This document shows positions 1-64,000 of a DNA stretch of 64,000 nt, piece after piece; position 1 is the stretch's first letter; each line of letters starts with the position of its first letter. The DNA comes from Phaeobacter sp. B1627 (GTDB lineage Bacteria; Pseudomonadota; Alphaproteobacteria; Rhodobacterales; Rhodobacteraceae). The notes below the pieces were generated by a model. It was not told where the DNA came from and ran no database searches. It was given only the letters and a program-made list of their open reading frames with translations. The DNA is taken from the NCBI RefSeq assembly GCF_006265095.1, contig NZ_VCNK01000001.1:124001-188000 (forward strand), in the 5' to 3' direction. The translations under genes and the position numbers were made by a program.

Positions 1-288
1 CAATTCGACGCCGACGGCGCCGAAGAAGTGTCCGGTCTGGTGGACTATGAGCCGAGCGAAGAGGCGATCCTTGCGGATCTTCTGCCGCGCGGTGTGGCCA
101 CGCAGATCTTTGCGGGGCTGCTGGAGAACGGAGCCTCCGAACAGGGGGCGCGGATGAGCGCGATGGACAATGCCACCCGCAATGCGGGCGACATGATCGA
201 CAAGCTGACCATCGAGTACAACCGCTCGCGTCAGGCCGTCATCACCAACGAGCTGATTGAAATTATTTCGGGCGCCGAGGCGCTTTAA
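1..288 (+). CDS. atpG: F1 ATP synthase gamma subunit, C-terminal part
   Basis: This is the last 95 codons of the gamma subunit, the central rotor shaft of F1 that turns inside the alpha3-beta3 ring. The frame is open from the first base of the window, so the 5' part lies outside. The C-terminal helix is recognisable: it contains [18 protein letters not shown] and ends [26 protein letters not shown], the conserved gamma C-terminus. The stop is followed 21 bp later by atpD, the usual atpG-atpD-atpC order. A GGAGA ribosome-binding site for atpD lies in that gap. Confidence 0.97.
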
Positions 289-1734
<1,446 letters not shown>

Positions 1735-1745
1735 GGAGGGCCCTT

Positions 1746-2159
1746 ATGGCTGATACGATGCAATTCGACCTCGTCAGCCCGGAGCGAAGCCTGGCTTCGC
1801 TTCAGGCCAGCGCGGTCCAGATCCCCGGGTCCGAGGGTGATATGACGGCCATGCCACAGCATGCGCCGACCCTCACCACCCTGCGTCCGGGCATTCTGAA
1901 GGTGGAAGCACCGGAAGGCACATCGGAATATCTCGTCACCGGCGGGTTTGCCCAGATCTCTGCAGAGGGCCTCTCGGTGCTCGCAGAAAAGGCAGTCCCA
2001 ATGGACGAGATGACCCGTGCCCATCTGGACGAGCTGATCGAAGAGGCCCGCACCATGTACAAGACCGCTCAGGAAGATGACTCCGAGCACGGTCTGGTGG
2101 AAGATGCGGCCAAGCTGCTTGCCGATATGGAAGCGCTCGGAACTCATATGAGCCTCTGA
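1746..2159 (+). CDS. atpC: F1 ATP synthase epsilon subunit
   Basis: Epsilon subunit (137 residues) of the F1 central stalk; it links gamma to the c-ring and can inhibit ATP hydrolysis. The N-terminal beta-sandwich is clear ([29 protein letters not shown], then GILKVE and [11 protein letters not shown]), followed by a shorter, less conserved helical C-terminus. AAGGAGGGCCC just before the ATG is a near-perfect ribosome-binding site. It is the last gene of the operon and is followed by a strong terminator hairpin. Confidence 0.97.
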
Positions 2160-2211
2160 TCGGGTCTCTGAACGAGCCACTGGCGCAGTGCCGTCAGTGT
2201 CACATGCTTTG

Positions 2212-2248
2212 AAACCGGCCCCAGACCTGCGGGCCGGTTTCCTTTGTT
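2212..2248 (+). terminator. atp operon terminator
   Basis: A perfect 10-bp stem, AAACCGGCCC paired with GGGCCGGTTT around a 9-nt loop, is followed by a CCTTTGTTT tract. It lies 52 bp after the atpC stop and is a typical intrinsic terminator. Confidence 0.9.
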
Positions 2249-2304
2249 TAAGGATCTTGTGACAAATCTGGTCTCATCGCCTTTCAGGAACAGGGAGCAC
2301 CCTC

Positions 2305-2661
2305 TTGCGCTCATTTCGGCTCCGCAATCCCCGCACCGGCATCGCCCAGGGCGATGTCGAGGTGTTCTCTGAATTTGATAGCGGCGGCGATATGTGGACC
2401 GGCACCGGCGAACGCGAACGACGGCTGCGCGTGGAATTCGACACGCCCTTTGGCGATCCGCCCGCCGTACATCTGTCGGTGTCGCTGATGGATGTGGACC
2501 ACGCCACCGCCTATCGCGCCGAGCTGGTGGCCGATGACATCAGCCCGACCGGCTTTGACGTGGTGTTCCGCACCTGGTCCGACAGCCGCATCGCACGGGT
2601 CCGGGCGGCGTGGCTGGCCATCGGCAATCTGCCCTTCGAGGACGATTGGCAGGTCGACTGA
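2305..2661 (+). CDS. H-type lectin domain protein
   Basis: Small protein (118 residues) that matches the H-type lectin (Helix pomatia agglutinin-like) domain: FSEFDSGGDMWTGTGERERRLRVEFDTPFGDPPAVHLSVSLMDVD and the later DVVFRTWSDSRIARVRAAWLAIG. The start is TTG, chosen because AGGGAG lies 8 bp upstream and the domain begins just after it. There is no signal peptide, so a cytoplasmic location is likely, unusual for a lectin. It follows the atp operon after the terminator and converges with the MarR-GNAT gene. Sugar binding is a family property and is not shown here. Confidence 0.82.
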   Translation: MRSFRLRNPRTGIAQGDVEVFSEFDSGGDMWTGTGERERRLRVEFDTPFGDPPAVHLSVSLMDVDHATAYRAELVADDISPTGFDVVFRTWSDSRIARVRAAWLAIGNLPFEDDWQVD

Positions 2662-2682
2662 CCGCTTTGGGGACAGGTCCCT

Positions 2683-3651
2683 TCATCCAAGGTCCGGGTG
2701 GCTGCGTGCGTAGCGTAACCCCACCAGATCCTTGCCCCAATGGGTGCCTGGGGTTTCCTCCACCAGCTCAAATCCCGCAGCCTCATAGAGATGACGGGCC
2801 GCGTCGAGCCCGCGAAAGGTCCACAGCTCGGTACGGGTGACGTTCTGGTCGTCCACATGCGCCATCGCCCGATCCAGCAGCCGCCGTCCCAGGCCCAAGC
2901 CGCGGGTCTCATCTGACAGAATGAACCAGCGCAGGGCGGCCTGTCCTTCCGGGCGGGCCTCGATACTGACCGAGCCATGCACGGTTGCTCCGATGCGGGC
3001 ATGAAACGTGGCATTGACGGGCGTCTCGTCCAGGCGCGCGAGAAATCCCGCCATTTCGCCTGCAACACAGCACTCGAACGCGGCGCCAAACCCGACCGCG
3101 CGGCTGTAGTAGCGGGCGTGCAGCTCCGTCACCCGACCCAGAAGCGCCGGAAGATAGCCTGCTCCCAACTGCAGGTCCTGTGCCTGTGCCGCCAAGGGAT
3201 CGCCCGCGCCGATGGGGGCCTCTGATGTTCCGAGGGCGCGCGCATAGCTCAGCATCCCCTGATACACCGTGTTCCGCTCCTCCGTGGTCAGCCTCTCCAG
3301 AGCCCGCCGCACTTGTCTGCGGCCAAAGGTCTCGATCCGGGCAAACAGGCGTTGGCCGTCCTCTGTCAGCTGCAGGGTCTTGAGGCGCGGATCCGGTTTG
3401 GCGGCCGTGGCGGTGATCAGCCCCTGCCTCTGCAGCCGAGCCAGCATCCTGCTGACGGTGGATTTTTCCAACCCCAGCGCCTCGCTCAGATCCCGGGCGG
3501 TCGTGGCGGTGTTGCCGCCGATCTCAAGCACGGCATGCACGGCGGAGGGTGCGAGCCCCGTCGCCGCCAGATCGCTGCGCATGAAGCCGAGCCTGCGCAC
3601 GACATTGCGGGACGCGGCGCGGAGGGTATCGATATCGGATGTCTGTATCAT
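2683..3651 (-). CDS. MarR-type regulator fused to GNAT acetyltransferase
   Basis: Two-domain protein of 322 residues. Residues about 1-150 are a MarR-type winged helix (TARDLSEALGLEKSTVSRMLARLQRQGLIT, then the wing). Residues about 165-320 are a GNAT acetyltransferase with the acetyl-CoA loop DETRGLGLGRRLLDRA. The frame is open 84 codons further upstream, but the conserved MarR N-terminus starts at MIQTSD; the upstream extension would run through the CopA promoter. A perfect 15-bp palindrome directly before the start suggests autoregulation. It is divergent from copA, but nothing shows that it controls copper export. The acetylation substrate is unknown. Confidence 0.9.
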   Translation of the reverse strand: MIQTSDIDTLRAASRNVVRRLGFMRSDLAATGLAPSAVHAVLEIGGNTATTARDLSEALGLEKSTVSRMLARLQRQGLITATAAKPDPRLKTLQLTEDGQRLFARIETFGRRQVRRALERLTTEERNTVYQGMLSYARALGTSEAPIGAGDPLAAQAQDLQLGAGYLPALLGRVTELHARYYSRAVGFGAAFECCVAGEMAGFLARLDETPVNATFHARIGATVHGSVSIEARPEGQAALRWFILSDETRGLGLGRRLLDRAMAHVDDQNVTRTELWTFRGLDAARHLYEAAGFELVEETPGTHWGKDLVGLRYARSHPDLG

Positions 3652-3652
3652 G

Positions 3653-3667
3653 GTTGCATGATGCAAC
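3653..3667. promoter_or_regulatory. Putative MarR operator palindrome
   Basis: GTTGCAT-G-ATGCAAC is a perfect 7-1-7 inverted repeat, 1 bp upstream of the MarR-GNAT start codon. Its size and symmetry fit a dimeric winged-helix operator. Its overlap with the translation start region suggests autorepression. The binding partner is inferred from position only. Confidence 0.6.
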
Positions 3668-3749
3668 CCCAGGCGGCTACCGGCAAGCCTCAATAGGGGA
3701 TCGGCATGCCTCAATGGACTTTCATTTCGAAAATAATCACCCCCGGGGC

Positions 3750-3780
3750 TTGAGCTTCCAGTGACCGGAACCTCTATATG
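3750..3780 (+). promoter_or_regulatory. copA promoter with CueR/HmrR-type operator
   Basis: A -35 box TTGAGC (3750-3755) and a -10 box TATATG (3775-3780) are separated by 19 bp, the over-long spacer typical of MerR-family promoters. The spacer holds a TTCC-N7-GGAA dyad inside AGCTTCCAGTGACCGGAACC, close to known CueR/HmrR copper operators. Transcription would begin near 3787, which rules out the more upstream possible start of CopA. No merR/cueR gene is present in this window. Confidence 0.75.
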
Positions 3781-3792
3781 GCTGGTGCATAC

Positions 3793-3853
3793 CCGAGTTC
3801 CGACCCGATACCGACTGACCCGACACCGACAAACCCGATACCGACTGACCCGA
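3793..3853. repeat. Degenerate 15-bp repeats in the copA leader
   Basis: A 21-bp block occurs identically at 3803-3823 and 3833-3853, a 30-bp period made of two 15-bp degenerate units built on ACCCGAYACCGAC. The array fills most of the inferred copA 5' untranslated leader, and its end overlaps the GAGG ribosome-binding site. Confidence 0.8.
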
Positions 3854-3862
3854 GGCCCCGCC

Positions 3863-6397
3863 ATGTCTACTCCTGTCACTGCCACCCTTTCTCTCGACGG
3901 CATGAGCTGCGCCAGTTGCGTCGGCCGGGTGGAGCATGCGCTGGCGGCGCTGCCCGGTATCCGTCAGGTGGCGGTGAACCTCGCCACCGAAACCGCCCGG
4001 GTCGAGGTCGATGGCGCGGTGCAGCTCGCCGAGGTGGACGCGGCCCTGCACCGCCTCGGCAAACCGGCTCGCCACCAGAGCGTCACCCTCACGATCGAGG
4101 GTATGAGCTGCGCCAGCTGCGTCGGCCGGGTGGAGCAGGCGCTGACGGCGGTGCCGGGGGTTCTGTCCGCCCAGGTCAATCTCGCCAATGAAACCGCGCT
4201 GCTTGAGCTGCTGCAGGGTGTCGTGACGCCCACCGAGGCCGCCGCCGCCAGTACCCGGGCCGGCTATCGCGCGCGTCCCACCACCGCCACCGGCGCCCAG
4301 GATCGCACGGAGCGTACGGCGCGCAAGCTCCGCGAGGCGCAGGACCTGCGCCGCCAGCTCTTTCTCGCGGCCGCGCTGACCCTGCCTGTGTTCCTGCTGG
4401 AAATGGGCGGCCATATGGTGCCGGCCCTGCACCACTGGATCGCGGCCACCCTCGGCACGCAGACCTCCTGGCTCCTGCAGGCGGTGCTGACCACGGCTGT
4501 GCTGCTGGGGCCGGGGCGTCTGTTCTTTGCGCGCGGCCTGCCTGGCTTGTTCAAAGGCGCGCCTGACATGAACAGCCTCGTTGCGGTCGGGGCAGGGGCC
4601 GCCTGGGCCTATTCGCTGGTCGCGACCGTCCTGCCGGCAGCGCTGCCCGGCGATCTGCGCGCCGTCTACTTCGAGGCCGCCGCGATGATCGTGACCCTGA
4701 TCCTGATGGGCCGCTGGCTGGAGGCCCGCGCCCGGGGGCGTACGGGCGCGGCGATCGAGGCTCTGATCGGTCTCAAGTCCCGCAGGGCGCGGCGGCTGGG
4801 CCCCGACGGGCAGCCCGAGGATGTGGAGAGCGACGCATTGGCGCCCGGCGACCGTATCCTGATCCGCCCCGGCGAGCGGATCCCCACCGATGGCGAGATC
4901 ACCGAAGGAAGCAGCCACGTGGACGAGAGCATGCTCTCCGGCGAGCCCCTGCCGGTCGAGAAATCCGCAGGCGGCACCGTGACCGGCGGCACCGTCAATG
5001 GCGCAGGCAGCCTGACCGTGGCTGTCACCCGCACCGGAGCCGACACCACGCTGGCGCAGATCATCCGCATGGTCGAAGAGGCGCAGGGGGCCAAACTCCC
5101 GATCCAGAGCCTGGTGGACCGGGTGACCCTGCGCTTTGTGCCGGTGGTCATGGGGCTGGCGGTGCTGACCGTTGCGGTATGGCTCGCGGTCGGACCGGAG
5201 CCTGCGCTGACCCATGCGCTGGTGGCGGGGGTGTCGGTCCTGATCATCGCCTGCCCCTGCGCCATGGGGCTGGCGGTTCCCACCTCGATCATGGTGGGAA
5301 CCGGCCGGGCTGCGGAACTCGGGGTGCTGTTTCGCAAGGGCGATGCGCTGCAATCGCTGACCGAGGTCGATGTCATCGCCTTTGACAAGACCGGGACCCT
5401 GACCGAGGGCAAGCCAAAGCTGGTGGCGCTGCAGCCCACCACCGGCTTTGACCGCGACGAGGTTCTGACAGTGGTTGCCAGCGTCGAGAGCCGCTCCGAA
5501 CATCCCATCGCCCGCGCGCTGGTCGCCGCAGCGCAGGCGGAGGGGCTGTCGCTGCTGACGTGCCATGGATTTCAGAGCCTCACCGCCCGCGGGGTTCTGG
5601 CCTCGGTCGAGGGGCGCGAGATCCGGGTCGGCAGCGCGCGGCTGATGGCCGAAGCCGGTATCGGCCTGGAGGCTCTGGCCGCCGATGCGCTGAGCCGCGC
5701 CAGCCGGGGAGAAAGCGTCCTCTATGTGGCCATCGACGGACATCTGGCGGCCTTGCTGGCGGTGGCCGACCCGGTCAAACCGACCAGCGCGGCGGCGCTC
5801 AGCGCGCTGCGGGCCATGGGCCGGGACGTTGCCATGATCACCGGCGACGCGCCCGCCACCGCCGAGGCCATCGCGCGCGATCTGGGGATCACCCATGTGG
5901 TGGCAGGGGTCGCCCCCGACGGCAAGGTCGCGGCGTTGGAGGATCTGCGCACGCGCGGGCGCAGGCTGGCCTTTGTCGGCGACGGTATCAACGATGCGCC
6001 CGCATTGGCGCGGGCAGACGTGGGCATCGCCATCGGCACCGGCACGGATGTGGCAATCGAGGCCGGCGACGTGGTGCTGATGTCCGGCGATCTGGGCGGG
6101 GTGGTCACCGCGCTGGAGGTCTCGCGCCGGACATTGCGCAATATCCATCAGAATCTCGGCTGGGCCTTCGTCTATAATGCGGCCCTGATCCCGCTGGCGG
6201 CGGGGGCGCTCTATCCGGCCTTTGGCATTTTGCTGTCGCCCGTCTTTGCCGCCGCCGCCATGGCGCTCTCTTCGGTTTCGGTGCTGGCAAATGCGCTGCG
6301 TCTGCGGCGCATGACAGCCGCGGCCCCAGAGCGAGCGGCCGGCCCGCGCGAGCCGCAGGCCGGCGTGCGCAACGCAGGCGGGCACAGGACCACATGA
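3863..6397 (+). CDS. copA: Copper-exporting P1B-type ATPase
   Basis: Cu(I)-transporting ATPase of the inner membrane (844 residues). Two N-terminal heavy-metal-associated domains carry GMSCASC (cysteines 16/19 and 83/86). Eight membrane helices follow, with the ion-site CPC in [11 protein letters not shown] (about residue 462), phosphorylation motif DKTGTLTEG (about 509), SEHPIA nucleotide-binding motif and [11 protein letters not shown] hinge (about 706). Start ATG 3863 is chosen because GAGG lies 7 bp upstream and the promoter at 3750-3780 excludes earlier starts. Both metal-binding domains are nearly identical at their motifs, suggesting internal duplication. No copper chaperone or regulator is adjacent. 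Confidence 0.97.
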
Positions 6398-6398
6398 A

Positions 6399-6427
6399 AA
6401 AGGCCCCGCCAGTCCGGCAGGGCCTTG
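6399..6427. terminator. Bidirectional terminator between copA and prs
   Basis: AAGGCCC-C-GCC pairs with GGC-A-GGGCCTT around a short loop, flanked by an A-run on the copA side. It sits 1 bp after the copA stop and serves the convergent prs gene from the other strand (reading into TTTTTC). Confidence 0.8.
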
Positions 6428-6467
6428 TACGTCATTCAGCCGCGACCGGCTGGCCGCGCGATCCGCT

Positions 6468-7493
6468 TCAGAGGCTGCCGGAGGCGTAGAGCGATTCGTA
6501 GATCGGGCCGAGGGTCTTGTCCTCGAACAGCGATGACACCGAGGTGCCGTGCCAGATGTTCAGGATCGCTTGGGTGAACAGCGGCGCGGTGGGCACGATG
6601 CGGATGTTGGGTGCGTTCAGAACCGCTTCGGTCGGCTGGATGGTATCGGTGAGGACCAGCGACTTCATCACCGAATTGGTGACCCGCTCGACCGCAGGGC
6701 CGGACATGACGCCATGGCTGATGTAGGCGTGAACTTCCCGGGCTCCGTTGTCGAGCAGGATCTGAGCCGCCTTGCAGAGCGTGCCGGCGGTATCGCACAT
6801 ATCGTCCACGATGAGGCAGATCTTGTCGGTGACATCGCCGATCACGGTCATCTCGGCGATCTCGCCGGGCTTCTCGCGCCGTTTGTCCACGATCGACAGC
6901 GGAGCGGCGATGCGCTTGGCCAATTCGCGGGCGCGGGCCACGCCCCCCACATCGGGCGAGACCACCATCAGGTCGTCCATCTGGCCCTTGAACTGCGATT
7001 TCACATCCAGTGCAAAGATCGGCGAGGCGTAGAGGTTGTCGACGGGAATGTCGAAAAACCCCTGAATCTGGGCAGCGTGCAGATCCATGGTCAGAACCCG
7101 CTCAATGCCCGCGCCGGTCAGCATATTCGCCACCAGCTTGGCCGAGATCGGCGTCCGCGCCTTGGTGCGGCGGTCCTGACGGGCATAGCCGAAATACGGG
7201 ATCACGGCGGTGATGCGCGAGGCCGACGAACGCCGCAGCGCATCGGCGATGATCAACAGCTCCATCAGGTTGTCGTTGGCCGGATTGGAGGTCGGCTGGA
7301 TGATGAACATATCCTCGCCGCGGACATTCTCATAGACTTCGACAAAGATTTCGCCGTCGTTGAACCGTTCGACCCTTGCGCTGACGAGGTCCTGATCGAC
7401 CCCGCGGTGCAAACTCATGCGGCGAGAGATTGTTTTGGCAAGCGGAAGATTGGCGTTCCCAGAGATTAACTTGGGTTCGTTCAAGGTCGGCAT
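6468..7493 (-). CDS. prs: Ribose-phosphate pyrophosphokinase
   Basis: Makes PRPP from ribose 5-phosphate and ATP, supplying purine, pyrimidine, histidine and NAD synthesis. The 341-residue protein has the family landmarks: SRRMSLHRG near the N-terminus, [19 protein letters not shown], the [11 protein letters not shown] region, and the PRPP-binding loop [11 protein letters not shown]. Start [12 protein letters not shown] is chosen by family alignment; the frame is open 22 codons further. It converges with copA across a shared terminator. Its purine-pathway relatives purE and purK are 24 kb away. Confidence 0.97.
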
Positions 7494-7597
7494 TGGCTGT
7501 TTTTCCCCAGGCAGCAATGTGACAGATTCGTGATATTGAACCCCGCTTAACATGCGCATAGGGTCAGGCCTAGTTCTAAGCGAGAGGATTTCGTCCC

Positions 7598-8221
7598 ATG
7601 GCCAGCCAGACCCCCGCGATCGACTATTATTTCTCGACCCTGTCCCCCTTCACATATCTTGCCGGTCAGCGGCTGGAGGAGATCGCCGCCAAACACGGCG
7701 CCGAGGTGACCTACAAGCCGCTCGACATCATGTCGCTGTTCGCCCGCACCGGTGGCACACCGCCCAAGGACCGCCATCCCTCCCGCCAGGCCTACCGTCT
7801 GGTGGAGATGGAACGCCAGGCGGCCCGCACCGGTCTGCCGCTGAACCTGAAGCCTGCCCATTGGCCCACCAACGCGGCGCCGTCCTCCTACGCCATCATC
7901 GCGGCGCAAAAGGCTGGCGGCGGCGATCTGGGCGCGCTTGTGCATGCGACGCTCCGGGCGGTCTGGGCGGAGGACCGTGAAATCGCAGAGGACAGCGTGG
8001 TGCGGTCACTGCTGGAAGGCGCCGGTTTCGACCCCGGTCTGGCGGATAGCGGTCTGCTGACCGGCGCGGAGATCTATGCGCAAAACCTCGAGGAGGCAGT
8101 CAAGGCGGGCGTCTTCGGTGCGCCGTTCTATATCACCCAGGACGGGGCGACATTCTGGGGGCAGGACCGGCTGGACGATCTCGACTGGCATCTCTCGGGG
8201 CGTCCCGGGGCTGCCGGTTGA
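7598..8221 (+). CDS. 2-hydroxychromene-2-carboxylate isomerase family protein
   Basis: DsbA-like/kappa-GST fold protein (207 residues) of the HCCA isomerase family, which in naphthalene degradation performs a glutathione-dependent isomerisation. The N-terminus [23 protein letters not shown] carries the active-site serines in place of the DsbA CxxC, and the C-terminal [27 protein letters not shown] is diagnostic. Its stop overlaps the TTG start of the next gene (TTGA), so the two are translationally coupled. No aromatic degradation cluster is nearby, so the true substrate is open. Confidence 0.92.
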
Positions 8222-9099
8222 GCCTCGACCGCCCGGTGCTGGCGCAGGAAGTATATCACCGTAGCTTCGGCCACGGGCCGCAGGCGGTTTTCGCGGTGCA
8301 TTGCTCGCTGGCGCATACCGGCGCCTGGCGCGGATTGGCCGCCGCCCTGGGCGCGGACCGGGTGACCCTGCAGGGGTTCGATCTGCTGTCTCACGGCAAA
8401 AGCCCCGACTGGGACGGGCAGGGGATCCTGCAGATGCGCAATGCCGAGGCCGGGTTGGTCCTGCTGGAGGCACAGGTGGCCGCCGCCAAGGGCCGCGCGG
8501 TGGATCTGCTGGGGCATTCCTTTGGCGCGACGGTGGCGCTTGCGATGGCGCAGGCACGGCCCGATCTGGTGCGCTCGCTGACCCTGATCGAACCGGTCCT
8601 GTTTGCCGCTGCTGGGGGCCTGGACCCGGCCGCATTGGCACAGATGCGCGCCGATCACGAGAGGGTGCGCGCGCCCTATGCGGCAGGCGATGTGGAACAG
8701 GCCACCCGGCTTTTCAACCGGGCCTGGGGGACGGGGCATCCGAAATGGCCCGATCTGCCCGAGAGCGCCCGGGCCGCGATGATGCGGTCCTTTCCGGCGG
8801 TGATGGACTGTGACGGTCAGGTCTACGACGACGAAGCGGGCCTGCTCGCCCCCGGCCGACTGGAGGCGCTGACAATGCCGGTCCTGCTGCTGCAGGGGGC
8901 AGAGACACAGCCGATCATGGCATCGGTTACCCGGGCGCTCGCCGCCCGCATGCCGACGGCCCGGGTGGCTGTCATCGACGGCGCGGGCCATATGGTGCCG
9001 GTCACCCATGCCGCTGAGACGGCGACGCTTCTCACTGACTTTTGGGCGAAAACCGGTCGGGCACGGGCGCGCGAACACAGCCGGGACCAGGTGGGCTGA
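8218..9099 (+). CDS. Alpha/beta hydrolase
   Basis: Alpha/beta-hydrolase fold protein (293 residues). The nucleophile elbow is GHSFGA, the oxyanion segment is HCSLAHTGAWRGLA, and the catalytic histidine is in GAGHMVPVTHAAETA near the C-terminus. The start is a TTG that overlaps the preceding stop by 4 bp, which explains the lack of a separate strong ribosome-binding site. No signal peptide, so cytoplasmic. Substrate unknown; coupling to the isomerase-like gene suggests a shared pathway. After the stop, short ATCGACCGG repeats follow. Confidence 0.88.
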   Translation: MSLDRPVLAQEVYHRSFGHGPQAVFAVHCSLAHTGAWRGLAAALGADRVTLQGFDLLSHGKSPDWDGQGILQMRNAEAGLVLLEAQVAAAKGRAVDLLGHSFGATVALAMAQARPDLVRSLTLIEPVLFAAAGGLDPAALAQMRADHERVRAPYAAGDVEQATRLFNRAWGTGHPKWPDLPESARAAMMRSFPAVMDCDGQVYDDEAGLLAPGRLEALTMPVLLLQGAETQPIMASVTRALAARMPTARVAVIDGAGHMVPVTHAAETATLLTDFWAKTGRARAREHSRDQVG

Positions 9100-9146
9100 G
9101 GCGCCTGAATCGACCGGCATCGACCGGCTCCGACGCGGGCTGCGCC

Positions 9147-9617
9147 TCAGCCCGGCTCGTCGATGATGTAGTCTTCCCACTCTTCCAGCGGGACGTCGAA
9201 CTCCGAGACCGTGATCCCGCGCACCGAAATGCCTTCGCGGTGCACGCTGTCCGGATCTCCTGTCAGCAACGGGTGCCATTGCGGCAGAGGCTTGCCCTCC
9301 CACAGACGGCGATAGGCGCAGGTCTGCGGCATCCAATAGGCGTGGGTGTCGAGGTTGTCGGGGCGCAGAACGATACATTCAGGGATGAAGCTGTGGCGCG
9401 TCTCGTAATGGGCACACTGACAGCTGTTGTCATCCAGCAACCGACAGGCCACACGGGTCAGGGCCACCTCGCCGGTGTCCTCATCCTCCAGCTTGTTGAG
9501 GCAGCATTTGCCACATCCATCACACAGCGCCTCCCACTCGCGGGGGGACAGCTGGCGCAGCGGTTTCTTCTCCCAGAACCGAGGGGCAAGGTCGGTTCGG
9601 TCAATCTGGTTGGTCAT
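9147..9617 (-). CDS. YcgN/UPF0260 cysteine-cluster protein
   Basis: Protein of 156 residues from the YcgN family, defined by a conserved cysteine cluster that is predicted to bind zinc or an iron-sulfur centre. Visible cysteines: LCDGCGKCCLNKLEDEDTG, ACRLLDDNSCQCAHYETR, PECIVLRP and PQTCAYRRL. The order and the Y-R-L-W-EGKPLPQWHPLLTGD segment are typical. It lies 44 bp after ribF on the same strand and is probably cotranscribed with it. The biochemical role of the family is not established. Confidence 0.93.
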   Translation of the reverse strand: MTNQIDRTDLAPRFWEKKPLRQLSPREWEALCDGCGKCCLNKLEDEDTGEVALTRVACRLLDDNSCQCAHYETRHSFIPECIVLRPDNLDTHAYWMPQTCAYRRLWEGKPLPQWHPLLTGDPDSVHREGISVRGITVSEFDVPLEEWEDYIIDEPG

Positions 9618-9661
9618 GTGGTGCTCCCTCGCTGCTGCCTCGGTGGTCGCTCGCTGGTCGA

Positions 9662-10594
9662 TCAGAGCGCGGCCAGGATTGCCCGGGCCTGCGCGCAGTC
9701 GGCGTTCATCTGCGCCAGGAAGGGCTCCAGCCCGTCAAAGGTCCACTCCGGACGAAGATACTCGACCAGCCCGACAGAGAGCCTCGCCCCATAGAGGTTG
9801 CCTTTGAAATCAAAGAGAAACGTCTCGATGTTGGGGTGCTCGCCGTCAAACATCGGTCGCACCCCGACCGAGGCGGCCCCGTGATAGCTGCCCCTGTGCG
9901 GCCCATCAAGCACATCGACCAGCACCGCATAAACGCCAAAGGCCGGCGGATGCAGCCCGTCGATGGATTGATTGGCAGTGGGAAATCCCAGCTCGCGACC
10001 GCGCTGCTCGCCGCCGATCACTTCCCCCTCGATCCGGTGCCAATGGCCCAGCATGGCGGCGGCATCGCGCGGACGGCCCTCGCTCAGTGCAGTGCGGATC
10101 GCGGTCGAGGATACGGTGTGTTCGGAATATTCCATCAAGGGGGCGATGGTGACGTCAAATCCCATTTCGGCCCCGAACCGCTGCAGGTCTTGCGCCGTGC
10201 CCTTGCGCCCTTTGCCGAAACAGAAATCCGCACCCACTACCACATGCGCCAGTCCCAAGCCCTCGGCAATCACCTTGCGGGCAAAATCCTCGGGCGAGAG
10301 CGACGACAAGGCCTGATTGAAATTCAGCTGATAGAGCTTCTCGACACCGATCTTCTCCAGCCGATGCGCGCGCGCCTCCGCCGACATCAGGCGGAACGGC
10401 GGCGCATCAGGGGCAAAGAAGGCGCGCGGATGCGGCTCGAACGTCATCACGCCAAGCGGCGCATCCGGGGCGGCCTTGCGGGCCAGCTCAATCACAGAAC
10501 GATGGCCCCGGTGCACGCCATCGAAATTGCCGATCGCGACGGTTGCCCCGCGATCCTGCTGTTCCACGTAATGATAATCCCGGATGATGCGCAT
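9662..10594 (-). CDS. ribF: Bifunctional riboflavin kinase/FAD synthetase
   Basis: Converts riboflavin to FMN and FMN to FAD (310 residues). The N-terminal adenylyltransferase domain has IGNFDGVHRGHRSVI and VGADFCFGKGRKG plus SSTAIRTAL. The C-terminal kinase domain has GRELGFPTANQ and GVYAVLV, with the catalytic glutamate in PNIETFLFDF. The ATG is at the conserved N-terminus MRIIRDYHYVEQ. The gene is followed by ycgN on the same strand. A 650-bp structured non-coding segment lies upstream. Confidence 0.97.
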   Translation of the reverse strand: MRIIRDYHYVEQQDRGATVAIGNFDGVHRGHRSVIELARKAAPDAPLGVMTFEPHPRAFFAPDAPPFRLMSAEARAHRLEKIGVEKLYQLNFNQALSSLSPEDFARKVIAEGLGLAHVVVGADFCFGKGRKGTAQDLQRFGAEMGFDVTIAPLMEYSEHTVSSTAIRTALSEGRPRDAAAMLGHWHRIEGEVIGGEQRGRELGFPTANQSIDGLHPPAFGVYAVLVDVLDGPHRGSYHGAASVGVRPMFDGEHPNIETFLFDFKGNLYGARLSVGLVEYLRPEWTFDGLEPFLAQMNADCAQARAILAAL

Positions 10595-10732
10595 GGCGCT
10601 TCCCTAGCTGCAGGGGCAGGGCGGCGCAAGGGGCATGGGCGGTGGGATCCGCGAAGGCGGCCCATAAACCGGGAGGGCAAGCGCTACGGACAAGGGTCAG
10701 CCACCGCAGCCGCTTTCATCTTTTCCCAAATA

Positions 10733-10766
10733 CCTCCGCCGGAGGCGGCCTGCGCCGACGCAGGCC
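10733..10766. repeat. REP-like double hairpin
   Basis: Two adjacent GC-rich inverted repeats: CCTCCG-C-CGGAGG (10733-10745) and GGCCTGCG-ccga-CGCAGGCC (10747-10766), followed by an alternating CG run and preceded by TTTTCCCAAATA. The form resembles a repetitive extragenic palindrome, but only this copy is in the window. Confidence 0.5.
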
Positions 10767-10809
10767 CGCGCGCGCGCATGATGTTGCGCAATCCCCGTGC
10801 GCCCGTTTA

Positions 10810-11003
10810 ATCCGCCCTACAGATCGCGCTGCTAGGGTGGGGCGGATCGATCAAAGCCAGAGGGGACGCATAGGGTGCTGTGGGCAGCTATGCGTCAGAC
10901 GAACGGAGACCGGCCCCGATGAAAAGGGGGTCGTTCAGCAGATGTTGAACCGAGCAACCCTCGCGGGGGTTGTCCATCCTCCATGCACCAAGCGGTACCG
11001 CTT
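10810..11003. ncRNA. Candidate structured RNA (unidentified)
   Basis: Six inverted repeats lie in 194 bp without a gene: ATCCGCC-CTA/TAG-GGCGGAT (10810-10847, with a 5-nt bulge); GACGCATAG/CTATGCGTC, a perfect 9-bp stem with a 14-nt loop (10865-10896); GAC-CCCC/GGGG-GTC (10908-10932); GTTCA/TGAAC (10933-10950); CAACCC/GGGTTG (10955-10972); and AAGCGGTACCGCTT (10990-11003). A weak promoter-like TTGCGC-N16-TTTAAT precedes it on the plus strand. I cannot match it to 6S, SRP, tmRNA or RNase P RNA. Strand and identity are open. Confidence 0.35.
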
Positions 11004-11031
11004 CCCTTCTATTGGGCCCGCGTTTTGGGAG

Positions 11032-11070
11032 TGAGTTTTGGGCCTGAGTTTCGGGACTGAGTTTCGGGCC
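11032..11070. repeat. 13-bp tandem repeat, 3 copies
   Basis: TGAGTTTTGGGCC, TGAGTTTCGGGAC and TGAGTTTCGGGCC occur head to tail in non-coding DNA between MaoC and the candidate RNA. One of the many short tandem arrays in this window. Confidence 0.85.
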
Positions 11071-11244
11071 GGACGGACGCAGACAGCGACCCGAAGCAAC
11101 TGAAATGCCAGACGCCGCCGTCCAGATCCGCGCCCCGATCCGTGTTTGTCGTGGCCCGTTGTGGTGCCCTGGCGGTCAAGGATCAAGGACTGACGCAGCC
11201 TGTCGCCACCCGGCGTGCCACCCTCCCGCTGCAACCGCCGGGGG

Positions 11245-11688
11245 TCAGTCGAACTTGCGCGATGGGGCCATCACCATGGCTTCCCCCACCAGAACCTTCT
11301 TGCCCTCAACGAGACAGCGGCAATCCAGCCTGACCCGCCGTTTGTCGATCTCGATCCCGGTCACCTCGACCTCGGCCAGGACCATGTCGCCCGGGCGCAC
11401 CGGGGCGAGGAACTTCAGGTTCTGACTCATGTAGATGGTGCCATGGCCGGGCAGCTGCTCACCGATGACCGCAGAGACCAGACCGGCGGTCAGCATCCCA
11501 TGGGCGATGCGGCCGTGAAACATCGTCTCCTGGGCATAGTCCTCGTCGAGATGCACGGGGTTGCGGTCGGTCGAGACCTCGGAAAACAGCTCGATGTCGC
11601 GGTCCGTCACCTGTTTGCGCAGGTAGCGGGTCATGCCCATCTCAATGTCCTCGATACAGATCGTGCCGCGGGTAAAATTATCCAACAT
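11245..11688 (-). CDS. MaoC-family (R)-hydratase-like protein
   Basis: Hot-dog fold protein (147 residues) of the MaoC dehydratase family, which hydrates enoyl-CoA. The catalytic region reads FSEVSTDRNPVHLDEDYAQETMFHGRIAHGMLTAGLVSAVIGEQLPG, with the D-x4-H hydratase signature. The start MLDNFTRGTICIEDIEMG is preceded by GAGGGACGAGG, a strong ribosome-binding site; the frame is open 37 codons further but that part is AT-rich promoter DNA with a palindrome. Could supply 3-hydroxyacyl-CoA for fatty-acid oxidation or polyhydroxyalkanoate; no pha genes are near. Confidence 0.9.
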   Translation of the reverse strand: MLDNFTRGTICIEDIEMGMTRYLRKQVTDRDIELFSEVSTDRNPVHLDEDYAQETMFHGRIAHGMLTAGLVSAVIGEQLPGHGTIYMSQNLKFLAPVRPGDMVLAEVEVTGIEIDKRRVRLDCRCLVEGKKVLVGEAMVMAPSRKFD

Positions 11689-11742
11689 CCTCGTCCCTCG
11701 GGGATTGTGGCGGCAATAAAAAGACCACCGTGTTTTCGTTTC

Positions 11743-11757
11743 GGTAATTTTATTACC
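11743..11757. promoter_or_regulatory. Palindrome upstream of the MaoC gene
   Basis: GGTAAT-TTT-ATTACC is a perfect 6-3-6 inverted repeat in an AT-rich stretch, 54 bp before the MaoC start. Position and symmetry suggest a repressor operator (for example TetR or GntR type); the regulator is not identifiable here. Confidence 0.5.
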
Positions 11758-11885
11758 TCGCGAATGCAGAAAGTCAAGCGCTGGCGCGTTGAATTGCAAC
11801 CGGGATCCTCAACGGGGCTCATGCTGGTCCTGTGCTTTGCCCGTGCCCCGCCGGTGATCCAATGGGCGCCCTGACGGGCGACAGC

Positions 11886-11921
11886 AAAAGACCCGCCTTC
11901 TCCTGCAGGAGAAAGCGGGTC
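11886..11921 (-). terminator. Terminator of the HAD gene
   Basis: On the minus strand GACCCGC-TTTCTCC pairs with GGAGAA-GCGGGTC around TGCA, then TTTT follows. It lies just downstream of the TIGR01459 HAD gene stop. Confidence 0.88.
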
Positions 11922-11942
11922 CGAGGGGCGTCCGGGCGGATC

Positions 11943-12818
11943 TTAGCGCAGGAAGCCGATGGCGTAGGTGGGGGCAACCTGTTCCTGCGCCAGGTAGGTC
12001 TCCAGCGCATCCGGATCGGGGTGGCGGTCGGTTTGCGTGTCTTTCGCGGCCAGACCTCCGGTAATGAACAGCGTGTCCAGCCCTTCGCCCATACCGCCGG
12101 AAATATCCGTGTGGGGACCGTCGCCAATGGCCATGATGTCGCGATCGGCAAACTCATGCCCCAGTTCCGCCAGTCGCTTGCGGGCGAGATCATAGATCGG
12201 GGGATAGGGCTTGCCGAAATACAGGCTCTCGCCGCCCATTTCGGTGTAGAGCCGGGCCAGGGCGCCGGCGCACCATTCACGCACCTCGCCACGGTCCACC
12301 ACAATGTCCGGGTTGGCGCAGAGCAGCTTCAGCCCCATCTGTTTGGCATAGAGGAAATCCGGCCGGTTCACGTCCGGGTCGGCCATCGGGTCGAAGGGGC
12401 CGCAGCAGACAATGCCCTCGGCCTCCTTGAGGGGGACGCGGGTGATCTCGACCGGGTCGTGGATCACGTTCATCGGCTCGAAAAAGCCTGCGTCGCGCTC
12501 CGGTTCGCCCATGAAACAGACCTTGTTCCCCACCGCGCCGGTGAACATTGCCGCGCGTGCGGAATCACCCGAGGTGGCGATGGTGTCATAGGCATCCTGT
12601 GGCACGCCGAACTGGGTCATCTGCTCGGCGACACCGGCGCGCGGTTTGGGCGAGTTCGTCACCAGAACCACCACGCCGCCGGATTTGCGATAGGCCTGTA
12701 GGGCTGCCACCGCCTCGGGGTAGGCGGTGATGCCGTTGTGCACACAGCCCCAGAGGTCCACAAACAGTGCCTTGTAGGGGGCGGATATCTCGGAAAGGGT
12801 CGAAACGATCTGGGTCAT
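11943..12818 (-). CDS. TIGR01459 family HAD-type hydrolase
   Basis: HAD-superfamily protein (291 residues) close to NagD/phosphoglycolate phosphatase-like enzymes. The first motif is ALFVDLWGCVHNG: the nucleophile aspartate is kept but the usual second aspartate of DxD is replaced by tryptophan, a feature of this alphaproteobacterial subfamily. Motif II is LVTNSPKPR and the C-terminal motif is MAIGDGPHTDISGG. ATG follows GAGGCAG with 5-bp spacing. Substrate unknown; the altered DxD raises the question of whether it still hydrolyses phosphate esters. Confidence 0.92.
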   Translation of the reverse strand: MTQIVSTLSEISAPYKALFVDLWGCVHNGITAYPEAVAALQAYRKSGGVVVLVTNSPKPRAGVAEQMTQFGVPQDAYDTIATSGDSARAAMFTGAVGNKVCFMGEPERDAGFFEPMNVIHDPVEITRVPLKEAEGIVCCGPFDPMADPDVNRPDFLYAKQMGLKLLCANPDIVVDRGEVREWCAGALARLYTEMGGESLYFGKPYPPIYDLARKRLAELGHEFADRDIMAIGDGPHTDISGGMGEGLDTLFITGGLAAKDTQTDRHPDPDALETYLAQEQVAPTYAIGFLR

Positions 12819-12887
12819 GGGGCTGCCTCATGGGGGACACGATTGGTGTCCCTCCTATGGCAGAGGCAGCCCGCTTTGACCAGATCT

Positions 12888-14948
12888 TCAGCCCTTGGCT
12901 TTGGGCGGCGTAAAGCGCTTGGAGGTATCCGAGGCGCTGCGGGCCTTGTTCTTCTTGCTGCTAGGCTTGCCCTTCGGCGGCGGCGGGCCTTTGGGTTTGT
13001 CCGAACGGGGTTTGTCTGAGCGTGGTTTGTCGGCCCAGGGTTTGTCGGAGCGTGGCTTGTCCGACCGGGGTTTATCCGACCGGGGCTTGTCAGAGCGGGG
13101 CTTGTCGAACGCAGGCTTGTCGCCGGCCGCGCGGGGCTTTGCGGGCCGCGCCTTCACGGTGCGTTCCGCCGCGTCGCCGCCACGTTCGGGGCGCGGGCCG
13201 CGGTTCGGTTTTGGCCCCCGGTTGAAGTCCCGGTCGCCGCCCCGATCACCTCGGTCACCGCGATCCCCGCGGTCGCCTCCCTTGTAGCCGCCTTTGCCAC
13301 CGCCAAAGCCGCCCTTGGGGCCGCCCTTGCGGAAGGGCGGTTTCTGGCGTTCGGGCAGGTTCGGAGCCGTCGCCAGCCGTTCCAGCACGGAGCCGTCATC
13401 CAGCGCCATGTCACTGCCCAGAGTGGTCACGAAACCATCGACCTTGGTCTCGACGATCTCGGCATAGCTGACGTCATCCTGGATGCGGATGGCGCCGATT
13501 GCGGTCTTGTCGATGCCACCGGCCTTGCAGAGCATCGGCAACAGGCGGCGCGGGTCGGCACCGGCATTGTAGCCGCCGGCAATGGAGAACCAGACCGAGG
13601 GGCCGAAGGGGGCGCGGGGCTCCTTGGGTTTGCGGTCGGCCTCGGAGGGCTCTGTCAGCTCTTCCGGGGCGGAGCGGGCGGCGGACCACAGGCGCAGGTA
13701 GCCTGCGGCGAGCTGTTCGGCCGAGAAGCTCTCGACCAGTTTCGCCAGCGTGTCAACCTGGCTCTCGGGGCCGTCCTCGGTCCAGACCGGATCGGCCAGC
13801 ATCCGCTCCATATCGCGGTCGCGCACGGCATCGGCCGAGGGGGCGTCCTGCCATTCGGCGTTCAGTTTCGCCTCGCGCAGCAGACGCTCTGCCTTGCGGC
13901 GCGACCGGGGCGTGACGATCAGCGCGCTGGCGCCCTTGCGCCCGGCACGACCGGTACGGCCCGAGCGGTGCAACAGGGTCTCGTGGCTCGACGGCAGGTC
14001 GGCATGGACCACCAGATCCAGGTTCGGCAGGTCGATGCCACGGGCCGCCACATCGGTGGCCACACAGATCCGGGCGCGCCCGTCGCGCATCGCCTGCAAC
14101 GCGCCTGCGCGCTCGGCCTGGCTCAGCTCGCCCGAGAGCGCCACCACCTGAAAGCCACGGTTCGACAGCCGCGTCAGCAGCCGATTCACGGCGGCGCGGG
14201 TATTGGCAAAGACGATGGCATTGGGCGCTTCGTGATAGCGCAGCACGTTGATGATGGCGTTTTCCGCGTCATGCGGCGCAACCACATGTGCCAGATAGGA
14301 AATGTCGCTGTGCTGGGTGCCCGTCGAAATGGTCGAGATCCGCTGCGCATCGCGCTGGTAGGTTTTTGCCAGTGCGGCGATGGGTTTGGAGACCGTGGCC
14401 GAGAACAGCAGGGTCTGGCGTTCTTCGGGGGTCTCCTGCAGGATGAACTCCAGATCCTCGCGGAAACCGAGGTCCAGCATCTCGTCCGCCTCGTCCAGCA
14501 CCACGGCCGCAACGCCGCTCAGATCGATGGAGCCGCGGGTGATGTGGTCGCGCAGGCGGCCGGGGGTGGCCACGACGATATGGGCGCCCCGGTCCAGCGC
14601 GCGGCGTTCATCGCGCATGTCCATGCCACCGACGCAGGAGGCCAGCACCGCGCCCGCCTCACCATAGAGCCAGCTCAGCTCGCGTTTGACCTGCAGCGCC
14701 AGCTCGCGCGTGGGGGCGATCACCAGGGCCAGCGGCGCGCCTGCGCGGTCGAACCGGTCGTCCTCGCCCAGCAGGGTCGGCGCAATGGCGAGGCCAAAGC
14801 CCACGGTCTTGCCCGATCCTGTCTGCGCGGACACCAGAAGATCCAGGCCCGCCAGCTCCGGGTCGGACACGGCCTCCTGCACGGGGGTGAGGGACGTGTA
14901 TCCACGGCGCTCGAGCGCCTGTTGCAGGGAGGGTTTCAAAGTGGGCAT
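12888..14948 (-). CDS. DEAD-box ATP-dependent RNA helicase with repeat tail
   Basis: RNA helicase (686 residues). Motifs in order: Q motif region TPVQEAV, SAQTGSGKT, APTRELALQ, ATPGRL, VLDEADEML, FSATVS, then the second RecA domain with ARGIDLPNLDLVVH and HRSGRTGRAGRKG. A DbpA-type RNA-binding domain follows (WFSIAGGYNAGADPRRLLPMLC onward). The C-terminal 130 residues are basic and low-complexity: a GGYKGGDRGDRGDRG stretch, then nine 5-residue DKPRS-like repeats from a 15-bp DNA array. Start MPTLKPSLQ is preferred; ATG three codons earlier (14957) is equally possible. Likely role in ribosome assembly or RNA decay. Confidence 0.95.
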   Translation of the reverse strand: MPTLKPSLQQALERRGYTSLTPVQEAVSDPELAGLDLLVSAQTGSGKTVGFGLAIAPTLLGEDDRFDRAGAPLALVIAPTRELALQVKRELSWLYGEAGAVLASCVGGMDMRDERRALDRGAHIVVATPGRLRDHITRGSIDLSGVAAVVLDEADEMLDLGFREDLEFILQETPEERQTLLFSATVSKPIAALAKTYQRDAQRISTISTGTQHSDISYLAHVVAPHDAENAIINVLRYHEAPNAIVFANTRAAVNRLLTRLSNRGFQVVALSGELSQAERAGALQAMRDGRARICVATDVAARGIDLPNLDLVVHADLPSSHETLLHRSGRTGRAGRKGASALIVTPRSRRKAERLLREAKLNAEWQDAPSADAVRDRDMERMLADPVWTEDGPESQVDTLAKLVESFSAEQLAAGYLRLWSAARSAPEELTEPSEADRKPKEPRAPFGPSVWFSIAGGYNAGADPRRLLPMLCKAGGIDKTAIGAIRIQDDVSYAEIVETKVDGFVTTLGSDMALDDGSVLERLATAPNLPERQKPPFRKGGPKGGFGGGKGGYKGGDRGDRGDRGDRGGDRDFNRGPKPNRGPRPERGGDAAERTVKARPAKPRAAGDKPAFDKPRSDKPRSDKPRSDKPRSDKPWADKPRSDKPRSDKPKGPPPPKGKPSSKKNKARSASDTSKRFTPPKAKG
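12994..13128. repeat. 15-bp tandem array inside the helicase gene, 9 units
   Basis: Units of the form GGYTTGTCNGANCGK are repeated nine times without spacing. On the coding strand they encode repeating D/S-K-P-R-S segments of the helicase tail. The 15-bp period keeps the frame. Units differ mainly at third codon positions, so the array is old enough to have drifted. Confidence 0.92.
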
Positions 14949-15388
14949 TCCGATCATGGGCAGAAGGGCGAACGAGGCGCCGCTGTATGGGTGAAGGTCG
15001 CGCCTATACCGCAGGTCGATGGCTTTGTATAGCATAACCGGCGTAGAGCGCGCGCATGGCTGCCTTGCGTCAGGCGGCAGAACCGGGCCTCTGCGCAGAC
15101 CGGCGACACCGCGTCAGGCGGTAAAGCCTTGCCGAACGCAGACCTGAACGCAGACCTGTGACATTGGCGCGGACATACGCGGCCTTGTCGCAGACCGCAA
15201 GCATGATAAGCTCCCCTGCAGGCTGCAGCCGGGCAACTGAGCCGCATCAGATGGCCATCAGACTGGCATCAAATGGGCATGAGGTTGGCATCAGAGGGGG
15301 GGACGGGCGGCCCCGTCCGTTTCTCGGCGTCAGGGACCGGCGGCAGACCAACAGGACACCAGGACAACACAACAACAGGCATGTTCAG
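14949..15388. other. 440-bp divergent intergenic region
   Basis: Separates the helicase (minus) from the M48 lipoprotein gene (plus). No gene is supported. It has short direct repeats: GAACGCAGACCT twice near 15133-15156, and loosely repeated GGCATCARATGG-like units at about 15245-15298. Promoters for both genes must lie here but I cannot point to a clear -35/-10 pair. Confidence 0.6.
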
Positions 15389-16219
15389 ATGACAGGTTTC
15401 AAAACACTCCGTGGTTTCATGCGCCTGCCAGGGGCTGCGGCGCTGGCGCTGGTCGCGGCCTGTGGCACCACCTATCAGCTGCCCGACAGTGGCGGCGCCT
15501 ATACCGAGGATGCCAGGCGCATGTTTGCCGAGGCCCGTCGGCAACCGGCCCGCGCGCCGCTCTCGGCGGGAGCGGCGCAGGCGCGCTTCAACCGGGTGGA
15601 GCCGCATATCTCGGCGGGGGGGCGCCAATATTGCCAGCGGCTGACGGCGGATCGGGCCGGGTTCAACTGCAACGTCGATATCGCCATCGACCACGAGATG
15701 GCAGAGCGCAACGCCTATTTCACCTATGCCGGGGCGCAGCCCACGATCCGGATCTCGCTGCCGCTGATCCGCGACACGGCCAGCGATGACGAAGTCGCCT
15801 TTGTGCTGGCTCATGAATACGGTCACCTGATCGGCCGCCACATCGAAAAGCAACAGCAACAGGTGCTTGTGGGGGCGCTGCTGGTGGGCGCCATCGCCGG
15901 CGCTGCAACCGCGGCTGCGGGCGAGTATGATCGCAGCGCGGTCGAGGTCGGTCTGGGAATCGGTGCAGCGGCGGGCTCGGTCGCCTATTCGCAGGCCTAT
16001 GAGCTGGAGAGCGACACGCTCGGCACCCGTATCACGGTCTCGGCGGGCTACGACCCGGTCGAAGGCGCCAAGTTCTTTGCCCGCCCGGAACCCACCCGGA
16101 CGGCCACGGGGCGCTATTCCTTCTGGGGAACCCACCCGCCGGATGAAAAGCGCGTGGCCACCGTGCTGGCCACCAAGGCAGAAATCGACGCGCGGATCGA
16201 CCTGCGCCGGGCGCAGTAG
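15389..16219 (+). CDS. M48-family metalloprotease, lipoprotein
   Basis: Zinc metalloprotease (276 residues) of the M48/LoiP-BepA type. A lipoprotein signal ends LALVAAC-G (Cys25). The zinc site is HEYGH with the third ligand in ELESDTLG; a hydrophobic VGALLVGAIAGAATAAAG segment lies between. The C-terminus ends with the FWGTHPPDEKRVATVL motif of the family. Start MTGFKTLRGFMRLP gives a proper signal peptide; ATG at codon 11 is an alternative. Expected role: outer-membrane protein quality control in the periplasm. The final codons and stop are part of a 13-bp tandem repeat that continues downstream. Confidence 0.93.
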   Translation: MTGFKTLRGFMRLPGAAALALVAACGTTYQLPDSGGAYTEDARRMFAEARRQPARAPLSAGAAQARFNRVEPHISAGGRQYCQRLTADRAGFNCNVDIAIDHEMAERNAYFTYAGAQPTIRISLPLIRDTASDDEVAFVLAHEYGHLIGRHIEKQQQQVLVGALLVGAIAGAATAAAGEYDRSAVEVGLGIGAAAGSVAYSQAYELESDTLGTRITVSAGYDPVEGAKFFARPEPTRTATGRYSFWGTHPPDEKRVATVLATKAEIDARIDLRRAQ

Positions 16220-16252
16220 ACGGGCACAGTAGACGGGCTCAGTAGACTGGCA
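16214..16252. repeat. 13-bp tandem repeat containing the stop codon, 3 copies
   Basis: CAGTAGACGGGCA, CAGTAGACGGGCT and CAGTAGACTGGCA are head to tail. The first copy contains the CAG-TAG end of the M48 protease gene, so the stop-codon region itself has been duplicated downstream. Confidence 0.93.
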
Positions 16253-16299
16253 CAGTCGCAGGGCCGCTCAACTGGACCGCTCCACCGGGCCTGCAAACG

Positions 16300-16327
16300 C
16301 AAAACGCCCCCTCGCGAGAGGGGGCGC
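16300..16327 (-). terminator. ppaC terminator
   Basis: CGCCCCCTC-gcga-GAGGGGGCG hairpin (9-bp stem) followed on the minus strand by TTTTGCGTTT. It lies about 35 bp after the pyrophosphatase stop and between convergent genes. Confidence 0.88.
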
Positions 16328-16360
16328 TGTGGTGATCAGAAGACCGGGACCAGATCGGGT

Positions 16361-17281
16361 TCAGACCTTGAGGTTCGGGATGATCTGTTTCTTGCGCGAC
16401 ATGATGCCCGGCAGCACCACGGTGGTGCCACTGGCGGTGACGCCAAAGGATTTCTCGGCCACGGTTTTCACCAGATCGTTGGGCACCAGCAGCGTGGCCT
16501 CTTCCTTCAGGATGTCGACCACGAACAGCAGCACCTGATCGACGCCGTCTTCGGCCTGCACCGTGGCGAAGGTCTCGATCAGGCTGTCGATGCGGCCCAG
16601 CGGGATCTCGGGCGCGGTGGTCTCCAGAACCGAGACGCGGAACTTGGTGCCGTCGACTTCGTATTCCTTGGAATCCATGCGGATCAGCTCGGCGTCGGAA
16701 AAGGCGGAGACGTCGGATTTGGCGGCAAACATCTCGGCGGCGTAGGCGGCAATGTCGAGACCGAGGTCGGCGGCCAGCGCCTCGGCCACGGCGCGGTCAT
16801 GCGCGGTGGTGGTGGGCGAGCGGAACTCCAGCGTGTCGGAGAGGATGCAGGTCAGCGCCGCGCCCTTGATCGCCTCGGGCATCTTTGCCGCGTCGTCACC
16901 CATCAGATCGTGCATGATGGTGGCGGTGCAGGCCAGCGGGCGCACGGTGATGTCGATCGGGCCCTTGGTTTCCAGGCCGCCGACCAGCTTGTGGTGGTCG
17001 ATGATGGCGCGGATATCGGCAGAGTTGATCGAGGCGGGCAGCTCGGCCGGGTTGTTGGTGTCGACGATCACCACGGGGGCCTCCGCCTCGACATCGGCGA
17101 TGATCGCGGGCTTTTCAAAGCCCCAGCGCTGCAGCATGAAGGCCGCTTCGGTATTGGGTTCGCCCAGCAGCACGGGCTTCGCCGCCTCGCCCTTCACCTC
17201 GTTCAGGTACCAGGACCAGATAATGGCGGAGCCGGTGGAATCGGTGTCGGGAGATTTGTGGCCGAAAACTTGAATGGTCAT
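16361..17281 (-). CDS. ppaC: Manganese-dependent inorganic pyrophosphatase
   Basis: Family II pyrophosphatase (306 residues), a cytoplasmic DHH-superfamily enzyme that hydrolyses pyrophosphate. Motifs: GHKSPDTDSTGSA (metal ligands His and Asp), VIVDTNNPAE, the signature IIDHHKLVGG, and the C-terminal DHHA2 domain ending SRKKQIIPNL. Length and start (MTIQVFGHK) match the family. A monocistronic gene with its own terminator. Confidence 0.97.
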   Translation of the reverse strand: MTIQVFGHKSPDTDSTGSAIIWSWYLNEVKGEAAKPVLLGEPNTEAAFMLQRWGFEKPAIIADVEAEAPVVIVDTNNPAELPASINSADIRAIIDHHKLVGGLETKGPIDITVRPLACTATIMHDLMGDDAAKMPEAIKGAALTCILSDTLEFRSPTTTAHDRAVAEALAADLGLDIAAYAAEMFAAKSDVSAFSDAELIRMDSKEYEVDGTKFRVSVLETTAPEIPLGRIDSLIETFATVQAEDGVDQVLLFVVDILKEEATLLVPNDLVKTVAEKSFGVTASGTTVVLPGIMSRKKQIIPNLKV

Positions 17282-17596
17282 TTGCTCAATCCTGTCTGAC
17301 GAGTCTGTTGCCGCGCGTTATACCAGCGGCGTGTGGTTTGTCACCCCGCCAGAGGCACCAGGGCGCGGCCCGGATCGATACGGGATGCGGCATTGACCGC
17401 ACTGCATAGCCCCAGTGCATTATTCCGGTGCCTCCCAGTGCCTCCCAGTGCCTGCCGGTGCATTCAGCGCCGACGTCGGGCCGCGCCCGCCAGACTGCCC
17501 AAACTGCCCGGACTGAACTGACTGAACTGACTGTATTGACGGGGGGACACGGGGGATAGGAGTGATACGGGGGGAGGCGGGCCAGGGGCGGCGACG
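17282..17596. other. 315-bp gene-free region with short repeats
   Basis: Between ppaC (minus, upstream side) and the second TraB gene's stop. It holds a 10-bp repeat CCTCCCAGTG (17431-17460, two exact copies plus CCTGCCGGTG) and ACTGAACTG repeats near 17512-17540. No coding frame or RNA is recognisable. Confidence 0.6.
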
Positions 17597-18760
17597 TCAC
17601 CGCCCGGTGTGGGGCGTCAGCTGATAGCCGCGCGCGGCCAGCAGGTTCAGCAGGCCCGCGTCACCGGCCAGATGGGCTGCGCCGACCGCCACCAGAAGGC
17701 GCTGCTCAGGCCGCGCGTCCAGATGCTTCACCCAGGCCCGGTTGCGCTGATCCAGAACCGACCGGTCGAAACTGCGCAGCAACCGCTGCACCTGACGCCG
17801 CGGCACCGGCAGATCGCGATAGATCATCCAGCTCATGACGATGCGCCCCTCGCTGAGGCGCCCGTCAAAATAGGATTCCGACAGGGTGACATAGAGATCC
17901 GCGTGGCGGGTCTCGCTCCGGAGGTCCAGCAGCAGCATCTGCACCTGATCGGCCATCGGCATCGCCGCCAGCGCCGCCAGACCGGCCTCCGGTTTTTCAA
18001 GGCCCATGGCTGGTATGCCATTGAGCCGCGCGACCCGTTCGATCCGGTCATCCAGCCCGCGCCGGGTGCCGAACCCCCGTTTGCGGCAGTCGGTGCCGGT
18101 CAGGAAATCAGACAGATACCACGGCTGCATCTGGGCGGCGGTGCCGGGGGCAATGCCAAGCTGGGCGAGCCGGGCGCTCAGCTGGGTCCAGTCGGCGGCG
18201 GGCATCATCCGGTCCAGGCGCTGACCGGGGGGCAGTAGAAAATACCGGCCAAAGGCCTCCTGATCGCTGTCGGCCGCCAGCATCTGCGGCTCTGTGACTT
18301 CCAGGAAAACCGCATCCACCTGCCGGATCAGCGGGCGGATCTCTCCCATCATGGACAACATGCGGGCGTCGCCGCTGTGCTGGGTGCCGATGACATGAAG
18401 CCGCCGGTTGCCCTTGGTCGCGATCCAATGATTGCCGCGACTGAAGGGGATCTTTGCCATCTCGGCATCCAGCCGCGTGCGGGCCTCGGCGGTCAGGTGG
18501 TCGCGCAGGTCGATCCCGCTGCAGCGCGCCATGGCCATGCCGGCATCTGTCAGACCAGACAGGCCCGACAGACTGGGGCTCAGCGCCAGCGCAAAGGCCA
18601 CAGCGGCCAGCCGTATTCCGGCCGATAGCCTGCCAGGCTTGAATGCGCCAGTCCTGACCCCGCCAGTCCTGACCCCGCCAGCCCCGAACTCGCCAGCCCC
18701 AAACCCGCCGGTCCGCAGCCCGGCAAGACGGGAGCGCAGGCCCGCCGCCACAGCCCTCAC
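17597..18760 (-). CDS. TraB/GumN family protein, copy 2
   Basis: TraB/GumN-family protein (387 residues), possibly a metalloprotease-like Tiki relative. Conserved motifs: HVIGTQHSGD and VDAVFLEVTEP near the start, and LLVAVGAAHLAGDAGLLNLLAARGY at the end. The N-terminus is odd: about 35 residues of GGFGAGEFGAGGVRTGGVRTG before a hydrophobic signal-like segment (LAAVAFALALSPSLSG). That leader is encoded by a 15-bp tandem repeat. The GTG start overlaps the stop of the upstream paralogue (GTGA), so translation is coupled. A start inside the repeat leader cannot be excluded. Confidence 0.87.
   Translation of the reverse strand: MRAVAAGLRSRLAGLRTGGFGAGEFGAGGVRTGGVRTGAFKPGRLSAGIRLAAVAFALALSPSLSGLSGLTDAGMAMARCSGIDLRDHLTAEARTRLDAEMAKIPFSRGNHWIATKGNRRLHVIGTQHSGDARMLSMMGEIRPLIRQVDAVFLEVTEPQMLAADSDQEAFGRYFLLPPGQRLDRMMPAADWTQLSARLAQLGIAPGTAAQMQPWYLSDFLTGTDCRKRGFGTRRGLDDRIERVARLNGIPAMGLEKPEAGLAALAAMPMADQVQMLLLDLRSETRHADLYVTLSESYFDGRLSEGRIVMSWMIYRDLPVPRRQVQRLLRSFDRSVLDQRNRAWVKHLDARPEQRLLVAVGAAHLAGDAGLLNLLAARGYQLTPHTGR
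18646..18720. repeat. 15-bp tandem array, 5 units, in the TraB N-terminus
   Basis: Five head-to-tail units of CGCCAGTCCTGACCC type (first two identical) lie inside the start of the downstream TraB/GumN gene and encode its G-x-R/E-T/F-G-A-rich leader. The frame-preserving period matches other intragenic arrays here. Confidence 0.92.
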
Positions 18761-19941
18761 AGGGGGGCCTCTTCGATCACATAGCCCTGCGCCTGCAGCA
18801 GCGCCAGCAGACCGGCCTCGCCCGGCAGATGGGCGGCGCCGACGGCCACCACGAGCAAATCTCCCGCCGTGGCCTCGATGACCGGTATCCAGGCGCGGTT
18901 GCGATCATAGAGCAAAGCGGCCATCGCCTCGTCGATCTGGGCCTGCCGCTCGGCCACCGGGATCGGCAGGTCGGCGGCCAGATACTGCCTGATCCGCAAT
19001 GTTGCAAAGGCCTGAATCTCGCCCTCGAAATAGCTCTCCAGCATGGTGTGGAACTCATCCGGTCCCACCCGCATCAGCGTGATATAGCTGCGCAGCTCTT
19101 CGATCTGATCTTCCAGCGGGTCGGCGTTGAGGGTCCGGAAGACGCTCAGCGGATCCTCAAGCGACAGGGCAGGGACCCCCGCATCGGCGGCCACCCGCAA
19201 GAGCTGCATGTCCAGCCCGTCCGACACATCTGGGCTCGTTCGCGCGCAGCGGGGCACCGCCAGCGACATGCCGAGGAACCACGGCCGCATCTTGGCGGCC
19301 ATGAAGGGGGGGATGCCTGCGCTGCGGGCCAGCTCGGCGATCTGATCCCAGTCCTGCGGCTGCATCCGGTCGATCAGGGTGGGGCCTTCGGTGATGAAGA
19401 CCATCGCGGGCTGGTCTGCGAGGCTCTTGTCCATGACGCGCTTGTCGGCCTGGTTGACCTCGACCAGCAGCGCATCGGCGGCCTCGATCGCGGGCGTCAT
19501 ATGGGCGACCAGCGGGCCATGGCGGGGGTCGTTCAGATGCATCGTGCCGATGATGTGCAGGCGGCGCGCGCCCCGTGTGGCAATCCAGCTCAGACCATGG
19601 GCAAAGGGCGTGCGGGCCATTTCGGCGTCGATCTCGGCCTGCAGCGCGGGCGGAATGTCCTGACGCAGGTCGGTGCCGCTACAGGCGGCTGCGGCGGGGC
19701 CCGCTGCGACGGTGAGGGCGGCAGAGGCACCGCAGACCGCGGCCACTGCCAGCCGGCGGCTCAGCCGCTCCGCCAGCGGCAGCCCCATCCACCGGCCCGC
19801 CTGCGATCCCAACCGCTGACCCATCCACCGACCAAACTGCAGGCCGGGATCGGGCGCCTGTCCGGCAGAGCCCGCGCGCGATGGTCCGGCCAGTGCCCGC
19901 GCGGCACGGAGGCGGCGCAGGCGAGTGTATAGTCCGGTCAT
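18757..19941 (-). CDS. TraB/GumN family protein, copy 1
   Basis: Paralogue of the following gene (394 residues) with the same motifs: LHIIGTMHLNDPRHGP, ALLVEVNQAD, and VAVGAAHLPGEAGLLALLQAQGY. A basic region precedes a signal-type segment (RRLAVAAVCGASAALTVAAGPAAAACSG), so export to the periplasm is likely. ATG 19941 lies in the divergent region with the DUF2161 gene. The pair probably arose by tandem duplication; identity between them is concentrated at the GxxH and GAAH motifs. Function in bacteria is not established. Confidence 0.88.
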   Translation of the reverse strand: MTGLYTRLRRLRAARALAGPSRAGSAGQAPDPGLQFGRWMGQRLGSQAGRWMGLPLAERLSRRLAVAAVCGASAALTVAAGPAAAACSGTDLRQDIPPALQAEIDAEMARTPFAHGLSWIATRGARRLHIIGTMHLNDPRHGPLVAHMTPAIEAADALLVEVNQADKRVMDKSLADQPAMVFITEGPTLIDRMQPQDWDQIAELARSAGIPPFMAAKMRPWFLGMSLAVPRCARTSPDVSDGLDMQLLRVAADAGVPALSLEDPLSVFRTLNADPLEDQIEELRSYITLMRVGPDEFHTMLESYFEGEIQAFATLRIRQYLAADLPIPVAERQAQIDEAMAALLYDRNRAWIPVIEATAGDLLVVAVGAAHLPGEAGLLALLQAQGYVIEEAPL

Positions 19942-20005
19942 GGTTCACCGCTCGATTGTTTTTCCTGTTGCGCCACATTGCCATTGCCGCCGGGGCGAGG
20001 CAAGC

Positions 20006-20809
20006 ATGGCCACCATGAAGCGCGAACAGGAACTTTATGCCCCGGTCAAATCCCTGCTTGAGTCGCAGGGCTACACCGTCAAGGGCGAGGTCGGCGCGGC
20101 CGACGTGGTGGCCCGTCGCGGCAGCGAGCCGCCGGTGGTGGTCGAGCTGAAGCTGCGGTTTTCCCTGGCGCTGTTTCATCAGGCGGTGGCGCGGCTGGCG
20201 GTGACGGATCTGGTCTATCTCGCGGTGCCGCGCCCCGGCGGCAAGACGGCGCGGCGGGCGCTGAAGGACAATCTCGGCCTGTGCCGCCGTCTGGGTCTCG
20301 GGCTGATCACCGTGCGCAGCGACGGGCGCGCCGAGGTCCATTGCGACCCCGGACCCTTTACGCCGCGCAAATCGAAATCAAAGGCCGCCCGGCTGCTGCG
20401 GGAATTTGACCGCATCAAGGGAGACCCCAACACTGGCGGCGCCACGCGGGGCGGGCTGATGACCGGCTACCGGCAGGACGCGCTGGCCTGTGCGGCCTAC
20501 CTGGCGTCGGCGGGGCCATCCCGAGGCGCTGAGGTGGCCCGCTCGACCGGGGTCACGCGGGCAACACAGGTGATGTATTCCAACCACTACGGCTGGTTCG
20601 AACGTCTCGGCAAAGGTGCGTATGGCATTACCGCCGCCGGAGAAGCCGACCATGTCATCTGGCTGACCGGCCGCGCCGGAGATGGGCCGCGCACAGGTGA
20701 GCCGAGCACAGGCGGGTCGGAAGCAGGCGGGCCGGAAACAGGCGGGCCGGAAACAGGTGAGTCGGGCGCGGATGAGGCGGATGAGCCGGAGACCGGCGGG
20801 CTGTCATAA
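20006..20809 (+). CDS. DUF2161 PD-(D/E)xK-like phosphodiesterase
   Basis: Protein of 267 residues from DUF2161. The N-terminal half has a nuclease-like core: GEVGAADVVARRG, then VVVELKLRFS and FHQAVARLA, which fit the D...ExK...Q pattern of PD-(D/E)xK enzymes. A C-terminal winged-helix-like part (GAEVARSTGVTRATQVMYSNHYGWFERLGKGAYGIT) follows. ATG 20006 is chosen at the conserved MATMKREQELYAPVK start after GGGGCGAGG. The last about 40 residues are a Pro-Glu-Thr-Gly-rich tail produced by a 15-bp DNA repeat. Natural substrate unknown. Confidence 0.88.
   Translation: MATMKREQELYAPVKSLLESQGYTVKGEVGAADVVARRGSEPPVVVELKLRFSLALFHQAVARLAVTDLVYLAVPRPGGKTARRALKDNLGLCRRLGLGLITVRSDGRAEVHCDPGPFTPRKSKSKAARLLREFDRIKGDPNTGGATRGGLMTGYRQDALACAAYLASAGPSRGAEVARSTGVTRATQVMYSNHYGWFERLGKGAYGITAAGEADHVIWLTGRAGDGPRTGEPSTGGSEAGGPETGGPETGESGADEADEPETGGLS
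20684..20773. repeat. 15-bp tandem array, about 6 units, in the DUF2161 tail
   Basis: Units of GGGCCGGAAACAGGC type run head to tail (two adjacent copies differ by one base) and encode the repeating G-P-E-T-G tail of the DUF2161 protein. It ends about 36 bp before the stop codon. Confidence 0.9.
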
Positions 20810-20839
20810 AAATTCATCGGAATTTCCGAGCCATTGTTG

Positions 20840-20903
20840 TTGACTCAGGATTTCGCACTGCCTAACTATTCCGCAGTTAGCACTCGACTGAGGTGAGTGC
20901 TAA
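20840..20903 (+). promoter_or_regulatory. groES-groEL promoter with CIRCE element
   Basis: TTAGCACTC-N9-GAGTGCTAA (20877-20903) is a perfect CIRCE inverted repeat, the operator of the heat-shock repressor HrcA. TTGACT (20840-20845) is a good -35; a weaker -10 in TAACTATT lies 17-18 bp on, so transcription begins at the edge of CIRCE. Repression by HrcA is the established role; hrcA is not in the window. Confidence 0.95.
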
Positions 20904-20971
20904 CGTCTCCATGGCCCATGAAGGGTGTGGGGAAATATAAAACACTTTGAGCCTTTTGAGGAGCTGCAAAG

Positions 20972-21259
20972 ATGGCATTGAAACCGCTTCATGATCGCGT
21001 ACTGGTACGCCGTACCGAAAGCGAAGAGAAGACCTCCGGTGGTCTTATCATTCCCGACAGCGCCAAAGAGAAACCGTCCGAGGGCGTTGTTGTTGCCTGT
21101 GGCGAAGGCGCCCGCAAAGACAGCGGCGAGCTGATCGCGATGGCCGTGAACGAGGGTGACACCATCCTGTTCGGCAAGTGGTCCGGCACCGAAGTCACCG
21201 TCGACGGCGAAGAGCTGCTGATGATGAAAGAGAGCGACATCATGGGTGTGATCGTCTGA
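20972..21259 (+). CDS. groES: Co-chaperonin GroES
   Basis: Hsp10 lid of the GroEL folding chamber (95 residues). [38 protein letters not shown] is the conserved N-terminus with the mobile loop, and the protein ends DIMGVIV. ATG follows GAGGAGCTG. It is the first gene of the groESL operon, 65 bp before groEL, under the CIRCE promoter. Confidence 0.98.
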
Positions 21260-21321
21260 GCCAACCGCTCCGACACATCTTTAATCTCGCAACTGTAAGT
21301 TTGTATTCTCAAGGAGAATGA

Positions 21322-22968
<1,647 letters not shown>

Positions 22969-22997
22969 TCATCCCGCGCATTTGCGTGACATCGAGA

Positions 22998-23028
22998 AAA
23001 GAGCCGCCATCGCGCGGCTCTTTTTTTG
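22998..23028 (+). terminator. groESL terminator
   Basis: AGAGCCGC pairs with GCGGCTCT around CATCGC and is followed by TTTTTTT. It lies 30 bp after the groEL stop. Confidence 0.95.
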
Positions 23029-23045
23029 TCTGGCGGCAAGTCCTG

Positions 23046-23099
23046 CCTGATGACCTGATGACCTGATGCAGGTGAGGCTGATGCAGGTGAGGCTGATGT
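23046..23099. repeat. Two adjoining tandem arrays (8 bp x3, 15 bp x2)
   Basis: CCTGATGA/CCTGATGA/CCTGATGC is followed immediately by AGGTGAGGCTGATGC and AGGTGAGGCTGATGT. The second unit appears to grow out of the first. It lies just beyond the groESL terminator. Confidence 0.9.
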
Positions 23100-23238
23100 C
23101 TTCGGGGCGGTTGGGGGCCACGGCGGGCCTGACGGACGACCAGCCAGCGGGGCTGATGGACGAACGGTCAGCAGGACTGACACAGGGCGAGCTCTGCGGG
23201 GCTACCGGCAGGGCGGGCGAGTATAGCAAGGCCGCGGG

Positions 23239-23688
23239 TTATTTGTCGGCCTTGCCGAAGTAGAAGCCGACAACAGTGCCGAAAATTCCGATGACGCCGC
23301 TGAAGACGATGCCGAACAGGTCTTTGACGGCTGTGACCATGGCCGCCGCAATGGGGCGATCTTCACCGGTCATTTCAATGAATGCAGCGACCATATAGGT
23401 CGCGAATGCAACCAGGATAATCGCGCTGAACAGCGACAGCATGCTCAGGGCGAATTTGCGGCGAAAATCCGCATCGCCTTCGCGTATCCGCGCGTCGACT
23501 TCGCGCTCTGTCACCGCAGGCGCCGGATCGGTCAGGTCGATTTCTACCGCAGGCGCCCGATCGGTGAGGTCGATTTCTGCGAAGCTGGCGGGTGTGTCAC
23601 CGGACTTGCTCCCTACTCCCATCGGCATGCGGTCACCCGCGCCGCCGGGGATGCTGTCGTCGCCACTGCCGTCCCCGGACCCCGTCAC
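23239..23688 (-). CDS. Unrecognised two-helix membrane protein
   Basis: Not assigned to a family. 149 residues with a Gly/Asp/Ser-rich N-terminus, then an 11-residue direct repeat ([22 protein letters not shown]; a 33-bp DNA repeat), a charged segment (REVDARIREGDADFRRKFAL), and two membrane helices: LSMLSLFSAIILVAFATYMVAAFI and LFGIVFSGVIGIFGTVVGFYFG. The second helix is glycine-rich, as in helices that pack into oligomers. GTG start with AGGA upstream; a later start would remove only the acidic leader. It neighbours a ribbon-helix-helix gene on the same strand. Confidence 0.65.
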   Translation of the reverse strand: MTGSGDGSGDDSIPGGAGDRMPMGVGSKSGDTPASFAEIDLTDRAPAVEIDLTDPAPAVTEREVDARIREGDADFRRKFALSMLSLFSAIILVAFATYMVAAFIEMTGEDRPIAAAMVTAVKDLFGIVFSGVIGIFGTVVGFYFGKADK

Positions 23689-23719
23689 GTCAGACGGTCC
23701 TGCAACAGACAGTTACCCA

Positions 23720-23759
23720 TCTGACCGTCCGGCGTCTGACCGTCCGGCGTCTGACAGCC
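23720..23759. repeat. 15-bp tandem repeat between two unknown genes
   Basis: TCTGACCGTCCGGCG twice, exact, followed by a partial TCTGACAGCC. Lies downstream of the RHH gene and upstream of the membrane-protein gene on the minus strand. Confidence 0.9.
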
Positions 23760-23805
23760 GCGCAGGCCGCTGACGTAATGGTCACAGGGTTCGGGGGCGT
23801 GGCGA

Positions 23806-24084
23806 TCACTGGTGGACAAAAACCAGTTCCGACAGAATGTTGTTGTCTTGATCCCCGACATAGATCCTCTCATTTCTCTGCAGCGACTGGCCGATCCGAT
23901 GCTGCGTGCTGAGGGCATAGCGAATGACATCGGCGTCGGTCTTGAAACCAAAGGCCGTTTTGATTTCATTCATCAACTGACGCGTTTTGGGGGAAATTCG
24001 GACGGAAATCCGCTCTTCCGTCGGTTCTTTGGGGGCCGCCTGATCTGTGCGGGAGGGGGTCTCTGCGGCTGCCTGCGCGTTCAT
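23806..24084 (-). CDS. Small ribbon-helix-helix-like protein
   Basis: 92 residues. The middle, ERISVRISPKTRQLMNEIKTAFGFKTDADVIRYALSTQ, fits a ribbon-helix-helix (CopG/MetJ-type) DNA-binding fold: a short beta-strand and two helices. A polar leader precedes it and a short hydrophobic C-terminal strand (NNILSELVFVHQ) follows. ATG has GGAGAA 6 bp upstream. The 5' leader contains five GCCAGAACCAAC-type repeats. No toxin partner is recognisable, so an antitoxin role is only a possibility; a local transcription regulator is as likely. Confidence 0.65.
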   Translation of the reverse strand: MNAQAAAETPSRTDQAAPKEPTEERISVRISPKTRQLMNEIKTAFGFKTDADVIRYALSTQHRIGQSLQRNERIYVGDQDNNILSELVFVHQ

Positions 24085-24118
24085 TTTCGTTCTCCGGATT
24101 TCATTCTTTGAGTCTGAC

Positions 24119-24178
24119 GTTGGTTCTGGCGTTGGTTCTGGCGTTGGTTCTGGCGTTGGTTCTGGCTTTGATTCTGCT
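24119..24178. repeat. 12-bp tandem array, 4 exact units plus one degenerate
   Basis: GTTGGTTCTGGC is repeated four times exactly, then TTTGATTCTGCT. It lies in the probable 5' leader of the RHH gene on the minus strand (reading GCCAGAACCAAC), 35 bp from its start codon. The exact copies suggest recent expansion. Confidence 0.95.
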
Positions 24179-24365
24179 CCCCCACCCGGCGCGAGCCGCG
24201 CTCAAGCGGCGGGATGGGGGTGCGTTATGACACAGGTATGACATATGGCGGACAGGCGTCGGAAAATCAAGAAGATATGCCGAATTATAGAGATTTTCCT
24301 TTTGCGAGCCGGGAATTGCCCCTTAGTTTTTTTGCATTGGACGAAATAGTGCGACGGATTTGAAT

Positions 24366-24800
24366 ATGAGAAATGAGAATAAAAGCCGGATTGTCTGGCG
24401 GGCAGATAAATTGGACTGGACCTCAAATTACAAAAACCGGGCCAAACGTCAGCGAAAAATTGCCCGCATCATAGAGGTTTTTGTCTCCACGCATAAAGAT
24501 GATACGGATTTTGCGGCCTACTTCAGACTGGAGTCCTATCCGGCAGAGGTTCCGGTGCGTGACCCCAAGCCGGTTCCGATGCAGCCTCGCCCGGAACCGA
24601 TCCGGCCACTTGAAAAGGAGGATGTTAAAATTGACGAAGAGACCCTGCGGCTGATTATGCCATTGTTGCCGCGGGACCGGGATCAGCGGACCCGTGTCCT
24701 GTCCAGTCTTCTTGCCCGCGCAGCTGGTCAGGATGTCAGGGAATACTGGGGACACTACCTCGAAACAGATAAGAAGGATGAGAGCAGCGATGAGTCGTAA
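24366..24800 (+). CDS. Unrecognised charged protein
   Basis: No family recognised. 144 residues, strongly charged, no membrane segment. N-terminal half is basic (RNENKSRIVWRADKLDWTSNYKNRAKRQRKIARII), a proline-rich linker follows (DPKPVPMQPRPEPIRP), and the C-terminal half is helical and acidic at the end (LLPRDRDQRTRVLSSLLARAAGQDVREYWGHYLE). The first 120 bp and the upstream 130 bp are clearly AT-richer than the surroundings, a hint of transfer. ATG 24366 is used; a TTG two codons earlier is possible. Its stop overlaps the start of the next gene. Confidence 0.55.
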   Translation: MRNENKSRIVWRADKLDWTSNYKNRAKRQRKIARIIEVFVSTHKDDTDFAAYFRLESYPAEVPVRDPKPVPMQPRPEPIRPLEKEDVKIDEETLRLIMPLLPRDRDQRTRVLSSLLARAAGQDVREYWGHYLETDKKDESSDES

Positions 24801-25077
24801 AAGTAGCAGCAAAAGCACCGAAGTTCGCTTCCCGCAGCCCGCGCATCTCATGGTTCTTGAGAGACGGGACAGGCGACGCAGCAACAGCTATTCGGATGCG
24901 GCCAGGGTTTTGGTGCAGGAAAAACTGCAGGCAGGCTACGTGGATCGGGGTCTCGTGCCGGACGGCATGCGGCGCGTGCGGGTGCAATTGCCGATGTCAG
25001 AACTTGCCAAAGTTGCAGAATTGGCGCGCGAAAACGAATGCACTCCGGAATACATAATCATACAGTGCTGCGGCTGA
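24790..25077 (+). CDS. Small protein with RHH-like segments
   Basis: 95 residues. Starts 11 bp before the end of the upstream gene, behind AAGGATGAGAG, so the two are probably coupled. Two stretches resemble strand-helix-helix units: STEVRFPQPAHLMVLERRDRRRSNSYSDAARVLVQEKL and RRVRVQLPMSELAKVAELARENECTPEYIIIQC. The resemblance is by eye and weak. Together with the divergent RHH gene it suggests a small regulatory module, but no partner enzyme is recognised. Confidence 0.5.
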   Translation: MSRKSSSKSTEVRFPQPAHLMVLERRDRRRSNSYSDAARVLVQEKLQAGYVDRGLVPDGMRRVRVQLPMSELAKVAELARENECTPEYIIIQCCG

Positions 25078-25193
25078 GCATGAAACCGCGTGATGGCCTG
25101 AGGGTTTTGTGGCGGCCTGAGGGTTTGCGCAAAACTTTTCGGCAAGCCTGGTGAATAATATCGACACCCCGGGTGTTTCCATGTGAGAGGCGG

Positions 25194-26102
25194 ATGAAAT
25201 ACCGCCGTCACTCCGGAAACAAGGTCCCAGTCATGCCGCAGAAAATCGATGGTCTTTCCTATCCTTCTACAATTGATGAAGTTATTGCATTCAAACCCTT
25301 CCTCAAGGATTATCTCTCGGCCGTGGGCGCCGGAGAGCTGCGCAATATGGTCGCCTTCCTCATGGAGGCTCCGACCAACGGGTTGAAGGCCTACGACAAA
25401 TTCCTCGGCCCCAATGCATCGCACCCGTTCGGGGTGGACCAGATGACCGTCGCCATGATGCAGGAGGCGATGATGAGCGCGCGCGCAGATGACGGCAAAA
25501 ACTGGCCGCCGATCCTCACCAAAGTGACCAATCAGGTCACCCGCAGGATGAACGAAAAGGAACTGCCCGACTATTTTGCCAGCAAGGCCTTCGCGGAAGA
25601 TCACAAGATCAAACTGTTCGAGCGCACCCGCACGGTCATGGGGGATACGAAAGAGGCGGCCAAACGGCTCGGGGTCAAAAGCAGCGCCTATGATCTTGAG
25701 CAGTTGATGATGGCGATCACCTCGCAGGACAAGAAGAAAATCGCCGCCTATTGCCGCCTGGTGATCCAGGATAACAACCTTGGGTGCGATGCAAATACCC
25801 TGGTGAAGGCGCTGGTGAAACGTCAGAAACTTGCCACGGCAGACGCGCCGGCCGCCGATCCGGCTGCCAATGTCGATGTCAGCACGAAGAAACTGCTGCT
25901 CTGTGGCTTTGAAAACGTCAAGGACACAAAGGTCAAGGCGGCGGCGCTCGAGTTTGCCCAGGCCGTCGCGCTGACCGATAATGCGATGATTATCCGGACC
26001 TATAAGGTGCTGATGAAGCTTGAAAAACCGGGTTCTTTGGCGGCGAATACAAATGCCGGCGGGATGGCGAAGATGTTCAAGAAATTCAAGATCGTGGCCT
26101 GA
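25194..26102 (+). CDS. Unrecognised 302-residue protein
   Basis: No family recognised. Soluble, mainly helical. Features: IDEVIAFKPFLKDYLSAVGAGELRNMVAFLMEAPTNG, several Met-rich helices (QMTVAMMQEAMMSAR), a central charged helix, an Ala-rich linker (ADAPAADPAANVD) and a basic C-terminus (MAKMFKKFKIVA). ATG 25194 follows GAGAGGCGG; ATG 25233 (MPQKIDGLSYPS) is a plausible alternative. Codon use is like the chromosome. It lies alone after the RHH-like genes. The stop codon is part of a 15-bp tandem repeat. Confidence 0.65.
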   Translation: MKYRRHSGNKVPVMPQKIDGLSYPSTIDEVIAFKPFLKDYLSAVGAGELRNMVAFLMEAPTNGLKAYDKFLGPNASHPFGVDQMTVAMMQEAMMSARADDGKNWPPILTKVTNQVTRRMNEKELPDYFASKAFAEDHKIKLFERTRTVMGDTKEAAKRLGVKSSAYDLEQLMMAITSQDKKKIAAYCRLVIQDNNLGCDANTLVKALVKRQKLATADAPAADPAANVDVSTKKLLLCGFENVKDTKVKAAALEFAQAVALTDNAMIIRTYKVLMKLEKPGSLAANTNAGGMAKMFKKFKIVA

Positions 26103-26157
26103 TTTACACCGGCCTGATTTACACTGACCTGTTCTTTACACTGGCCTGTTCCCTCTG
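26096..26157. repeat. 15-bp tandem repeat containing the stop codon
   Basis: GGCCTGATTTACACC, GGCCTGATTTACACT, then a 17-bp variant and a partial unit. The TGA stop of the 302-residue protein lies in the first copy. Confidence 0.92.
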
Positions 26158-26347
26158 AGGGGACCTGTCTGATGTGTCCGATTGCTCCGCCGGTTTCCCG
26201 CCGGCGGGGCAGTCCGTTGCGTCCTCGGATCAGGGGGGCAGGCTTAGGACCGGCCCGCTTTGTATGGGCACAATTTTTTTCTTCTGGTTTTTTGTACCCC
26301 TGTGTTACGAAATTTATGTGTTCAACCAAGGGTAGATGGAGGCAAAG

Positions 26348-26485
26348 ATGACCAAGTTTCAGAATTCAATGCGCTCCGTCGCCGTACGAGTGGATGCGGT
26401 GCAATCGGGGGCCCTGCGCCCTGCTGCAGGCATCTCATATCTAGGCTGCTTCAACGCGGGTCCGGTTTACGCCATTACCGGCTGA
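26348..26485 (+). CDS. Possible 45-residue protein
   Basis: Short frame with a very good ribosome-binding site (GATGGAGGCAAAG-ATG) behind an AT-rich, promoter-like stretch. The product begins MTKFQNSMRSVAVRVDAV and ends AGPVYAITG; no motif is recognised. The next gene encodes a DUF1127-like small protein, and such small genes are common in this group. Without a homologue this remains tentative. Confidence 0.35.
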   Translation: MTKFQNSMRSVAVRVDAVQSGALRPAAGISYLGCFNAGPVYAITG

Positions 26486-26774
26486 CGACCGACCTTGCCG
26501 ATCCGTCGCAGCGCTGATCGCTCGTGCTTGGGGCCTGCCTGCTGTGCATGCTCCGGCTGATACACATTTTCCAAACCTGACAGACTGGTTCCCCTGCGCC
26601 TCTTTTGCGATCGGGTGACTGCTTTCACCTGTGTCGGTCGCGTTTCGCGCCCTGCGGGTGGGGCCTTGATTTCCGACCTCCATCCGGTCGCATCAGACCA
26701 CCCCGGGGGCGCCCGTCTGTCGTTCGTTCCGATCCATATTACAAGGGACCGCCCAGGCCGGGCGGACAAACGAT

Positions 26775-27083
26775 ATGACACAGATTTCATCCACAGCCGG
26801 CGTCTTGCCGATCAATCCCGCTCTGGCCAATCCCGCTCTCGCCCGTCTCGTGGCCGAGGAGCATTTCCGCAATCTCAGCCTGCTCCGGCGTCTGGGGCTC
26901 GCCCTGCGGCTGGTGACGATCCGCCGGGCAGCGCGGGACAGGCGGGGCAGGCGGGGCAGGCGGGACGAACCGCTGGGCACTGTCGGCGTCGGGCTGAGCG
27001 CCCATATTCGCGCCGATATCGGCTTGCCCTGCGCCTATGAGCGGGTGGAGCCGCCGCATTGGTATCCTCCGCCGTTCTACTAG
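26775..27083 (+). CDS. DUF1127-like small protein
   Basis: 102 residues. The C-terminal half reads VGLSAHIRADIGLPCAYERVEPPHWYPPPFY; the L-x-D-I-G-L core is the signature of DUF1127 proteins, usually with basic arginines before it, and here RRAARDRRGRRGRRDE precedes. The basic stretch contains an imperfect GGCGGGGCA repeat. DUF1127 proteins in alphaproteobacteria are linked to stress and phosphate adaptation; that is family knowledge. ATG is weakly supported by GGACAAACG. Confidence 0.6.
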   Translation: MTQISSTAGVLPINPALANPALARLVAEEHFRNLSLLRRLGLALRLVTIRRAARDRRGRRGRRDEPLGTVGVGLSAHIRADIGLPCAYERVEPPHWYPPPFY

Positions 27084-27087
27084 GGGC

Positions 27088-27116
27088 GCGGTCAGGGCTG
27101 GCGCGGCCCTGACCGC
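27088..27116. terminator. Hairpin after the DUF1127-like gene
   Basis: GCGGTCAGGG pairs perfectly with CCCTGACCGC (10 bp) around a 9-nt loop, 4 bp after the stop. No U-tract follows, so termination is probable but not certain. Confidence 0.6.
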
Positions 27117-27239
27117 AGCGCGCACCCGGTTGTGACGGGTCGTGCCTTGACTTGGGGCGGCAGGCCTGCTGTCTGGCGGCTGCTGCCTGGCCCTCATGTC
27201 AACGCAAAGGCGGCTCGGAATTCGCAAAGAAGAGACCCT

Positions 27240-28094
27240 ATGCGCCTGATTGCTCTCACTGTTGTCGTCATGATCGCCTTTGCGGCGAATTCCATCCTTG
27301 GTCGCTGGGCGATTGGTCCGGGGCATATGGATGCCACCGGTTTCGGCCTCCTGCGGCTGGCGTCCGGGGCGGTGATGCTGGGGCTGTTGTGCCTGCTGCA
27401 GAGGCAGCCTCTGGCCGAAAGCTGGCGGCGGTCGCTGGCCGGGGGGGCGGCGCTGACTCTCTATATGGTGGGGTTTTCGGTGGCCTATGTGGCGCTGGAC
27501 GCGGGGCTCGGGGCGCTGGTGCTGTTTGGGGTCGTGCAGGTGTCGATGTTCGGCTGGGGGCTGATCCGCCGTCAGCCGGCGGCGCCGCTGCAGATCCTGG
27601 GCGCGGCGCTGGCGCTGTCCGGGCTGGCCTATGTGGTCTGGCCCGGCGGCGCGGTGGAGGCCCCGCTCTGGGCGGTGCTGTGGATGGGGGCCGCCGGGCT
27701 GGGCTGGGGCATCTATAGCCTGGTGGGCCGCGGCGCACAGAGGCCGGTCGCCGCAAGCGCGGTGAATTTTGCCCTCGCGACGGGGATGATCCTGCCGGCC
27801 GTCTGGTGGTTCGGCGGCGCTGCGGTGGTGACGCCGCTGGGCTGCCTGCTGGCGGTGGTGTCGGGGGCGGGCACCTCGGGGCTGGGCTATGCCCTTTGGT
27901 ATCGGGTGCTGCCGCAGATCCCCGGCCCGGTGGCAGCCACGGTGCAGCTGAGCGTGCCGGTGATCGCGATTCTGGCGGGCACGGTGATCCTGGGGGAGCC
28001 GGTCGGCGCGCGGCTGCTGTTGGGAACGGTGGCGGTTCTGGGCGGGATTGCCGTGGTGATCCTGTGTCCGCCGCGCAAAATCCGCAGCAGCTGA
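27240..28094 (+). CDS. EamA/DMT-superfamily transporter
   Basis: Inner-membrane protein (284 residues) with ten predicted helices in two EamA repeats, the layout of drug/metabolite transporters. First repeat: [26 protein letters not shown] with [16 protein letters not shown]; second: [24 protein letters not shown] and the closing [33 protein letters not shown], the typical EamA signature. ATG 27240 follows AAGAAGAGACC; the open frame upstream lacks helices. Substrate unknown. A secreted hydrolase and PhnM follow on the same strand at short distances. Confidence 0.92.
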
Positions 28095-28144
28095 CTATAC
28101 GCGGGGGCTTTTCGCGGCCGCATGCAGCGCTTATGTGCTGCTCC

Positions 28145-28915
28145 ATGACATCTATTGCGTTCGCCCGGTTCCTGATCCCGATCCTCGTTGCGCTGTTGCC
28201 GATGGCGGCGGCGGCGGGCTCGGGCTGTGTTATCCTGTTGCACGGGCTGGCGCGGACAGAGACCTCTTTTCTGCTGATGGAAGAGGCGCTGACGGCGCGC
28301 GGCTACGAGGTGGTCCGCCCCGGCTACCCGTCCACCGAACACACGGTGGAGCGTCTGGCCAATGCGGTGATGCCGCGGGCCTTTGACGCCTGCACCCAGA
28401 CGCCGGTGCATCTGGTGACCCATTCCATGGGCGGCATTCTGGTGCGATACTGGCTGGCCCATACGCGGCCGGTGACGCTGGGGCGGGTGGTGATGCTGTC
28501 GCCGCCGAACAGCGGCAGCGAGCTGGTCGATGAAATGGGCGACTGGGCGGTCTTTGATCTGCTGCATGGACCGGCGGGGCAGGAGCTGGGCACCGGCCCG
28601 TCCAGCCTGCCGAATCGCCTGCCGCCGGTGGATTACCCGGTTGGCATCATCGCGGGCAGCCAATCGCTGAACCCGGTGTTCTCGGCGCTGATCCCTGGCA
28701 AGGACGACGGCAAGGTCTCGGTCGAGAGCACCCGGGTCGAGGGCATGACATCACAGCTGATCCTGCCGGTGACGCATACCTATATGATGAACAACCCGCG
28801 GGTCATTGCTCAGGTTGTGCAATTCCTCGAAACCGGGCGGTTTGACACCTCGCTGGGGTGGCTGGACGGGCTGTTGGGGCGGGATTGGGACAGCGGACTG
28901 AACGGAGCGGAGTAG
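28145..28915 (+). CDS. Secreted alpha/beta hydrolase (lipase-like)
   Basis: 256 residues. A signal peptide ([19 protein letters not shown]) directs it to the periplasm. Hydrolase motifs: [14 protein letters not shown], the nucleophile elbow [12 protein letters not shown], and the catalytic histidine in [17 protein letters not shown], as in PGAP1/lipase-class proteins with GxSxG. ATG 28145 gives the cleanest signal peptide; ATG 28133 (adding MCCS) is possible. It starts 50 bp after the DMT gene and ends 5 bp before phnM, which suggests one operon. Substrate not known. Confidence 0.87.
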
Positions 28916-28920
28916 CGACA

Positions 28921-30090
28921 ATGGACAGAGACCGGGACGCCGGGGGAAGGGTGGAACTGCGGCTGACCGGTGCGGATGTGCTGCGGCCCGGCGGGGTGGA
29001 GCGTGGGGGCCTGCTGTGCCTTGCAGAGGGCGTATTGCAGGACGCGGCTGGTGGCCGTGAGGTGGACCTGCGCGGCTATCGCATCCTGCCGGGTATTGTC
29101 GATCTGCACGGTGACGGCTTCGAGCGCCATGTGGCCCCGCGCCGGGGGGCGATGAAGCAGATGGCGGAAGGGATCCGCGCCACCGAGGCCGAACTGGCCG
29201 CCAATGGCATCACCACCGGGGTTCTGGCGCAGTTCTGTTCCTGGGAGGGGGGCTTGCGCGGGCCGGACTTTGCCCGGCAGGTGTTTGCGGGGATCGCCGG
29301 GGTGCGGCATCAACTGGTCACCGATCTGCTGCCGCAGCTGCGGTTCGAAATCCATCTGCTGGAGGCCTATGAGGGGCTGGCGGCGGAGATCGCGGAGTGC
29401 GGCGTGCCCTATGTGGTGTTCAACGATCATCTGCCGCATGACAAGCTGGCGGAGGGGAAAAAGCCGCCGCGTCTGACCGGACAGGCGCTGAAGGCCGGGC
29501 GCAACCCAGAGCGGCATTTCGAGATGTTGCTGGAGCTGCATGCGCGCCGGGGCGAGGTGCCGGGGGCATTGGATGGGCTTTGTGCGCAGCTGCGCGCGGC
29601 CGGTGTGCGCCTTGGCAGCCACGATGACCGGACGGCGGCGGACCGTGCCGCCTGGCGGGCGCGGGGGGCGACGATTTCCGAGTTTCCCGAAACCCCGGAG
29701 GCGGCAGAGGCCGCGCGGGCCGGGGGGGATGATATCATCCTCGGATCGCCCAATGTGGTGCGGGGGGGATCCCACAAGGGCAATGCCTCGGCGATCGAGC
29801 TGATCGCGATGGGGCTGTGTGATGCGCTGGCGTCAGACTATCACTACCCGAGCCCGCGCCGGGCAGCGTTGATGCTGGCGCGCACCGGCGTTGTGCCGTT
29901 GGAGGCCGCCTGGGGGCTGGTGTCCTCTGGCCCGGCCCGGGTGCTGGGGCTTGCGGATCGGGGCGATCTGAGGACGGGGCAACGTGCGGATCTGGTGATT
30001 CTGGATGCGCAGGATCAGGTGGCTGCCACGCTGTCGGGCGGTCGGGTGAGCTATATGAGTGGCCCTGTCGCGGCGCGGTTTCTCGCCTGA
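28921..30090 (+). CDS. phnM: PhnM: RPnTP diphosphatase homologue
   Basis: Amidohydrolase-fold protein (389 residues) matching PhnM, which removes diphosphate from alpha-D-ribose 1-methylphosphonate 5-triphosphate in the C-P lyase pathway. Motifs: ILPGIVDLHGDGFERHVAPR, VFNDHLPHDKL, GSHDDRT, GSPNVVRGGSHKGN and ALASDYHYPSPRRAALML. ATG 28921 is 5 bp after the hydrolase stop. None of the C-P lyase genes phnG-phnL or phnJ is in the window, so it is a stand-alone copy. The end of the gene is part of a 27-bp tandem duplication. Confidence 0.9.
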   Translation: MDRDRDAGGRVELRLTGADVLRPGGVERGGLLCLAEGVLQDAAGGREVDLRGYRILPGIVDLHGDGFERHVAPRRGAMKQMAEGIRATEAELAANGITTGVLAQFCSWEGGLRGPDFARQVFAGIAGVRHQLVTDLLPQLRFEIHLLEAYEGLAAEIAECGVPYVVFNDHLPHDKLAEGKKPPRLTGQALKAGRNPERHFEMLLELHARRGEVPGALDGLCAQLRAAGVRLGSHDDRTAADRAAWRARGATISEFPETPEAAEAARAGGDDIILGSPNVVRGGSHKGNASAIELIAMGLCDALASDYHYPSPRRAALMLARTGVVPLEAAWGLVSSGPARVLGLADRGDLRTGQRADLVILDAQDQVAATLSGGRVSYMSGPVAARFLA

Positions 30091-30121
30091 GCGACAGCGG
30101 CGCGGTTTCTGGCCTGAGCAG
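30071..30121. repeat. 27-bp tandem duplication containing the phnM stop
   Basis: The segment CGGCGCGGTTTCTCGCCTGA plus seven bases, which includes the phnM stop, recurs directly downstream with one change (CTC to CTG). Two copies, head to tail. Confidence 0.9.
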
Positions 30122-30268
30122 GGATGTGATCCAGGGTGGGGCACCTGCGGCGGGCAGGCATGCGCTTGCAGCGGGCGGGCGTGCGCCGCGCGTCAGGCCC
30201 TGCGGGCCCTCCTTGCGGCGCGGTCCATCCGCCTTGCGGCGAACGGACAGGAGGCGAACCGCCAGGCG

Positions 30269-30307
30269 CGAACGGACGGGTCGAACGGACGGGTCGACAG
30301 AACGGGC
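30269..30307. repeat. 13-bp tandem repeat downstream of purK
   Basis: CGAACGGACGGGT twice exactly and a third degenerate copy (CGACAGAACGGGC). It ends 6 bp before the purK stop codon, between the convergent phnM and purK genes. Confidence 0.88.
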
Positions 30308-30312
30308 GCGCG

Positions 30313-31410
30313 CTACCAGCCGTCGCGGCCCTCTGTGCGCACCAGCCTGTTCACATGACCCATCTTGCGCCCGGGCTTGGCTTCGGATTTGCCATAGAGG
30401 TGAATGGCGCAATCGGGCTCGCGGGCCAGATCGCCAAGGCGCGCGATGTCGTCGCCGATGAGGTTCTCCATCACCACATCCGCATAGCGCTGCCCGTTCC
30501 CCAGCGTCCAGCCGGCGATGGCGCGGATGTGCTGTTCGAACTGATCGATCGCGCAGCCCTGTTGCGTCCAATGGCCGGAATTATGCACGCGCGGCGCGAT
30601 CTCATTGACCACCAGACCGTGGCCGGTGACAAAGATCTCGACCCCAAGCACTCCGACATAGTCCAGCGCGTTCAGGATCTTGCCGGCCATCAACACCGCA
30701 TCCATGCTCTGTCCGGTATTGAGGTTGGCGGGCACCGTCGTGGTATGCAGGATGCCTTCGAGGTGGACATTCTCACCGGGGTCGTAGCAGGCGACCTTGC
30801 CATCGAGACTGCGGGCGGCAATCACCGAGACCTCATGGGAAAAGGCCACGAACCCTTCGAGAAGCGCGGGGGCGCCCTGCATGGCTGCGAGGGCCTCGGG
30901 GGCTTCGTCGGGGGTCATCAGCCGGGCCTGGCCCTTGCCGTCATAGCCGAACCGGCGGGTCTTCAGGATCGAGGGCGTGCCGACCTGTTCGAGCGCGGCG
31001 TCCAAGCTGGCGGCGTCGCTGACCTCGGCAAAGGGGGCGGTGGCGAGGCCGAGATCCTGCAGGAAGGTTTTCTCGGTCAGGCGGTCCTGCGAGATCCGCA
31101 GCGCCTCGCGGCCGGGGCGGATCGGTTTCAGCGCTTCGAGCACATCCAGCGCGCTGGTGGGGATATTCTCGAACTCATAGGTGATGATGTCGACGCTCGC
31201 GGCAAAGGCGCGCAGGGCGGCCTCGTCCTCATATCCGGCGGTGGTGACCTGATCGGCCACATGGCCTGCGGGCGGGGCCACCGACGGGTCAAAGATGTGG
31301 GTCCGAAAGCCGAGGCGGGAGGCCGCAACCGAGAGCATGCGCCCCAGTTGGCCGCCGCCGAGAATGCCGATGGTGGCACCGGGGGCCAGGGGCGGGGCGA
31401 GATCAGTCAT
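30313..31410 (-). CDS. purK: N5-carboxyaminoimidazole ribonucleotide synthase
   Basis: ATP-grasp enzyme of purine synthesis (365 residues) that carboxylates AIR to N5-CAIR. N-terminal [21 protein letters not shown], then the ATP-grasp segment [14 protein letters not shown] and the metal-binding [14 protein letters not shown] are all conserved. Start [11 protein letters not shown] overlaps the end of purE by 8 bp, so the two enzymes of consecutive steps are coupled. Ends just before a short tandem array. Confidence 0.97.
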
Positions 31411-31891
31411 CGGATGGGGACTCCGGGATGGACGCGGCGAGGGCGGCGCGCCAGGTGTCGAGGCGCAGGGCCAGATCGGGATCGCTGACGGCGAGGATGC
31501 CTGCAGCCATGAGGCCCGCATTGGCGGCTCCGGCCGCTCCGATGGCCATGGTTGCGACGGGAAAGCCCTTGGGCATCTGGACAATGGAATAGAGACTGTC
31601 GACCCCGGAGAGGGCGCGGGTCTGGACCGGCACCCCGACCACCGGAATACGGGTCTTTGAGGCCATCATGCCCGGCAGATGGGCGGCCCCGCCGGCGCCT
31701 GCGATGATCACATGCAGGCCGCGTTCTGCTGCGGTCCTGCCGTAGTCCCACAGCCGGTCGGGGGTGCGGTGGGCCGAGACGATTCGGGTCTCGTAAGCGA
31801 CGCCCAGCTCGTCCAGAATCGTGGCGGCCTCCTTCATCGTGGGCCAGTCGGACTGGCTTCCCATGATGATCCCTACTTTGATTTCGGCCAT
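31403..31891 (-). CDS. purE: N5-carboxyaminoimidazole ribonucleotide mutase
   Basis: 162-residue mutase that turns N5-CAIR into CAIR. Conserved [35 protein letters not shown] and VGVPVQT. Start [12 protein letters not shown] is set by the family and by an AGAGAGGCGTAGAG stretch upstream; the frame is open 19 codons further. First gene of purE-purK; the two reading frames overlap by 8 bp. Confidence 0.97.
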
Positions 31892-31993
31892 CTCTACGCC
31901 TCTCTGTGGAAGGAGCGCGCACCTTAGCGAAAATGACCCAAATGGCAATGCGTCCGCGTTTGCATTTTACCACCCGGGCGACCGGGATGCGCC

Positions 31994-32218
31994 CTAGGCG
32001 ATGATGTCCGGCAGCAGCCGATCCTCAATCAGGGAGATCTTGTCCTTGAGGTTCAGCTTTTGCTTTTTTAGGCGCCGGATGGTCAGCGGATCGGCTGTGC
32101 CCTTTTCCTCGAGCGCCTGGATCGCCTCGTCGAGGTCCCTGTGTTCTCTGCGAAAGACTTCCAGCTCGACTTTCAGCACGTCGTCGGTGGCCATCGACAA
32201 ATCAGACCGCTTGTTCAT
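31994..32218 (-). CDS. YdcH/DUF465 family protein
   Basis: Small helical protein of 74 residues. The pattern VELEVFRREHRDLDEAIQALEEKGTADPLTIRRLKKQKLNLKDKISLIED is the DUF465 signature: heptad-rich helices that form a coiled coil. It is a single gene, divergent from the Hsp20 unit. Role unknown across bacteria. Confidence 0.92.
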   Translation of the reverse strand: MNKRSDLSMATDDVLKVELEVFRREHRDLDEAIQALEEKGTADPLTIRRLKKQKLNLKDKISLIEDRLLPDIIA

Positions 32219-32315
32219 TTGCGACTCTTGTTAAGGACAGTGAAACGATAGGGGCAGTAGGCTCAGTCAGATAGGGGCGCCAGAGGCACCTTTGTTCGGA
32301 AAGCTGAACCTGGGA

Positions 32316-32343
32316 CTTGTGAAACGGCAAATACATCCCATAT
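32316..32343 (+). promoter_or_regulatory. Probable RpoH (sigma-32) promoter of the Hsp20 gene
   Basis: CTTG (32316-32319), an 18-bp spacer and CCATAT (32338-32343) match the alphaproteobacterial heat-shock consensus. Transcription would begin near 32350, leaving about 64 nt of leader that holds a CGAAAG/CTTTCG hairpin (32372-32392) just before the ribosome-binding site. Confidence 0.7.
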
Positions 32344-32413
32344 CCTATAACACAGCGGTTGCCTGAATGGGACCGAAAGAAAACGTCGCTTTCGAATTAA
32401 GGACGAGAAAACA

Positions 32414-32827
32414 GTGTCGAAACTTACCTTGGGCGCATATCCGCATATGTTGGGCTTTGAACAGCTCGAACGCTTGCTGGAGCGCTCTGCCAAATCCGGC
32501 AATGAAGGCTATCCCCCATATAATATCGAACAGACATCCGATGATTCCTATCGCATCACGCTGGCCGTGGCCGGATTTGCGGAACAGGATCTCGCCATCA
32601 CGATCGAAGACCGGCAGTTGGTGATTCGCGGGCGTCAGAGCGACGACTCCGATGGGCGCATCTTCTTGCACCGTGGCATTGCCGCGCGTCAGTTCCAGCG
32701 CATGTTCGTACTGGCCGATGGCGTCGAAGTGGGCGAAGCGGTGATGGAAAACGGGTTGCTGCACGTGGATCTGACCCGTTCGCGACCAGAAACCGTTGTC
32801 CAGACAATCAACATAAGAAAGGGGTAA
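32414..32827 (+). CDS. Small heat-shock protein, Hsp20 family
   Basis: Holdase of 137 residues with an alpha-crystallin domain: YNIEQTSDDSYRITLAVAGFAEQDLAITIEDRQLVIRGRQ, then IAARQFQRMFVLADGVEV and ENGLLHVDLTR, ending in the I-x-I-type motif INIRKG. This is the class A (IbpA-like) form of alphaproteobacteria. GTG start with AAGGACGAG upstream. Heat-shock control is supported by the promoter at 32316-32343. DUF1150 follows 3 bp later. Confidence 0.95.
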   Translation: MSKLTLGAYPHMLGFEQLERLLERSAKSGNEGYPPYNIEQTSDDSYRITLAVAGFAEQDLAITIEDRQLVIRGRQSDDSDGRIFLHRGIAARQFQRMFVLADGVEVGEAVMENGLLHVDLTRSRPETVVQTINIRKG

Positions 32828-32830
32828 ATC

Positions 32831-33055
32831 ATGCAGACACCAGTAGATTTCGCAGAAACCGGCGGACGGACCGTTTACGTGAAAACCGTGGAGGTTGCCG
32901 ATCTGCCAGAGACGGTGCAGGCCACTGTACCCGGCCGCAAGCAGCTCTATGCCGTGCACGATGAGGCGGGCGAACAGCTTGCCCTCGTGGCGGATCGCCA
33001 CATGGCCTTCGTGCTGGCGCGCCAGCACGACTACGCGCCGGTTCCCGTTCACTAG
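32831..33055 (+). CDS. DUF1150 family protein
   Basis: 74 residues; FAETGGRTVYVKTVEVADLPETVQATVPGRKQLYAVHDEAGEQLALVADRHMAFVLARQHDYAPVPVH is characteristic of DUF1150. The pair Hsp20-DUF1150 is a recurring neighbourhood in alphaproteobacteria, so a stress role is inferred. AAGGGGTAAATC supplies the ribosome-binding site. Function unknown. Confidence 0.93.
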   Translation: MQTPVDFAETGGRTVYVKTVEVADLPETVQATVPGRKQLYAVHDEAGEQLALVADRHMAFVLARQHDYAPVPVH

Positions 33056-33194
33056 ACCGGCACGCGACGGCCAGCGGCATCCGCCCGGTTTCGGTCCTGC
33101 GATCTCCAGACCGTGACACAGGTCAGTGGACGCAGATCTGTGGAACAAGGCCGCTGCACAAAAGCGCCCGCCAATGCCAGATGCACGGAACCCG

Positions 33195-33227
33195 ACCCCG
33201 CCCTCTGATCAGAGGCGCGGGGTTTTG
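33195..33227 (+). terminator. Terminator of the Hsp20-DUF1150 operon
   Basis: ACCCCGC-CCTCT-gatc-AGAGG-c-GCGGGGT forms a long hairpin followed by TTTTGT. It lies 140 bp after DUF1150. Confidence 0.88.
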
Positions 33228-33352
33228 TGCTTCTTGCCCGCCCCGGGTCTGCGTCAACTTTGTATCGGCACAGGAGCTATCGCTGGACCCGCCTGGGCGC
33301 AGGTGATTGCCTGTGCAGAGGCTGACACATCCACTGGCAGGGAGCGCGCAGG

Positions 33353-34249
33353 ATGGCGGAATTTCAATTTGATTGGGTCGATGCCTTTACCGACAGACCC
33401 TTTGGCGGCAACGGCTGTGCGGTGGTGCATGGCGGTGCGGATCTGCCGGAGGCGGTGGCCTGTGCCTATGTGCGCGAGACCTCTCTGGTGGAGTGTACCT
33501 TCACGGGGCCGTCGGAGGTCGCCGACATCCGGGTGCGCTATTATCTGGCCAGTCGCGAGATCCCCTTTGCCGGCCATCCCACGATTGCAACGGTCGCGGC
33601 GATGCGCGACAGGGGCATGATCGCGGGCGACCGGATCACGCTGGAGACCGGCGCGGGGATCGTGCCGGTGGATCTGGAGGGGGACCGGATCGTCATGCAG
33701 CAGGTGGCGCCCGAGTTCGGTCCCATGCCCGCTGTGGATTTGGTGGCACGGGCCATCACACTGCCGCCCGCGGCGATTGTGGCCCCGCCGCAGATGGTGT
33801 CCACGGGGCTGCCGTTTTGCATCACCGTCCTGCGGGATCACGCGGCGCTGAGGGCCGCGCGGCTGGATGGCGCGGCGATGGCGGATCTCGGCCGCGCGCT
33901 TGGAAGTGAGGGCACCGATATGATGGAGCCGTTTCTGGTGACGCTGCAGGGCATGAGCGCGACGGGAGATACGTTTTCGCGACTGCTGCTGATGCCGCCA
34001 AGCCCGCCGGAGGATGCCTTTACCGGCTCGGCAACGGGGGCGATGGCTGCCTATTTGTGGCGCCACGGCCTGATGCAGAAATCCCGCTTTACCGCCGAAC
34101 AGGGCCATCTGATGGGGCGGCCGGGACAGGCGGAGGTGAGCCGGGTTGGCCCTGCCGATGCGATCTCTGGCGTGCGGGTCGGGGGCAAGGGGTATGTCAT
34201 GATGCGTGGCACGGTCGACCTGCCGGAGCAGCTGGAGCGTCTCGCCTGA
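33353..34249 (+). CDS. PhzF-family isomerase/epimerase-like protein
   Basis: 298 residues of the PhzF/DapF-like fold. N-terminal FQFDWVDAFTDRPFGGNGCAVV, the conserved ETSLVECTF with the catalytic glutamate, REIPFAGHPTIATVAAM, and FTGSATGAMAAYLWRHGLM near the C-terminus. PhzF isomerises an intermediate of phenazine synthesis, but most family members lie outside such clusters and no phz genes are present, so the substrate is unknown. A 12-bp tandem array starts 6 bp after the stop. Confidence 0.93.
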   Translation: MAEFQFDWVDAFTDRPFGGNGCAVVHGGADLPEAVACAYVRETSLVECTFTGPSEVADIRVRYYLASREIPFAGHPTIATVAAMRDRGMIAGDRITLETGAGIVPVDLEGDRIVMQQVAPEFGPMPAVDLVARAITLPPAAIVAPPQMVSTGLPFCITVLRDHAALRAARLDGAAMADLGRALGSEGTDMMEPFLVTLQGMSATGDTFSRLLLMPPSPPEDAFTGSATGAMAAYLWRHGLMQKSRFTAEQGHLMGRPGQAEVSRVGPADAISGVRVGGKGYVMMRGTVDLPEQLERLA

Positions 34250-34254
34250 AGCTC

Positions 34255-34302
34255 GGCCCGGACGCTGGCCCGAACACTGGCCCGGACGCTGGCCCGAAGA
34301 CT
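34255..34302. repeat. 12-bp tandem array, 4 units, after the PhzF gene
   Basis: GGCCCGGACGCT, GGCCCGAACACT, GGCCCGGACGCT and GGCCCGAAGACT. Just beyond it the gene's terminal CTCGCCTGA reappears at 34312, so the end of the gene seems to have been copied as well. Confidence 0.92.
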
Positions 34303-34348
34303 GATCGGTATCTCGCCTGAACGCGGCTCTGATCTCTGGGGCAAACGA

Positions 34349-34376
34349 AAAACGGCCCGCCAGGGGGCGGACCGTT
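34349..34376 (-). terminator. Terminator of the Sat-CysC gene
   Basis: AACGG-CCCGCC pairs with GGCGG-ACCGTT; on the minus strand it runs into TTTTTCGTTTG. About 50 bp after the stop. Confidence 0.88.
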
Positions 34377-34424
34377 TGTGTGTACCGTTGGTGTTCAGGG
34401 CCATGCGGCGGCCTTGACGGGGGA

Positions 34425-36143
34425 TCAGCTGGCGCTGATCAGGCCCATGCTTTCCAGCTTCAGCAGCACCTGATGCGCGCAGTTGTCGACTTCGACATTT
34501 TCGGTCTCCACGCTCAGTTCGGGGTTCTCCGGCACGTCGTAGGGATCTGAAATGCCGGTAAATTCCTTGATCTTGCCTTCGCGGGCGAGCTTGTAGAGAC
34601 CCTTGCGGTCGCGGCGCTCGCATTCTTCGAGCGTGGTTGCGACATGCACTTCGACAAAGGCGCCGAACTGCTCGATCTCTTCGCGGACGTGACGGCGGGT
34701 CGCGGCATAGGGCGCGATCGGTGCACAGATCGCAATGCCACCGTTCTTGGTGATCTCGGAGGCCACATAGCCGATGCGTTTGATGTTGAGATCACGGTGC
34801 TCTTTGGAGAAGCCCAGCTCCGAGCTGAGGTTCTTGCGCACGATATCCCCGTCCAGCAGCGTCACCGGGCGGCCGCCCATCTCCATCAGCTTGACCATGA
34901 GGGCGTTGGCGATGGTGGATTTGCCGGAGCCGGAAAACCCGGTGAAAAAGACGGTGAACCCCTGCTGCGAGCGCGGCGGCTTGGTCTTGCGCAGCTCGGC
35001 CACCACTTCGGGAAAGGAGAACCATTCCGGAATATCCAACCCTTCGGCCAGACGACGGCGCAATTCAGTGCCGGATATGTTGAGGATGGTGACGTCATCC
35101 TTGTCAGCGATTTCATCGGCGGGTTCGTATTGGGCGCGTTCCTGCACATAGACCATGTGTTTGAAATCGACCATTTCGATGCCCATTTCCTCCTGATGCT
35201 CGCGGAACAGGTCCTGCGCGTCATAGGGGCCGTAGAAGTCCTCGCCGGCAGAGTTCTTGCCGGGGCCTGCGTGGTCGCGACCGACGATGAAATGGGTGCA
35301 ACCGTGGTTCTTGCGGATCAGCCCGTGCCAGACCGCCTCGCGCGGGCCTGCCATGCGCATCGCAAGGTTCAGCAGGCTCATGGAGGTGGTGGCGGCCGGG
35401 TATTTGTCCAGCACCGCCTCGTAGCAGCGCACGCGGGTGAAGTGGTCGACGTCGCCCGGTTTGGTCAGGCCCACAACCGGGTGGATCAGCAGGTTGGCCT
35501 GGGCTTCACGCGCGGCGCGGAAAGTCAGTTCCTGATGGGCCCGGTGCAGCGGGTTGCGGGTCTGAAAGGCCACGACCTTGCGCCAGCCGAGTTTGCGGAA
35601 GTAGGCGCGCAGTTCGTTCGGGGTGTCGCGGCGGGCGCGGAAATCATAGTGCACCGGCTGCTGGATGCCGGTCACCGGGCCGCCGAGGTAGATCTTGCCC
35701 GCGGTATGATGCAGGTAGTTCACCGCCGGATGCGCCAGATCGTCGGCGCCAAAGACCTGTTCGGCCTCGTGGGATTTGTTTGGCTCCCAGCGGTCGGTCA
35801 CGGTCATGGTGGCGAGAATGACGCCCTCCTGATCGCGCAGGGCAATATCCTGGCCGATCTCGATCGAGGCGGCAAAATCCTCGGTCACGTCCAATGTGAT
35901 CGGCATCGGCCAAAGCTGGCCGTCGGCGAGGCGCATATTGTCGACCACACCGTTATAATCTTCTTCGCTGAGGAAGCCCTTGAGCGGGTTGAAGCCGCCG
36001 TTCATCAGCAGCTCCAGATCGCAAATCTGGCGCGGAGACAGATCGTGACTGGTCAGGTCGCCGGCTTCCACCTTCAATTTCTGAGCAGAGTCATAGGATA
36101 CATAGAGCTCCGAAATCGGAGCCAAATTTTTCAACATAGTCAT
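34425..36143 (-). CDS. sat: Bifunctional sulfate adenylyltransferase/APS kinase
   Basis: 572 residues. The N-terminal ATP sulfurylase makes APS from sulfate: QTRNPLHRAHQELT (the QxRNP and HxxH motifs) and IVGRDHAGPGKNSAGEDFYGPYDAQ. The C-terminal APS kinase makes PAPS: FFTGFSGSGKSTIANAL (P-loop), DGDIVRKNLSSELGFSKEHRDLN and ITKNGGIAICAPIAPY. The fused form is typical of many alphaproteobacteria. Start ATG 36143 follows GAGAGACCT; a second ATG (36137) is two codons on. No sulfite-reduction genes are nearby. Confidence 0.96.
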   Translation of the reverse strand: MTMLKNLAPISELYVSYDSAQKLKVEAGDLTSHDLSPRQICDLELLMNGGFNPLKGFLSEEDYNGVVDNMRLADGQLWPMPITLDVTEDFAASIEIGQDIALRDQEGVILATMTVTDRWEPNKSHEAEQVFGADDLAHPAVNYLHHTAGKIYLGGPVTGIQQPVHYDFRARRDTPNELRAYFRKLGWRKVVAFQTRNPLHRAHQELTFRAAREAQANLLIHPVVGLTKPGDVDHFTRVRCYEAVLDKYPAATTSMSLLNLAMRMAGPREAVWHGLIRKNHGCTHFIVGRDHAGPGKNSAGEDFYGPYDAQDLFREHQEEMGIEMVDFKHMVYVQERAQYEPADEIADKDDVTILNISGTELRRRLAEGLDIPEWFSFPEVVAELRKTKPPRSQQGFTVFFTGFSGSGKSTIANALMVKLMEMGGRPVTLLDGDIVRKNLSSELGFSKEHRDLNIKRIGYVASEITKNGGIAICAPIAPYAATRRHVREEIEQFGAFVEVHVATTLEECERRDRKGLYKLAREGKIKEFTGISDPYDVPENPELSVETENVEVDNCAHQVLLKLESMGLISAS

Positions 36144-36396
36144 ATAGAGGTCTCTCTCGTCTGGCGTCGCGCCCGCAATCGCAGAGCTTGGGCGGAAATA
36201 CCCGCTCAACAGGACACATGTCTAGCCGCACTGCAGAAAAAGGAAGCTATGGGCTGGTTTAGCCGCAAGGTAACCGATGGTTGTGCGAAATTGGCCGCAG
36301 GCAGAACAACATTCACCAATTCGGGGCAATTCCGGGCCAACGGGGACCCATCGCTCTAGTGTCTTCGGGGCTAGGTTTTGGTACCGGCCTTCGAGG

Positions 36397-36446
36397 TCAG
36401 TCAGAGGGATCAGTCAGAGGGATCAGTCAGGGGGATCAGTCAGGGG
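36397..36446. repeat. 13-bp tandem array containing the cyaC stop, 4 units
   Basis: TCAGTCAGAGGGA twice, TCAGTCAGGGGGA once and a partial TCAGTCAGGGG. The third unit holds the stop of the cyclase gene (minus strand TGA), and the fourth lies in its last codons (PLTDPPD). Confidence 0.95.
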
Positions 36447-38108
36447 TCCGGCCACCGCGTCGAGACTGGAGGCGCGGGGCAGCGGCAGGGCATCCACTGG
36501 CTCGTCGACCCCGCGCAATTCGAAGGTTTCAAACCTCACCGCCAGATCCGGCAGCCCGGCGGTGTCGAAAACCTCGCGCGAGACGAGAAGCTCCACGCCC
36601 AGCTCCTTGGTCATGGCTTCGAGACGGCTGGCGGCGTTGACGGCCGATCCGATCAGGGTGCGCGGCGCATTATCGACGGTGCCGATTTCACCCAGCACGA
36701 CCGTGCCCGCATGAAGTCCCATGCCGATGCGGACCGGCTCTTCTCCCTCGGAGGCCAGCACCCGGTTGAAGCGGGCCAGCGCCACGCCGATATTGGCCGC
36801 AGCCGCCAGTGCCGAACGGGCCGAGGACGCCGGGTCGTGGGTTTCAAACAGGGCGAGCATGCCATCGCCCATGTATTTGTCGACGGTGCCGCCGGCGCGG
36901 GTGACCTCGGGCACGATCGCGTCAAAGAACCGGTTGAGCAGAAAGACCACATCATAGGGCAGCAGCCCGGCCGACCGCGCGGTGAACCCCCGGATGTCGA
37001 GAAACAGGATGGCGATGGTCTTTTCCTCGCCCTGGGCAGAGTGGACCCGGCGGCGCCCCTTTGGCGAATAGACGCGCTTCACGGTGAGTGCGGCGGTGGG
37101 GCGGATCTGGCAGGCGAGGCGCACATTGTCGGCGGCATTGACCGCCATCAGGCTGCGGGCCTCGGCAGAGCTGGGGGCGGGCAGATCCTCCAGCCCGGCG
37201 AGCACCGCGACACGGCAGGTGGTGCATCGCCCCTTGCCCCCGCAGAGCGACGGATGCGGGATCGCCTTCATCTGCGACATTTCCAGCAGGGTGAGGCCGC
37301 GGTCCGCGGTGATCTGGGGGCCGTCCACATAGGTGACCCGGACCGAGCGGCTGCGCTGGATCAGGCGGCGCAGGTAGTAGAGGCTGAGGGCAAAGGCCAG
37401 CAATCCCGCGAACACCCAGAGCGAGGTGCGCGACAGGGCGGCCAGATGCGCCATCTCGGTGGCGTCGGGCCAGTTGTAATCTTCCATGATCTGGGCCGCT
37501 AATCCGTCTTCGGCGAAGAGGGACCACATGCGGCGGCCTTCGGTCACGAAACCGGCGAGGGCGAGGCTGGGGATCAGCACCGCAAGCCCGATCATATAGG
37601 GCACCAGCGGCCGCCACCAACGGGCCAGCCGCAGCCACATATGCAGACCGATGCAGCCATGGACCCAGACCACCAGCAGCAGCAGGTATTGCTGCAACGC
37701 CTCCGGTGAGCTCCAGAGCATCAGGATCACGGAGGACATCTCGTCCTCGACGTCAAACACCCGGTCGGCGTAATTCGTGTTCACCACATGCTGGATCAGC
37801 TGCACCGGGATCAGGATGCCGAGCACCATCTGCAGCCATTGGCTGAAGGCCATCCGCAGGGTGCGCCGCATCGCCACCTGCCAGAGCGCCAGACCCCCAT
37901 GTACCACAAACGCGCCATAAAGCACGATTTGACCCGGCGGGTTGGAGGTGACCGCCTTGCGCGCATGCTGGACCGATTCGAGCAGCTCGGGCGATACCAG
38001 CCCGGCGGCGATATTGAGGAAGTGGAAGAGGGCAAAGGTGAACAGCACCAGCCCGGAGGCCAGACGGCTGCGGTGGATCCAGTTGCCCTGCCAGAGTGCC
38101 TGCGCCAC
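36423..38108 (-). CDS. cyaC: CyaC-type redox-sensing adenylate cyclase
   Basis: 561 residues in three parts. Residues 1-250: six membrane helices like the cytochrome b anchor of succinate dehydrogenase, with histidines 29, 70, 107, 150 and 156 as likely haem ligands. Residues 255-345: a [2Fe-2S] ferredoxin domain with Cys289, 295, 298 and 333 (C-x5-C-x2-C-x34-C). Residues 360-530: class III cyclase with metal aspartates in LDIRGFT (D371) and DKYMGDGML (D415), and NAASRLEAM. This layout matches CyaC of Sinorhizobium meliloti, reported to respond to quinone redox state. GTG start follows AGGGAAA. Output would be cAMP. Confidence 0.93.
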   Translation of the reverse strand: MAQALWQGNWIHRSRLASGLVLFTFALFHFLNIAAGLVSPELLESVQHARKAVTSNPPGQIVLYGAFVVHGGLALWQVAMRRTLRMAFSQWLQMVLGILIPVQLIQHVVNTNYADRVFDVEDEMSSVILMLWSSPEALQQYLLLLVVWVHGCIGLHMWLRLARWWRPLVPYMIGLAVLIPSLALAGFVTEGRRMWSLFAEDGLAAQIMEDYNWPDATEMAHLAALSRTSLWVFAGLLAFALSLYYLRRLIQRSRSVRVTYVDGPQITADRGLTLLEMSQMKAIPHPSLCGGKGRCTTCRVAVLAGLEDLPAPSSAEARSLMAVNAADNVRLACQIRPTAALTVKRVYSPKGRRRVHSAQGEEKTIAILFLDIRGFTARSAGLLPYDVVFLLNRFFDAIVPEVTRAGGTVDKYMGDGMLALFETHDPASSARSALAAAANIGVALARFNRVLASEGEEPVRIGMGLHAGTVVLGEIGTVDNAPRTLIGSAVNAASRLEAMTKELGVELLVSREVFDTAGLPDLAVRFETFELRGVDEPVDALPLPRASSLDAVAGPLTDPPD

Positions 38109-38345
38109 GGTGGTGTTTTCCCTGTCCTGTTCCGGTTCGGTTTGGCGTTCGACGCGGCCCGGTCATCCGCTCGGTGACCCGGCGCACCGGGCAGTCCCGT
38201 CGCGCCAGAGTGACGGCTCCGCGCCCTGCCGGTCAAGGGCGGTGGCGCGCAGGGGGGGACGCAGGAGAGGATACAGAGGAGGAAACGGTGCAAACAGCAG
38301 CCATACACCGACCTTCAGCAGGGAAAACCGGCGATGGTGTTTGGA

Positions 38346-38367
38346 AAATGCCCCGCGCGGGGCATTT
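38346..38367. terminator. Palindromic terminator after trxB
   Basis: AAATGCCCCGC-GCGGGGCATTT is a perfect 22-bp palindrome flanked by A/T on both sides, about 125 bp after the trxB stop. Likely ends trxB transcription beyond the repeat array. Confidence 0.75.
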
Positions 38368-38403
38368 CCCATGCAGTTCTTTCAATCCGTTTGGCCGGCG
38401 TGT

Positions 38404-38490
38404 GATCCGACCTGTGACCCGACTTCTGGCCCGACCTGTGGCCCGACTTGTGACTGGGCCTGTGGCCTCACCTGTGCCCCTGATGACCTG
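38404..38490. repeat. 12-13-bp tandem array, about 7 units, after trxB
   Basis: Degenerate units of the type (A/C)CCGACYTGTGG follow one another up to 1 bp from the trxB stop. The array would form the trxB 3' untranslated region, before the palindromic terminator. Confidence 0.88.
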
Positions 38491-38491
38491 A

Positions 38492-39511
<1,020 letters not shown>

Positions 39512-39623
39512 TTAAAGCCCCTCGTTCTTGCGTCCGCTGCAAGCCCGTCTGCCCCCCGGTGCATCACGATTACGCGCCAAGGAGCCGGCACGACACATGA
39601 TTGTTGCGAGTTCATGAAATAAT

Positions 39624-39652
39624 ATTGCGCAATGACGCGTCGCTGCTATAAG
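39624..39652 (+). promoter_or_regulatory. Promoter and palindrome of the Lrp gene
   Basis: TTGCGC (39625-39630) and TATAAG (39647-39652) are 16 bp apart. The -35 lies inside the palindrome ATTGCGCAAT (39624-39633), in an AT-rich context, which fits an autoregulatory Lrp site. Inference from sequence only. Confidence 0.55.
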
Positions 39653-39681
39653 AATTACCAACCTCAAGAGAAAGAACCGAA

Positions 39682-40182
39682 ATGGTCACCACACGCCTAG
39701 ACCCGATTGACCGCATGATTCTGTCGGAACTGCAGGCCGATGGGCGCATGACAAACGTTGAACTGGCCAAGCGGGTCGGTATTTCCGCGCCCCCCTGTCT
39801 GCGCCGCGTTCGCGCGCTGGAGGAGGCGGGGCTGATCCGTGGCTATCATGCGGATGTGAATGACCGCGAGCTGGGGTTTGAGGTGCAGGTCTTTGCCATG
39901 GTCGGGCTGGAAAGCCAGGCGGAGACGGAACTGTCGGCCTTTGAAGAGAAATGCCGCGGCTGGCCGCTGGTTCGCGAATGTCACATGCTGAACGGTGAGG
40001 TGGATTTCATCCTCAAATGCGTGGCGCCCGACCTGTCGACCTTCCAGAGCTTTCTGACCGGCGCCTTGCTGACGACCCCGAATGTGGCCAGCGTCAAGAC
40101 CTCGCTGGTGATCCGGGGTGCAAAGGATGAGCCGGGCGTTCCCTTTGACGTGCTGGAAGAGCGCCTGGCGCGCAACGCCTGA
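39682..40182 (+). CDS. Lrp/AsnC family transcription regulator
   Basis: 166 residues. The N-terminal helix-turn-helix is LDPIDRMILSELQADGRMTNVELAKRVGISAPPCLRRVRALEEAGLIRGY, followed by the RAM (ACT-like) effector domain (VQVFAMVGLESQAETELSAFEEKCRGWPLVRECHMLNGEVDFILKC). ATG follows AAGAGAAAGAACC. Divergent from trxB, so trxB is a possible target along with itself. The effector is probably an amino acid; which one cannot be said. Confidence 0.95.
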   Translation: MVTTRLDPIDRMILSELQADGRMTNVELAKRVGISAPPCLRRVRALEEAGLIRGYHADVNDRELGFEVQVFAMVGLESQAETELSAFEEKCRGWPLVRECHMLNGEVDFILKCVAPDLSTFQSFLTGALLTTPNVASVKTSLVIRGAKDEPGVPFDVLEERLARNA

Positions 40183-40201
40183 GGCTGTGGCTGCGCTGGC
40201 G

Positions 40202-40262
40202 GGGCAGGTCAAGACTGGGCAGGTGAAGACTGGGCAGGTCAAGACTGGGCAGGGCTGGGCGG
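40202..40262. repeat. 15-bp tandem array, 3 units plus partial, after the Lrp gene
   Basis: GGGCAGGTCAAGACT, GGGCAGGTGAAGACT, GGGCAGGTCAAGACT and a partial GGGCAGGGCTGGGC start 20 bp after the stop. Between this gene and the convergent Hint gene. Confidence 0.93.
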
Positions 40263-40338
40263 ACTAGTCGGCTCAGCCCAGGCGGGTCGGCACGGGCCTA
40301 GCAGCCAGCACAGGCACAGCAGGCAGAATGGGCGGCGA

Positions 40339-41106
40339 TTACGCCTGCATCTCGCGGGCGCGATCAAAGGCGAGCGGGCCGAATTTTGAAATCGAGTCCG
40401 CGTGCGGAAACATGTTCAGGAACAACGTCTTGATCGGGTAGCTCACCAGACGGAGCGCATCCGGTCCCGGATGATAGGTCTCCAGATCGAGCCCGCCCAC
40501 ACGGATCACCGCATGGCGCGCCAGACACAGGTGGTACATGTCCACCGGCGCCGGCGGCGCGGTTTCCACGATATTCATACCATCGAGAAATTCCTGCACC
40601 GGCGTCAGCAGGCCGCAGTTGCCCTCGGCGTGGCGCAGATGCGCGGGCGTGCGCAGCAGCCGGGCAGAGGGGCCGGTCACCACACAGGACCGAGGCCGGT
40701 CCATGCCGAGACTGTCGGCCATGAAGCTGGTCAGCGACAGGCGCGACCCTGTGGCGGCCTTGCGCCCGGGAATCACCGTCGTCATGCCTTTCCACAGCAG
40801 CGTCTCGAAGGAGCCGCCTATGGTCAGCAGCCGGTCGCCGGGGTGCAGGTCCTCGATCGCCACCGGGCCGTAGTCCGTCTCCACCAGAGAGCCGCGCGTG
40901 AAGGCGGTATAGGCCTGTTCGAACAGCGGCAGCGCCGGGGCAATATGGCGGGTTTCGGCCAGGCTGCCGTTGGGAAGCAGGCTGCAGACCTCATACCGGC
41001 GCAGCTGTGGTTTCGGTGTGCCACGCGCCGAGGGCTGCTCCCGCAGAAGCGGCGTGGTGTCGGCGATATTTGCGGCAGCGCGCTGCAACGATTGAGGTAG
41101 TGTCAT
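40339..41106 (-). CDS. Hint (Hedgehog/intein-type) domain protein
   Basis: 255 residues with a Hint_2 domain: TAFTRGSLVETDYGPVAIEDLHPGDRLLTIGGSFETLLWKGMTTV is the N-terminal splicing-type block, and MYHLCLARHAVIRVGGLDLETYHPG the later one. The usual first Cys/Ser nucleophile position is occupied by Thr (AFTRGSLV), which matches this family. Such proteins are numerous in Rhodobacterales, often secreted or attached to RTX-like proteins, but this one has no signal peptide or repeats. Self-processing has not been shown. Conserved stand-alone form; role unknown. Confidence 0.87.
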   Translation of the reverse strand: MTLPQSLQRAAANIADTTPLLREQPSARGTPKPQLRRYEVCSLLPNGSLAETRHIAPALPLFEQAYTAFTRGSLVETDYGPVAIEDLHPGDRLLTIGGSFETLLWKGMTTVIPGRKAATGSRLSLTSFMADSLGMDRPRSCVVTGPSARLLRTPAHLRHAEGNCGLLTPVQEFLDGMNIVETAPPAPVDMYHLCLARHAVIRVGGLDLETYHPGPDALRLVSYPIKTLFLNMFPHADSISKFGPLAFDRAREMQA

Positions 41107-41688
41107 CGTCCCTTGCCCTTTTTGGCTATGCCCAGACCCCGGCCCCCACCGGGTGATCTGCGCGTGCTGTCCTGTCCCGGCTGCCGATGAGACGGCGGCC
41201 CCGCCGGTCGTCCTGTCGCGAAGCCGCTGCCGCGTTTCGCGCGCTGCGGGGTGCAGGAAATGTCACGCAACGTGACCGTGACGGCATATCGAGGCTCCTG
41301 AGTGCCGTTTGAGTGCCGGATGAGTACCGGATCGGCGGATTAATTTTTCATACATTCATTTTTCGCGGAGCATTGAGGTCTGAATATGACAAACGGGTGG
41401 AAACACCGCGGGAAAGCGTGAAAAAAGATGCTAAAATGCGACGCGCTCTGCAGCCGCTTGAAAAGGCGTTGAAAACAGGGCTGTTGAGGGGCTGGTTTGG
41501 GTCACGGCCGCGCGTCGGCGCGGCGGGGTCTCGCGCGGAATATGGCAGAAAACTGCGCCACTGCCATAAAGCGGGCGACTAGCCTTTTGAACCTGTGCCA
41601 CCTGTACCACCTGTGCCGTCTGGGTCACCCCTGCCTTGCGCAGGACCTGTGTCGTCAGCCTGCTGAGACCTGCGGCAGGCGGGGCGAC
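41107..41688. other. 580-bp region between the Hint gene and pgeF
   Basis: Contains a GTCACG-caa-CGTGAC palindrome (41262-41276), a 12-bp degenerate repeat TGAGTGCCGTTT/GAGTGCCGGAT (about 41300-41334), an AT-rich stretch (41339-41440) and CCTGTGCCA repeats (41592-41618). A short basic frame (41418-41582, starting GTG after GGGAAAGC, MKKDAKMRRALQPLEK...) is possible but not supported by any recognised family. Confidence 0.5.
41592..41618. repeat. 9-bp tandem repeat, 3 copies
   Basis: CCTGTGCCA, CCTGTACCA and CCTGTGCCG head to tail, about 70 bp downstream of the pgeF stop (minus strand). Confidence 0.85.
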
Positions 41689-42456
41689 TCAGAGCCGGAT
41701 GCAGGAGATCAGACGCCCGTAGTCGGCCTCTCTGGCGTGGGTGGTTCGGCGATAGGAATAGAACAGGTCCGGGGTGCTGTAGGTGCAGTGCCGGGTCCAT
41801 TCGCTCTGGCTGATGCCGGCCGCGCGCAGACGGCTGAGACCGAGGGCCGGCAGGTCGAACATCATCCGGTCGCCTTCGCCCTGCGCAAAGAACCGCGCGT
41901 TCACGGTATCCTGCATCATGAAGTCGTCAAAGAAGTCCGGGCCGACCTCATAAGCGCGCTGTGAGATACTGGGGCCGATCACGGCGCGCATCCCCTCGCG
42001 GGTGGCGCCGAGAGAGAGCATCGCCTCGATGGTGGCTTCGAGCACCCCGTCGAGCGTCCCGCGCCAGCCGGCATGGGCCGCGCCGATGACCCCGGCGGCG
42101 GGGTCGGCAAACAGCACCGGCTGGCAGTCGGCGGTCAGCACCGAGAGCACCAGCCCCGGTGTGGACGTCACCAGCGCATCGGCCTGTGGGCGCGGGGCGG
42201 CGGGGTCTGAGGGCGCGGTTTCCACCACATGAACCGTGGCGGAATGCACCTGATGGATGCCGATCAGGGCCTCTGGCGCGGCGTCCATGGCGGCGGCCAC
42301 CCGCGTGCGGTTCAGCAAAACCGCCTCGCGCTGGTCAGAGGAGCCGACGCCGCAATTCAGGCCGTGAAAGATGCCGGAGGAGGCGCCGCCCTTGCGGGTG
42401 AAGAACCCGTGTTTCACCGGGTTCAGGAGGTCGGAGGTGACAATTTCAAGCGTCAT
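41689..42456 (-). CDS. pgeF: Peptidoglycan editing factor / YfiH-LACC1 family
   Basis: 255 residues of the multicopper-like YfiH family, known as peptidoglycan editing factor and related to purine nucleoside phosphorylase LACC1. Conserved KHGFFTRKGGASSGIFHGLNCG, the metal-site IHQVHSATVH, VLTADCQPVLFADP and IGAAHAGWRGTLDGV. ATG overlaps the stop of the methyltransferase gene (ATGA). Last gene of lgt-methyltransferase-pgeF; lgt and pgeF both serve envelope maintenance. Confidence 0.95.
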   Translation of the reverse strand: MTLEIVTSDLLNPVKHGFFTRKGGASSGIFHGLNCGVGSSDQREAVLLNRTRVAAAMDAAPEALIGIHQVHSATVHVVETAPSDPAAPRPQADALVTSTPGLVLSVLTADCQPVLFADPAAGVIGAAHAGWRGTLDGVLEATIEAMLSLGATREGMRAVIGPSISQRAYEVGPDFFDDFMMQDTVNARFFAQGEGDRMMFDLPALGLSRLRAAGISQSEWTRHCTYSTPDLFYSYRRTTHAREADYGRLISCIRL

Positions 42457-43526
42457 GGTTCCAGTCCTGCAGGGGGCGCGCTCTGGGCGGGATAGAGGCC
42501 GAGCACTTTGAACAGGTTTCCCATTTCCTCGGGGTGCGTCAACCGCCGATGTGCGGCGATCAGCGCGGCAAGCGGATCTCCGTCGAGAGGAGCCGCCAGG
42601 GTCCGGGCGCGTTCGGTGATGCCGAGCCGTTCCAGCACGACCCCCTGCGGGCTGAGCCGGGTATGGGCGCAGCCTGCGGCGCGCGCCGCCAGGGCGAGGG
42701 CCTCGAAGTCCACATGTGCGGTCAGATCGGCCTGTCCGGGATCTTGCAGCGGATCGGCGGGGGCCTGGGCGCGCAGGGCCTGCAGCGTGTCGCCAAGGGA
42801 GCGCCAGTCGCCATAATCCACCAGCAGCGCCGTGCCGCCATGGTCGGCAATGCGCTGGGCGATCGCCTCGGTCACGACGCAGGCAACCTCGCAGGTCTCG
42901 ACCAGATCGCCTTCGCGCGTGTCCTGCAGCCGGTGGGCCAATGCGGGTTGCTGCACCTCGGCGCCGAGGCCGAACATCAGGGTGTTGCCCGCGTCATCCC
43001 ACCCGACACGGCGCTCGCGCCAGCCTTCGCCCGCGCGCTGGAACTGGCGGATCGGCAGGGCGTCGAAGAATTCGTTGGCCACCAGATAGAGCGGCTGTTG
43101 CGGCAGGTCCTCGACCGAGGGCAGCCAGCGGGGGGCATGGGCGGAGAGGGCCTCTGCCTGCCGGGCGCGCAGGCGGGGAGAGGCCTCGATCAGCACCAGA
43201 TCCATTGCTGTGTGAAACCCCGGCACAGAGGCGGTGGCACGCAGCAGGTCGCTCATCAGCGTGCCGCGCCCGGGACCGAGTTCGGCCAGCGTGAAGGGGG
43301 CCGGGCTGCCCTGATCCAGCCAGGCCTGCACCAGCGCAAGGCCGAGCAGCTCGCCAAACATCTGGCTGATTTCCGGCGCGGTGATGAAATCGCCCTCGGT
43401 GCCGATGGGGGTGCCGGTGGTATAGTAGCCGAACTCCGGGTGCAGCAGGCAGTCGGACATGTAGTCCGCGATGCTGATCGGCCCGTCCAGCAGGATCCGG
43501 CGTTTGAGGGAGGCCTTGAGGGTCAT
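42453..43526 (-). CDS. SAM-dependent methyltransferase, MidA/NDUFAF7 family
   Basis: 357 residues of COG1565, related to NDUFAF7, the arginine methyltransferase that helps assemble mitochondrial complex I. Markers: [55 protein letters not shown], the SAM site [16 protein letters not shown], and [17 protein letters not shown]. Start ATG 43526 overlaps the lgt stop by 4 bp (ATGA). A complex I role here is inferred from the family only. The reading frame stays open far upstream over lgt, but that part is antisense-type noise. Confidence 0.93.
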
Positions 43527-44431
43527 GGGGCCACCTGTGCAGGCAGGCTGCGGCGGGCGCGCAGGGCGAACCACAGGCCGAGGGCGATCATCGGCACCGA
43601 CAGGGCCTGCCCCTGCGTGAGGCCATAGCCGCCAATCTGCCAGGCCAGCCCCAATGGATTGCCGTCCGTGATGAACTGCGCATCGGGCTGGCGGAAGAAC
43701 TCCACCGTGAAGCGCGCGATGCCATAGCCCGCGAGGAAGGTGCCGAGGATGCGGCCGGGGGCCTGAAAGGCCGCACGGCGATAGACCATCCACAGGATCA
43801 GCGCACCGAGCAGCAGCCCCTCCAGCGCCGCCTCGTAGAGCTGGCTTGGGTGGCGGGCGCAGATCTCGCCCAGAGCCTGACCGCAGGATTGCGCGGTCGC
43901 GCCCGGAAAGGCAACGCCCCAGGGCAGGTCCGTGGCCCGGCCCCAGAGTTCGGCATTGACGAAATTGGCCAGCCGCCCGAGCAGCAATCCCGGAGCGACC
44001 GCATGGGCCACCAGATCGGCCATCGCCAGCCGGTCGATCCCCTGCGCACGGGCATAGGCCCAGGCGGCGACGATCACGCCGAGCAAGCCGCCGTGAAAGG
44101 CCATGCCGCCTTCCCAGACGCGCAGGATCTGCGCCGGATTCTCGAGATAGACCGCCGGTTGGTAGAACAGCACATAGCCCAGCCGCCCGCCAAGGATCAC
44201 GCCGAGGATGATCCAGGTCAGCAGATCCTCGACCTGACGCGGCGCCATCGGGGGCGTCGCAGCGGGCCAGAGCGCCGGTGATTTCACCGCCCGCGTCGCC
44301 AGGGCCCAGGCGATCAGGATGCCGACGATATAGGCCAGCGCATACCAGCGCAGCGCAAATTCCGTCCCGAAGAGGGATATCGAGAAAATCTCGGGCGATA
44401 GGTTCGGGAAGGGGATCATCTGCGCCTGCAT
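43523..44431 (-). CDS. lgt: Prolipoprotein diacylglyceryl transferase
   Basis: Inner-membrane enzyme (302 residues, seven helices) that adds diacylglyceryl to the lipobox cysteine of lipoproteins. The Lgt signature is seen in [38 protein letters not shown] (the R-N-NxE motif) and [12 protein letters not shown]. Start [21 protein letters not shown] is a possible alternative. It heads an operon of three genes joined by 4-bp overlaps. Its substrates in this window include the M48 lipoprotein and the tiny lipoprotein at 56.9 kb. Confidence 0.96.
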
Positions 44432-44527
44432 GGGGGTCTCTGTGCCTGTTTTGGGCAAGTCCTGTCAACGGCTTGCCGTTTGCGTCCTCTGCCCCCATAT
44501 AAGGGATGAGCCTCACAGAGGTAAGAC

Positions 44528-44791
44528 ATGCAACGGGAGATGGCCATGCAGACCCGCAACAAGATTATGGACGATATTTCGCAGCTCATGACGAACGCGA
44601 TGGGCGTGGCGCAGGGGGCGAAAGACGAAGCCGAGACCGCGATGAAAGGGGTCATCGACCGCTGGCTGGCGGACCGCGATTTCGTCACGCGCGAGGAATT
44701 CGACGCGGTGCGGGCCATGGCCCAGAAGGCGCGCGAAGAAAACGAGGTGCTGAAGACACGCCTCGATGCCCTTGAGGCCGCGCAGAAGTAA
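44528..44791 (+). CDS. ubiK: UbiK (YqiC/BMFP) accessory factor
   Basis: 87 residues of the DUF526/BMFP family; UbiK helps ubiquinone synthesis by joining UbiJ on membranes. The two helices are amphipathic, and the coiled-coil end DFVTREEFDAVRAMAQKAREENEVLKTRLDALEA is the family hallmark. ATG 44528 follows AGAGG at 6 bp; ATG 44546 with GGGAG is an equally good alternative. Divergent from lgt with 96 bp between. Confidence 0.9.
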   Translation: MQREMAMQTRNKIMDDISQLMTNAMGVAQGAKDEAETAMKGVIDRWLADRDFVTREEFDAVRAMAQKAREENEVLKTRLDALEAAQK

Positions 44792-45714
44792 TCAGAAGGA
44801 AGCTGACGGCCCCCTCAGTCTCCGTCCGGATCCCGAGGCGGACAGCGGGGGTTGAGGGGACTGGCCGATGGGGGTGGCCCCATTGGGACTGGCCCGGCTC
44901 GGTTGGGGCTGCCGCGTTCAGGTGTTGCCGAGTTGGAGGGCTGGTTTAGCGACCAGCCTCGTTTAGCGTCTAGTGTCGTTTCGTGGCCGGTCTCGTTTCG
45001 TCGTCTGTCGGATGTCTGTGAGGCCGGATGTCTGTGGGGCGCGGGGTGGTCCGCCTGAGCGCGCGCCCCGGGCCAGCTCCGTCAGGCGTGCCACCATCCC
45101 GTGATCGTTCCTCGCCAGATGATGGCCGCCCGCAAACCCATGCTGCGCGACAGCCGCAGCCGAGACCTCGGGGCAGGCGCTGACGGTCTCTCTTTCTCAC
45201 CGCAGAGACAGGCAAAGAGGCAGGCAATCTGTCCGGCCGTCAGCATGCGCGCGTGCGGCTGCTGGGCGACGGGATGCGTGGCAAAGCCGTGGCTGATGCT
45301 GCACCGAAATCAGCTGAGTCGCCAGCGGGTGAAGAGCGCCCGGACCATGTCCCGGACCATGTCGCGACGGCTGCGCTCAGGGCGGAAATCAGCGGCAGAT
45401 TCTCCCGCGCAGAAGCGGGGTCAGCGGCTGGCAAAAGGGCTGGCTGGGGACAGGGGCAGACCATAGTCTGACGTCTTTTGGTAACGCCCTCATGTCAGCC
45501 CATCGCCAGCTCATCGAAATATCGACATTTTGCATAGAATTTCAAGTCATCCACAACTTATTGCAGTTGTCCCCAAATAAAGGGTTGCCTCCGGCGCCAG
45601 ACCTAAGCACCATATTTAGTATAGGAGCGGGGATCTCCCCCGGTTCTTAGATCCTATAGCTAGCAATAGGGGCCATCTGCGGGTCCCAAAGCTAGAGACC
45701 AGAGAGGTGGCATC
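44792..45714. other. 920-bp gene-free region
   Basis: The longest gene-free stretch. Loose short repeats fill 44860-45060 (TTTAGCGACCAGCCTCG-like, GGATGTCTGTGAGGCC-like) and CGGACCATGTCC repeats at about 45340-45363. The last 220 bp are AT-rich and hold a dyad ACAACT-N6-AGTTGT (45553-45570) and probable promoters for ybjN. No coding frame has a ribosome-binding site or recognisable product. Confidence 0.55.
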
Positions 45715-46215
45715 ATGGCACTTTCCGAGCATCACCTGCAGGACGACATTCACCCCATCGACATTGTCGAGAACCTGGCATCGTTTCATGACTGGGATTT
45801 CGACCGTATCGCGGACGACCAGATCGCGATGGCCGTCGAGGGGCAGTGGCGGACCTACTCCCTGACCCTTGCGTGGTCAGACTATGACGAGACCCTGCGT
45901 ATGGTCTGCAGCTTCGAGATGGAGCCGCCAGAGGCCAAGGTGCAAAAACTCTATGAGCTGGTCAACCTGATGAACGATCAGTGCTGGGCCGGGGCGTTCA
46001 GCTATTGGGCCGAGCACAAGCTGATGTTGTTCAAATACGGCCTGGTGCTGTCGGGCGGCCAGATGGCCAGCCCGGAACAGGTGGATGCGATGGTGCAGGC
46101 CGCCGTCAGCAGCTGCGAACGCTACTACCCGGCGATCCAGCTGATGGTCTGGGGCGAGCGTTCCGCAGCGGAGGCCATGCAGGTCGCCATTGCAGAGGCC
46201 TATGGCCGCGCGTAA
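45715..46215 (+). CDS. YbjN domain-containing protein
   Basis: 166 residues of the YbjN family, a fold related to type III secretion chaperones. MALSEHHLQDDIHPIDIVENLASFHDWDFDRIADDQIAMAVEGQWRTYSLTLAW and LYELVNLMNDQCWAGAFSYWAEHKLMLFKYGLVL are typical. GAGAGGTGG precedes the ATG. First gene of a unit with proC 48 bp on. Role unclear; Escherichia coli YbjN affects stress and motility, which may not transfer. Confidence 0.92.
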   Translation: MALSEHHLQDDIHPIDIVENLASFHDWDFDRIADDQIAMAVEGQWRTYSLTLAWSDYDETLRMVCSFEMEPPEAKVQKLYELVNLMNDQCWAGAFSYWAEHKLMLFKYGLVLSGGQMASPEQVDAMVQAAVSSCERYYPAIQLMVWGERSAAEAMQVAIAEAYGRA

Positions 46216-46263
46216 GTCTGGGCCCCATCAGGACGGCACAGACCGCAACAGATGGGGGAAATC

Positions 46264-47079
46264 ATGACTATGGAACAGATCGCGGCGCGGGGGCTGGTGC
46301 TTTTGGGCTGCGGCAAGATGGGATCGGCCATGCTGGCGGGCTGGCTGGAGCGCGGAGTGCCGCGCGAGGCGGTCTGGGTGATGGATCCGAACCCCTCTGA
46401 CTGGCTCCGTGCGACCGGGGTTCATCTCAACGCCGCGATGCCGGAGCAGCCTGCCATCGTGCTGGTGGCGGTGAAGCCGCAGGTGATGGAGGAGGCGCTG
46501 CCGACGCTGAAGTCCCATGGCGGCGGCTCTACCCTGTTCATCTCGGTCGCGGCAGGCACGTCGATTGCAACCTATGAACGTCTGATCGGCGCCGGTACGC
46601 CGGTGATCCGGGCGATGCCGAACACGCCGGCGGCGGTCGGGCGCGGGATCACCGCGCTGATCGGCAACGCAGAGGCGACGCCGGAGCATATGGCACAGGC
46701 CGAGGCGCTGATGCAGGCGGTCGGCCAGACCGTTCGGCTCGACCATGAGGCGCAGATGGATGCGGTGACGGGCGTCAGCGGCTCCGGTCCGGCCTATGTG
46801 TTTCATCTGATCGAGGCGCTGGCGGCGGCGGGTGTGGCGCAGGGCCTGTCGGAGGATCTGGCGATGCAGCTGGCCAAGGCAACCGTTGCCGGAGCCGGTG
46901 CGCTGGCCGAGACCGCAGAGGACAGCCCGGCGCAGCTGCGGGTCAATGTCACCAGCCCCAATGGCACCACGCAGGCGGCGCTGGAGGTCTTGATGGATGA
47001 GGCCGCGGGCTTTGCGCCGCTTTTGAAACGGGCCGTCGCCGCTGCGGCCAGACGCTCGGAGGAGTTATCCCGTGGCTGA
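46264..47079 (+). CDS. proC: Pyrroline-5-carboxylate reductase
   Basis: Last step of proline synthesis (271 residues). NAD(P)-binding [21 protein letters not shown], then [34 protein letters not shown], and the signature [31 protein letters not shown] 46264 follows GGGGGAA at 5 bp; ATG 46252 overlaps that site. Ends 8 bp inside the csaA-like gene. Confidence 0.97.
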
Positions 47080-47422
47080 GATCAGTTTTGACGACTTCCT
47101 GAAGGTGGACGTGCGGGTGGGCACCGTCCTGCGCGCGGAACCCTATCCCGAGGCCCGCAAGCCGGCGATCAAGATGTGGATCGATTTCGGCGCGGAGATT
47201 GGCGAGAAAAAGACCTCGGCGCAGGTGACGGCTCATTACACGCCCGAGAGCCTGGTCGGCAAGCAGGTGATGGCGGTGGTGAACTTTCCGCCGCGCCAGA
47301 TCGGGCGGTTCATGTCAGAGGTGCTGGTTCTGGGTCTGCCGGACGAGACGGGTGAGATCGTTCTGATCGGTCCGGATGAGGCGGTTCTGGCGCCGGTGCC
47401 GTTGGGGGGGCGGATGCACTGA
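47072..47422 (+). CDS. csaA: tRNA-binding protein, CsaA family
   Basis: 116 residues with an OB-fold tRNA-binding domain: [84 protein letters not shown]. This matches CsaA, a possible export chaperone that also binds tRNA. GTG start overlaps proC by 8 bp, and the TGA overlaps the next ATG by one base, so three genes are coupled. Confidence 0.95.
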
Positions 47423-48390
47423 TGACACAGGATCAGGAACTGCGGGTGTTGATTGCCCGACCGATGACGGCGGTGGTCGAGGCGCGGGCGCGGGCTGCCT
47501 TCAACGTCGAGATCCGCCAGAACACCGCCCCGATGAGCCCGGCCGAGATGGTCGCCAGCCTGCGGGAATTTGACGTGGTGGTGCCGACTTTGGGGGATGC
47601 CTATGGGGCCGGGATCTTTGCCGAGGTGCAGGCGCCGCGGTGCCGGCTGTTGGCGAATTTCGGCGTCGGATACAACCATATCGATGTCGAGGCGGCCCGG
47701 GGTGCGGGGGTGGAGGTCACCAATACGCCCGGCGCCGTGACCGATGCTACCGCTGATATCGCGCTGACATTGATGTTGATGAGTGCGCGGCGGGCGGGCG
47801 AAGGCGAACGGCTGGTGCGCTCCGGCGGCTGGCAGGGCTGGCACCCGACGCAGATGCTGGGCCTGCATCTGAGCGGCAAGAAACTGGGTGTCGTCGGCTT
47901 GGGGCGGATCGGCGATGCGATTGCGCGGCGGGCGCATTTCGGGTTCGGTATGGAGATCACCTATGTGGCGCGCAGCGACAAGACGACCGACTACCCTGCC
48001 GCGCGGGCGCCGGATCTGCTGACGATGGCGGCCGGGGTGGATATTCTGGTGATCGCGGTGCCTGGCGGTGCCGGGACCCATCATCTGATCAATTCCGAGG
48101 TTCTGGCCGCGATGCAGCCCCATGCGCATCTGATCAATATTGCGCGGGGCGAGGTGGTGGATCAGGCAGCATTGATCGCAGCGCTGCAGTCCGGACGGAT
48201 CGGCGGGGCGGGGCTGGATGTCTATGAGTTCGAACCCGAGGTGCCCGAGGACTTGCGGGCGCTGGATCAGGTGACCCTGCTGCCGCATCTGGGGACCGCA
48301 ACCGAGGAGGTCCGCAGCGCCATGGGTCATATTGCGCTCGACAATGTGGCGGCCTGTCTGGCGGGGGAGGCTCTGCCCAATCCGGTCTGA
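47422..48390 (+). CDS. 2-hydroxyacid dehydrogenase (glyoxylate reductase-like)
   Basis: 322 residues of the D-isomer-specific 2-hydroxyacid dehydrogenase family. NAD-binding GVVGLGRIGDAIARRAHFGFGM, the substrate-site NFGVGYNHIDVEAAR, catalytic arginine in INIARGEVVDQAALIAAL, glutamate in FEPEVPEDL and histidine in LLPHLGTATEEVR. Closest in pattern to glyoxylate/hydroxypyruvate reductases. Starts on the last base of csaA's stop codon. A 15-bp repeat lies downstream. Confidence 0.94.
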   Translation: MTQDQELRVLIARPMTAVVEARARAAFNVEIRQNTAPMSPAEMVASLREFDVVVPTLGDAYGAGIFAEVQAPRCRLLANFGVGYNHIDVEAARGAGVEVTNTPGAVTDATADIALTLMLMSARRAGEGERLVRSGGWQGWHPTQMLGLHLSGKKLGVVGLGRIGDAIARRAHFGFGMEITYVARSDKTTDYPAARAPDLLTMAAGVDILVIAVPGGAGTHHLINSEVLAAMQPHAHLINIARGEVVDQAALIAALQSGRIGGAGLDVYEFEPEVPEDLRALDQVTLLPHLGTATEEVRSAMGHIALDNVAACLAGEALPNPV

Positions 48391-48442
48391 CAGGAGCCTG
48401 TCGGGGCGGGGACTGTTGTCAGCGGGTGCTTGGTGTTGCGGC

Positions 48443-48472
48443 GCCTGATGTTGTGAAGCCTGATGTTGTGAC
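48443..48472. repeat. 15-bp tandem repeat, 2 copies
   Basis: GCCTGATGTTGTGAA and GCCTGATGTTGTGAC, 53 bp after the dehydrogenase stop. Confidence 0.9.
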
Positions 48473-48520
48473 GTTGGAACCTTCATTCGGATATCCTGGG
48501 GGCTGCTCCCGCGCCCGCGG

Positions 48521-48624
48521 GTGTCTTGCCCTAGTGGGGCAAAACACCCTGGCGGCCTTGGGCCGGGCAGCCAGCCCTGCGGGCTGGCTGCGGCGCCTTG
48601 CGGGCCGAAGGCCCGCAAGGCGCC
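48521..48624. repeat. Array of three hairpins
   Basis: GTGT-TTGCCC/GGGCAA-ACAC (48521-48547); GCAGCCAGCCC/GGGCTGGCTGC (48567-48591); and GGCGCCTTGCGGGCC-gaa-GGCCCGCAAGGCGCC, a perfect 15-bp stem (48592-48624). The first shares TTGCCCTA...GGGCAAAA with the array at 57.2 kb. May act as a bidirectional terminator or be a REP-like element. Confidence 0.7.
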
Positions 48625-48800
48625 ATGCCCAACCGAACCGGAGGCGCGTGAGCGCAGCCGGGGTGGGCGGGAGGACTGGCCTTCTGGGGCGCGCACCCTG
48701 GCCCAAGGCAATACCGGATGTCCGGGGCTGGGGCGTTGAGAAACCGGAGCTTTTTAAACGGGAGGCTTGTGACAAGCGGCGAACTGTGTCGCCCGAGCGA

Positions 48801-49397
48801 TCAGTCGCGGCCGGTTGCGACATCACCCATGGCAGCCCGCCAGTGTCGGCGGCAGAGCGAGACATAGGTTTCATTGCCGCCGATCTGCACCTGATCCCCC
48901 ACGGTGAGGACCTTGCCCTGTTCATCCTGACGTATCACCATCGTGGCCTTCTTGCCGCAATGGCAGATCGTCCGCACCTCCCGCATTTCATCGGCAAGTG
49001 CGAGAAGGGTCGCGGAGCCCGGAAACAGATTGCCCTGAAAATCCACGCGAAGACCATAGGCCAGCACCGGCACATTGAGGTCATCCACCACCCGCGCCAG
49101 TTGCCAGACCTGATCCCGGGTGAGAAACTGCGCCTCATCCACAAAGATCGCGGCAACCGGGCCCTTTGAAATCCGGTCTGTGATCCGATCAAACAGGTCA
49201 TCACCGGGCAGGAACATATCCGCCTCGGCGCCGATTCCGATCCGCGAGGCAATCCGTCCTCTGCCTGCCCGATCGTCGATTCTGGCAGTCAGCAGATAGG
49301 TCTGCATATTGTTTTCGCGGTAGTTGTAGGATGCCTGCAGCAATACGGTCGATTTGCCGGCGTTCATGGTGGAGTAGTGGAAGTAGAGCTTTGCCAT
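48801..49397 (-). CDS. tdk: Thymidine kinase
   Basis: 198 residues of the type II thymidine kinase family. P-loop YSTMNAGKSTVLLQ, the DEAQF motif in IFVDEAQFLTRDQVWQL, and lasso-type AYGLRVDFQGNLFPGSATLLALAD, followed by the zinc-binding CHCGKKATMV and CRRHW. A thymidine salvage enzyme. Single gene with a long upstream gap. Confidence 0.97.
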   Translation of the reverse strand: MAKLYFHYSTMNAGKSTVLLQASYNYRENNMQTYLLTARIDDRAGRGRIASRIGIGAEADMFLPGDDLFDRITDRISKGPVAAIFVDEAQFLTRDQVWQLARVVDDLNVPVLAYGLRVDFQGNLFPGSATLLALADEMREVRTICHCGKKATMVIRQDEQGKVLTVGDQVQIGGNETYVSLCRRHWRAAMGDVATGRD

Positions 49398-49921
49398 GGC
49401 GCTGATCTATCCGCTTCGGCCGGGTGAGAAAAGACGGAAATTGCGCCATAGTTCGCCGTAGGGTTAGTGGATCTGCGACCCTCGTCCAGGCTTGCTTTGC
49501 GGGCAGCCCGGCGGGCAGAGGGAGAGGGAATAGCGGGGCTGAGAGGCTTGTCGCAATATGGACCCTCGCAAAAGGGTGAGGGGACAACCGGGACTCGCGA
49601 CAAAAGAAGGATGCCCCTGTTGACCCGACCTCGCCTTCAGAGCGCGGAGTATGTCCGGTCCGAGGGGAAATCGTATTCCACGGGGGCACCACTTGGGGCA
49701 GACAAATTACCGCACAGAAGGCTGGTGCCTCGCTCAAACAGCAGAGCATCGGCTCCCACCGCGACGAAAATCTGTACGCATGTCACTCTTAAAAACTTAA
49801 GTCGTCACGGTGGGTATGGCAAAGGAATGCCACTTCGGCTAAGCAATCTTAATGGGAAATTGAACGCAAGGTTCCCCTGATCGTGAAAATCAGGCGTGAC
49901 GGGGTTGGGTGAAAGAGCACT
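49398..49921. other. 524-bp gene-free region
   Basis: Divergent region between tdk and the HTH-like gene. The tdk-proximal 270 bp are GC-rich without a signal. The last 150 bp are AT-richer, with CTTAA-N4-TTAAG (about 49788-49801) and a CCTGAT/ATCAGG hairpin near 49876-49895, probably the promoter and leader of the next gene. Confidence 0.5.
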
Positions 49922-50380
49922 ATGGCGGAAATCGGAACCTATCTGAAAAAGCATACCGAAGCATTGGTAAAAGACGTAGGGATCGAAGCGGCCTGCAAGA
50001 TCACCGGCAAATCCAAGGCCACTTTGGGCCGCTACTACTCGGACAATTCAGAACATACCGACCGGTTCATTCCGGTGGATTCGGTGGCCCGGCTGGAAGC
50101 GGTGGCCTCCTTTCCGCATGTGACCTCAGCCCTGGCCGATCTGAAGAATATCACCCTGTCCTATTCGGAAAAGGATGGGGATGTCTCGCGCCCCGGTGGG
50201 GTCAATGCGGATGTGATCGCACTGAGCCGTCGCTTTGCCCAGTTGATGAGCGAATATCAGGACGCAATCGCGGATGGTATCATCACTGTGAACGAGGCCA
50301 AACGGCTGCTGCGGGAGACGGTTCTGCTGCAGCAGGTTCTGCTGGATATGAAGTTGCATCTGGAAGAAGGAACGGCCTGA
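49922..50380 (+). CDS. HTH-like protein of unknown function
   Basis: 152 residues, no named family recognised. The N-terminal part, VGIEAACKITGKSKATLGRYYSDNSEHTDRFIPVDSVARLEAVA, looks like a Cro/lambda-type helix-turn-helix. The C-terminal half is helical (DVIALSRRFAQLMSEYQDAIADGIITVNEAKRLLRETVLLQQVLLDMKLHL), resembling phage regulator tails. GAAAGAGCACT precedes the ATG weakly. Could be a domesticated phage regulator; no other phage gene is near. Confidence 0.65.
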   Translation: MAEIGTYLKKHTEALVKDVGIEAACKITGKSKATLGRYYSDNSEHTDRFIPVDSVARLEAVASFPHVTSALADLKNITLSYSEKDGDVSRPGGVNADVIALSRRFAQLMSEYQDAIADGIITVNEAKRLLRETVLLQQVLLDMKLHLEEGTA

Positions 50381-50563
50381 ACTGGGCTGCGGGTCCTCGG
50401 GGGCCGGGGGGGGCGGGAGGTCCCGATCCTGAAATCGGGGCGGGTTTCGCCGCCGCGCCCGTCTCTGTGCTTGCCTGTTCGTGTCTGGGTATGCCTGCAT
50501 TTGCCTGTGCTCGTCTGCACTTGCTTGCGCTTGCCTGCTCAGGCGGGCTGAGGAGGCGCCCTT

Positions 50564-50597
50564 CGGATCAACCGTGGCGGCGGATCAACCGTGGCGG
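50564..50597. repeat. 17-bp tandem duplication containing the KAS III stop
   Basis: CGGATCAACCGTGGCGG occurs twice in direct succession. The stop codon of the KAS III gene (minus strand) is in the second copy, at 50585-50587. Confidence 0.95.
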
Positions 50598-51709
50598 CGC
50601 AGGATGACCGACCCGACCGAATAGCCCGCGCCGAAGGAACAGATCAGACCGGTGTCGCCTTCGGACAGATCATCGCAATATTGCGAAAAGGCGATGATGG
50701 AACCGGCGGAGGAGGTGTTGGCGTAATCCTGCAGGATATTGGGCTGTTCGCCCGCATCCGGGGTGCGGCCAAGAACCTTCTTGCCGATGAAATCGTTCAT
50801 CGATTTGTTCGCCTGATGCAGCCAGAGGCGTTTCAGATCGCTGGCTGCGACACCCTCTGCATCCATGTGGTCGGCGATGTGCTGGCTGACCATCGGCAGC
50901 ACTTCCTTGAACACCTTGCGGCCGTTTTGCATGAACTGCATGTCGCGGCGATCGGCCACCCCGTCCGGGCGGGAGCGGCGCAGGAAGCCGTTGTTGTTGC
51001 GGATATTATTGGAAAACTCGGTGGCGCAGCGGGTGGAGAGCACTTCGAAATGGGGGCCGCTCGCGTCCTCCTGGCGCTCGACCAAGGTGGCGGTGGCGAC
51101 ATCGCCAAAGATGAAATGGCAGTCCCGGTCGCGCCATTCCAGGTGGCCGGAACAGATTTCGGGATTGACCACCAAGGCGGCGCGGATTGAGCCCGAGCGC
51201 ACCATGTCCGCCGCCACCTGAATGCCGAATGTGGCCGAGGAGCAGGCGACGTTCATGTCAAAGGCGAACCCTTTGATGCCGAGGATCTGCTGGATTTCGA
51301 TGGCAACCGCCGGATAGGCGCGTTCCATATTGGATGCCGCACAGATCACCGCATCGACATCGGCGGCGGTCTTTCCCGCCTTGGCCAGTGCCTTGCGCGC
51401 GGCATCGACGGCCATCTCGGCCATGATGCCCGGTTCGTCATCGCTGCGCTGGCGCAGTTGGGGGAACATGATCTCCGGGTTCAGGATGCCTGCCTTGTCC
51501 ATCACAAAGCGGCTTTCGATGCCGGAGGCCTTTTCGATGAACTCCTCTGACGAATACTGCAACGGCGCCTGTTCACCGGCGGCAATCGCATCGGCGTTGC
51601 GCGCATTCTGCAGGTCCACATAGGCGTTGAAGGCCGCTACAAGCTCTGCGTTGGTGATGCGCTCGGCCGGGGTGAAAACCCCGGTGCCGGTGATGGCAGG
51701 TGTGTACAT
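50585..51709 (-). CDS. fabH: Beta-ketoacyl-ACP synthase III
   Basis: 374 residues, a thiolase-fold KAS III. Catalytic triad: Cys in FDMNVACSSATFGIQ, His in LWLHQANKSMND and Asn in DYANTSSAGSI. It is longer than E. coli FabH (about 317), with extra segments after the N-terminus (FNAYVDLQNARNADAIAAGEQAPLQYSSEEFIEKASGI), as in the alternative KAS III of alphaproteobacteria. Start MYTPAITGTGVF. Divergent from the MarR-RND operon, so it may share its operator. FabH-type initiation of fatty acids or a secondary acyl condensation are both possible. Confidence 0.92.
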   Translation of the reverse strand: MYTPAITGTGVFTPAERITNAELVAAFNAYVDLQNARNADAIAAGEQAPLQYSSEEFIEKASGIESRFVMDKAGILNPEIMFPQLRQRSDDEPGIMAEMAVDAARKALAKAGKTAADVDAVICAASNMERAYPAVAIEIQQILGIKGFAFDMNVACSSATFGIQVAADMVRSGSIRAALVVNPEICSGHLEWRDRDCHFIFGDVATATLVERQEDASGPHFEVLSTRCATEFSNNIRNNNGFLRRSRPDGVADRRDMQFMQNGRKVFKEVLPMVSQHIADHMDAEGVAASDLKRLWLHQANKSMNDFIGKKVLGRTPDAGEQPNILQDYANTSSAGSIIAFSQYCDDLSEGDTGLICSFGAGYSVGSVILRRHG

Positions 51710-51814
51710 TTTAACATCCCAGGTCTCGAACTGCCGTATATAGGGCGCCTTTCGCGGGGCGAGGTCAAGGGGAGCGGCGGCCATGCCCTCGCGGAAAGCG
51801 AAACTCTCCCCTTT

Positions 51815-51839
51815 AAATACTTCACCAACTGAACTATTT
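51815..51839. promoter_or_regulatory. MarR-type operator, 25-bp near-perfect palindrome
   Basis: AAATA-c-TTCA-N5-TGAA-c-TATTT: nine of ten arm positions pair, the only mismatch being C/C. It lies 25 bp before the MarR start and 105 bp before the divergent KAS III start. Size, symmetry and place fit autorepression of the efflux operon by MarR. Confidence 0.75.
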
Positions 51840-51864
51840 GGCCATCAGGAGAACGGACAGGCAC

Positions 51865-52347
51865 ATGACTTCAGACACTTCCGAAAATTGGGACCTCTAT
51901 ACGCCGGAGGTGCAGGCCATGATGGGGGTCTTTGCACTGCACTGGCAACTGGAGCAACGTCTGAACGAAATCGGTCTTGAGGGACAGTTGGGCCGCCCGG
52001 AGTGTCAGCTTTTGCTGATTCTCGCAGAGCCACGCCGGATGGGCGAACTGGCGCGGTTGACCCTGAAAGCGCCGTCTGCAGTCACTGCGGCTGCGGCAAC
52101 GCTTGAGGGGTTGGGGCTGGTCTGTCGCGTGCGGGACACGCGCGACGGACGGGCCTGGCTGTTGGAATTGACGGCTGCGGGGCGGGAGCGGCGGGACGAG
52201 CTTGTCGCCTCTGCATCCGAGTTATTTTACGAAACATCCGGGCTGAGCCCTGCCGAGGCGAAAATCCTCGCGGGTCTGGCCCAAAAAATTCACACCAAGG
52301 CCGTACAGTCGGGCGCTGTGGGACCCTGTGAAGGAGATAAAACATGA
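51865..52347 (+). CDS. MarR-family regulator of the efflux operon
   Basis: 160 residues. Winged helix: RPECQLLLILAEPRRMGELARLTLKAPSAVTAAAATLEGLGLVCRVRDTRDGRAWLLELTAAG, with the DxRxxxxxLT wing. ATG 51865 follows GGACAGG; an upstream extension in the same frame crosses the operator. Its stop overlaps the adaptor start (ATGA). Probably represses the operon until a lipophilic ligand binds. Confidence 0.93.
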   Translation: MTSDTSENWDLYTPEVQAMMGVFALHWQLEQRLNEIGLEGQLGRPECQLLLILAEPRRMGELARLTLKAPSAVTAAAATLEGLGLVCRVRDTRDGRAWLLELTAAGRERRDELVASASELFYETSGLSPAEAKILAGLAQKIHTKAVQSGAVGPCEGDKT

Positions 52348-53399
52348 CATTGACGACACTTCGGGCTGTGCTGCTGGGCGCGGTGCTGGCAGGGCCCGGT
52401 CTGGCACAGGCACAGTCTCCGGACGAACCCCTTCTGAAACCGGTCAAGCTGATGATCGCGGATGGCGGGTCGGTCCCGATGGAGCGGCAGTTCTTTGGCC
52501 AGGTTGCTGCCAAGGAAACGGTTGATCTGGCGTTTCAGGTCGGCGGCCAGGTGCTGGAGCTGCCGGTCACCGAGGGCGATCTGATCCCCAAGGGCGCGCT
52601 GATCAGCCAGCTGGATCTGGTGCAGTTCCAGCTGCAGCTGGAGCAGGCGCAACTGAACAAGAAGCAGGCGGACCGGAACAAGGAACGGGCCTCACGTCTG
52701 GCCGGAACCGTCAGCCAGGTGGCCATCGAGGATGCGGAAACCGCTGCCGGCCTGGCCGAAGTTGCGGTGCGCACGGCGCAGACCGATCTGGGACATGCGA
52801 CGCTGTATGCGCCCTTTGATGCGCTGGTGGCGCGGCGCGAAGTGGCGCTGTTTTCCACGGTTGCGGCGGGGACGCCGATTGTGCGGCTGCATGACATGTC
52901 GGAACTGCATGTGGAAATCGATGTGCCGGAACTGCTGTTCCAGCGTGCGAGCGAAAGCGACCAGTTCACCATCACCGCCACCTTTCCCGGCTCGGATACC
53001 GCCTATCCCGCTGAAATATTGGAATATACGGCCGAGGCCTCTGCGGTGGGTCAGACCTATCGGGTGACGCTGCGGATGGAGCCGCCGCAAGACCGTCAGA
53101 TCCTGCCGGGTGCCTCGACCACGGTGAAAGTCAGCGTCCAGACCGGCCTGCGCCGGATCTCGCTGCCTGCGACCGCGATCGTCACCGATCCGTCCGGGGC
53201 GACGGGGGTCATGGTCTTCACGCCGACAGGCGCCAGCAAGGGCGCGGTCCGCTGGACCCCGGTCGAGCTGGAACCGAACCAGTTCGGCACGTTCGATGTG
53301 ATTTCGGGCATCAATGATGGCGATGAAGTGGTCCTGACCGGAGGCGCGGCGCTGGAGGACGGTCAGCCCGTTCGCCGGTTCACCGGCTTCAGCAATTAA
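52344..53399 (+). CDS. RND efflux periplasmic adaptor (HlyD-like)
   Basis: 351 residues. Signal peptide LRAVLLGAVLAGPGLAQAQ. Then lipoyl half (GQVAAKETVDLAFQVGGQVLELPVTEGDLIPKGALISQLD), an alpha-helical hairpin, the second lipoyl half (ATLYAPFDALVARREVALFSTVAAGTPIVRLHD) and beta-barrel domain. This is the membrane fusion protein of a tripartite pump. 4-bp overlap with marR; the RND gene follows after 11 bp. No outer-membrane channel gene is in the operon. Confidence 0.95.
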   Translation: MTLTTLRAVLLGAVLAGPGLAQAQSPDEPLLKPVKLMIADGGSVPMERQFFGQVAAKETVDLAFQVGGQVLELPVTEGDLIPKGALISQLDLVQFQLQLEQAQLNKKQADRNKERASRLAGTVSQVAIEDAETAAGLAEVAVRTAQTDLGHATLYAPFDALVARREVALFSTVAAGTPIVRLHDMSELHVEIDVPELLFQRASESDQFTITATFPGSDTAYPAEILEYTAEASAVGQTYRVTLRMEPPQDRQILPGASTTVKVSVQTGLRRISLPATAIVTDPSGATGVMVFTPTGASKGAVRWTPVELEPNQFGTFDVISGINDGDEVVLTGGAALEDGQPVRRFTGFSN

Positions 53400-53410
53400 G
53401 GCCGCAGCTC

Positions 53411-56400
53411 ATGGATATTGCACGTGGATCAATCCTTCGGCCTCTTTATACGTGGCTGATCATGCTCTTTGCCCTGTTCGGGGGCATTTGGGGATTTCTC
53501 AATCTGGGACGGCTGGAAGATCCGTCCTTTACCATCAAACAAGCGGTGATTCAGACCACCTATGCGGGGGCCAGCGCCGAGCGGGTCGCCCTTGAGGTCT
53601 CCGAGCCGCTGGAATCTGCCATCCAGAAAATGGAAGAGGTGGATACCATCACCTCGATGAACCGGCCGGGCGTGTCGGTGATCGAAGTGGAGATGCAGGA
53701 TACCTATGACGGCACCGAGCTGCCGGAAATCTGGACCAAACTGCGCGCCCGGGTGCGCGATGCGGCGCGGGGTCTGCCCGAGGGTGTCAGCGAGCCTATG
53801 GTCAATGACAGCTTTGGCGATGTGTTCGGTATCTTCTACGCGGTGACGGCCGAGGGCTACTCCGATAAGGAGAAATACGAGCTGTCGACCTATCTGCGGC
53901 GGGAACTGCTGACCGTCGAAGGGGTGGCGGACGTCGATGTCTCCGGGCTGCGCAACGAAACCATCTATGTCGAACCCGATATGCCGATTGCCACCAACCT
54001 CGGCATTTCGGTCGATGCGATTGCCAATGCGATTGCCACCTCGAACTCGGTCACCTCGTCGGGCGAGATCAAGGCGGGCACGGTGAACACATTGTTGGAA
54101 ACGCCGGAAGGCTCTGATTCGGTGAGCGAAATCGCGGGGCTGACGGTCGGCGTCGGCGGCGAGACGATCAACATCATCGATATTGCCGATGTCTGGCGCG
54201 GCCGCGAAATCGACCCGACTCAGCTGATCCGGTTCAACGGGACCGAGGCCTTCACCCTTGGCGTTTCCGGGGTCGCCAATGAGAACATCGTCGATGTCGG
54301 CCACCGCGTGGACGCCAAGCTCGCGGAGCTCGACAGCGCCATCCCGTTCGGGGTCGAACTGCACCCGATCTACCAGCAACATGTGGTGGTGGAGACGGCC
54401 TCCAACGACTTTCTGGTGAACCTTGCCATGTCGGTGGCCATCGTGATCGTGGTGCTGGCCGTGTTCATGGGCTGGCGCGCCTCTATCGTTGTGGGGGCGA
54501 CCCTGTTGCTGACGGTGGTGGGAACGCTGTTCTTCATGGCGCTCTTCTCGATCGAGATGGAACGGATCTCGCTCGGGGCGCTGATCATTGCCATGGGCAT
54601 GCTGGTGGACAATGCCATCGTTGTGGCCGAGGGGATGCAGATTTCCATGCAGCGGGGCAAATCCTCGCGCGATGCCGCATATGAGGCGGCGGCCAAGACG
54701 CAGATCCCGCTATTGGGGGCAACGATCATCGGCATCATGGCCTTTGCAGGCATCGGTCTCAGCCCGGATGCGACCGGGGAATTCATGTTCTCGCTGTTCG
54801 CGGTGATCGGGATTTCGCTGTTGCTGAGCTGGGTTCTGGCTTTGACGGCGACACCGCTGCTGGCGCATTACTTCTTCAAGCGCGGCACCGGTGACGATCT
54901 GGACAGCTACGGCGGCCTGCTGTTCCGCGGCTACGGTGCGATCCTGCGTCTGGCGCTGAAGCTGCGCTGGCTGGTTGTGCTGGGGCTCGTCGCGATCACG
55001 GTGGTGTGTTTCATGGGCTTTGGCATGTTGAAGCAACAGTTCTTTCCGAACTCCAACACGCCGTTGTTCTATGTCCACTACAAGCTGCCGCAGGGCACCG
55101 CGATCGAGACGACATCGGCGCATCTGACCCTGGTCGAAGACTGGCTGGCGGAGCGCGAGGATGTGGTTTCCGTTGCGACCTTTGTCGGCCAGGGGGCGAC
55201 CCGGTTCCTGTTGACCTACTCCTCGGAGAAAGCAAACCCGAGCTACGGTCACCTGATCATCCGCACCGAGAACCTGGAGCAGATCCCGCCCCTGCAGGCG
55301 GAGCTTGAGGCCTTTGGCAAGGCGCAGTTCCCCGAAGGTGAGTTCCGCACCGAACGGCTGGTGTTCGGTCCCGGGGGCGGTGCCCCCATCGCGGTGCGCT
55401 TTTCCGGCGCTGATCCGGCGGTCCTGCGGGGACTGGCAGAGCGGGCCAAGAATGTGCTTGCCACCGCCTCTGACCTGACGCGCGATGTCCGCCATGACTG
55501 GCGCGAGCAGGAACTGGTGCTGAAGCCGGTCTATGCCACCGACCGGGCGCAGACGGCCGGGGTGACCCGCGATGCGGTGTCCGGTGCGCTGGCGTTCTCG
55601 ACCAATGGGATCACGACCGGTGTGTTCCGCGAGCGCGAGCGGTTGATCCCGATCGTGATGCGGCGCCCGCCCGAGGAGCCCTATAACCTGATGAACCAGG
55701 TGGTGTTCTCCGACACTGCCGGCAGCTGGATCCCGCTGGAGCAGATGCTGGATGGGGTGGACTATGAGGTGCAGAACACGCTCGTCCATCGCCGCGACCG
55801 GGTCTACACGATCACGGTGGGGGCCGATGTGGTCTCTGATGTGACTGCGGCGACGGTCTTTGCCCAGGTGAAGGACGCGGTGGAGGCCATCGAGGTGCCG
55901 GTGGGCTACAAGATGGAGTGGGGCGGAGAGCATGAGAACTCTGCCAATGCCAACGAGAGCCTGGGCAAACAGCTGCCGCTGTCGCTGCTGATCATGGTGC
56001 TGATCTCGGTGTTGCTGTTCAACGCCATCCGGCAGCCGATCATCATCTGGTTGCTGGTTCCGATGAGTGTGAACGGCGTGGTGATCGGCCTGATGGGCAC
56101 GGGAATGCCCTTCACCTTCACGGCGCTGTTGGGGCTGCTGAGCCTGTCGGGGATGTTGATCAAGAACGGTATTGTTCTGGTCGAGGAGATCGACATCGTG
56201 CGGCGAGAGGAGGATCTGCCTCTGCGCGAAAGCATCGTCAAGGCCTCGGTGTCGCGTCTGCGCCCGGTGATGCTTGCGGCGATCACCACCATCCTGGGCA
56301 TGGCGCCTTTGATGAGTGATGCGTTCTTCGTCTCCATGGCGGTGACCATCATGGGGGGGCTGGCCTTTGCAACGGTGTTGACCCTGGTGGCCGCACCAGT

Positions 56401-56461
56401 GTTCTACCTGATCTTCTTTCGGGGAGTGGAGCGACGGGAGATGGCCGCGGCGCAGTCCTGA
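53411..56461 (+). CDS. RND efflux transporter permease
   Basis: 1016 residues, AcrB-like with twelve membrane helices and two large periplasmic loops (first after IARGSILRPLYTWLIMLFALFGGIWGFLNLGRLEDP). TM4 carries the proton-relay aspartate in ALIIAMGMLVDNAIVVAEG; only one aspartate is obvious there, in contrast to the Asp-Asp pair of AcrB, which suggests a CusA/HAE3-like or lipid-type pump. C-terminal helices include LLGLLSLSGMLIKNGIVLVEEID. The stop is embedded in a perfect 12-bp hairpin. Substrate unknown. Confidence 0.95.
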   Translation: MDIARGSILRPLYTWLIMLFALFGGIWGFLNLGRLEDPSFTIKQAVIQTTYAGASAERVALEVSEPLESAIQKMEEVDTITSMNRPGVSVIEVEMQDTYDGTELPEIWTKLRARVRDAARGLPEGVSEPMVNDSFGDVFGIFYAVTAEGYSDKEKYELSTYLRRELLTVEGVADVDVSGLRNETIYVEPDMPIATNLGISVDAIANAIATSNSVTSSGEIKAGTVNTLLETPEGSDSVSEIAGLTVGVGGETINIIDIADVWRGREIDPTQLIRFNGTEAFTLGVSGVANENIVDVGHRVDAKLAELDSAIPFGVELHPIYQQHVVVETASNDFLVNLAMSVAIVIVVLAVFMGWRASIVVGATLLLTVVGTLFFMALFSIEMERISLGALIIAMGMLVDNAIVVAEGMQISMQRGKSSRDAAYEAAAKTQIPLLGATIIGIMAFAGIGLSPDATGEFMFSLFAVIGISLLLSWVLALTATPLLAHYFFKRGTGDDLDSYGGLLFRGYGAILRLALKLRWLVVLGLVAITVVCFMGFGMLKQQFFPNSNTPLFYVHYKLPQGTAIETTSAHLTLVEDWLAEREDVVSVATFVGQGATRFLLTYSSEKANPSYGHLIIRTENLEQIPPLQAELEAFGKAQFPEGEFRTERLVFGPGGGAPIAVRFSGADPAVLRGLAERAKNVLATASDLTRDVRHDWREQELVLKPVYATDRAQTAGVTRDAVSGALAFSTNGITTGVFRERERLIPIVMRRPPEEPYNLMNQVVFSDTAGSWIPLEQMLDGVDYEVQNTLVHRRDRVYTITVGADVVSDVTAATVFAQVKDAVEAIEVPVGYKMEWGGEHENSANANESLGKQLPLSLLIMVLISVLLFNAIRQPIIIWLLVPMSVNGVVIGLMGTGMPFTFTALLGLLSLSGMLIKNGIVLVEEIDIVRREEDLPLRESIVKASVSRLRPVMLAAITTILGMAPLMSDAFFVSMAVTIMGGLAFATVLTLVAAPVFYLIFFRGVERREMAAAQS

Positions 56462-56479
56462 TCAGGCTGATCAGGACTG
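56453..56479 (+). terminator. Hairpin spanning the RND stop codon
   Basis: CAGTCCTGATCA-ggc-TGATCAGGACTG is a perfect 12-bp stem that includes the last two codons and the TGA. No U-tract follows. It could slow ribosomes or protect the mRNA 3' end. Confidence 0.7.
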
Positions 56480-56908
56480 GTCTGCCGGGGTTCGGGCCGG
56501 GGGGCGACCCGGGGCGTAGCGGTCCCGCCGAGACTGGGGGCAGCACATTGGGCTGTTCCCGACCTCTCACCTCCGGGAGGTTCTGAGGTGCCGGTGAAGT
56601 CTCGCGTTGCCGGTGAGGTTGCTTGCCTCCGGTGAGGTTGCCATGAGAACAAGCACATAAGAAAAGCCCCGGGGTGAGAAACCCGCGGGGCTTTTCCGTG
56701 AATGGAGATCAAAGATTGGCCATCGCGAGGGGGTGAGAGAGCAATATATGGCCGGAGGGAACATGATCTTCCGCAGCTCTTCTGAGCGGGGTGTCGTGGC
56801 TTCACCGTGGCCGAGATCGCGAGTCGCCGCAACTCGGAGCCCGTGAGGGCGTCGTGAAATTCCGTTTCAATTCAACGAAAAAAATCTGGACCCAGAGGGG
56901 ATGCGCAT
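56462..56908. other. 447-bp region after the efflux operon
   Basis: Contains imperfect GCCGGTGAGGTTGC repeats (about 56585-56641), a terminator (56661-56696) and an AT-rich block (56855-56890). No gene supported. Confidence 0.6.
56661..56696. terminator. Bidirectional terminator
   Basis: AAAAGCCCC-GGGT-gagaa-ACCC-GGGGCTTTT with A and T flanks on both sides, 200 bp after the RND stop. Likely ends the efflux operon and also the small lipoprotein gene from the other side. Confidence 0.88.
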
Positions 56909-56983
56909 TCAGATCAGCGGCACGAAGGGGATGTCGCAGGCAGTCAGCGTCAGCAGGGCAAAAAGGCAGAAGAGGCGTGTCAT
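56909..56983 (-). CDS. Tiny lipoprotein (24 residues)
   Basis: MTRLFCLFALLTLTACDIPFVPLI: a basic start, hydrophobic core and lipobox LTAC-D, so mature length is only ten residues. GGAG lies 9 bp upstream. Such entericidin- or LptM-like mini-lipoproteins are known to exist; no family can be named. Too short for many gene finders. The substrate relation to Lgt is inferred from the lipobox. Confidence 0.6.
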   Translation of the reverse strand: MTRLFCLFALLTLTACDIPFVPLI

Positions 56984-57127
56984 GAAAGAGGCTCCGATCA
57001 GAGGGGTGCGTGTGGTCCGGGGTGAAGACACTGGACCACATGTGAGGTCTTTTATGACAGGGCTTTGTTGCGGGGATCTGAACAAAAGACAGTCCGAGAT
57101 GAGGTCCCGGCCATTCGGGCTGGGGGT

Positions 57128-57211
57128 GGCGGCGGGGGCGCAGGCCCGAATGGGCCTGCGCCCCCGCCGCCCGGGTCGGATCGCGTTGCGATCCGATTGC
57201 CCTACGGGCAA
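57128..57211. repeat. Hairpin array with a perfect 20-bp stem
   Basis: GGCGGCGGGGGCGCAGGCCC (57128-57147) pairs fully with 57152-57171 around GAAT. A 9-bp stem TCGGATCGC/GCGATCCGA (57176-57196) and TTGCCC-tac-GGGCAA (57197-57211) follow, then the carB terminator. The third hairpin resembles the one at 48.53 kb. Confidence 0.8.
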
Positions 57212-57212
57212 A

Positions 57213-57235
57213 AGCGCCCCCTGAAAGGGGGCGCT
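57213..57235 (-). terminator. carB terminator
   Basis: AGCGCCCCCT-ttc-AGGGGGCGCT on the minus strand, a perfect 10-bp stem, followed by TTTT. 73 bp after the carB stop. Confidence 0.9.
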
Positions 57236-57307
57236 CTCCCTGTCCAGCTGCTGATCCGTTTCCAGCAGAGGCCAGGGCGCGTCTGCGCCGCAAGTTAGTG
57301 CGGCGGC

Positions 57308-60300
57308 CTAGCCTTGCAGGCTTTTGACTTCGACCTCGCCCTCAGCCTGTGCCTGGATTGCCAGCGCAGCCGCATGGGCCCCGGCGGCGGTGGTGAAATA
57401 GGGGATCTTGTCATAGAGAGCCACGGTCCGCATCGGCTTGGAATCCTCCACCGCCTGGCTGCCCTCGGTGGTGTTCATCAACAGCTGAATGCCGCCATCC
57501 TTGAGCATGTCGACCACATGCGGGCGTCCCTCGTAGATCTTGTTGACCACCGTGCAGGCGACATCGTGACCGGACAACCAGCTCTGCGTCCCCCGGCTGG
57601 CGACCAGTTCAAATCCCTGATCGAGCAGGATACGCGCGGTCTCCAGCATTACTTCGGTCTTGTCTTCGTCCTTGATCGAAATGAACGCGCGGCCGCTGCG
57701 GGGCAGCACCATCCCGGCGCCCATCTGCGCCTTGAGGAAGGCACGGGCAAAGCTGCGGTCCCAGCCCATGACTTCGCCGGTGGAGCGCATCTCCGGCCCC
57801 AGAATGGTGTCGACGCCGGGGAAGCGGGCGAAGGGCAGCACGGCCTCCTTGACGGAGAACCAGGGCATGTCCGGATCGGCCAGGGTCATCGGGTCGGCCA
57901 TCGGCGTGTTCACGTCATAGCCGGCATCCGGTTCATAGGGCGCGCGGCGCGGGAAGTTCGACAGCGGCTCGCCCGCCATGATGCGGGCGGCAATCGAGGC
58001 GATGGCGCTGTCGGTGGCTTTCGCGACAAAGGGCACGGTGCGCGACGCCCGCGGGTTCACTTCGATCAGGTAGATCTCGCTCTTGCCGCTGGCGTCTGCC
58101 TTGACCGCGAACTGGATGTTCATCAGCCCGACCACGTTCAGCGCCTTGGCGAGGGCATAGGTCTGGACCTTGATCTCATCAATGACCGCCTTGTCCAGCG
58201 AATAGGGCGGCAGGCTGCAGGCGCTGTCGCCGGAGTGCACGCCGGCCTCTTCGATATGCTGCATGATGCCTGCCACATGCACGTCGGTGCCGTCGCAGAT
58301 TGCATCCACGTCGAGCTCCACCGCGCCGGAGAGATAGCTGTCGAGCAGCACCGGGCTGTCGCCGGAGACCACCACGGCCTCGGCTATGTAGCGCTTGAGC
58401 TGGTCCATGTCGCGCACGATTTCCATCGCCCGTCCGCCCAGCACATAGGAGGGGCGGATCACCAGCGGAAAGCCGATTTTCTCGGCAATCTTCAGGGCCT
58501 GCTCGCCAGTGGAGGCAATGCCGTTGTTGGGCTGCTTCAGGCCGAGTTCGGTGACAAGGGCCTGGAACCGCTCGCGGTCCTCGGCCAGGTCGATGGCATC
58601 GGGTGTGGTGCCGAGGATCGGGATGCCTTCGGCCTCGAGCGCACGGGCCAGTTTCAGCGGCGTCTGGCCGCCGAACTGCACGATCACACCATGCAGCGTG
58701 CCGTTGTCCTGCTCGACCCGGAGGATCTCCATCACATGTTCCATCGTCAGCGGTTCAAAATAGAGCCGGTCCGATGTGTCATAATCGGTCGAGACCGTTT
58801 CCGGGTTGCAGTTGACCATGATGGTTTCATAGCCCGCATCGGTGAGGGCGAAACAGGCGTGACAGCAGCAATAGTCGAACTCGATCCCCTGACCGATCCG
58901 GTTGGGTCCGCCGCCTAGAATGACGACCTTTTTGCGGTCGGAGGGACGGGCCTCGCAGTCCACCTCGCCCATCATCGGGGCCTCGTAGGTGGAGTACATA
59001 TAGGGGGTCTGGGCTTCGAATTCGGCGGCGCAGGTGTCGATCCGCTTGAACACGGCCTTGACGCCGAGATTGTGACGGGCGCGGCGCACGTTGTCCTCAT
59101 CGCGGCCGGTGAGCAGGCCGAGACGGGCGTCGGTGAAGCCGAGCATTTTCAGCTGACGCAGACCGTCTTCGCGCATCGGCAGTCCGTTCTTGCGCACTTC
59201 GCGCTCGGCGTCGATGATTTCGCGCACACGGGCCAGGAACCAGGGGTCGAATTTGGTGACGGCAAAGATCTCGTCATCGGACAGCCCGTGACGCATCGCC
59301 TGGGCAATGGTGCGCAGCCGGTCGGGGGTCTGCTGGCTGATGGCCTTGATCACGGCGGCCTTGTCGTCGCTGCCGACCGCCTCCCAATGGCCCGCGGAGA
59401 CGCCGGGAATGGTCACCTCGTCAAAACCGGTGAGGCCGGATTCCATCGAGGCCAGCGCCTTCTGCATCGATTCGTGGATGGTGCGGCCGATGGCCATCGC
59501 TTCGCCCACGGATTTCATCGCGGTGGTCAGATAGGGTTCGGAGCCGGGAAATTTCTCGAAGGCGAATTTCGGGATCTTGGTGACCACATAGTCGATGGTG
59601 GGCTCAAAGGAGGCGGGCGTCACCTTGGTGATGTCGTTGTCCAGCTCGTCCAGCGTGTAGCCGACGGCCAGCTTCGCCGCGATCTTGGCGATCGGGAAGC
59701 CGGTGGCTTTGGATGCCAGCGCCGAGGAGCGGCTGACGCGGGGGTTCATCTCGATGACGACCATGCGGCCGTCCACCGGGTTCACCGCCCATTGCACGTT
59801 GGAGCCGCCGGTTTCGACGCCGATTTCGCGCAAAACCGCAATCGAGGCGGTGCGCATCATCTGGTATTCCTTGTCGGTCAGCGTCAGGGCAGGGGCGACG
59901 GTGATCGAGTCGCCGGTATGTACGCCCATCGGGTCGACGTTTTCGATCGAGCAGACGATGATCGCATTGTCCGCCTTGTCGCGGACCACTTCCATTTCGT
60001 ATTCTTTCCAGCCCAGCAGGCTCTCGTCCACCAGGATTTGGTTCACCGGCGAGGCATCCATGCCGGTGCGGCAATAGTGGATGTAGTCCTCGCGGTTGTA
60101 GGCGACGCCGCCGCCGGTGCCGCCAAGGGTGAAGGCGGGGCGGATGATCGCGGGCAGGCCGATGTCGTCGAGCGCGTTGAGGGCGATCTGCACCCCCGCA
60201 TCGAGATCCGCCTTGCCGTCGTCCTTTTTCGGAGCGGTGACAATGGTGGCCCGCGGGTTTTCCAGCCCGAGCCGGTCCATTGCCTCGCGGAACAGTTTGC

Positions 60301-60685
60301 GGTCTTCGGCCATTTCGATGGCTTCGCGCTTGGCTCCGATCATTTCGACGCCGTATTTCTCCAGCACGCCCATCTCCTCGAGCGCGAGAGAGGTATTGAG
60401 GCCGGTCTGCCCGCCCATCGTCGGCAGGAGCGCGTCGGGGCGTTCCTTCTCAATGATCTTGGCCACCACTTCGGGGGTGATCGGTTCAATATAGGTGGCA
60501 TCCGCCAGCCCGGGGTCCGTCATGATGGTGGCGGGGTTGGAGTTCACCAGGATGACACGGTAGCCCTCTTCCCGCAGAGCCTTGCAGGCCTGAGCGCCGG
60601 AGTAGTCAAACTCGCAGGCCTGCCCGATGACGATCGGCCCTGCGCCAATGATCATGATCGACTGAATATCGGTTCTTTTGGGCAT
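57308..60685 (-). CDS. carB: Carbamoyl-phosphate synthase large subunit
   Basis: 1125 residues. Makes carbamoyl phosphate for arginine and pyrimidines. Two ATP-grasp halves: first [28 protein letters not shown], with [12 protein letters not shown]; second [30 protein letters not shown], with [14 protein letters not shown]. The C-terminal allosteric domain ends SLQG. Slightly longer than E. coli CarB (1073). carA is not in the window. Divergent from aspS with 355 bp between. Confidence 0.98.
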
Positions 60686-61040
60686 GGGAGGGGTCCTTTG
60701 GAAAGCGTGCGGGGCGTGGCAGTCTGAATCGGGCGTATGCGGGCACCCAAATTGTCCTGCGTTATAGGCAGCGAGACGAAAGGTGCAAGGGGGATCGGCC
60801 CTGCAACGTGATTTGCCGTTTTCCGGTCTGTCCGACGCCGGGCCTGTTGCTCTGTCGCCGCGACAGGGGGGCGGAGGCGGCGGGAGGGGAGCGGTGCGGT
60901 GGAAAACCAGCGGTGAAAGGGCCTCATCGCCCCCGGCTTGCTTGACAAGACCGTCCTAACCCTGTGTACGGGGGCGGACGAATTTTGCCCGGCGCCTTCT
61001 CCCCGAAGTCTGCCACCCGCAGCCGAAAGAGACCAGATCC
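60686..61040. other. 355-bp divergent region carB/aspS
   Basis: No gene. TTGACA at 60942-60947 is a good -35 for aspS, but the -10 is unclear. GC-rich hairpin-prone GGGGGGCGGAGGCGGCGGGAGG lies in the middle. No ribosome-arrest leader or riboswitch is recognised. Confidence 0.5.
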
Positions 61041-62825
61041 ATGCACGCATACCGCAGCCACACCTGCGCAGAACTGAACAAATCCCACGTCGGCGAAACC
61101 GTTCGCCTCTCTGGCTGGGTCCATCGGGTCCGCGACCATGGCGGACTATTGTTCATCGATCTGCGGGACCACTACGGCGTCACCCAGATCATGGCCGACC
61201 CGGACAGCCCGGTGTTTGCCGAGATCGAAAAGGTCCGCAGCGAATGGTGTATCCGCATCGACGGCAACGTGAAGGCGCGGGACGAAAACCTGGTGAACGA
61301 CAAGATCCCCACCGGCGAGATCGAGGTCTTCATTCGCGACATCGAAGTGCTCGGCAGTTCCGCAGAGTTGCCGCTGATGGTCTTTGGCGATCAGGAATAC
61401 CCGGAAGAGACGCGGCTGCGTTATCGCTATCTCGATCTGCGTCGTGACAAGATGCAGGCCAATATGGTGCTGCGGTCCAACATGATCCAGTCGATCCGCA
61501 AACGTATGTGGGACAAGGGGTTCAACGAATACCAGACCCCGATCATCACCGCCTCCAGCCCTGAGGGCGCGCGCGATTTCCTGGTGCCGTCCCGCCTGCA
61601 TCCCGGCAAATTCTACGCGCTGCCGCAGGCGCCGCAGCAGTTCAAACAGCTGATGATGGTGTCGGGCTTTGACAAGTATTTCCAGATCGCGCCCTGTTTC
61701 CGCGATGAGGATCCGCGCGCCGATCGCTCGCCGACCGATTTCTACCAGCTTGACCTTGAGATGTCTTTTGTGACCCAGCAGGATGTCTTTGACACCATCG
61801 CGCCGGTGATGGCCGGTGTCTTTGAGGAATTCGGCAAAGGGCGCAAGGTCGATGCCGCCGCCGACTGGCCACAGATTTCCTACAAGGATGCTGCGCTCTG
61901 GTACGGGTCCGACAAGCCGGACCTGCGCAACCCGATCAAGATGCAGGTGGTGTCCGAGCACTTCCGTGGCTCCGGCTTTGCGATCTTTGCCAAGCTGCTG
62001 GAGCAGGACGGCACCGAGATTCGCGCCATTCCCGCGCCGACAGGCGGCAGCCGCAAGTTCTGTGACCGGATGAATGCCTTCGCCCAGAAGGAAGGTCTGC
62101 CGGGGATGGGCTATATCTTCTGGCGCGACCAGGGCAATGGCATGGAAGCCGCAGGCCCGCTGGCCAAGAATATCGGTCCCGAGCGGACGGAGGCGATCCG
62201 CCAGCAGCTCGGCCTTGGTGTTGGCGATGCGGCTTTCTTCCTCGGCGGCAAGCCCAAGGCGTTTGAGAGCGTGGCAGGCCGCGCCCGCAACGTCATCGGT
62301 GAGGAGCTGGGTCTGACCGACAAGGACCGGTTTGCCTTTGCCTGGATCGTGGATTTCCCGATCTACGAAGCGGACGAGGAAACCGGAAAGATCGATTTTG
62401 AACACAACCCGTTTTCCATGCCGCAGGGCGGGATGGAGGCGCTGAATGGCGACCCGCTGGCGGTGCGTGGCTTTCAGTACGATCTGGCCTGCAACGGATA
62501 TGAGCTGGTCTCGGGGGCGATCCGAAACCACAAACCGGAGATCATGTTCAAGGCCTTCGAGATCGCAGGCTATGGCAAGGATGAGGTCGAGAAACGCTTT
62601 GGCGGCATGGTCAACGCGTTTCAATATGGCGCCCCGCCGCACGGGGGCTGCGCCGCCGGGATTGACCGGATGGTGATGTTGCTGGCGGATGAGGCGAATA
62701 TCCGTGAGGTGATCATGTTCCCGATGAACCAGCGCGCCGAGGATCTGATGATGTCCGCGCCGTCGGAGCCATTGTCAGAACAGTTGATGGAACTGGGCTT
62801 GCGCGTCATTCCGCAGGACGGTTGA
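61041..62825 (+). CDS. aspS: Aspartyl-tRNA synthetase
   Basis: Class II synthetase, 594 residues. N-terminal OB-fold ([31 protein letters not shown]), motif 1 region, motif 2 ([30 protein letters not shown]) with the bacterial-type GAD insertion ([27 protein letters not shown]), and motif 3 ([22 protein letters not shown]). An AspRS lacking a separate asparaginyl pathway is often non-discriminating in this group, but that cannot be judged here. Start [24 protein letters not shown] precedes it. Confidence 0.98.
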
Positions 62826-62865
62826 TCCTGCGCGACCGGCGTTGGCTGTTGCCTATGAAATCTTT

Positions 62866-62896
62866 GAAAGGGCCGCCCTTGGGGTGGCTCTTTTTT
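62866..62896 (+). terminator. aspS terminator
   Basis: AGGGCCGCCC-ttg-GGGTGGCTCT (with G-U pairs) then TTTTTT, 40 bp after the stop. Confidence 0.92.
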
Positions 62897-63116
62897 CTAT
62901 GGTCTGCTTTTGGACGATCGCCTTTTGTGTGGTTGCTTCTGGTATGATTTCTGGGCCTGGGGAAGCCATGATTGGTGGATCCAAAAGGGCCATTTTCGAT
63001 CCTGCATCGGCCGCGGGCTGAGCCTGACGCCGGTGATCCGGAGCGCGGGGATCTGAGCCCGTGGTTCTGAGGGCAGAGCAAAGAAGCAGACGCAAGGCAC
63101 AGAGCGACAAGGCAGC

Positions 63117-63180
63117 CAGCGGCAGGGCGCCAACTGCAAGACATACAGAGGCAGGGCACGCAGAGGCAAGGCATACGGGC
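63117..63180. repeat. Degenerate 15-bp array
   Basis: Units of (G/A)CAGAGGCA(A/G)GGCAY type (for example ACAGAGGCAGGGCAC then GCAGAGGCAAGGCAT) are repeated about four times; decayed copies extend upstream to about 63065. Confidence 0.8.
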
Positions 63181-63442
63181 GGCGCGGCCACTCCGGGGCG
63201 GGTGGGATATGGCACAGCGACCGGAGGTTTCCCGCCACAGCAGTTGTTGCAGTCCGACCGTGATCCTGGCCCTGATCCCGGCGCCGACCTCGACCCTGAT
63301 CCAGACCCGATTTCTGTCCAGATTCCGCTTCAGACCCTGGCACTGGGGTCATCAACAAGACGCCAATTCGGCCTCTGAACTGCGATGCCGGGCGCCTTGC
63401 TTCAGGCGCCGGGCGGCACCTTCGCGCGGCCCTTTCTCGACG

Positions 63443-63571
63443 TCAGCTGAACCAACGGCGGGTCCGGTTCGCCGGATCAGGGACCTCTTGCCGTCTGCGA
63501 GCCATCATCCGGGCCTGGACCACCAGCACGAGGGCAAGGGTTGTGAGCGTGATCAGAAGACTTTGGAGCAC
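63443..63571 (-). CDS. Possible 42-residue single-helix membrane protein
   Basis: Frame starting GTG, 2 bp after the response-regulator stop. LQSLLITLTTLALVLVVQA is a good membrane helix, followed by a basic tail (RMMARRRQEVPDPANRTRRWF). Close spacing indicates translational coupling with the regulator. No family known. Positive-inside rule places the tail in the cytoplasm. Confidence 0.5.
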   Translation of the reverse strand: MLQSLLITLTTLALVLVVQARMMARRRQEVPDPANRTRRWFS

Positions 63572-63573
63572 GG

Positions 63574-64000
63574 TCAGATCGCGATCTTTCGGTCCAGCCG
63601 CTCTTGCACCAGATCGGCAATATGGGCGGTGTCGACTGCGATCGGTCCCCCGGTTTGCCGGGTCTTGGCGAGACGTGCGGCAGCTGTGGCCAGAGGCGCG
63701 TCGCCGACGCTGCGGGCGACACCGCCCAGGAACTGGGCGAGATAATCAAGGGATTTTTCATCTGTCGCCTCGCCAAGAACATCTGCGGCATGGGCCATGT
63801 CATCGCGAAATGCGAGGATGTCCGGCACAACCGCCTCATCCGTGAGAGAGCGCGGCCCAAGAGGTTGGCGATCTGCGGGAAGGTTTGACAAGATGGCATT
63901 CTGGAACGCCGCCAAAGAGGTGATCGGTTTGGCGAGGAAACCGTCGGCGCCAGCCTCCAGGGCAGTCGTCTCGGCGTTTTCGTCACCTGAAACCCCCAGA
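63574..64000 (-). CDS. Response regulator, C-terminal part
   Basis: The frame is open to the window edge, so the start is missing. The first residues, VSGDENAETTALEAGADGFLAKPITSLAAFQNAIL, are the end of a receiver (REC) domain: the conserved lysine is in LAKP. About 100 further residues (DEAVVPDILAFRDDMAHAADVLGEATDEKSLDYLAQFLGGVARSVGDAPLATAAARLAK) are helical and could resemble a histidine-phosphotransfer domain, but no Hpt histidine motif is certain. May be the end of a hybrid sensor kinase instead. Confidence 0.75.
   Translation of the reverse strand, partial: LGVSGDENAETTALEAGADGFLAKPITSLAAFQNAILSNLPADRQPLGPRSLTDEAVVPDILAFRDDMAHAADVLGEATDEKSLDYLAQFLGGVARSVGDAPLATAAARLAKTRQTGGPIAVDTAHIADLVQERLDRKIAI

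What the first reader, a model, noticed from the sequence alone, without database searches (positions are those of the whole stretch)
23239..26102. Cluster of unrecognised genes with ribbon-helix-helix-like proteins
Four to five proteins without recognised families sit together between groEL and a DMT transporter: a two-helix membrane protein with an internal 11-residue repeat, an RHH-like protein, a divergent charged protein overlapping a second RHH-like protein, and a 302-residue helical protein. The divergent promoter region (24.24-24.48 kb) is clearly AT-rich. The layout (DNA-binding small proteins plus a membrane protein plus a soluble effector-size protein) could be a small mobile or defence-like module.
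Basis: partly seen in the sequence, partly recalled or inferred. Interest (0 to 1): 0.55.

Follow-up and report, generated by a model that had tools for sequence, protein, structure and literature searches.

The report
Bacterial RGS-homology gene beside groEL
The five unnamed genes next to groEL look like separate accessory genes rather than one defence module, and the largest belongs to a small bacterial family with a protein domain best known from the G-protein switches of eukaryotes.

Summary
The five reading frames are there, but they are not shown to be one module. They lie in a single 3.1-kb segment (23035-26158) that starts just past the groEL terminator and is absent from the closest congener, G156. 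Its pieces recur separately around the same groEL-DMT-phnM neighbourhood: B+A in another genus, D in several, E alone in a congener. No PADLOC match, and no plasmid, phage or viral-contig relative where searched. D is predicted to be a tandem ribbon-helix-helix protein (Z 10.6). B looks like a single RHH protein, A is a two-helix membrane protein, C has no relative found.

The notable gene is E. It belongs to a family of 13 loci (two incomplete) in the window's bacterial family whose N-terminal domain is homologous to eukaryotic RGS domains: the family profile's first 28 PDB rows are all RGS sequences (best E 2.8e-6), 4 of 11 members pass Pfam's RGS cut-off, and E's predicted fold matches RGS structures (Z 10.2). 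E itself scores below that cut-off and keeps 0 of 8 G-alpha-contact residues; no G-alpha match passed its cut-off in 10 genomes; one relative (G334b) keeps 7 of 8. E is therefore most likely a non-GAP interaction protein (inference).

The parts
22993..23028 (+). groEL terminator hairpin; the left border of the variable segment lies just past it
   Evidence: 51 nt, MFE -24.9 kcal/mol, z -4.29, 0 of 200 shuffles as good; matches to five congeners end at 23025-23035
23035..26158 (.). 3.1-kb segment holding A-E, absent from the congener G156
   Evidence: G156 matches 22500-23034 (96%) and 26159-27598 (72%) with 26 bp between
23239..23688 (-). gene A: 149-aa two-helix membrane protein with an 11-residue tandem repeat before the first helix
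   Evidence: phrog_1544 (unknown function) E 1.1e-6; relative in G144, 39% identity
23806..24084 (-). gene B: 92-aa RHH-like protein, upstream of A on the same strand; B-A pair also in G144
   Evidence: weak profile match to CopG/Arc/MetJ antidote structures, E 0.19
24085..24365 (.). divergent intergenic region between B and C, with the start of the window's most AT-rich stretch and a 12-bp x 5.3 tandem repeat (24113-24176)
   Evidence: one weak promoter-like match at 24238-24267
24366..24800 (+). gene C: 144-aa charged protein overlapping D by 11 nt; no relative found where searched
24790..25077 (+). gene D: 95-aa tandem (two-unit) ribbon-helix-helix protein, predicted
   Evidence: AlphaFold2 model pLDDT 77.6, pTM 0.65, strand-helix-helix twice; VIA-align Z 10.6, 89 aligned, F-plasmid relaxosome chain; family profile matches in 17 of 394 genomes, own included
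25233..26102 (+). gene E: 289-aa helical protein of the bacterial RGS-homology family
25245..25607 (+). RGS-homology domain of E (about residues 5-125)
   Evidence: VIA-align: 39 of the top 40 rows are RGS or GRK structures, best Z 10.2, rmsd 3.1, 114 aligned; Pfam RGS 18.8 bits, below the cut-off of 23.9

Best explanation
The stretch is an accessory interval between the groEL terminator and a DMT-transporter/phnM block, filled with independently distributed small genes. Within it, E is a member of a sparse, strongly diverged family of single genes in the window's bacterial family (Rhodobacteraceae, judged from its named relatives) carrying an N-terminal RGS-homology domain (shown by family profile, Pfam on some members and predicted fold) plus a helical C-terminal part of unknown role. 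Inferred mechanism: because E has none of eight G-alpha-contact residues and no G-alpha match passed its cut-off in its genome, it does not stimulate a G-alpha GTPase; it most likely uses the helical bundle as a cytoplasmic protein-interaction surface for some other partner, as non-GAP RGS-homology domains do in eukaryotes (recalled). D is most likely a tandem RHH DNA-binding regulator of its own neighbourhood (in G063 its stop codon directly abuts the DMT start), and B with A a separate RHH plus membrane-protein pair. Shown: location, presence/absence, family-level homology of E, predicted fold of D and E. Inferred: all biochemical roles.
For: Empty site in G156. Separate recurrence of B+A (G144), D (G153 and G149 in the interval, G063 beside DMT) and E (G159). 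RGS: a profile of 11 members against PDB sequences gives RGS sequences as its first 28 rows (several are constructs of one protein), best E 2.8e-6, 19 of them at E <= 0.001; RGS1 and RGS10 score 29.7 and 29.0 bits against 7.3 for the best of 400 shuffled sequences; still 25.2 and 21.7 bits without the most RGS-like member; that member alone finds RGS10 at E 0.0023; Pfam RGS over the curated cut-off in 4 of 11 members; fold match. 0 of 8 contact residues in E. G-alpha family over cut-off in 0 of 10 genomes. D.
Against: E alone is a weak RGS match: 18.8 bits, below Pfam's cut-off; a profile of E and its closest relative alone scores RGS1/RGS10 no better than shuffles (2.3 and 5.2 against 6.4 bits), and five long forms together give only E 1.2-1.5. 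Five of 11 members have no Pfam RGS match, and L073 alone finds nothing in PDB sequences. Foldseek's best row is an unrelated axonemal chain (E 0.10), its RGS rows are at E 0.36 or worse, and Z about 10 is within what helical bundles can reach by a common arrangement (tool note). The eight sites come from an alignment with gaps, so single sites may be misplaced. Weak G-alpha matches below the cut-off exist in 2 of 10 genomes, as in 10 of 14 controls. A-E might still cooperate in this strain: they form one segment here, and C-D-E could be one transcript.
Confidence: 0.62

Rival explanations
1. A-E form one small mobile or defence module: RHH regulators B and D control a divergent promoter, A is a membrane effector or sensor and E a soluble effector.
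For: One contiguous difference relative to G156; divergent AT-rich region; RHH-type proteins on both sides; other cargo in the same interval of congeners.
Against: The pieces occur separately in this neighbourhood; PADLOC none; no plasmid, phage or viral-contig relatives where searched; D-family matches have groEL, DMT or phnM within about 1.5 kb in 11 of 16 other genomes.
Confidence: 0.12
2. E and its family are host-directed proteins: RGS domains taken from eukaryotes by marine bacteria and used on G-protein signalling of sponges, corals or algae.
For: Homology of the family to eukaryotic RGS; one member (G334b) keeps 7 of 8 contact residues; no G-alpha over the cut-off in the bacteria; Tateyamaria sp. 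Alg231-49, which has two copies, was isolated from the sponge Spongia officinalis (PMC6374434, passages read).
Confidence: 0.12
3. The RGS resemblance is convergence on a common helical bundle, and E is an unrelated bacterial helical protein.
For: Weak scores for E itself.
Against: Four members pass the curated Pfam cut-off, two of them over nearly the whole domain; the profile singles out RGS sequences among 177,635 distinct PDB sequences; the asparagine is kept in 6 of 11 members.
Confidence: 0.1
4. B and A are a toxin-antitoxin pair with an RHH antidote (B) and a membrane toxin (A).
For: B's best structural matches by profile are CopG/Arc/MetJ addiction-module antidotes; B precedes A in both genomes and the frames overlap in G144.
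Against: The matches are weak (E 0.19 and 0.72); A matches no toxin family.
Confidence: 0.12

Closest known systems
RGS / RGS-homology domain proteins (Pfam PF00615)
   Same: Predicted fold over about residues 5-125; family profile finds RGS sequences; four of 11 members pass the Pfam cut-off
   Different: Bacterial; the window's E is below the cut-off and lacks all 8 G-alpha-contact residues; no G-alpha over cut-off in the genome; N-terminal 'KIDGxxYP' motif and a C-terminal helical part outside the matched region
TraY-type tandem RHH proteins (F-plasmid relaxosome chains 9f0x-9f12; the name TraY is recalled) and AvtR (4hv0)
   Same: D: two strand-helix-helix units in one chain, Z 10.6 over 89 residues (AvtR Z 6.2 over 73)
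   Different: 11-12% identity; chromosomal gene found near groEL/DMT/phnM
CopG/Arc/MetJ antidotes (6x0a, 5ceg)
   Same: B: weak profile match over positions 24-74 (E 0.19)
   Different: Partner gene A is a membrane protein without a toxin family match
PHROG family phrog_1544 (unknown function)
   Same: A: residues 66-148 match at E 1.1e-6
   Different: Function of that family unknown; no viral-contig or plasmid locus encodes a relative of A at the limits used; phage records were not searched with A

Membership tests
RGS domain (PF00615) | Score above Pfam's curated cut-off (23.9 bits) | tested here: not met
   Window E 18.8 bits. Family: 4 of 11 members met it (25.0, 27.9, 26.0, 27.0), 2 below, 5 no match
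RGS domain (PF00615) | RGS helical fold | tested here: met
   Predicted model only: 39 of the top 40 VIA-align rows are RGS/GRK, best Z 10.2, rmsd 3.1, 114 residues; Foldseek best RGS row E 0.36, prob 0.99
RGS domain (PF00615) | Sequence homology of the family to known RGS proteins | tested here: met
   11-member profile, best E 2.8e-6 against PDB sequences; holds without L091 (E 1.4e-4 and 0.0017); not shown by window + L006 alone
RGS proteins acting as G-alpha GAPs | Asparagine and other G-alpha-contact residues | tested here: not met
   Window E 0 of 8; G334b 7 of 8; the asparagine kept in 6 of 11. Role of the asparagine: PMC6499889 passages; site list and RGS4 numbering recalled
RGS proteins acting as G-alpha GAPs | A G-alpha partner in the same genome | tested here: not met
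   PF00503 over cut-off in 0 of 10 genomes; weak matches below it in 2 of 10
RGS proteins acting as G-alpha GAPs | GTPase-activating activity | not testable with these tools
   needs purified proteins
Ribbon-helix-helix (gene D) | Strand-helix-helix unit(s) matching RHH structures | tested here: met
   predicted model
Ribbon-helix-helix (gene D) | Match to a curated RHH sequence family | tested here: not met
   Pfam and NCBIfam none
Ribbon-helix-helix (gene D) | DNA binding | not testable with these tools
   needs a binding assay
Toxin-antitoxin pair (B-A) | RHH antidote | tested here: inconclusive
   E 0.19
Toxin-antitoxin pair (B-A) | Recognised toxin next to it | tested here: not met
   A matches no toxin family
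Known anti-phage defence systems | Match to PADLOC models | tested here: not met
   none of five proteins at E <= 5
Mobile module | Clean presence/absence site | tested here: met
Mobile module | Integration gene, tRNA target or mobile-element relatives | tested here: not met
   no tRNA in the window; none of the five genes matches an integrase model; no relatives in plasmids, phages or viral contigs where searched

The most novel reading that the evidence does not exclude
Rhodobacteraceae carry a real, apparently undescribed branch of RGS-domain proteins. Some members (such as G334b, with 7 of 8 contact residues) still bind and switch off G-alpha-like GTPases, either those of eukaryotic partners or an unrecognised bacterial GTPase, while others such as E have turned the same domain into an adaptor for a new bacterial partner.
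Probability: 0.2. Interest if true: 0.82.

Novelty: new variant of a known kind. Interest (0 to 1): 0.56.

Why it matters
RGS domains are best known as regulators of heterotrimeric G proteins, a eukaryotic system. A bacterial family of them in genomes without a recognisable G-alpha, graded from nearly canonical to fully diverged contact sites, gives a direct handle on two questions: where the RGS domain came from or went to, and what such a domain does when there is no G-alpha to act on. The nearly canonical member can be assayed on purified G-alpha by standard methods. The locus itself shows a variable pocket just past the groEL terminator that holds different genes in different congeners.

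Tried and rejected
Defence or mobile module: see rivals. Internal duplication in E's C-terminal part: a profile comparison of two proposed units gave probability 1.2%, P 0.044, so it is not claimed. Shared neighbours as a clue to E's partner: apart from the window/G159 and G257b/G563 pairs, only broad families recur among the 13 neighbourhoods (by eye LysR-type regulators in 3 loci, ABC-type ATPases in 3, and two further two-locus links), so nothing specific. RGS from the single protein L073 against PDB sequences: no match. D profile against PDB sequences: no useful match; a TALE chain at 0.014 and, at 0.57, a 45-residue proline-dehydrogenase fragment. A profile against PDB: one row at E 2.1. 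Viral predicted structures with E: nothing at E <= 0.001; a few RGS proteins of giant viruses among weak rows. The weak places for A's profile in other genomes (3 of the 5 genomes, and those) and for E in G160 (E 0.018) were not counted as relatives. Two family loci were dropped before the 11-row alignment: G256b (partial match, frame start unclear) and G205 (a stop codon inside the frame). L065-L067 look like doubtful D matches but stay in the denominator of 11 of 16. C was not searched in whole genomes. D was not scanned in viral contigs (one search failed) nor in phage records.

Literature: 'bacterial RGS' (0 papers); RGS domain with prokaryot/G protein signaling (27 papers, 20 listed), horizontal gene transfer (69, 15 listed), proteobacteria (1), bacterial genomes (0), eukaryotic-like/symbiont (12, 10 listed), Rhodobacter (2): no title or abstract start in the rows listed concerns RGS domains of bacteria; unlisted rows were not seen. 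'tandem ribbon-helix-helix' 0 papers. This is an open-access library only; subscription papers and database annotation such as InterPro were not seen, and bacterial RGS entries may exist there.

Full report
What is there. Between groEL (21325-22968) and a DMT transporter (about 27240-28094) lie five frames: A 23239-23688 (-), B 23806-24084 (-), C 24366-24800 (+), D 24790-25077 (+) and E. E's relatives start with 'MPQKIDG', which puts its start at 25233 and its length at 289 aa. A, B, D and E have relatives elsewhere; C has none where searched (family libraries, plasmids, phages).

Place. The window is C1:124001-188000 of a genome of 134 contigs. In the genus (18 genomes) the DMT transporter was found in 17. 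I fetched what was held upstream of it in all 16 others, in some cut short by a contig end; groEL lies within the stretch in 11 of the 16. The closest, G156 (groEL 99.5%, DMT 92% identical), matches the window up to 23034 and from 26159 on, with 26 bp between. So the five genes form one 3.1-kb difference, gained here or lost there, whose left border lies just past a strong groEL terminator hairpin (z -4.29). Other congeners have other frames there; by eye, not tested, they look like an HNH endonuclease (G153, G161), an isochorismatase-like gene with a MarR-like gene (G160), an alkene-reductase-like gene (G149) and LysR-like genes (G149, G151, G161, G164).

Pieces, not a module. B+A recur in G144, another genus, on the same strand within the groEL-DMT interval. 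B was found in 2 of 149 and A convincingly in 2 of 295 family genomes, own included. D's family profile matched 17 of 394 genomes; of the 16 besides the window, 11 have groEL (7), DMT (5) or phnM (5) within about 1.5 kb. In G063 D's stop codon directly abuts the DMT start, although no groEL lies in the 19 kb fetched there. D is thus a recurrent resident of this neighbourhood. With a nine-row alignment D is predicted as strand-helix-helix twice (pLDDT 77.6, pTM 0.65). Foldseek's best row is a chain of the F-plasmid relaxosome (E 7e-4); VIA-align gives such chains Z 10.6 (rmsd 2.5, 89 aligned), single-chain Arc 8.1, DndE 7.7 and AvtR 6.2: a tandem ribbon-helix-helix protein.

E and the RGS domain. 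Pfam gave a sub-threshold RGS match for E (18.8 bits). The relative in G159 passes the cut-off (25.0). A search of 292 genomes of the order with the Pfam model rang in three: the window's genome, G371 (both under the cut-off) and G563 (over it), and in 0 of 14 control genomes. A profile of five members then found matches in 7 of 394 family genomes, 11 places, among them a weak second copy in the window's own genome (G000:C48, E 5e-10, beside a parE-like gene by eye). With G159 and G563 this makes 13 loci, two of them incomplete. Eleven were aligned. Searched against the sequences of all PDB chains, this profile returns RGS sequences as its first 28 rows (several are constructs of one protein), best E 2.8e-6. 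Controls: RGS1 and RGS10 score 29.7 and 29.0 bits, the best of 400 shuffled versions 7.3. Leave-out: without the most RGS-like member still 25.2 and 21.7; four short members alone 19.0 and 22.8; five long members alone 12.4 and 12.7 (best shuffle 7.9); the window and its nearest relative alone 2.3 and 5.2, no better than shuffles (6.4). Single proteins: L091 finds RGS10 at E 0.0023, L073 nothing. So homology to RGS rests on the family, not on E alone. The predicted structure of E (pLDDT 85.7, pTM 0.56) supports it: Foldseek's rows are mostly RGS, although at E 0.36 or worse and behind one unrelated row, and 39 of the top 40 VIA-align rows are RGS or GRK chains, Z up to 10.2 over 114 residues, model range about 4-130. 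The C-terminal half was barely tested and I claim no fold for it.

Can E act as an RGS? At eight positions that touch G-alpha in known complexes (list and RGS4 numbering recalled; the asparagine's contact with G-alpha's catalytic glutamine is stated in PMC6499889, passages read), G334b keeps 7 of 8, six of 11 members keep the asparagine, and the window's E keeps none. The G-alpha family passed its cut-off in 0 of 10 genomes searched, nine of them RGS bearers; weak matches below it occurred in 2 of 10, as in 10 of 14 controls. So the classical function is very unlikely for E inside its own cell. The family's loci share no specific neighbour: apart from the window/G159 and G257b/G563 pairs only broad families recur, by eye LysR-type regulators and ABC-type ATPases in three loci each and two more two-locus links. 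I therefore favour a non-GAP interaction role, which is inference.

Host angle. The name Rhodobacteraceae for the window's family is judged from its named relatives.

What is known. In the open library the phrase 'bacterial RGS' occurs in no paper, and in six further searches no row listed concerns RGS domains of bacteria (three of these lists were cut). NCBIfam has no model near its cut-off for six members tested. Database annotation outside these tools was not seen. PMC9283941 and PMC11061236 were read in passages only; other papers only as listings.

Verdict. The accessory reading is supported, the single-module reading is not. The new point is E: a diverged member of a bacterial RGS-homology family.

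Noticed in passing
L091:8272-9264 (G334): A bacterial protein whose RGS domain keeps 7 of 8 G-alpha-contact residues, with a C-terminal part that by eye resembles that of the window's E.
   Followed up: partly
L086:8002-8598 (G000:C48, own genome): A second, very diverged family member in the window's own genome, next to what looks by eye like parE.
   Followed up: partly
L043:4791-5816 and L046:5185-6105 (G153, G161): An HNH-endonuclease-like gene (by eye) occupies the same groEL-DMT interval in two congeners; possibly a restriction-type gene.
   Followed up: no
window 24113-24176, 23063-23098, 23720-23755, 26095-26148: Several short tandem repeats (12-17 bp units) in the intergenic DNA around this locus, one of them (12 bp x 5.3) just upstream of gene B.
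   Followed up: no
window 26260-26385: A stretch outside the five genes conserved at about 68-72% DNA identity in G152, G155 and G160, followed by eye by a possible 45-aa frame at 26349; not explained.
   Followed up: no
window 26775-27083: A small arginine-rich protein conserved upstream of the DMT transporter in 7 of the 16 congener stretches fetched; resembles DUF1127 by eye only.
   Followed up: no
L094:7689-8312 (G205): A family member with a stop codon inside its frame, so possibly decaying there.
   Followed up: no
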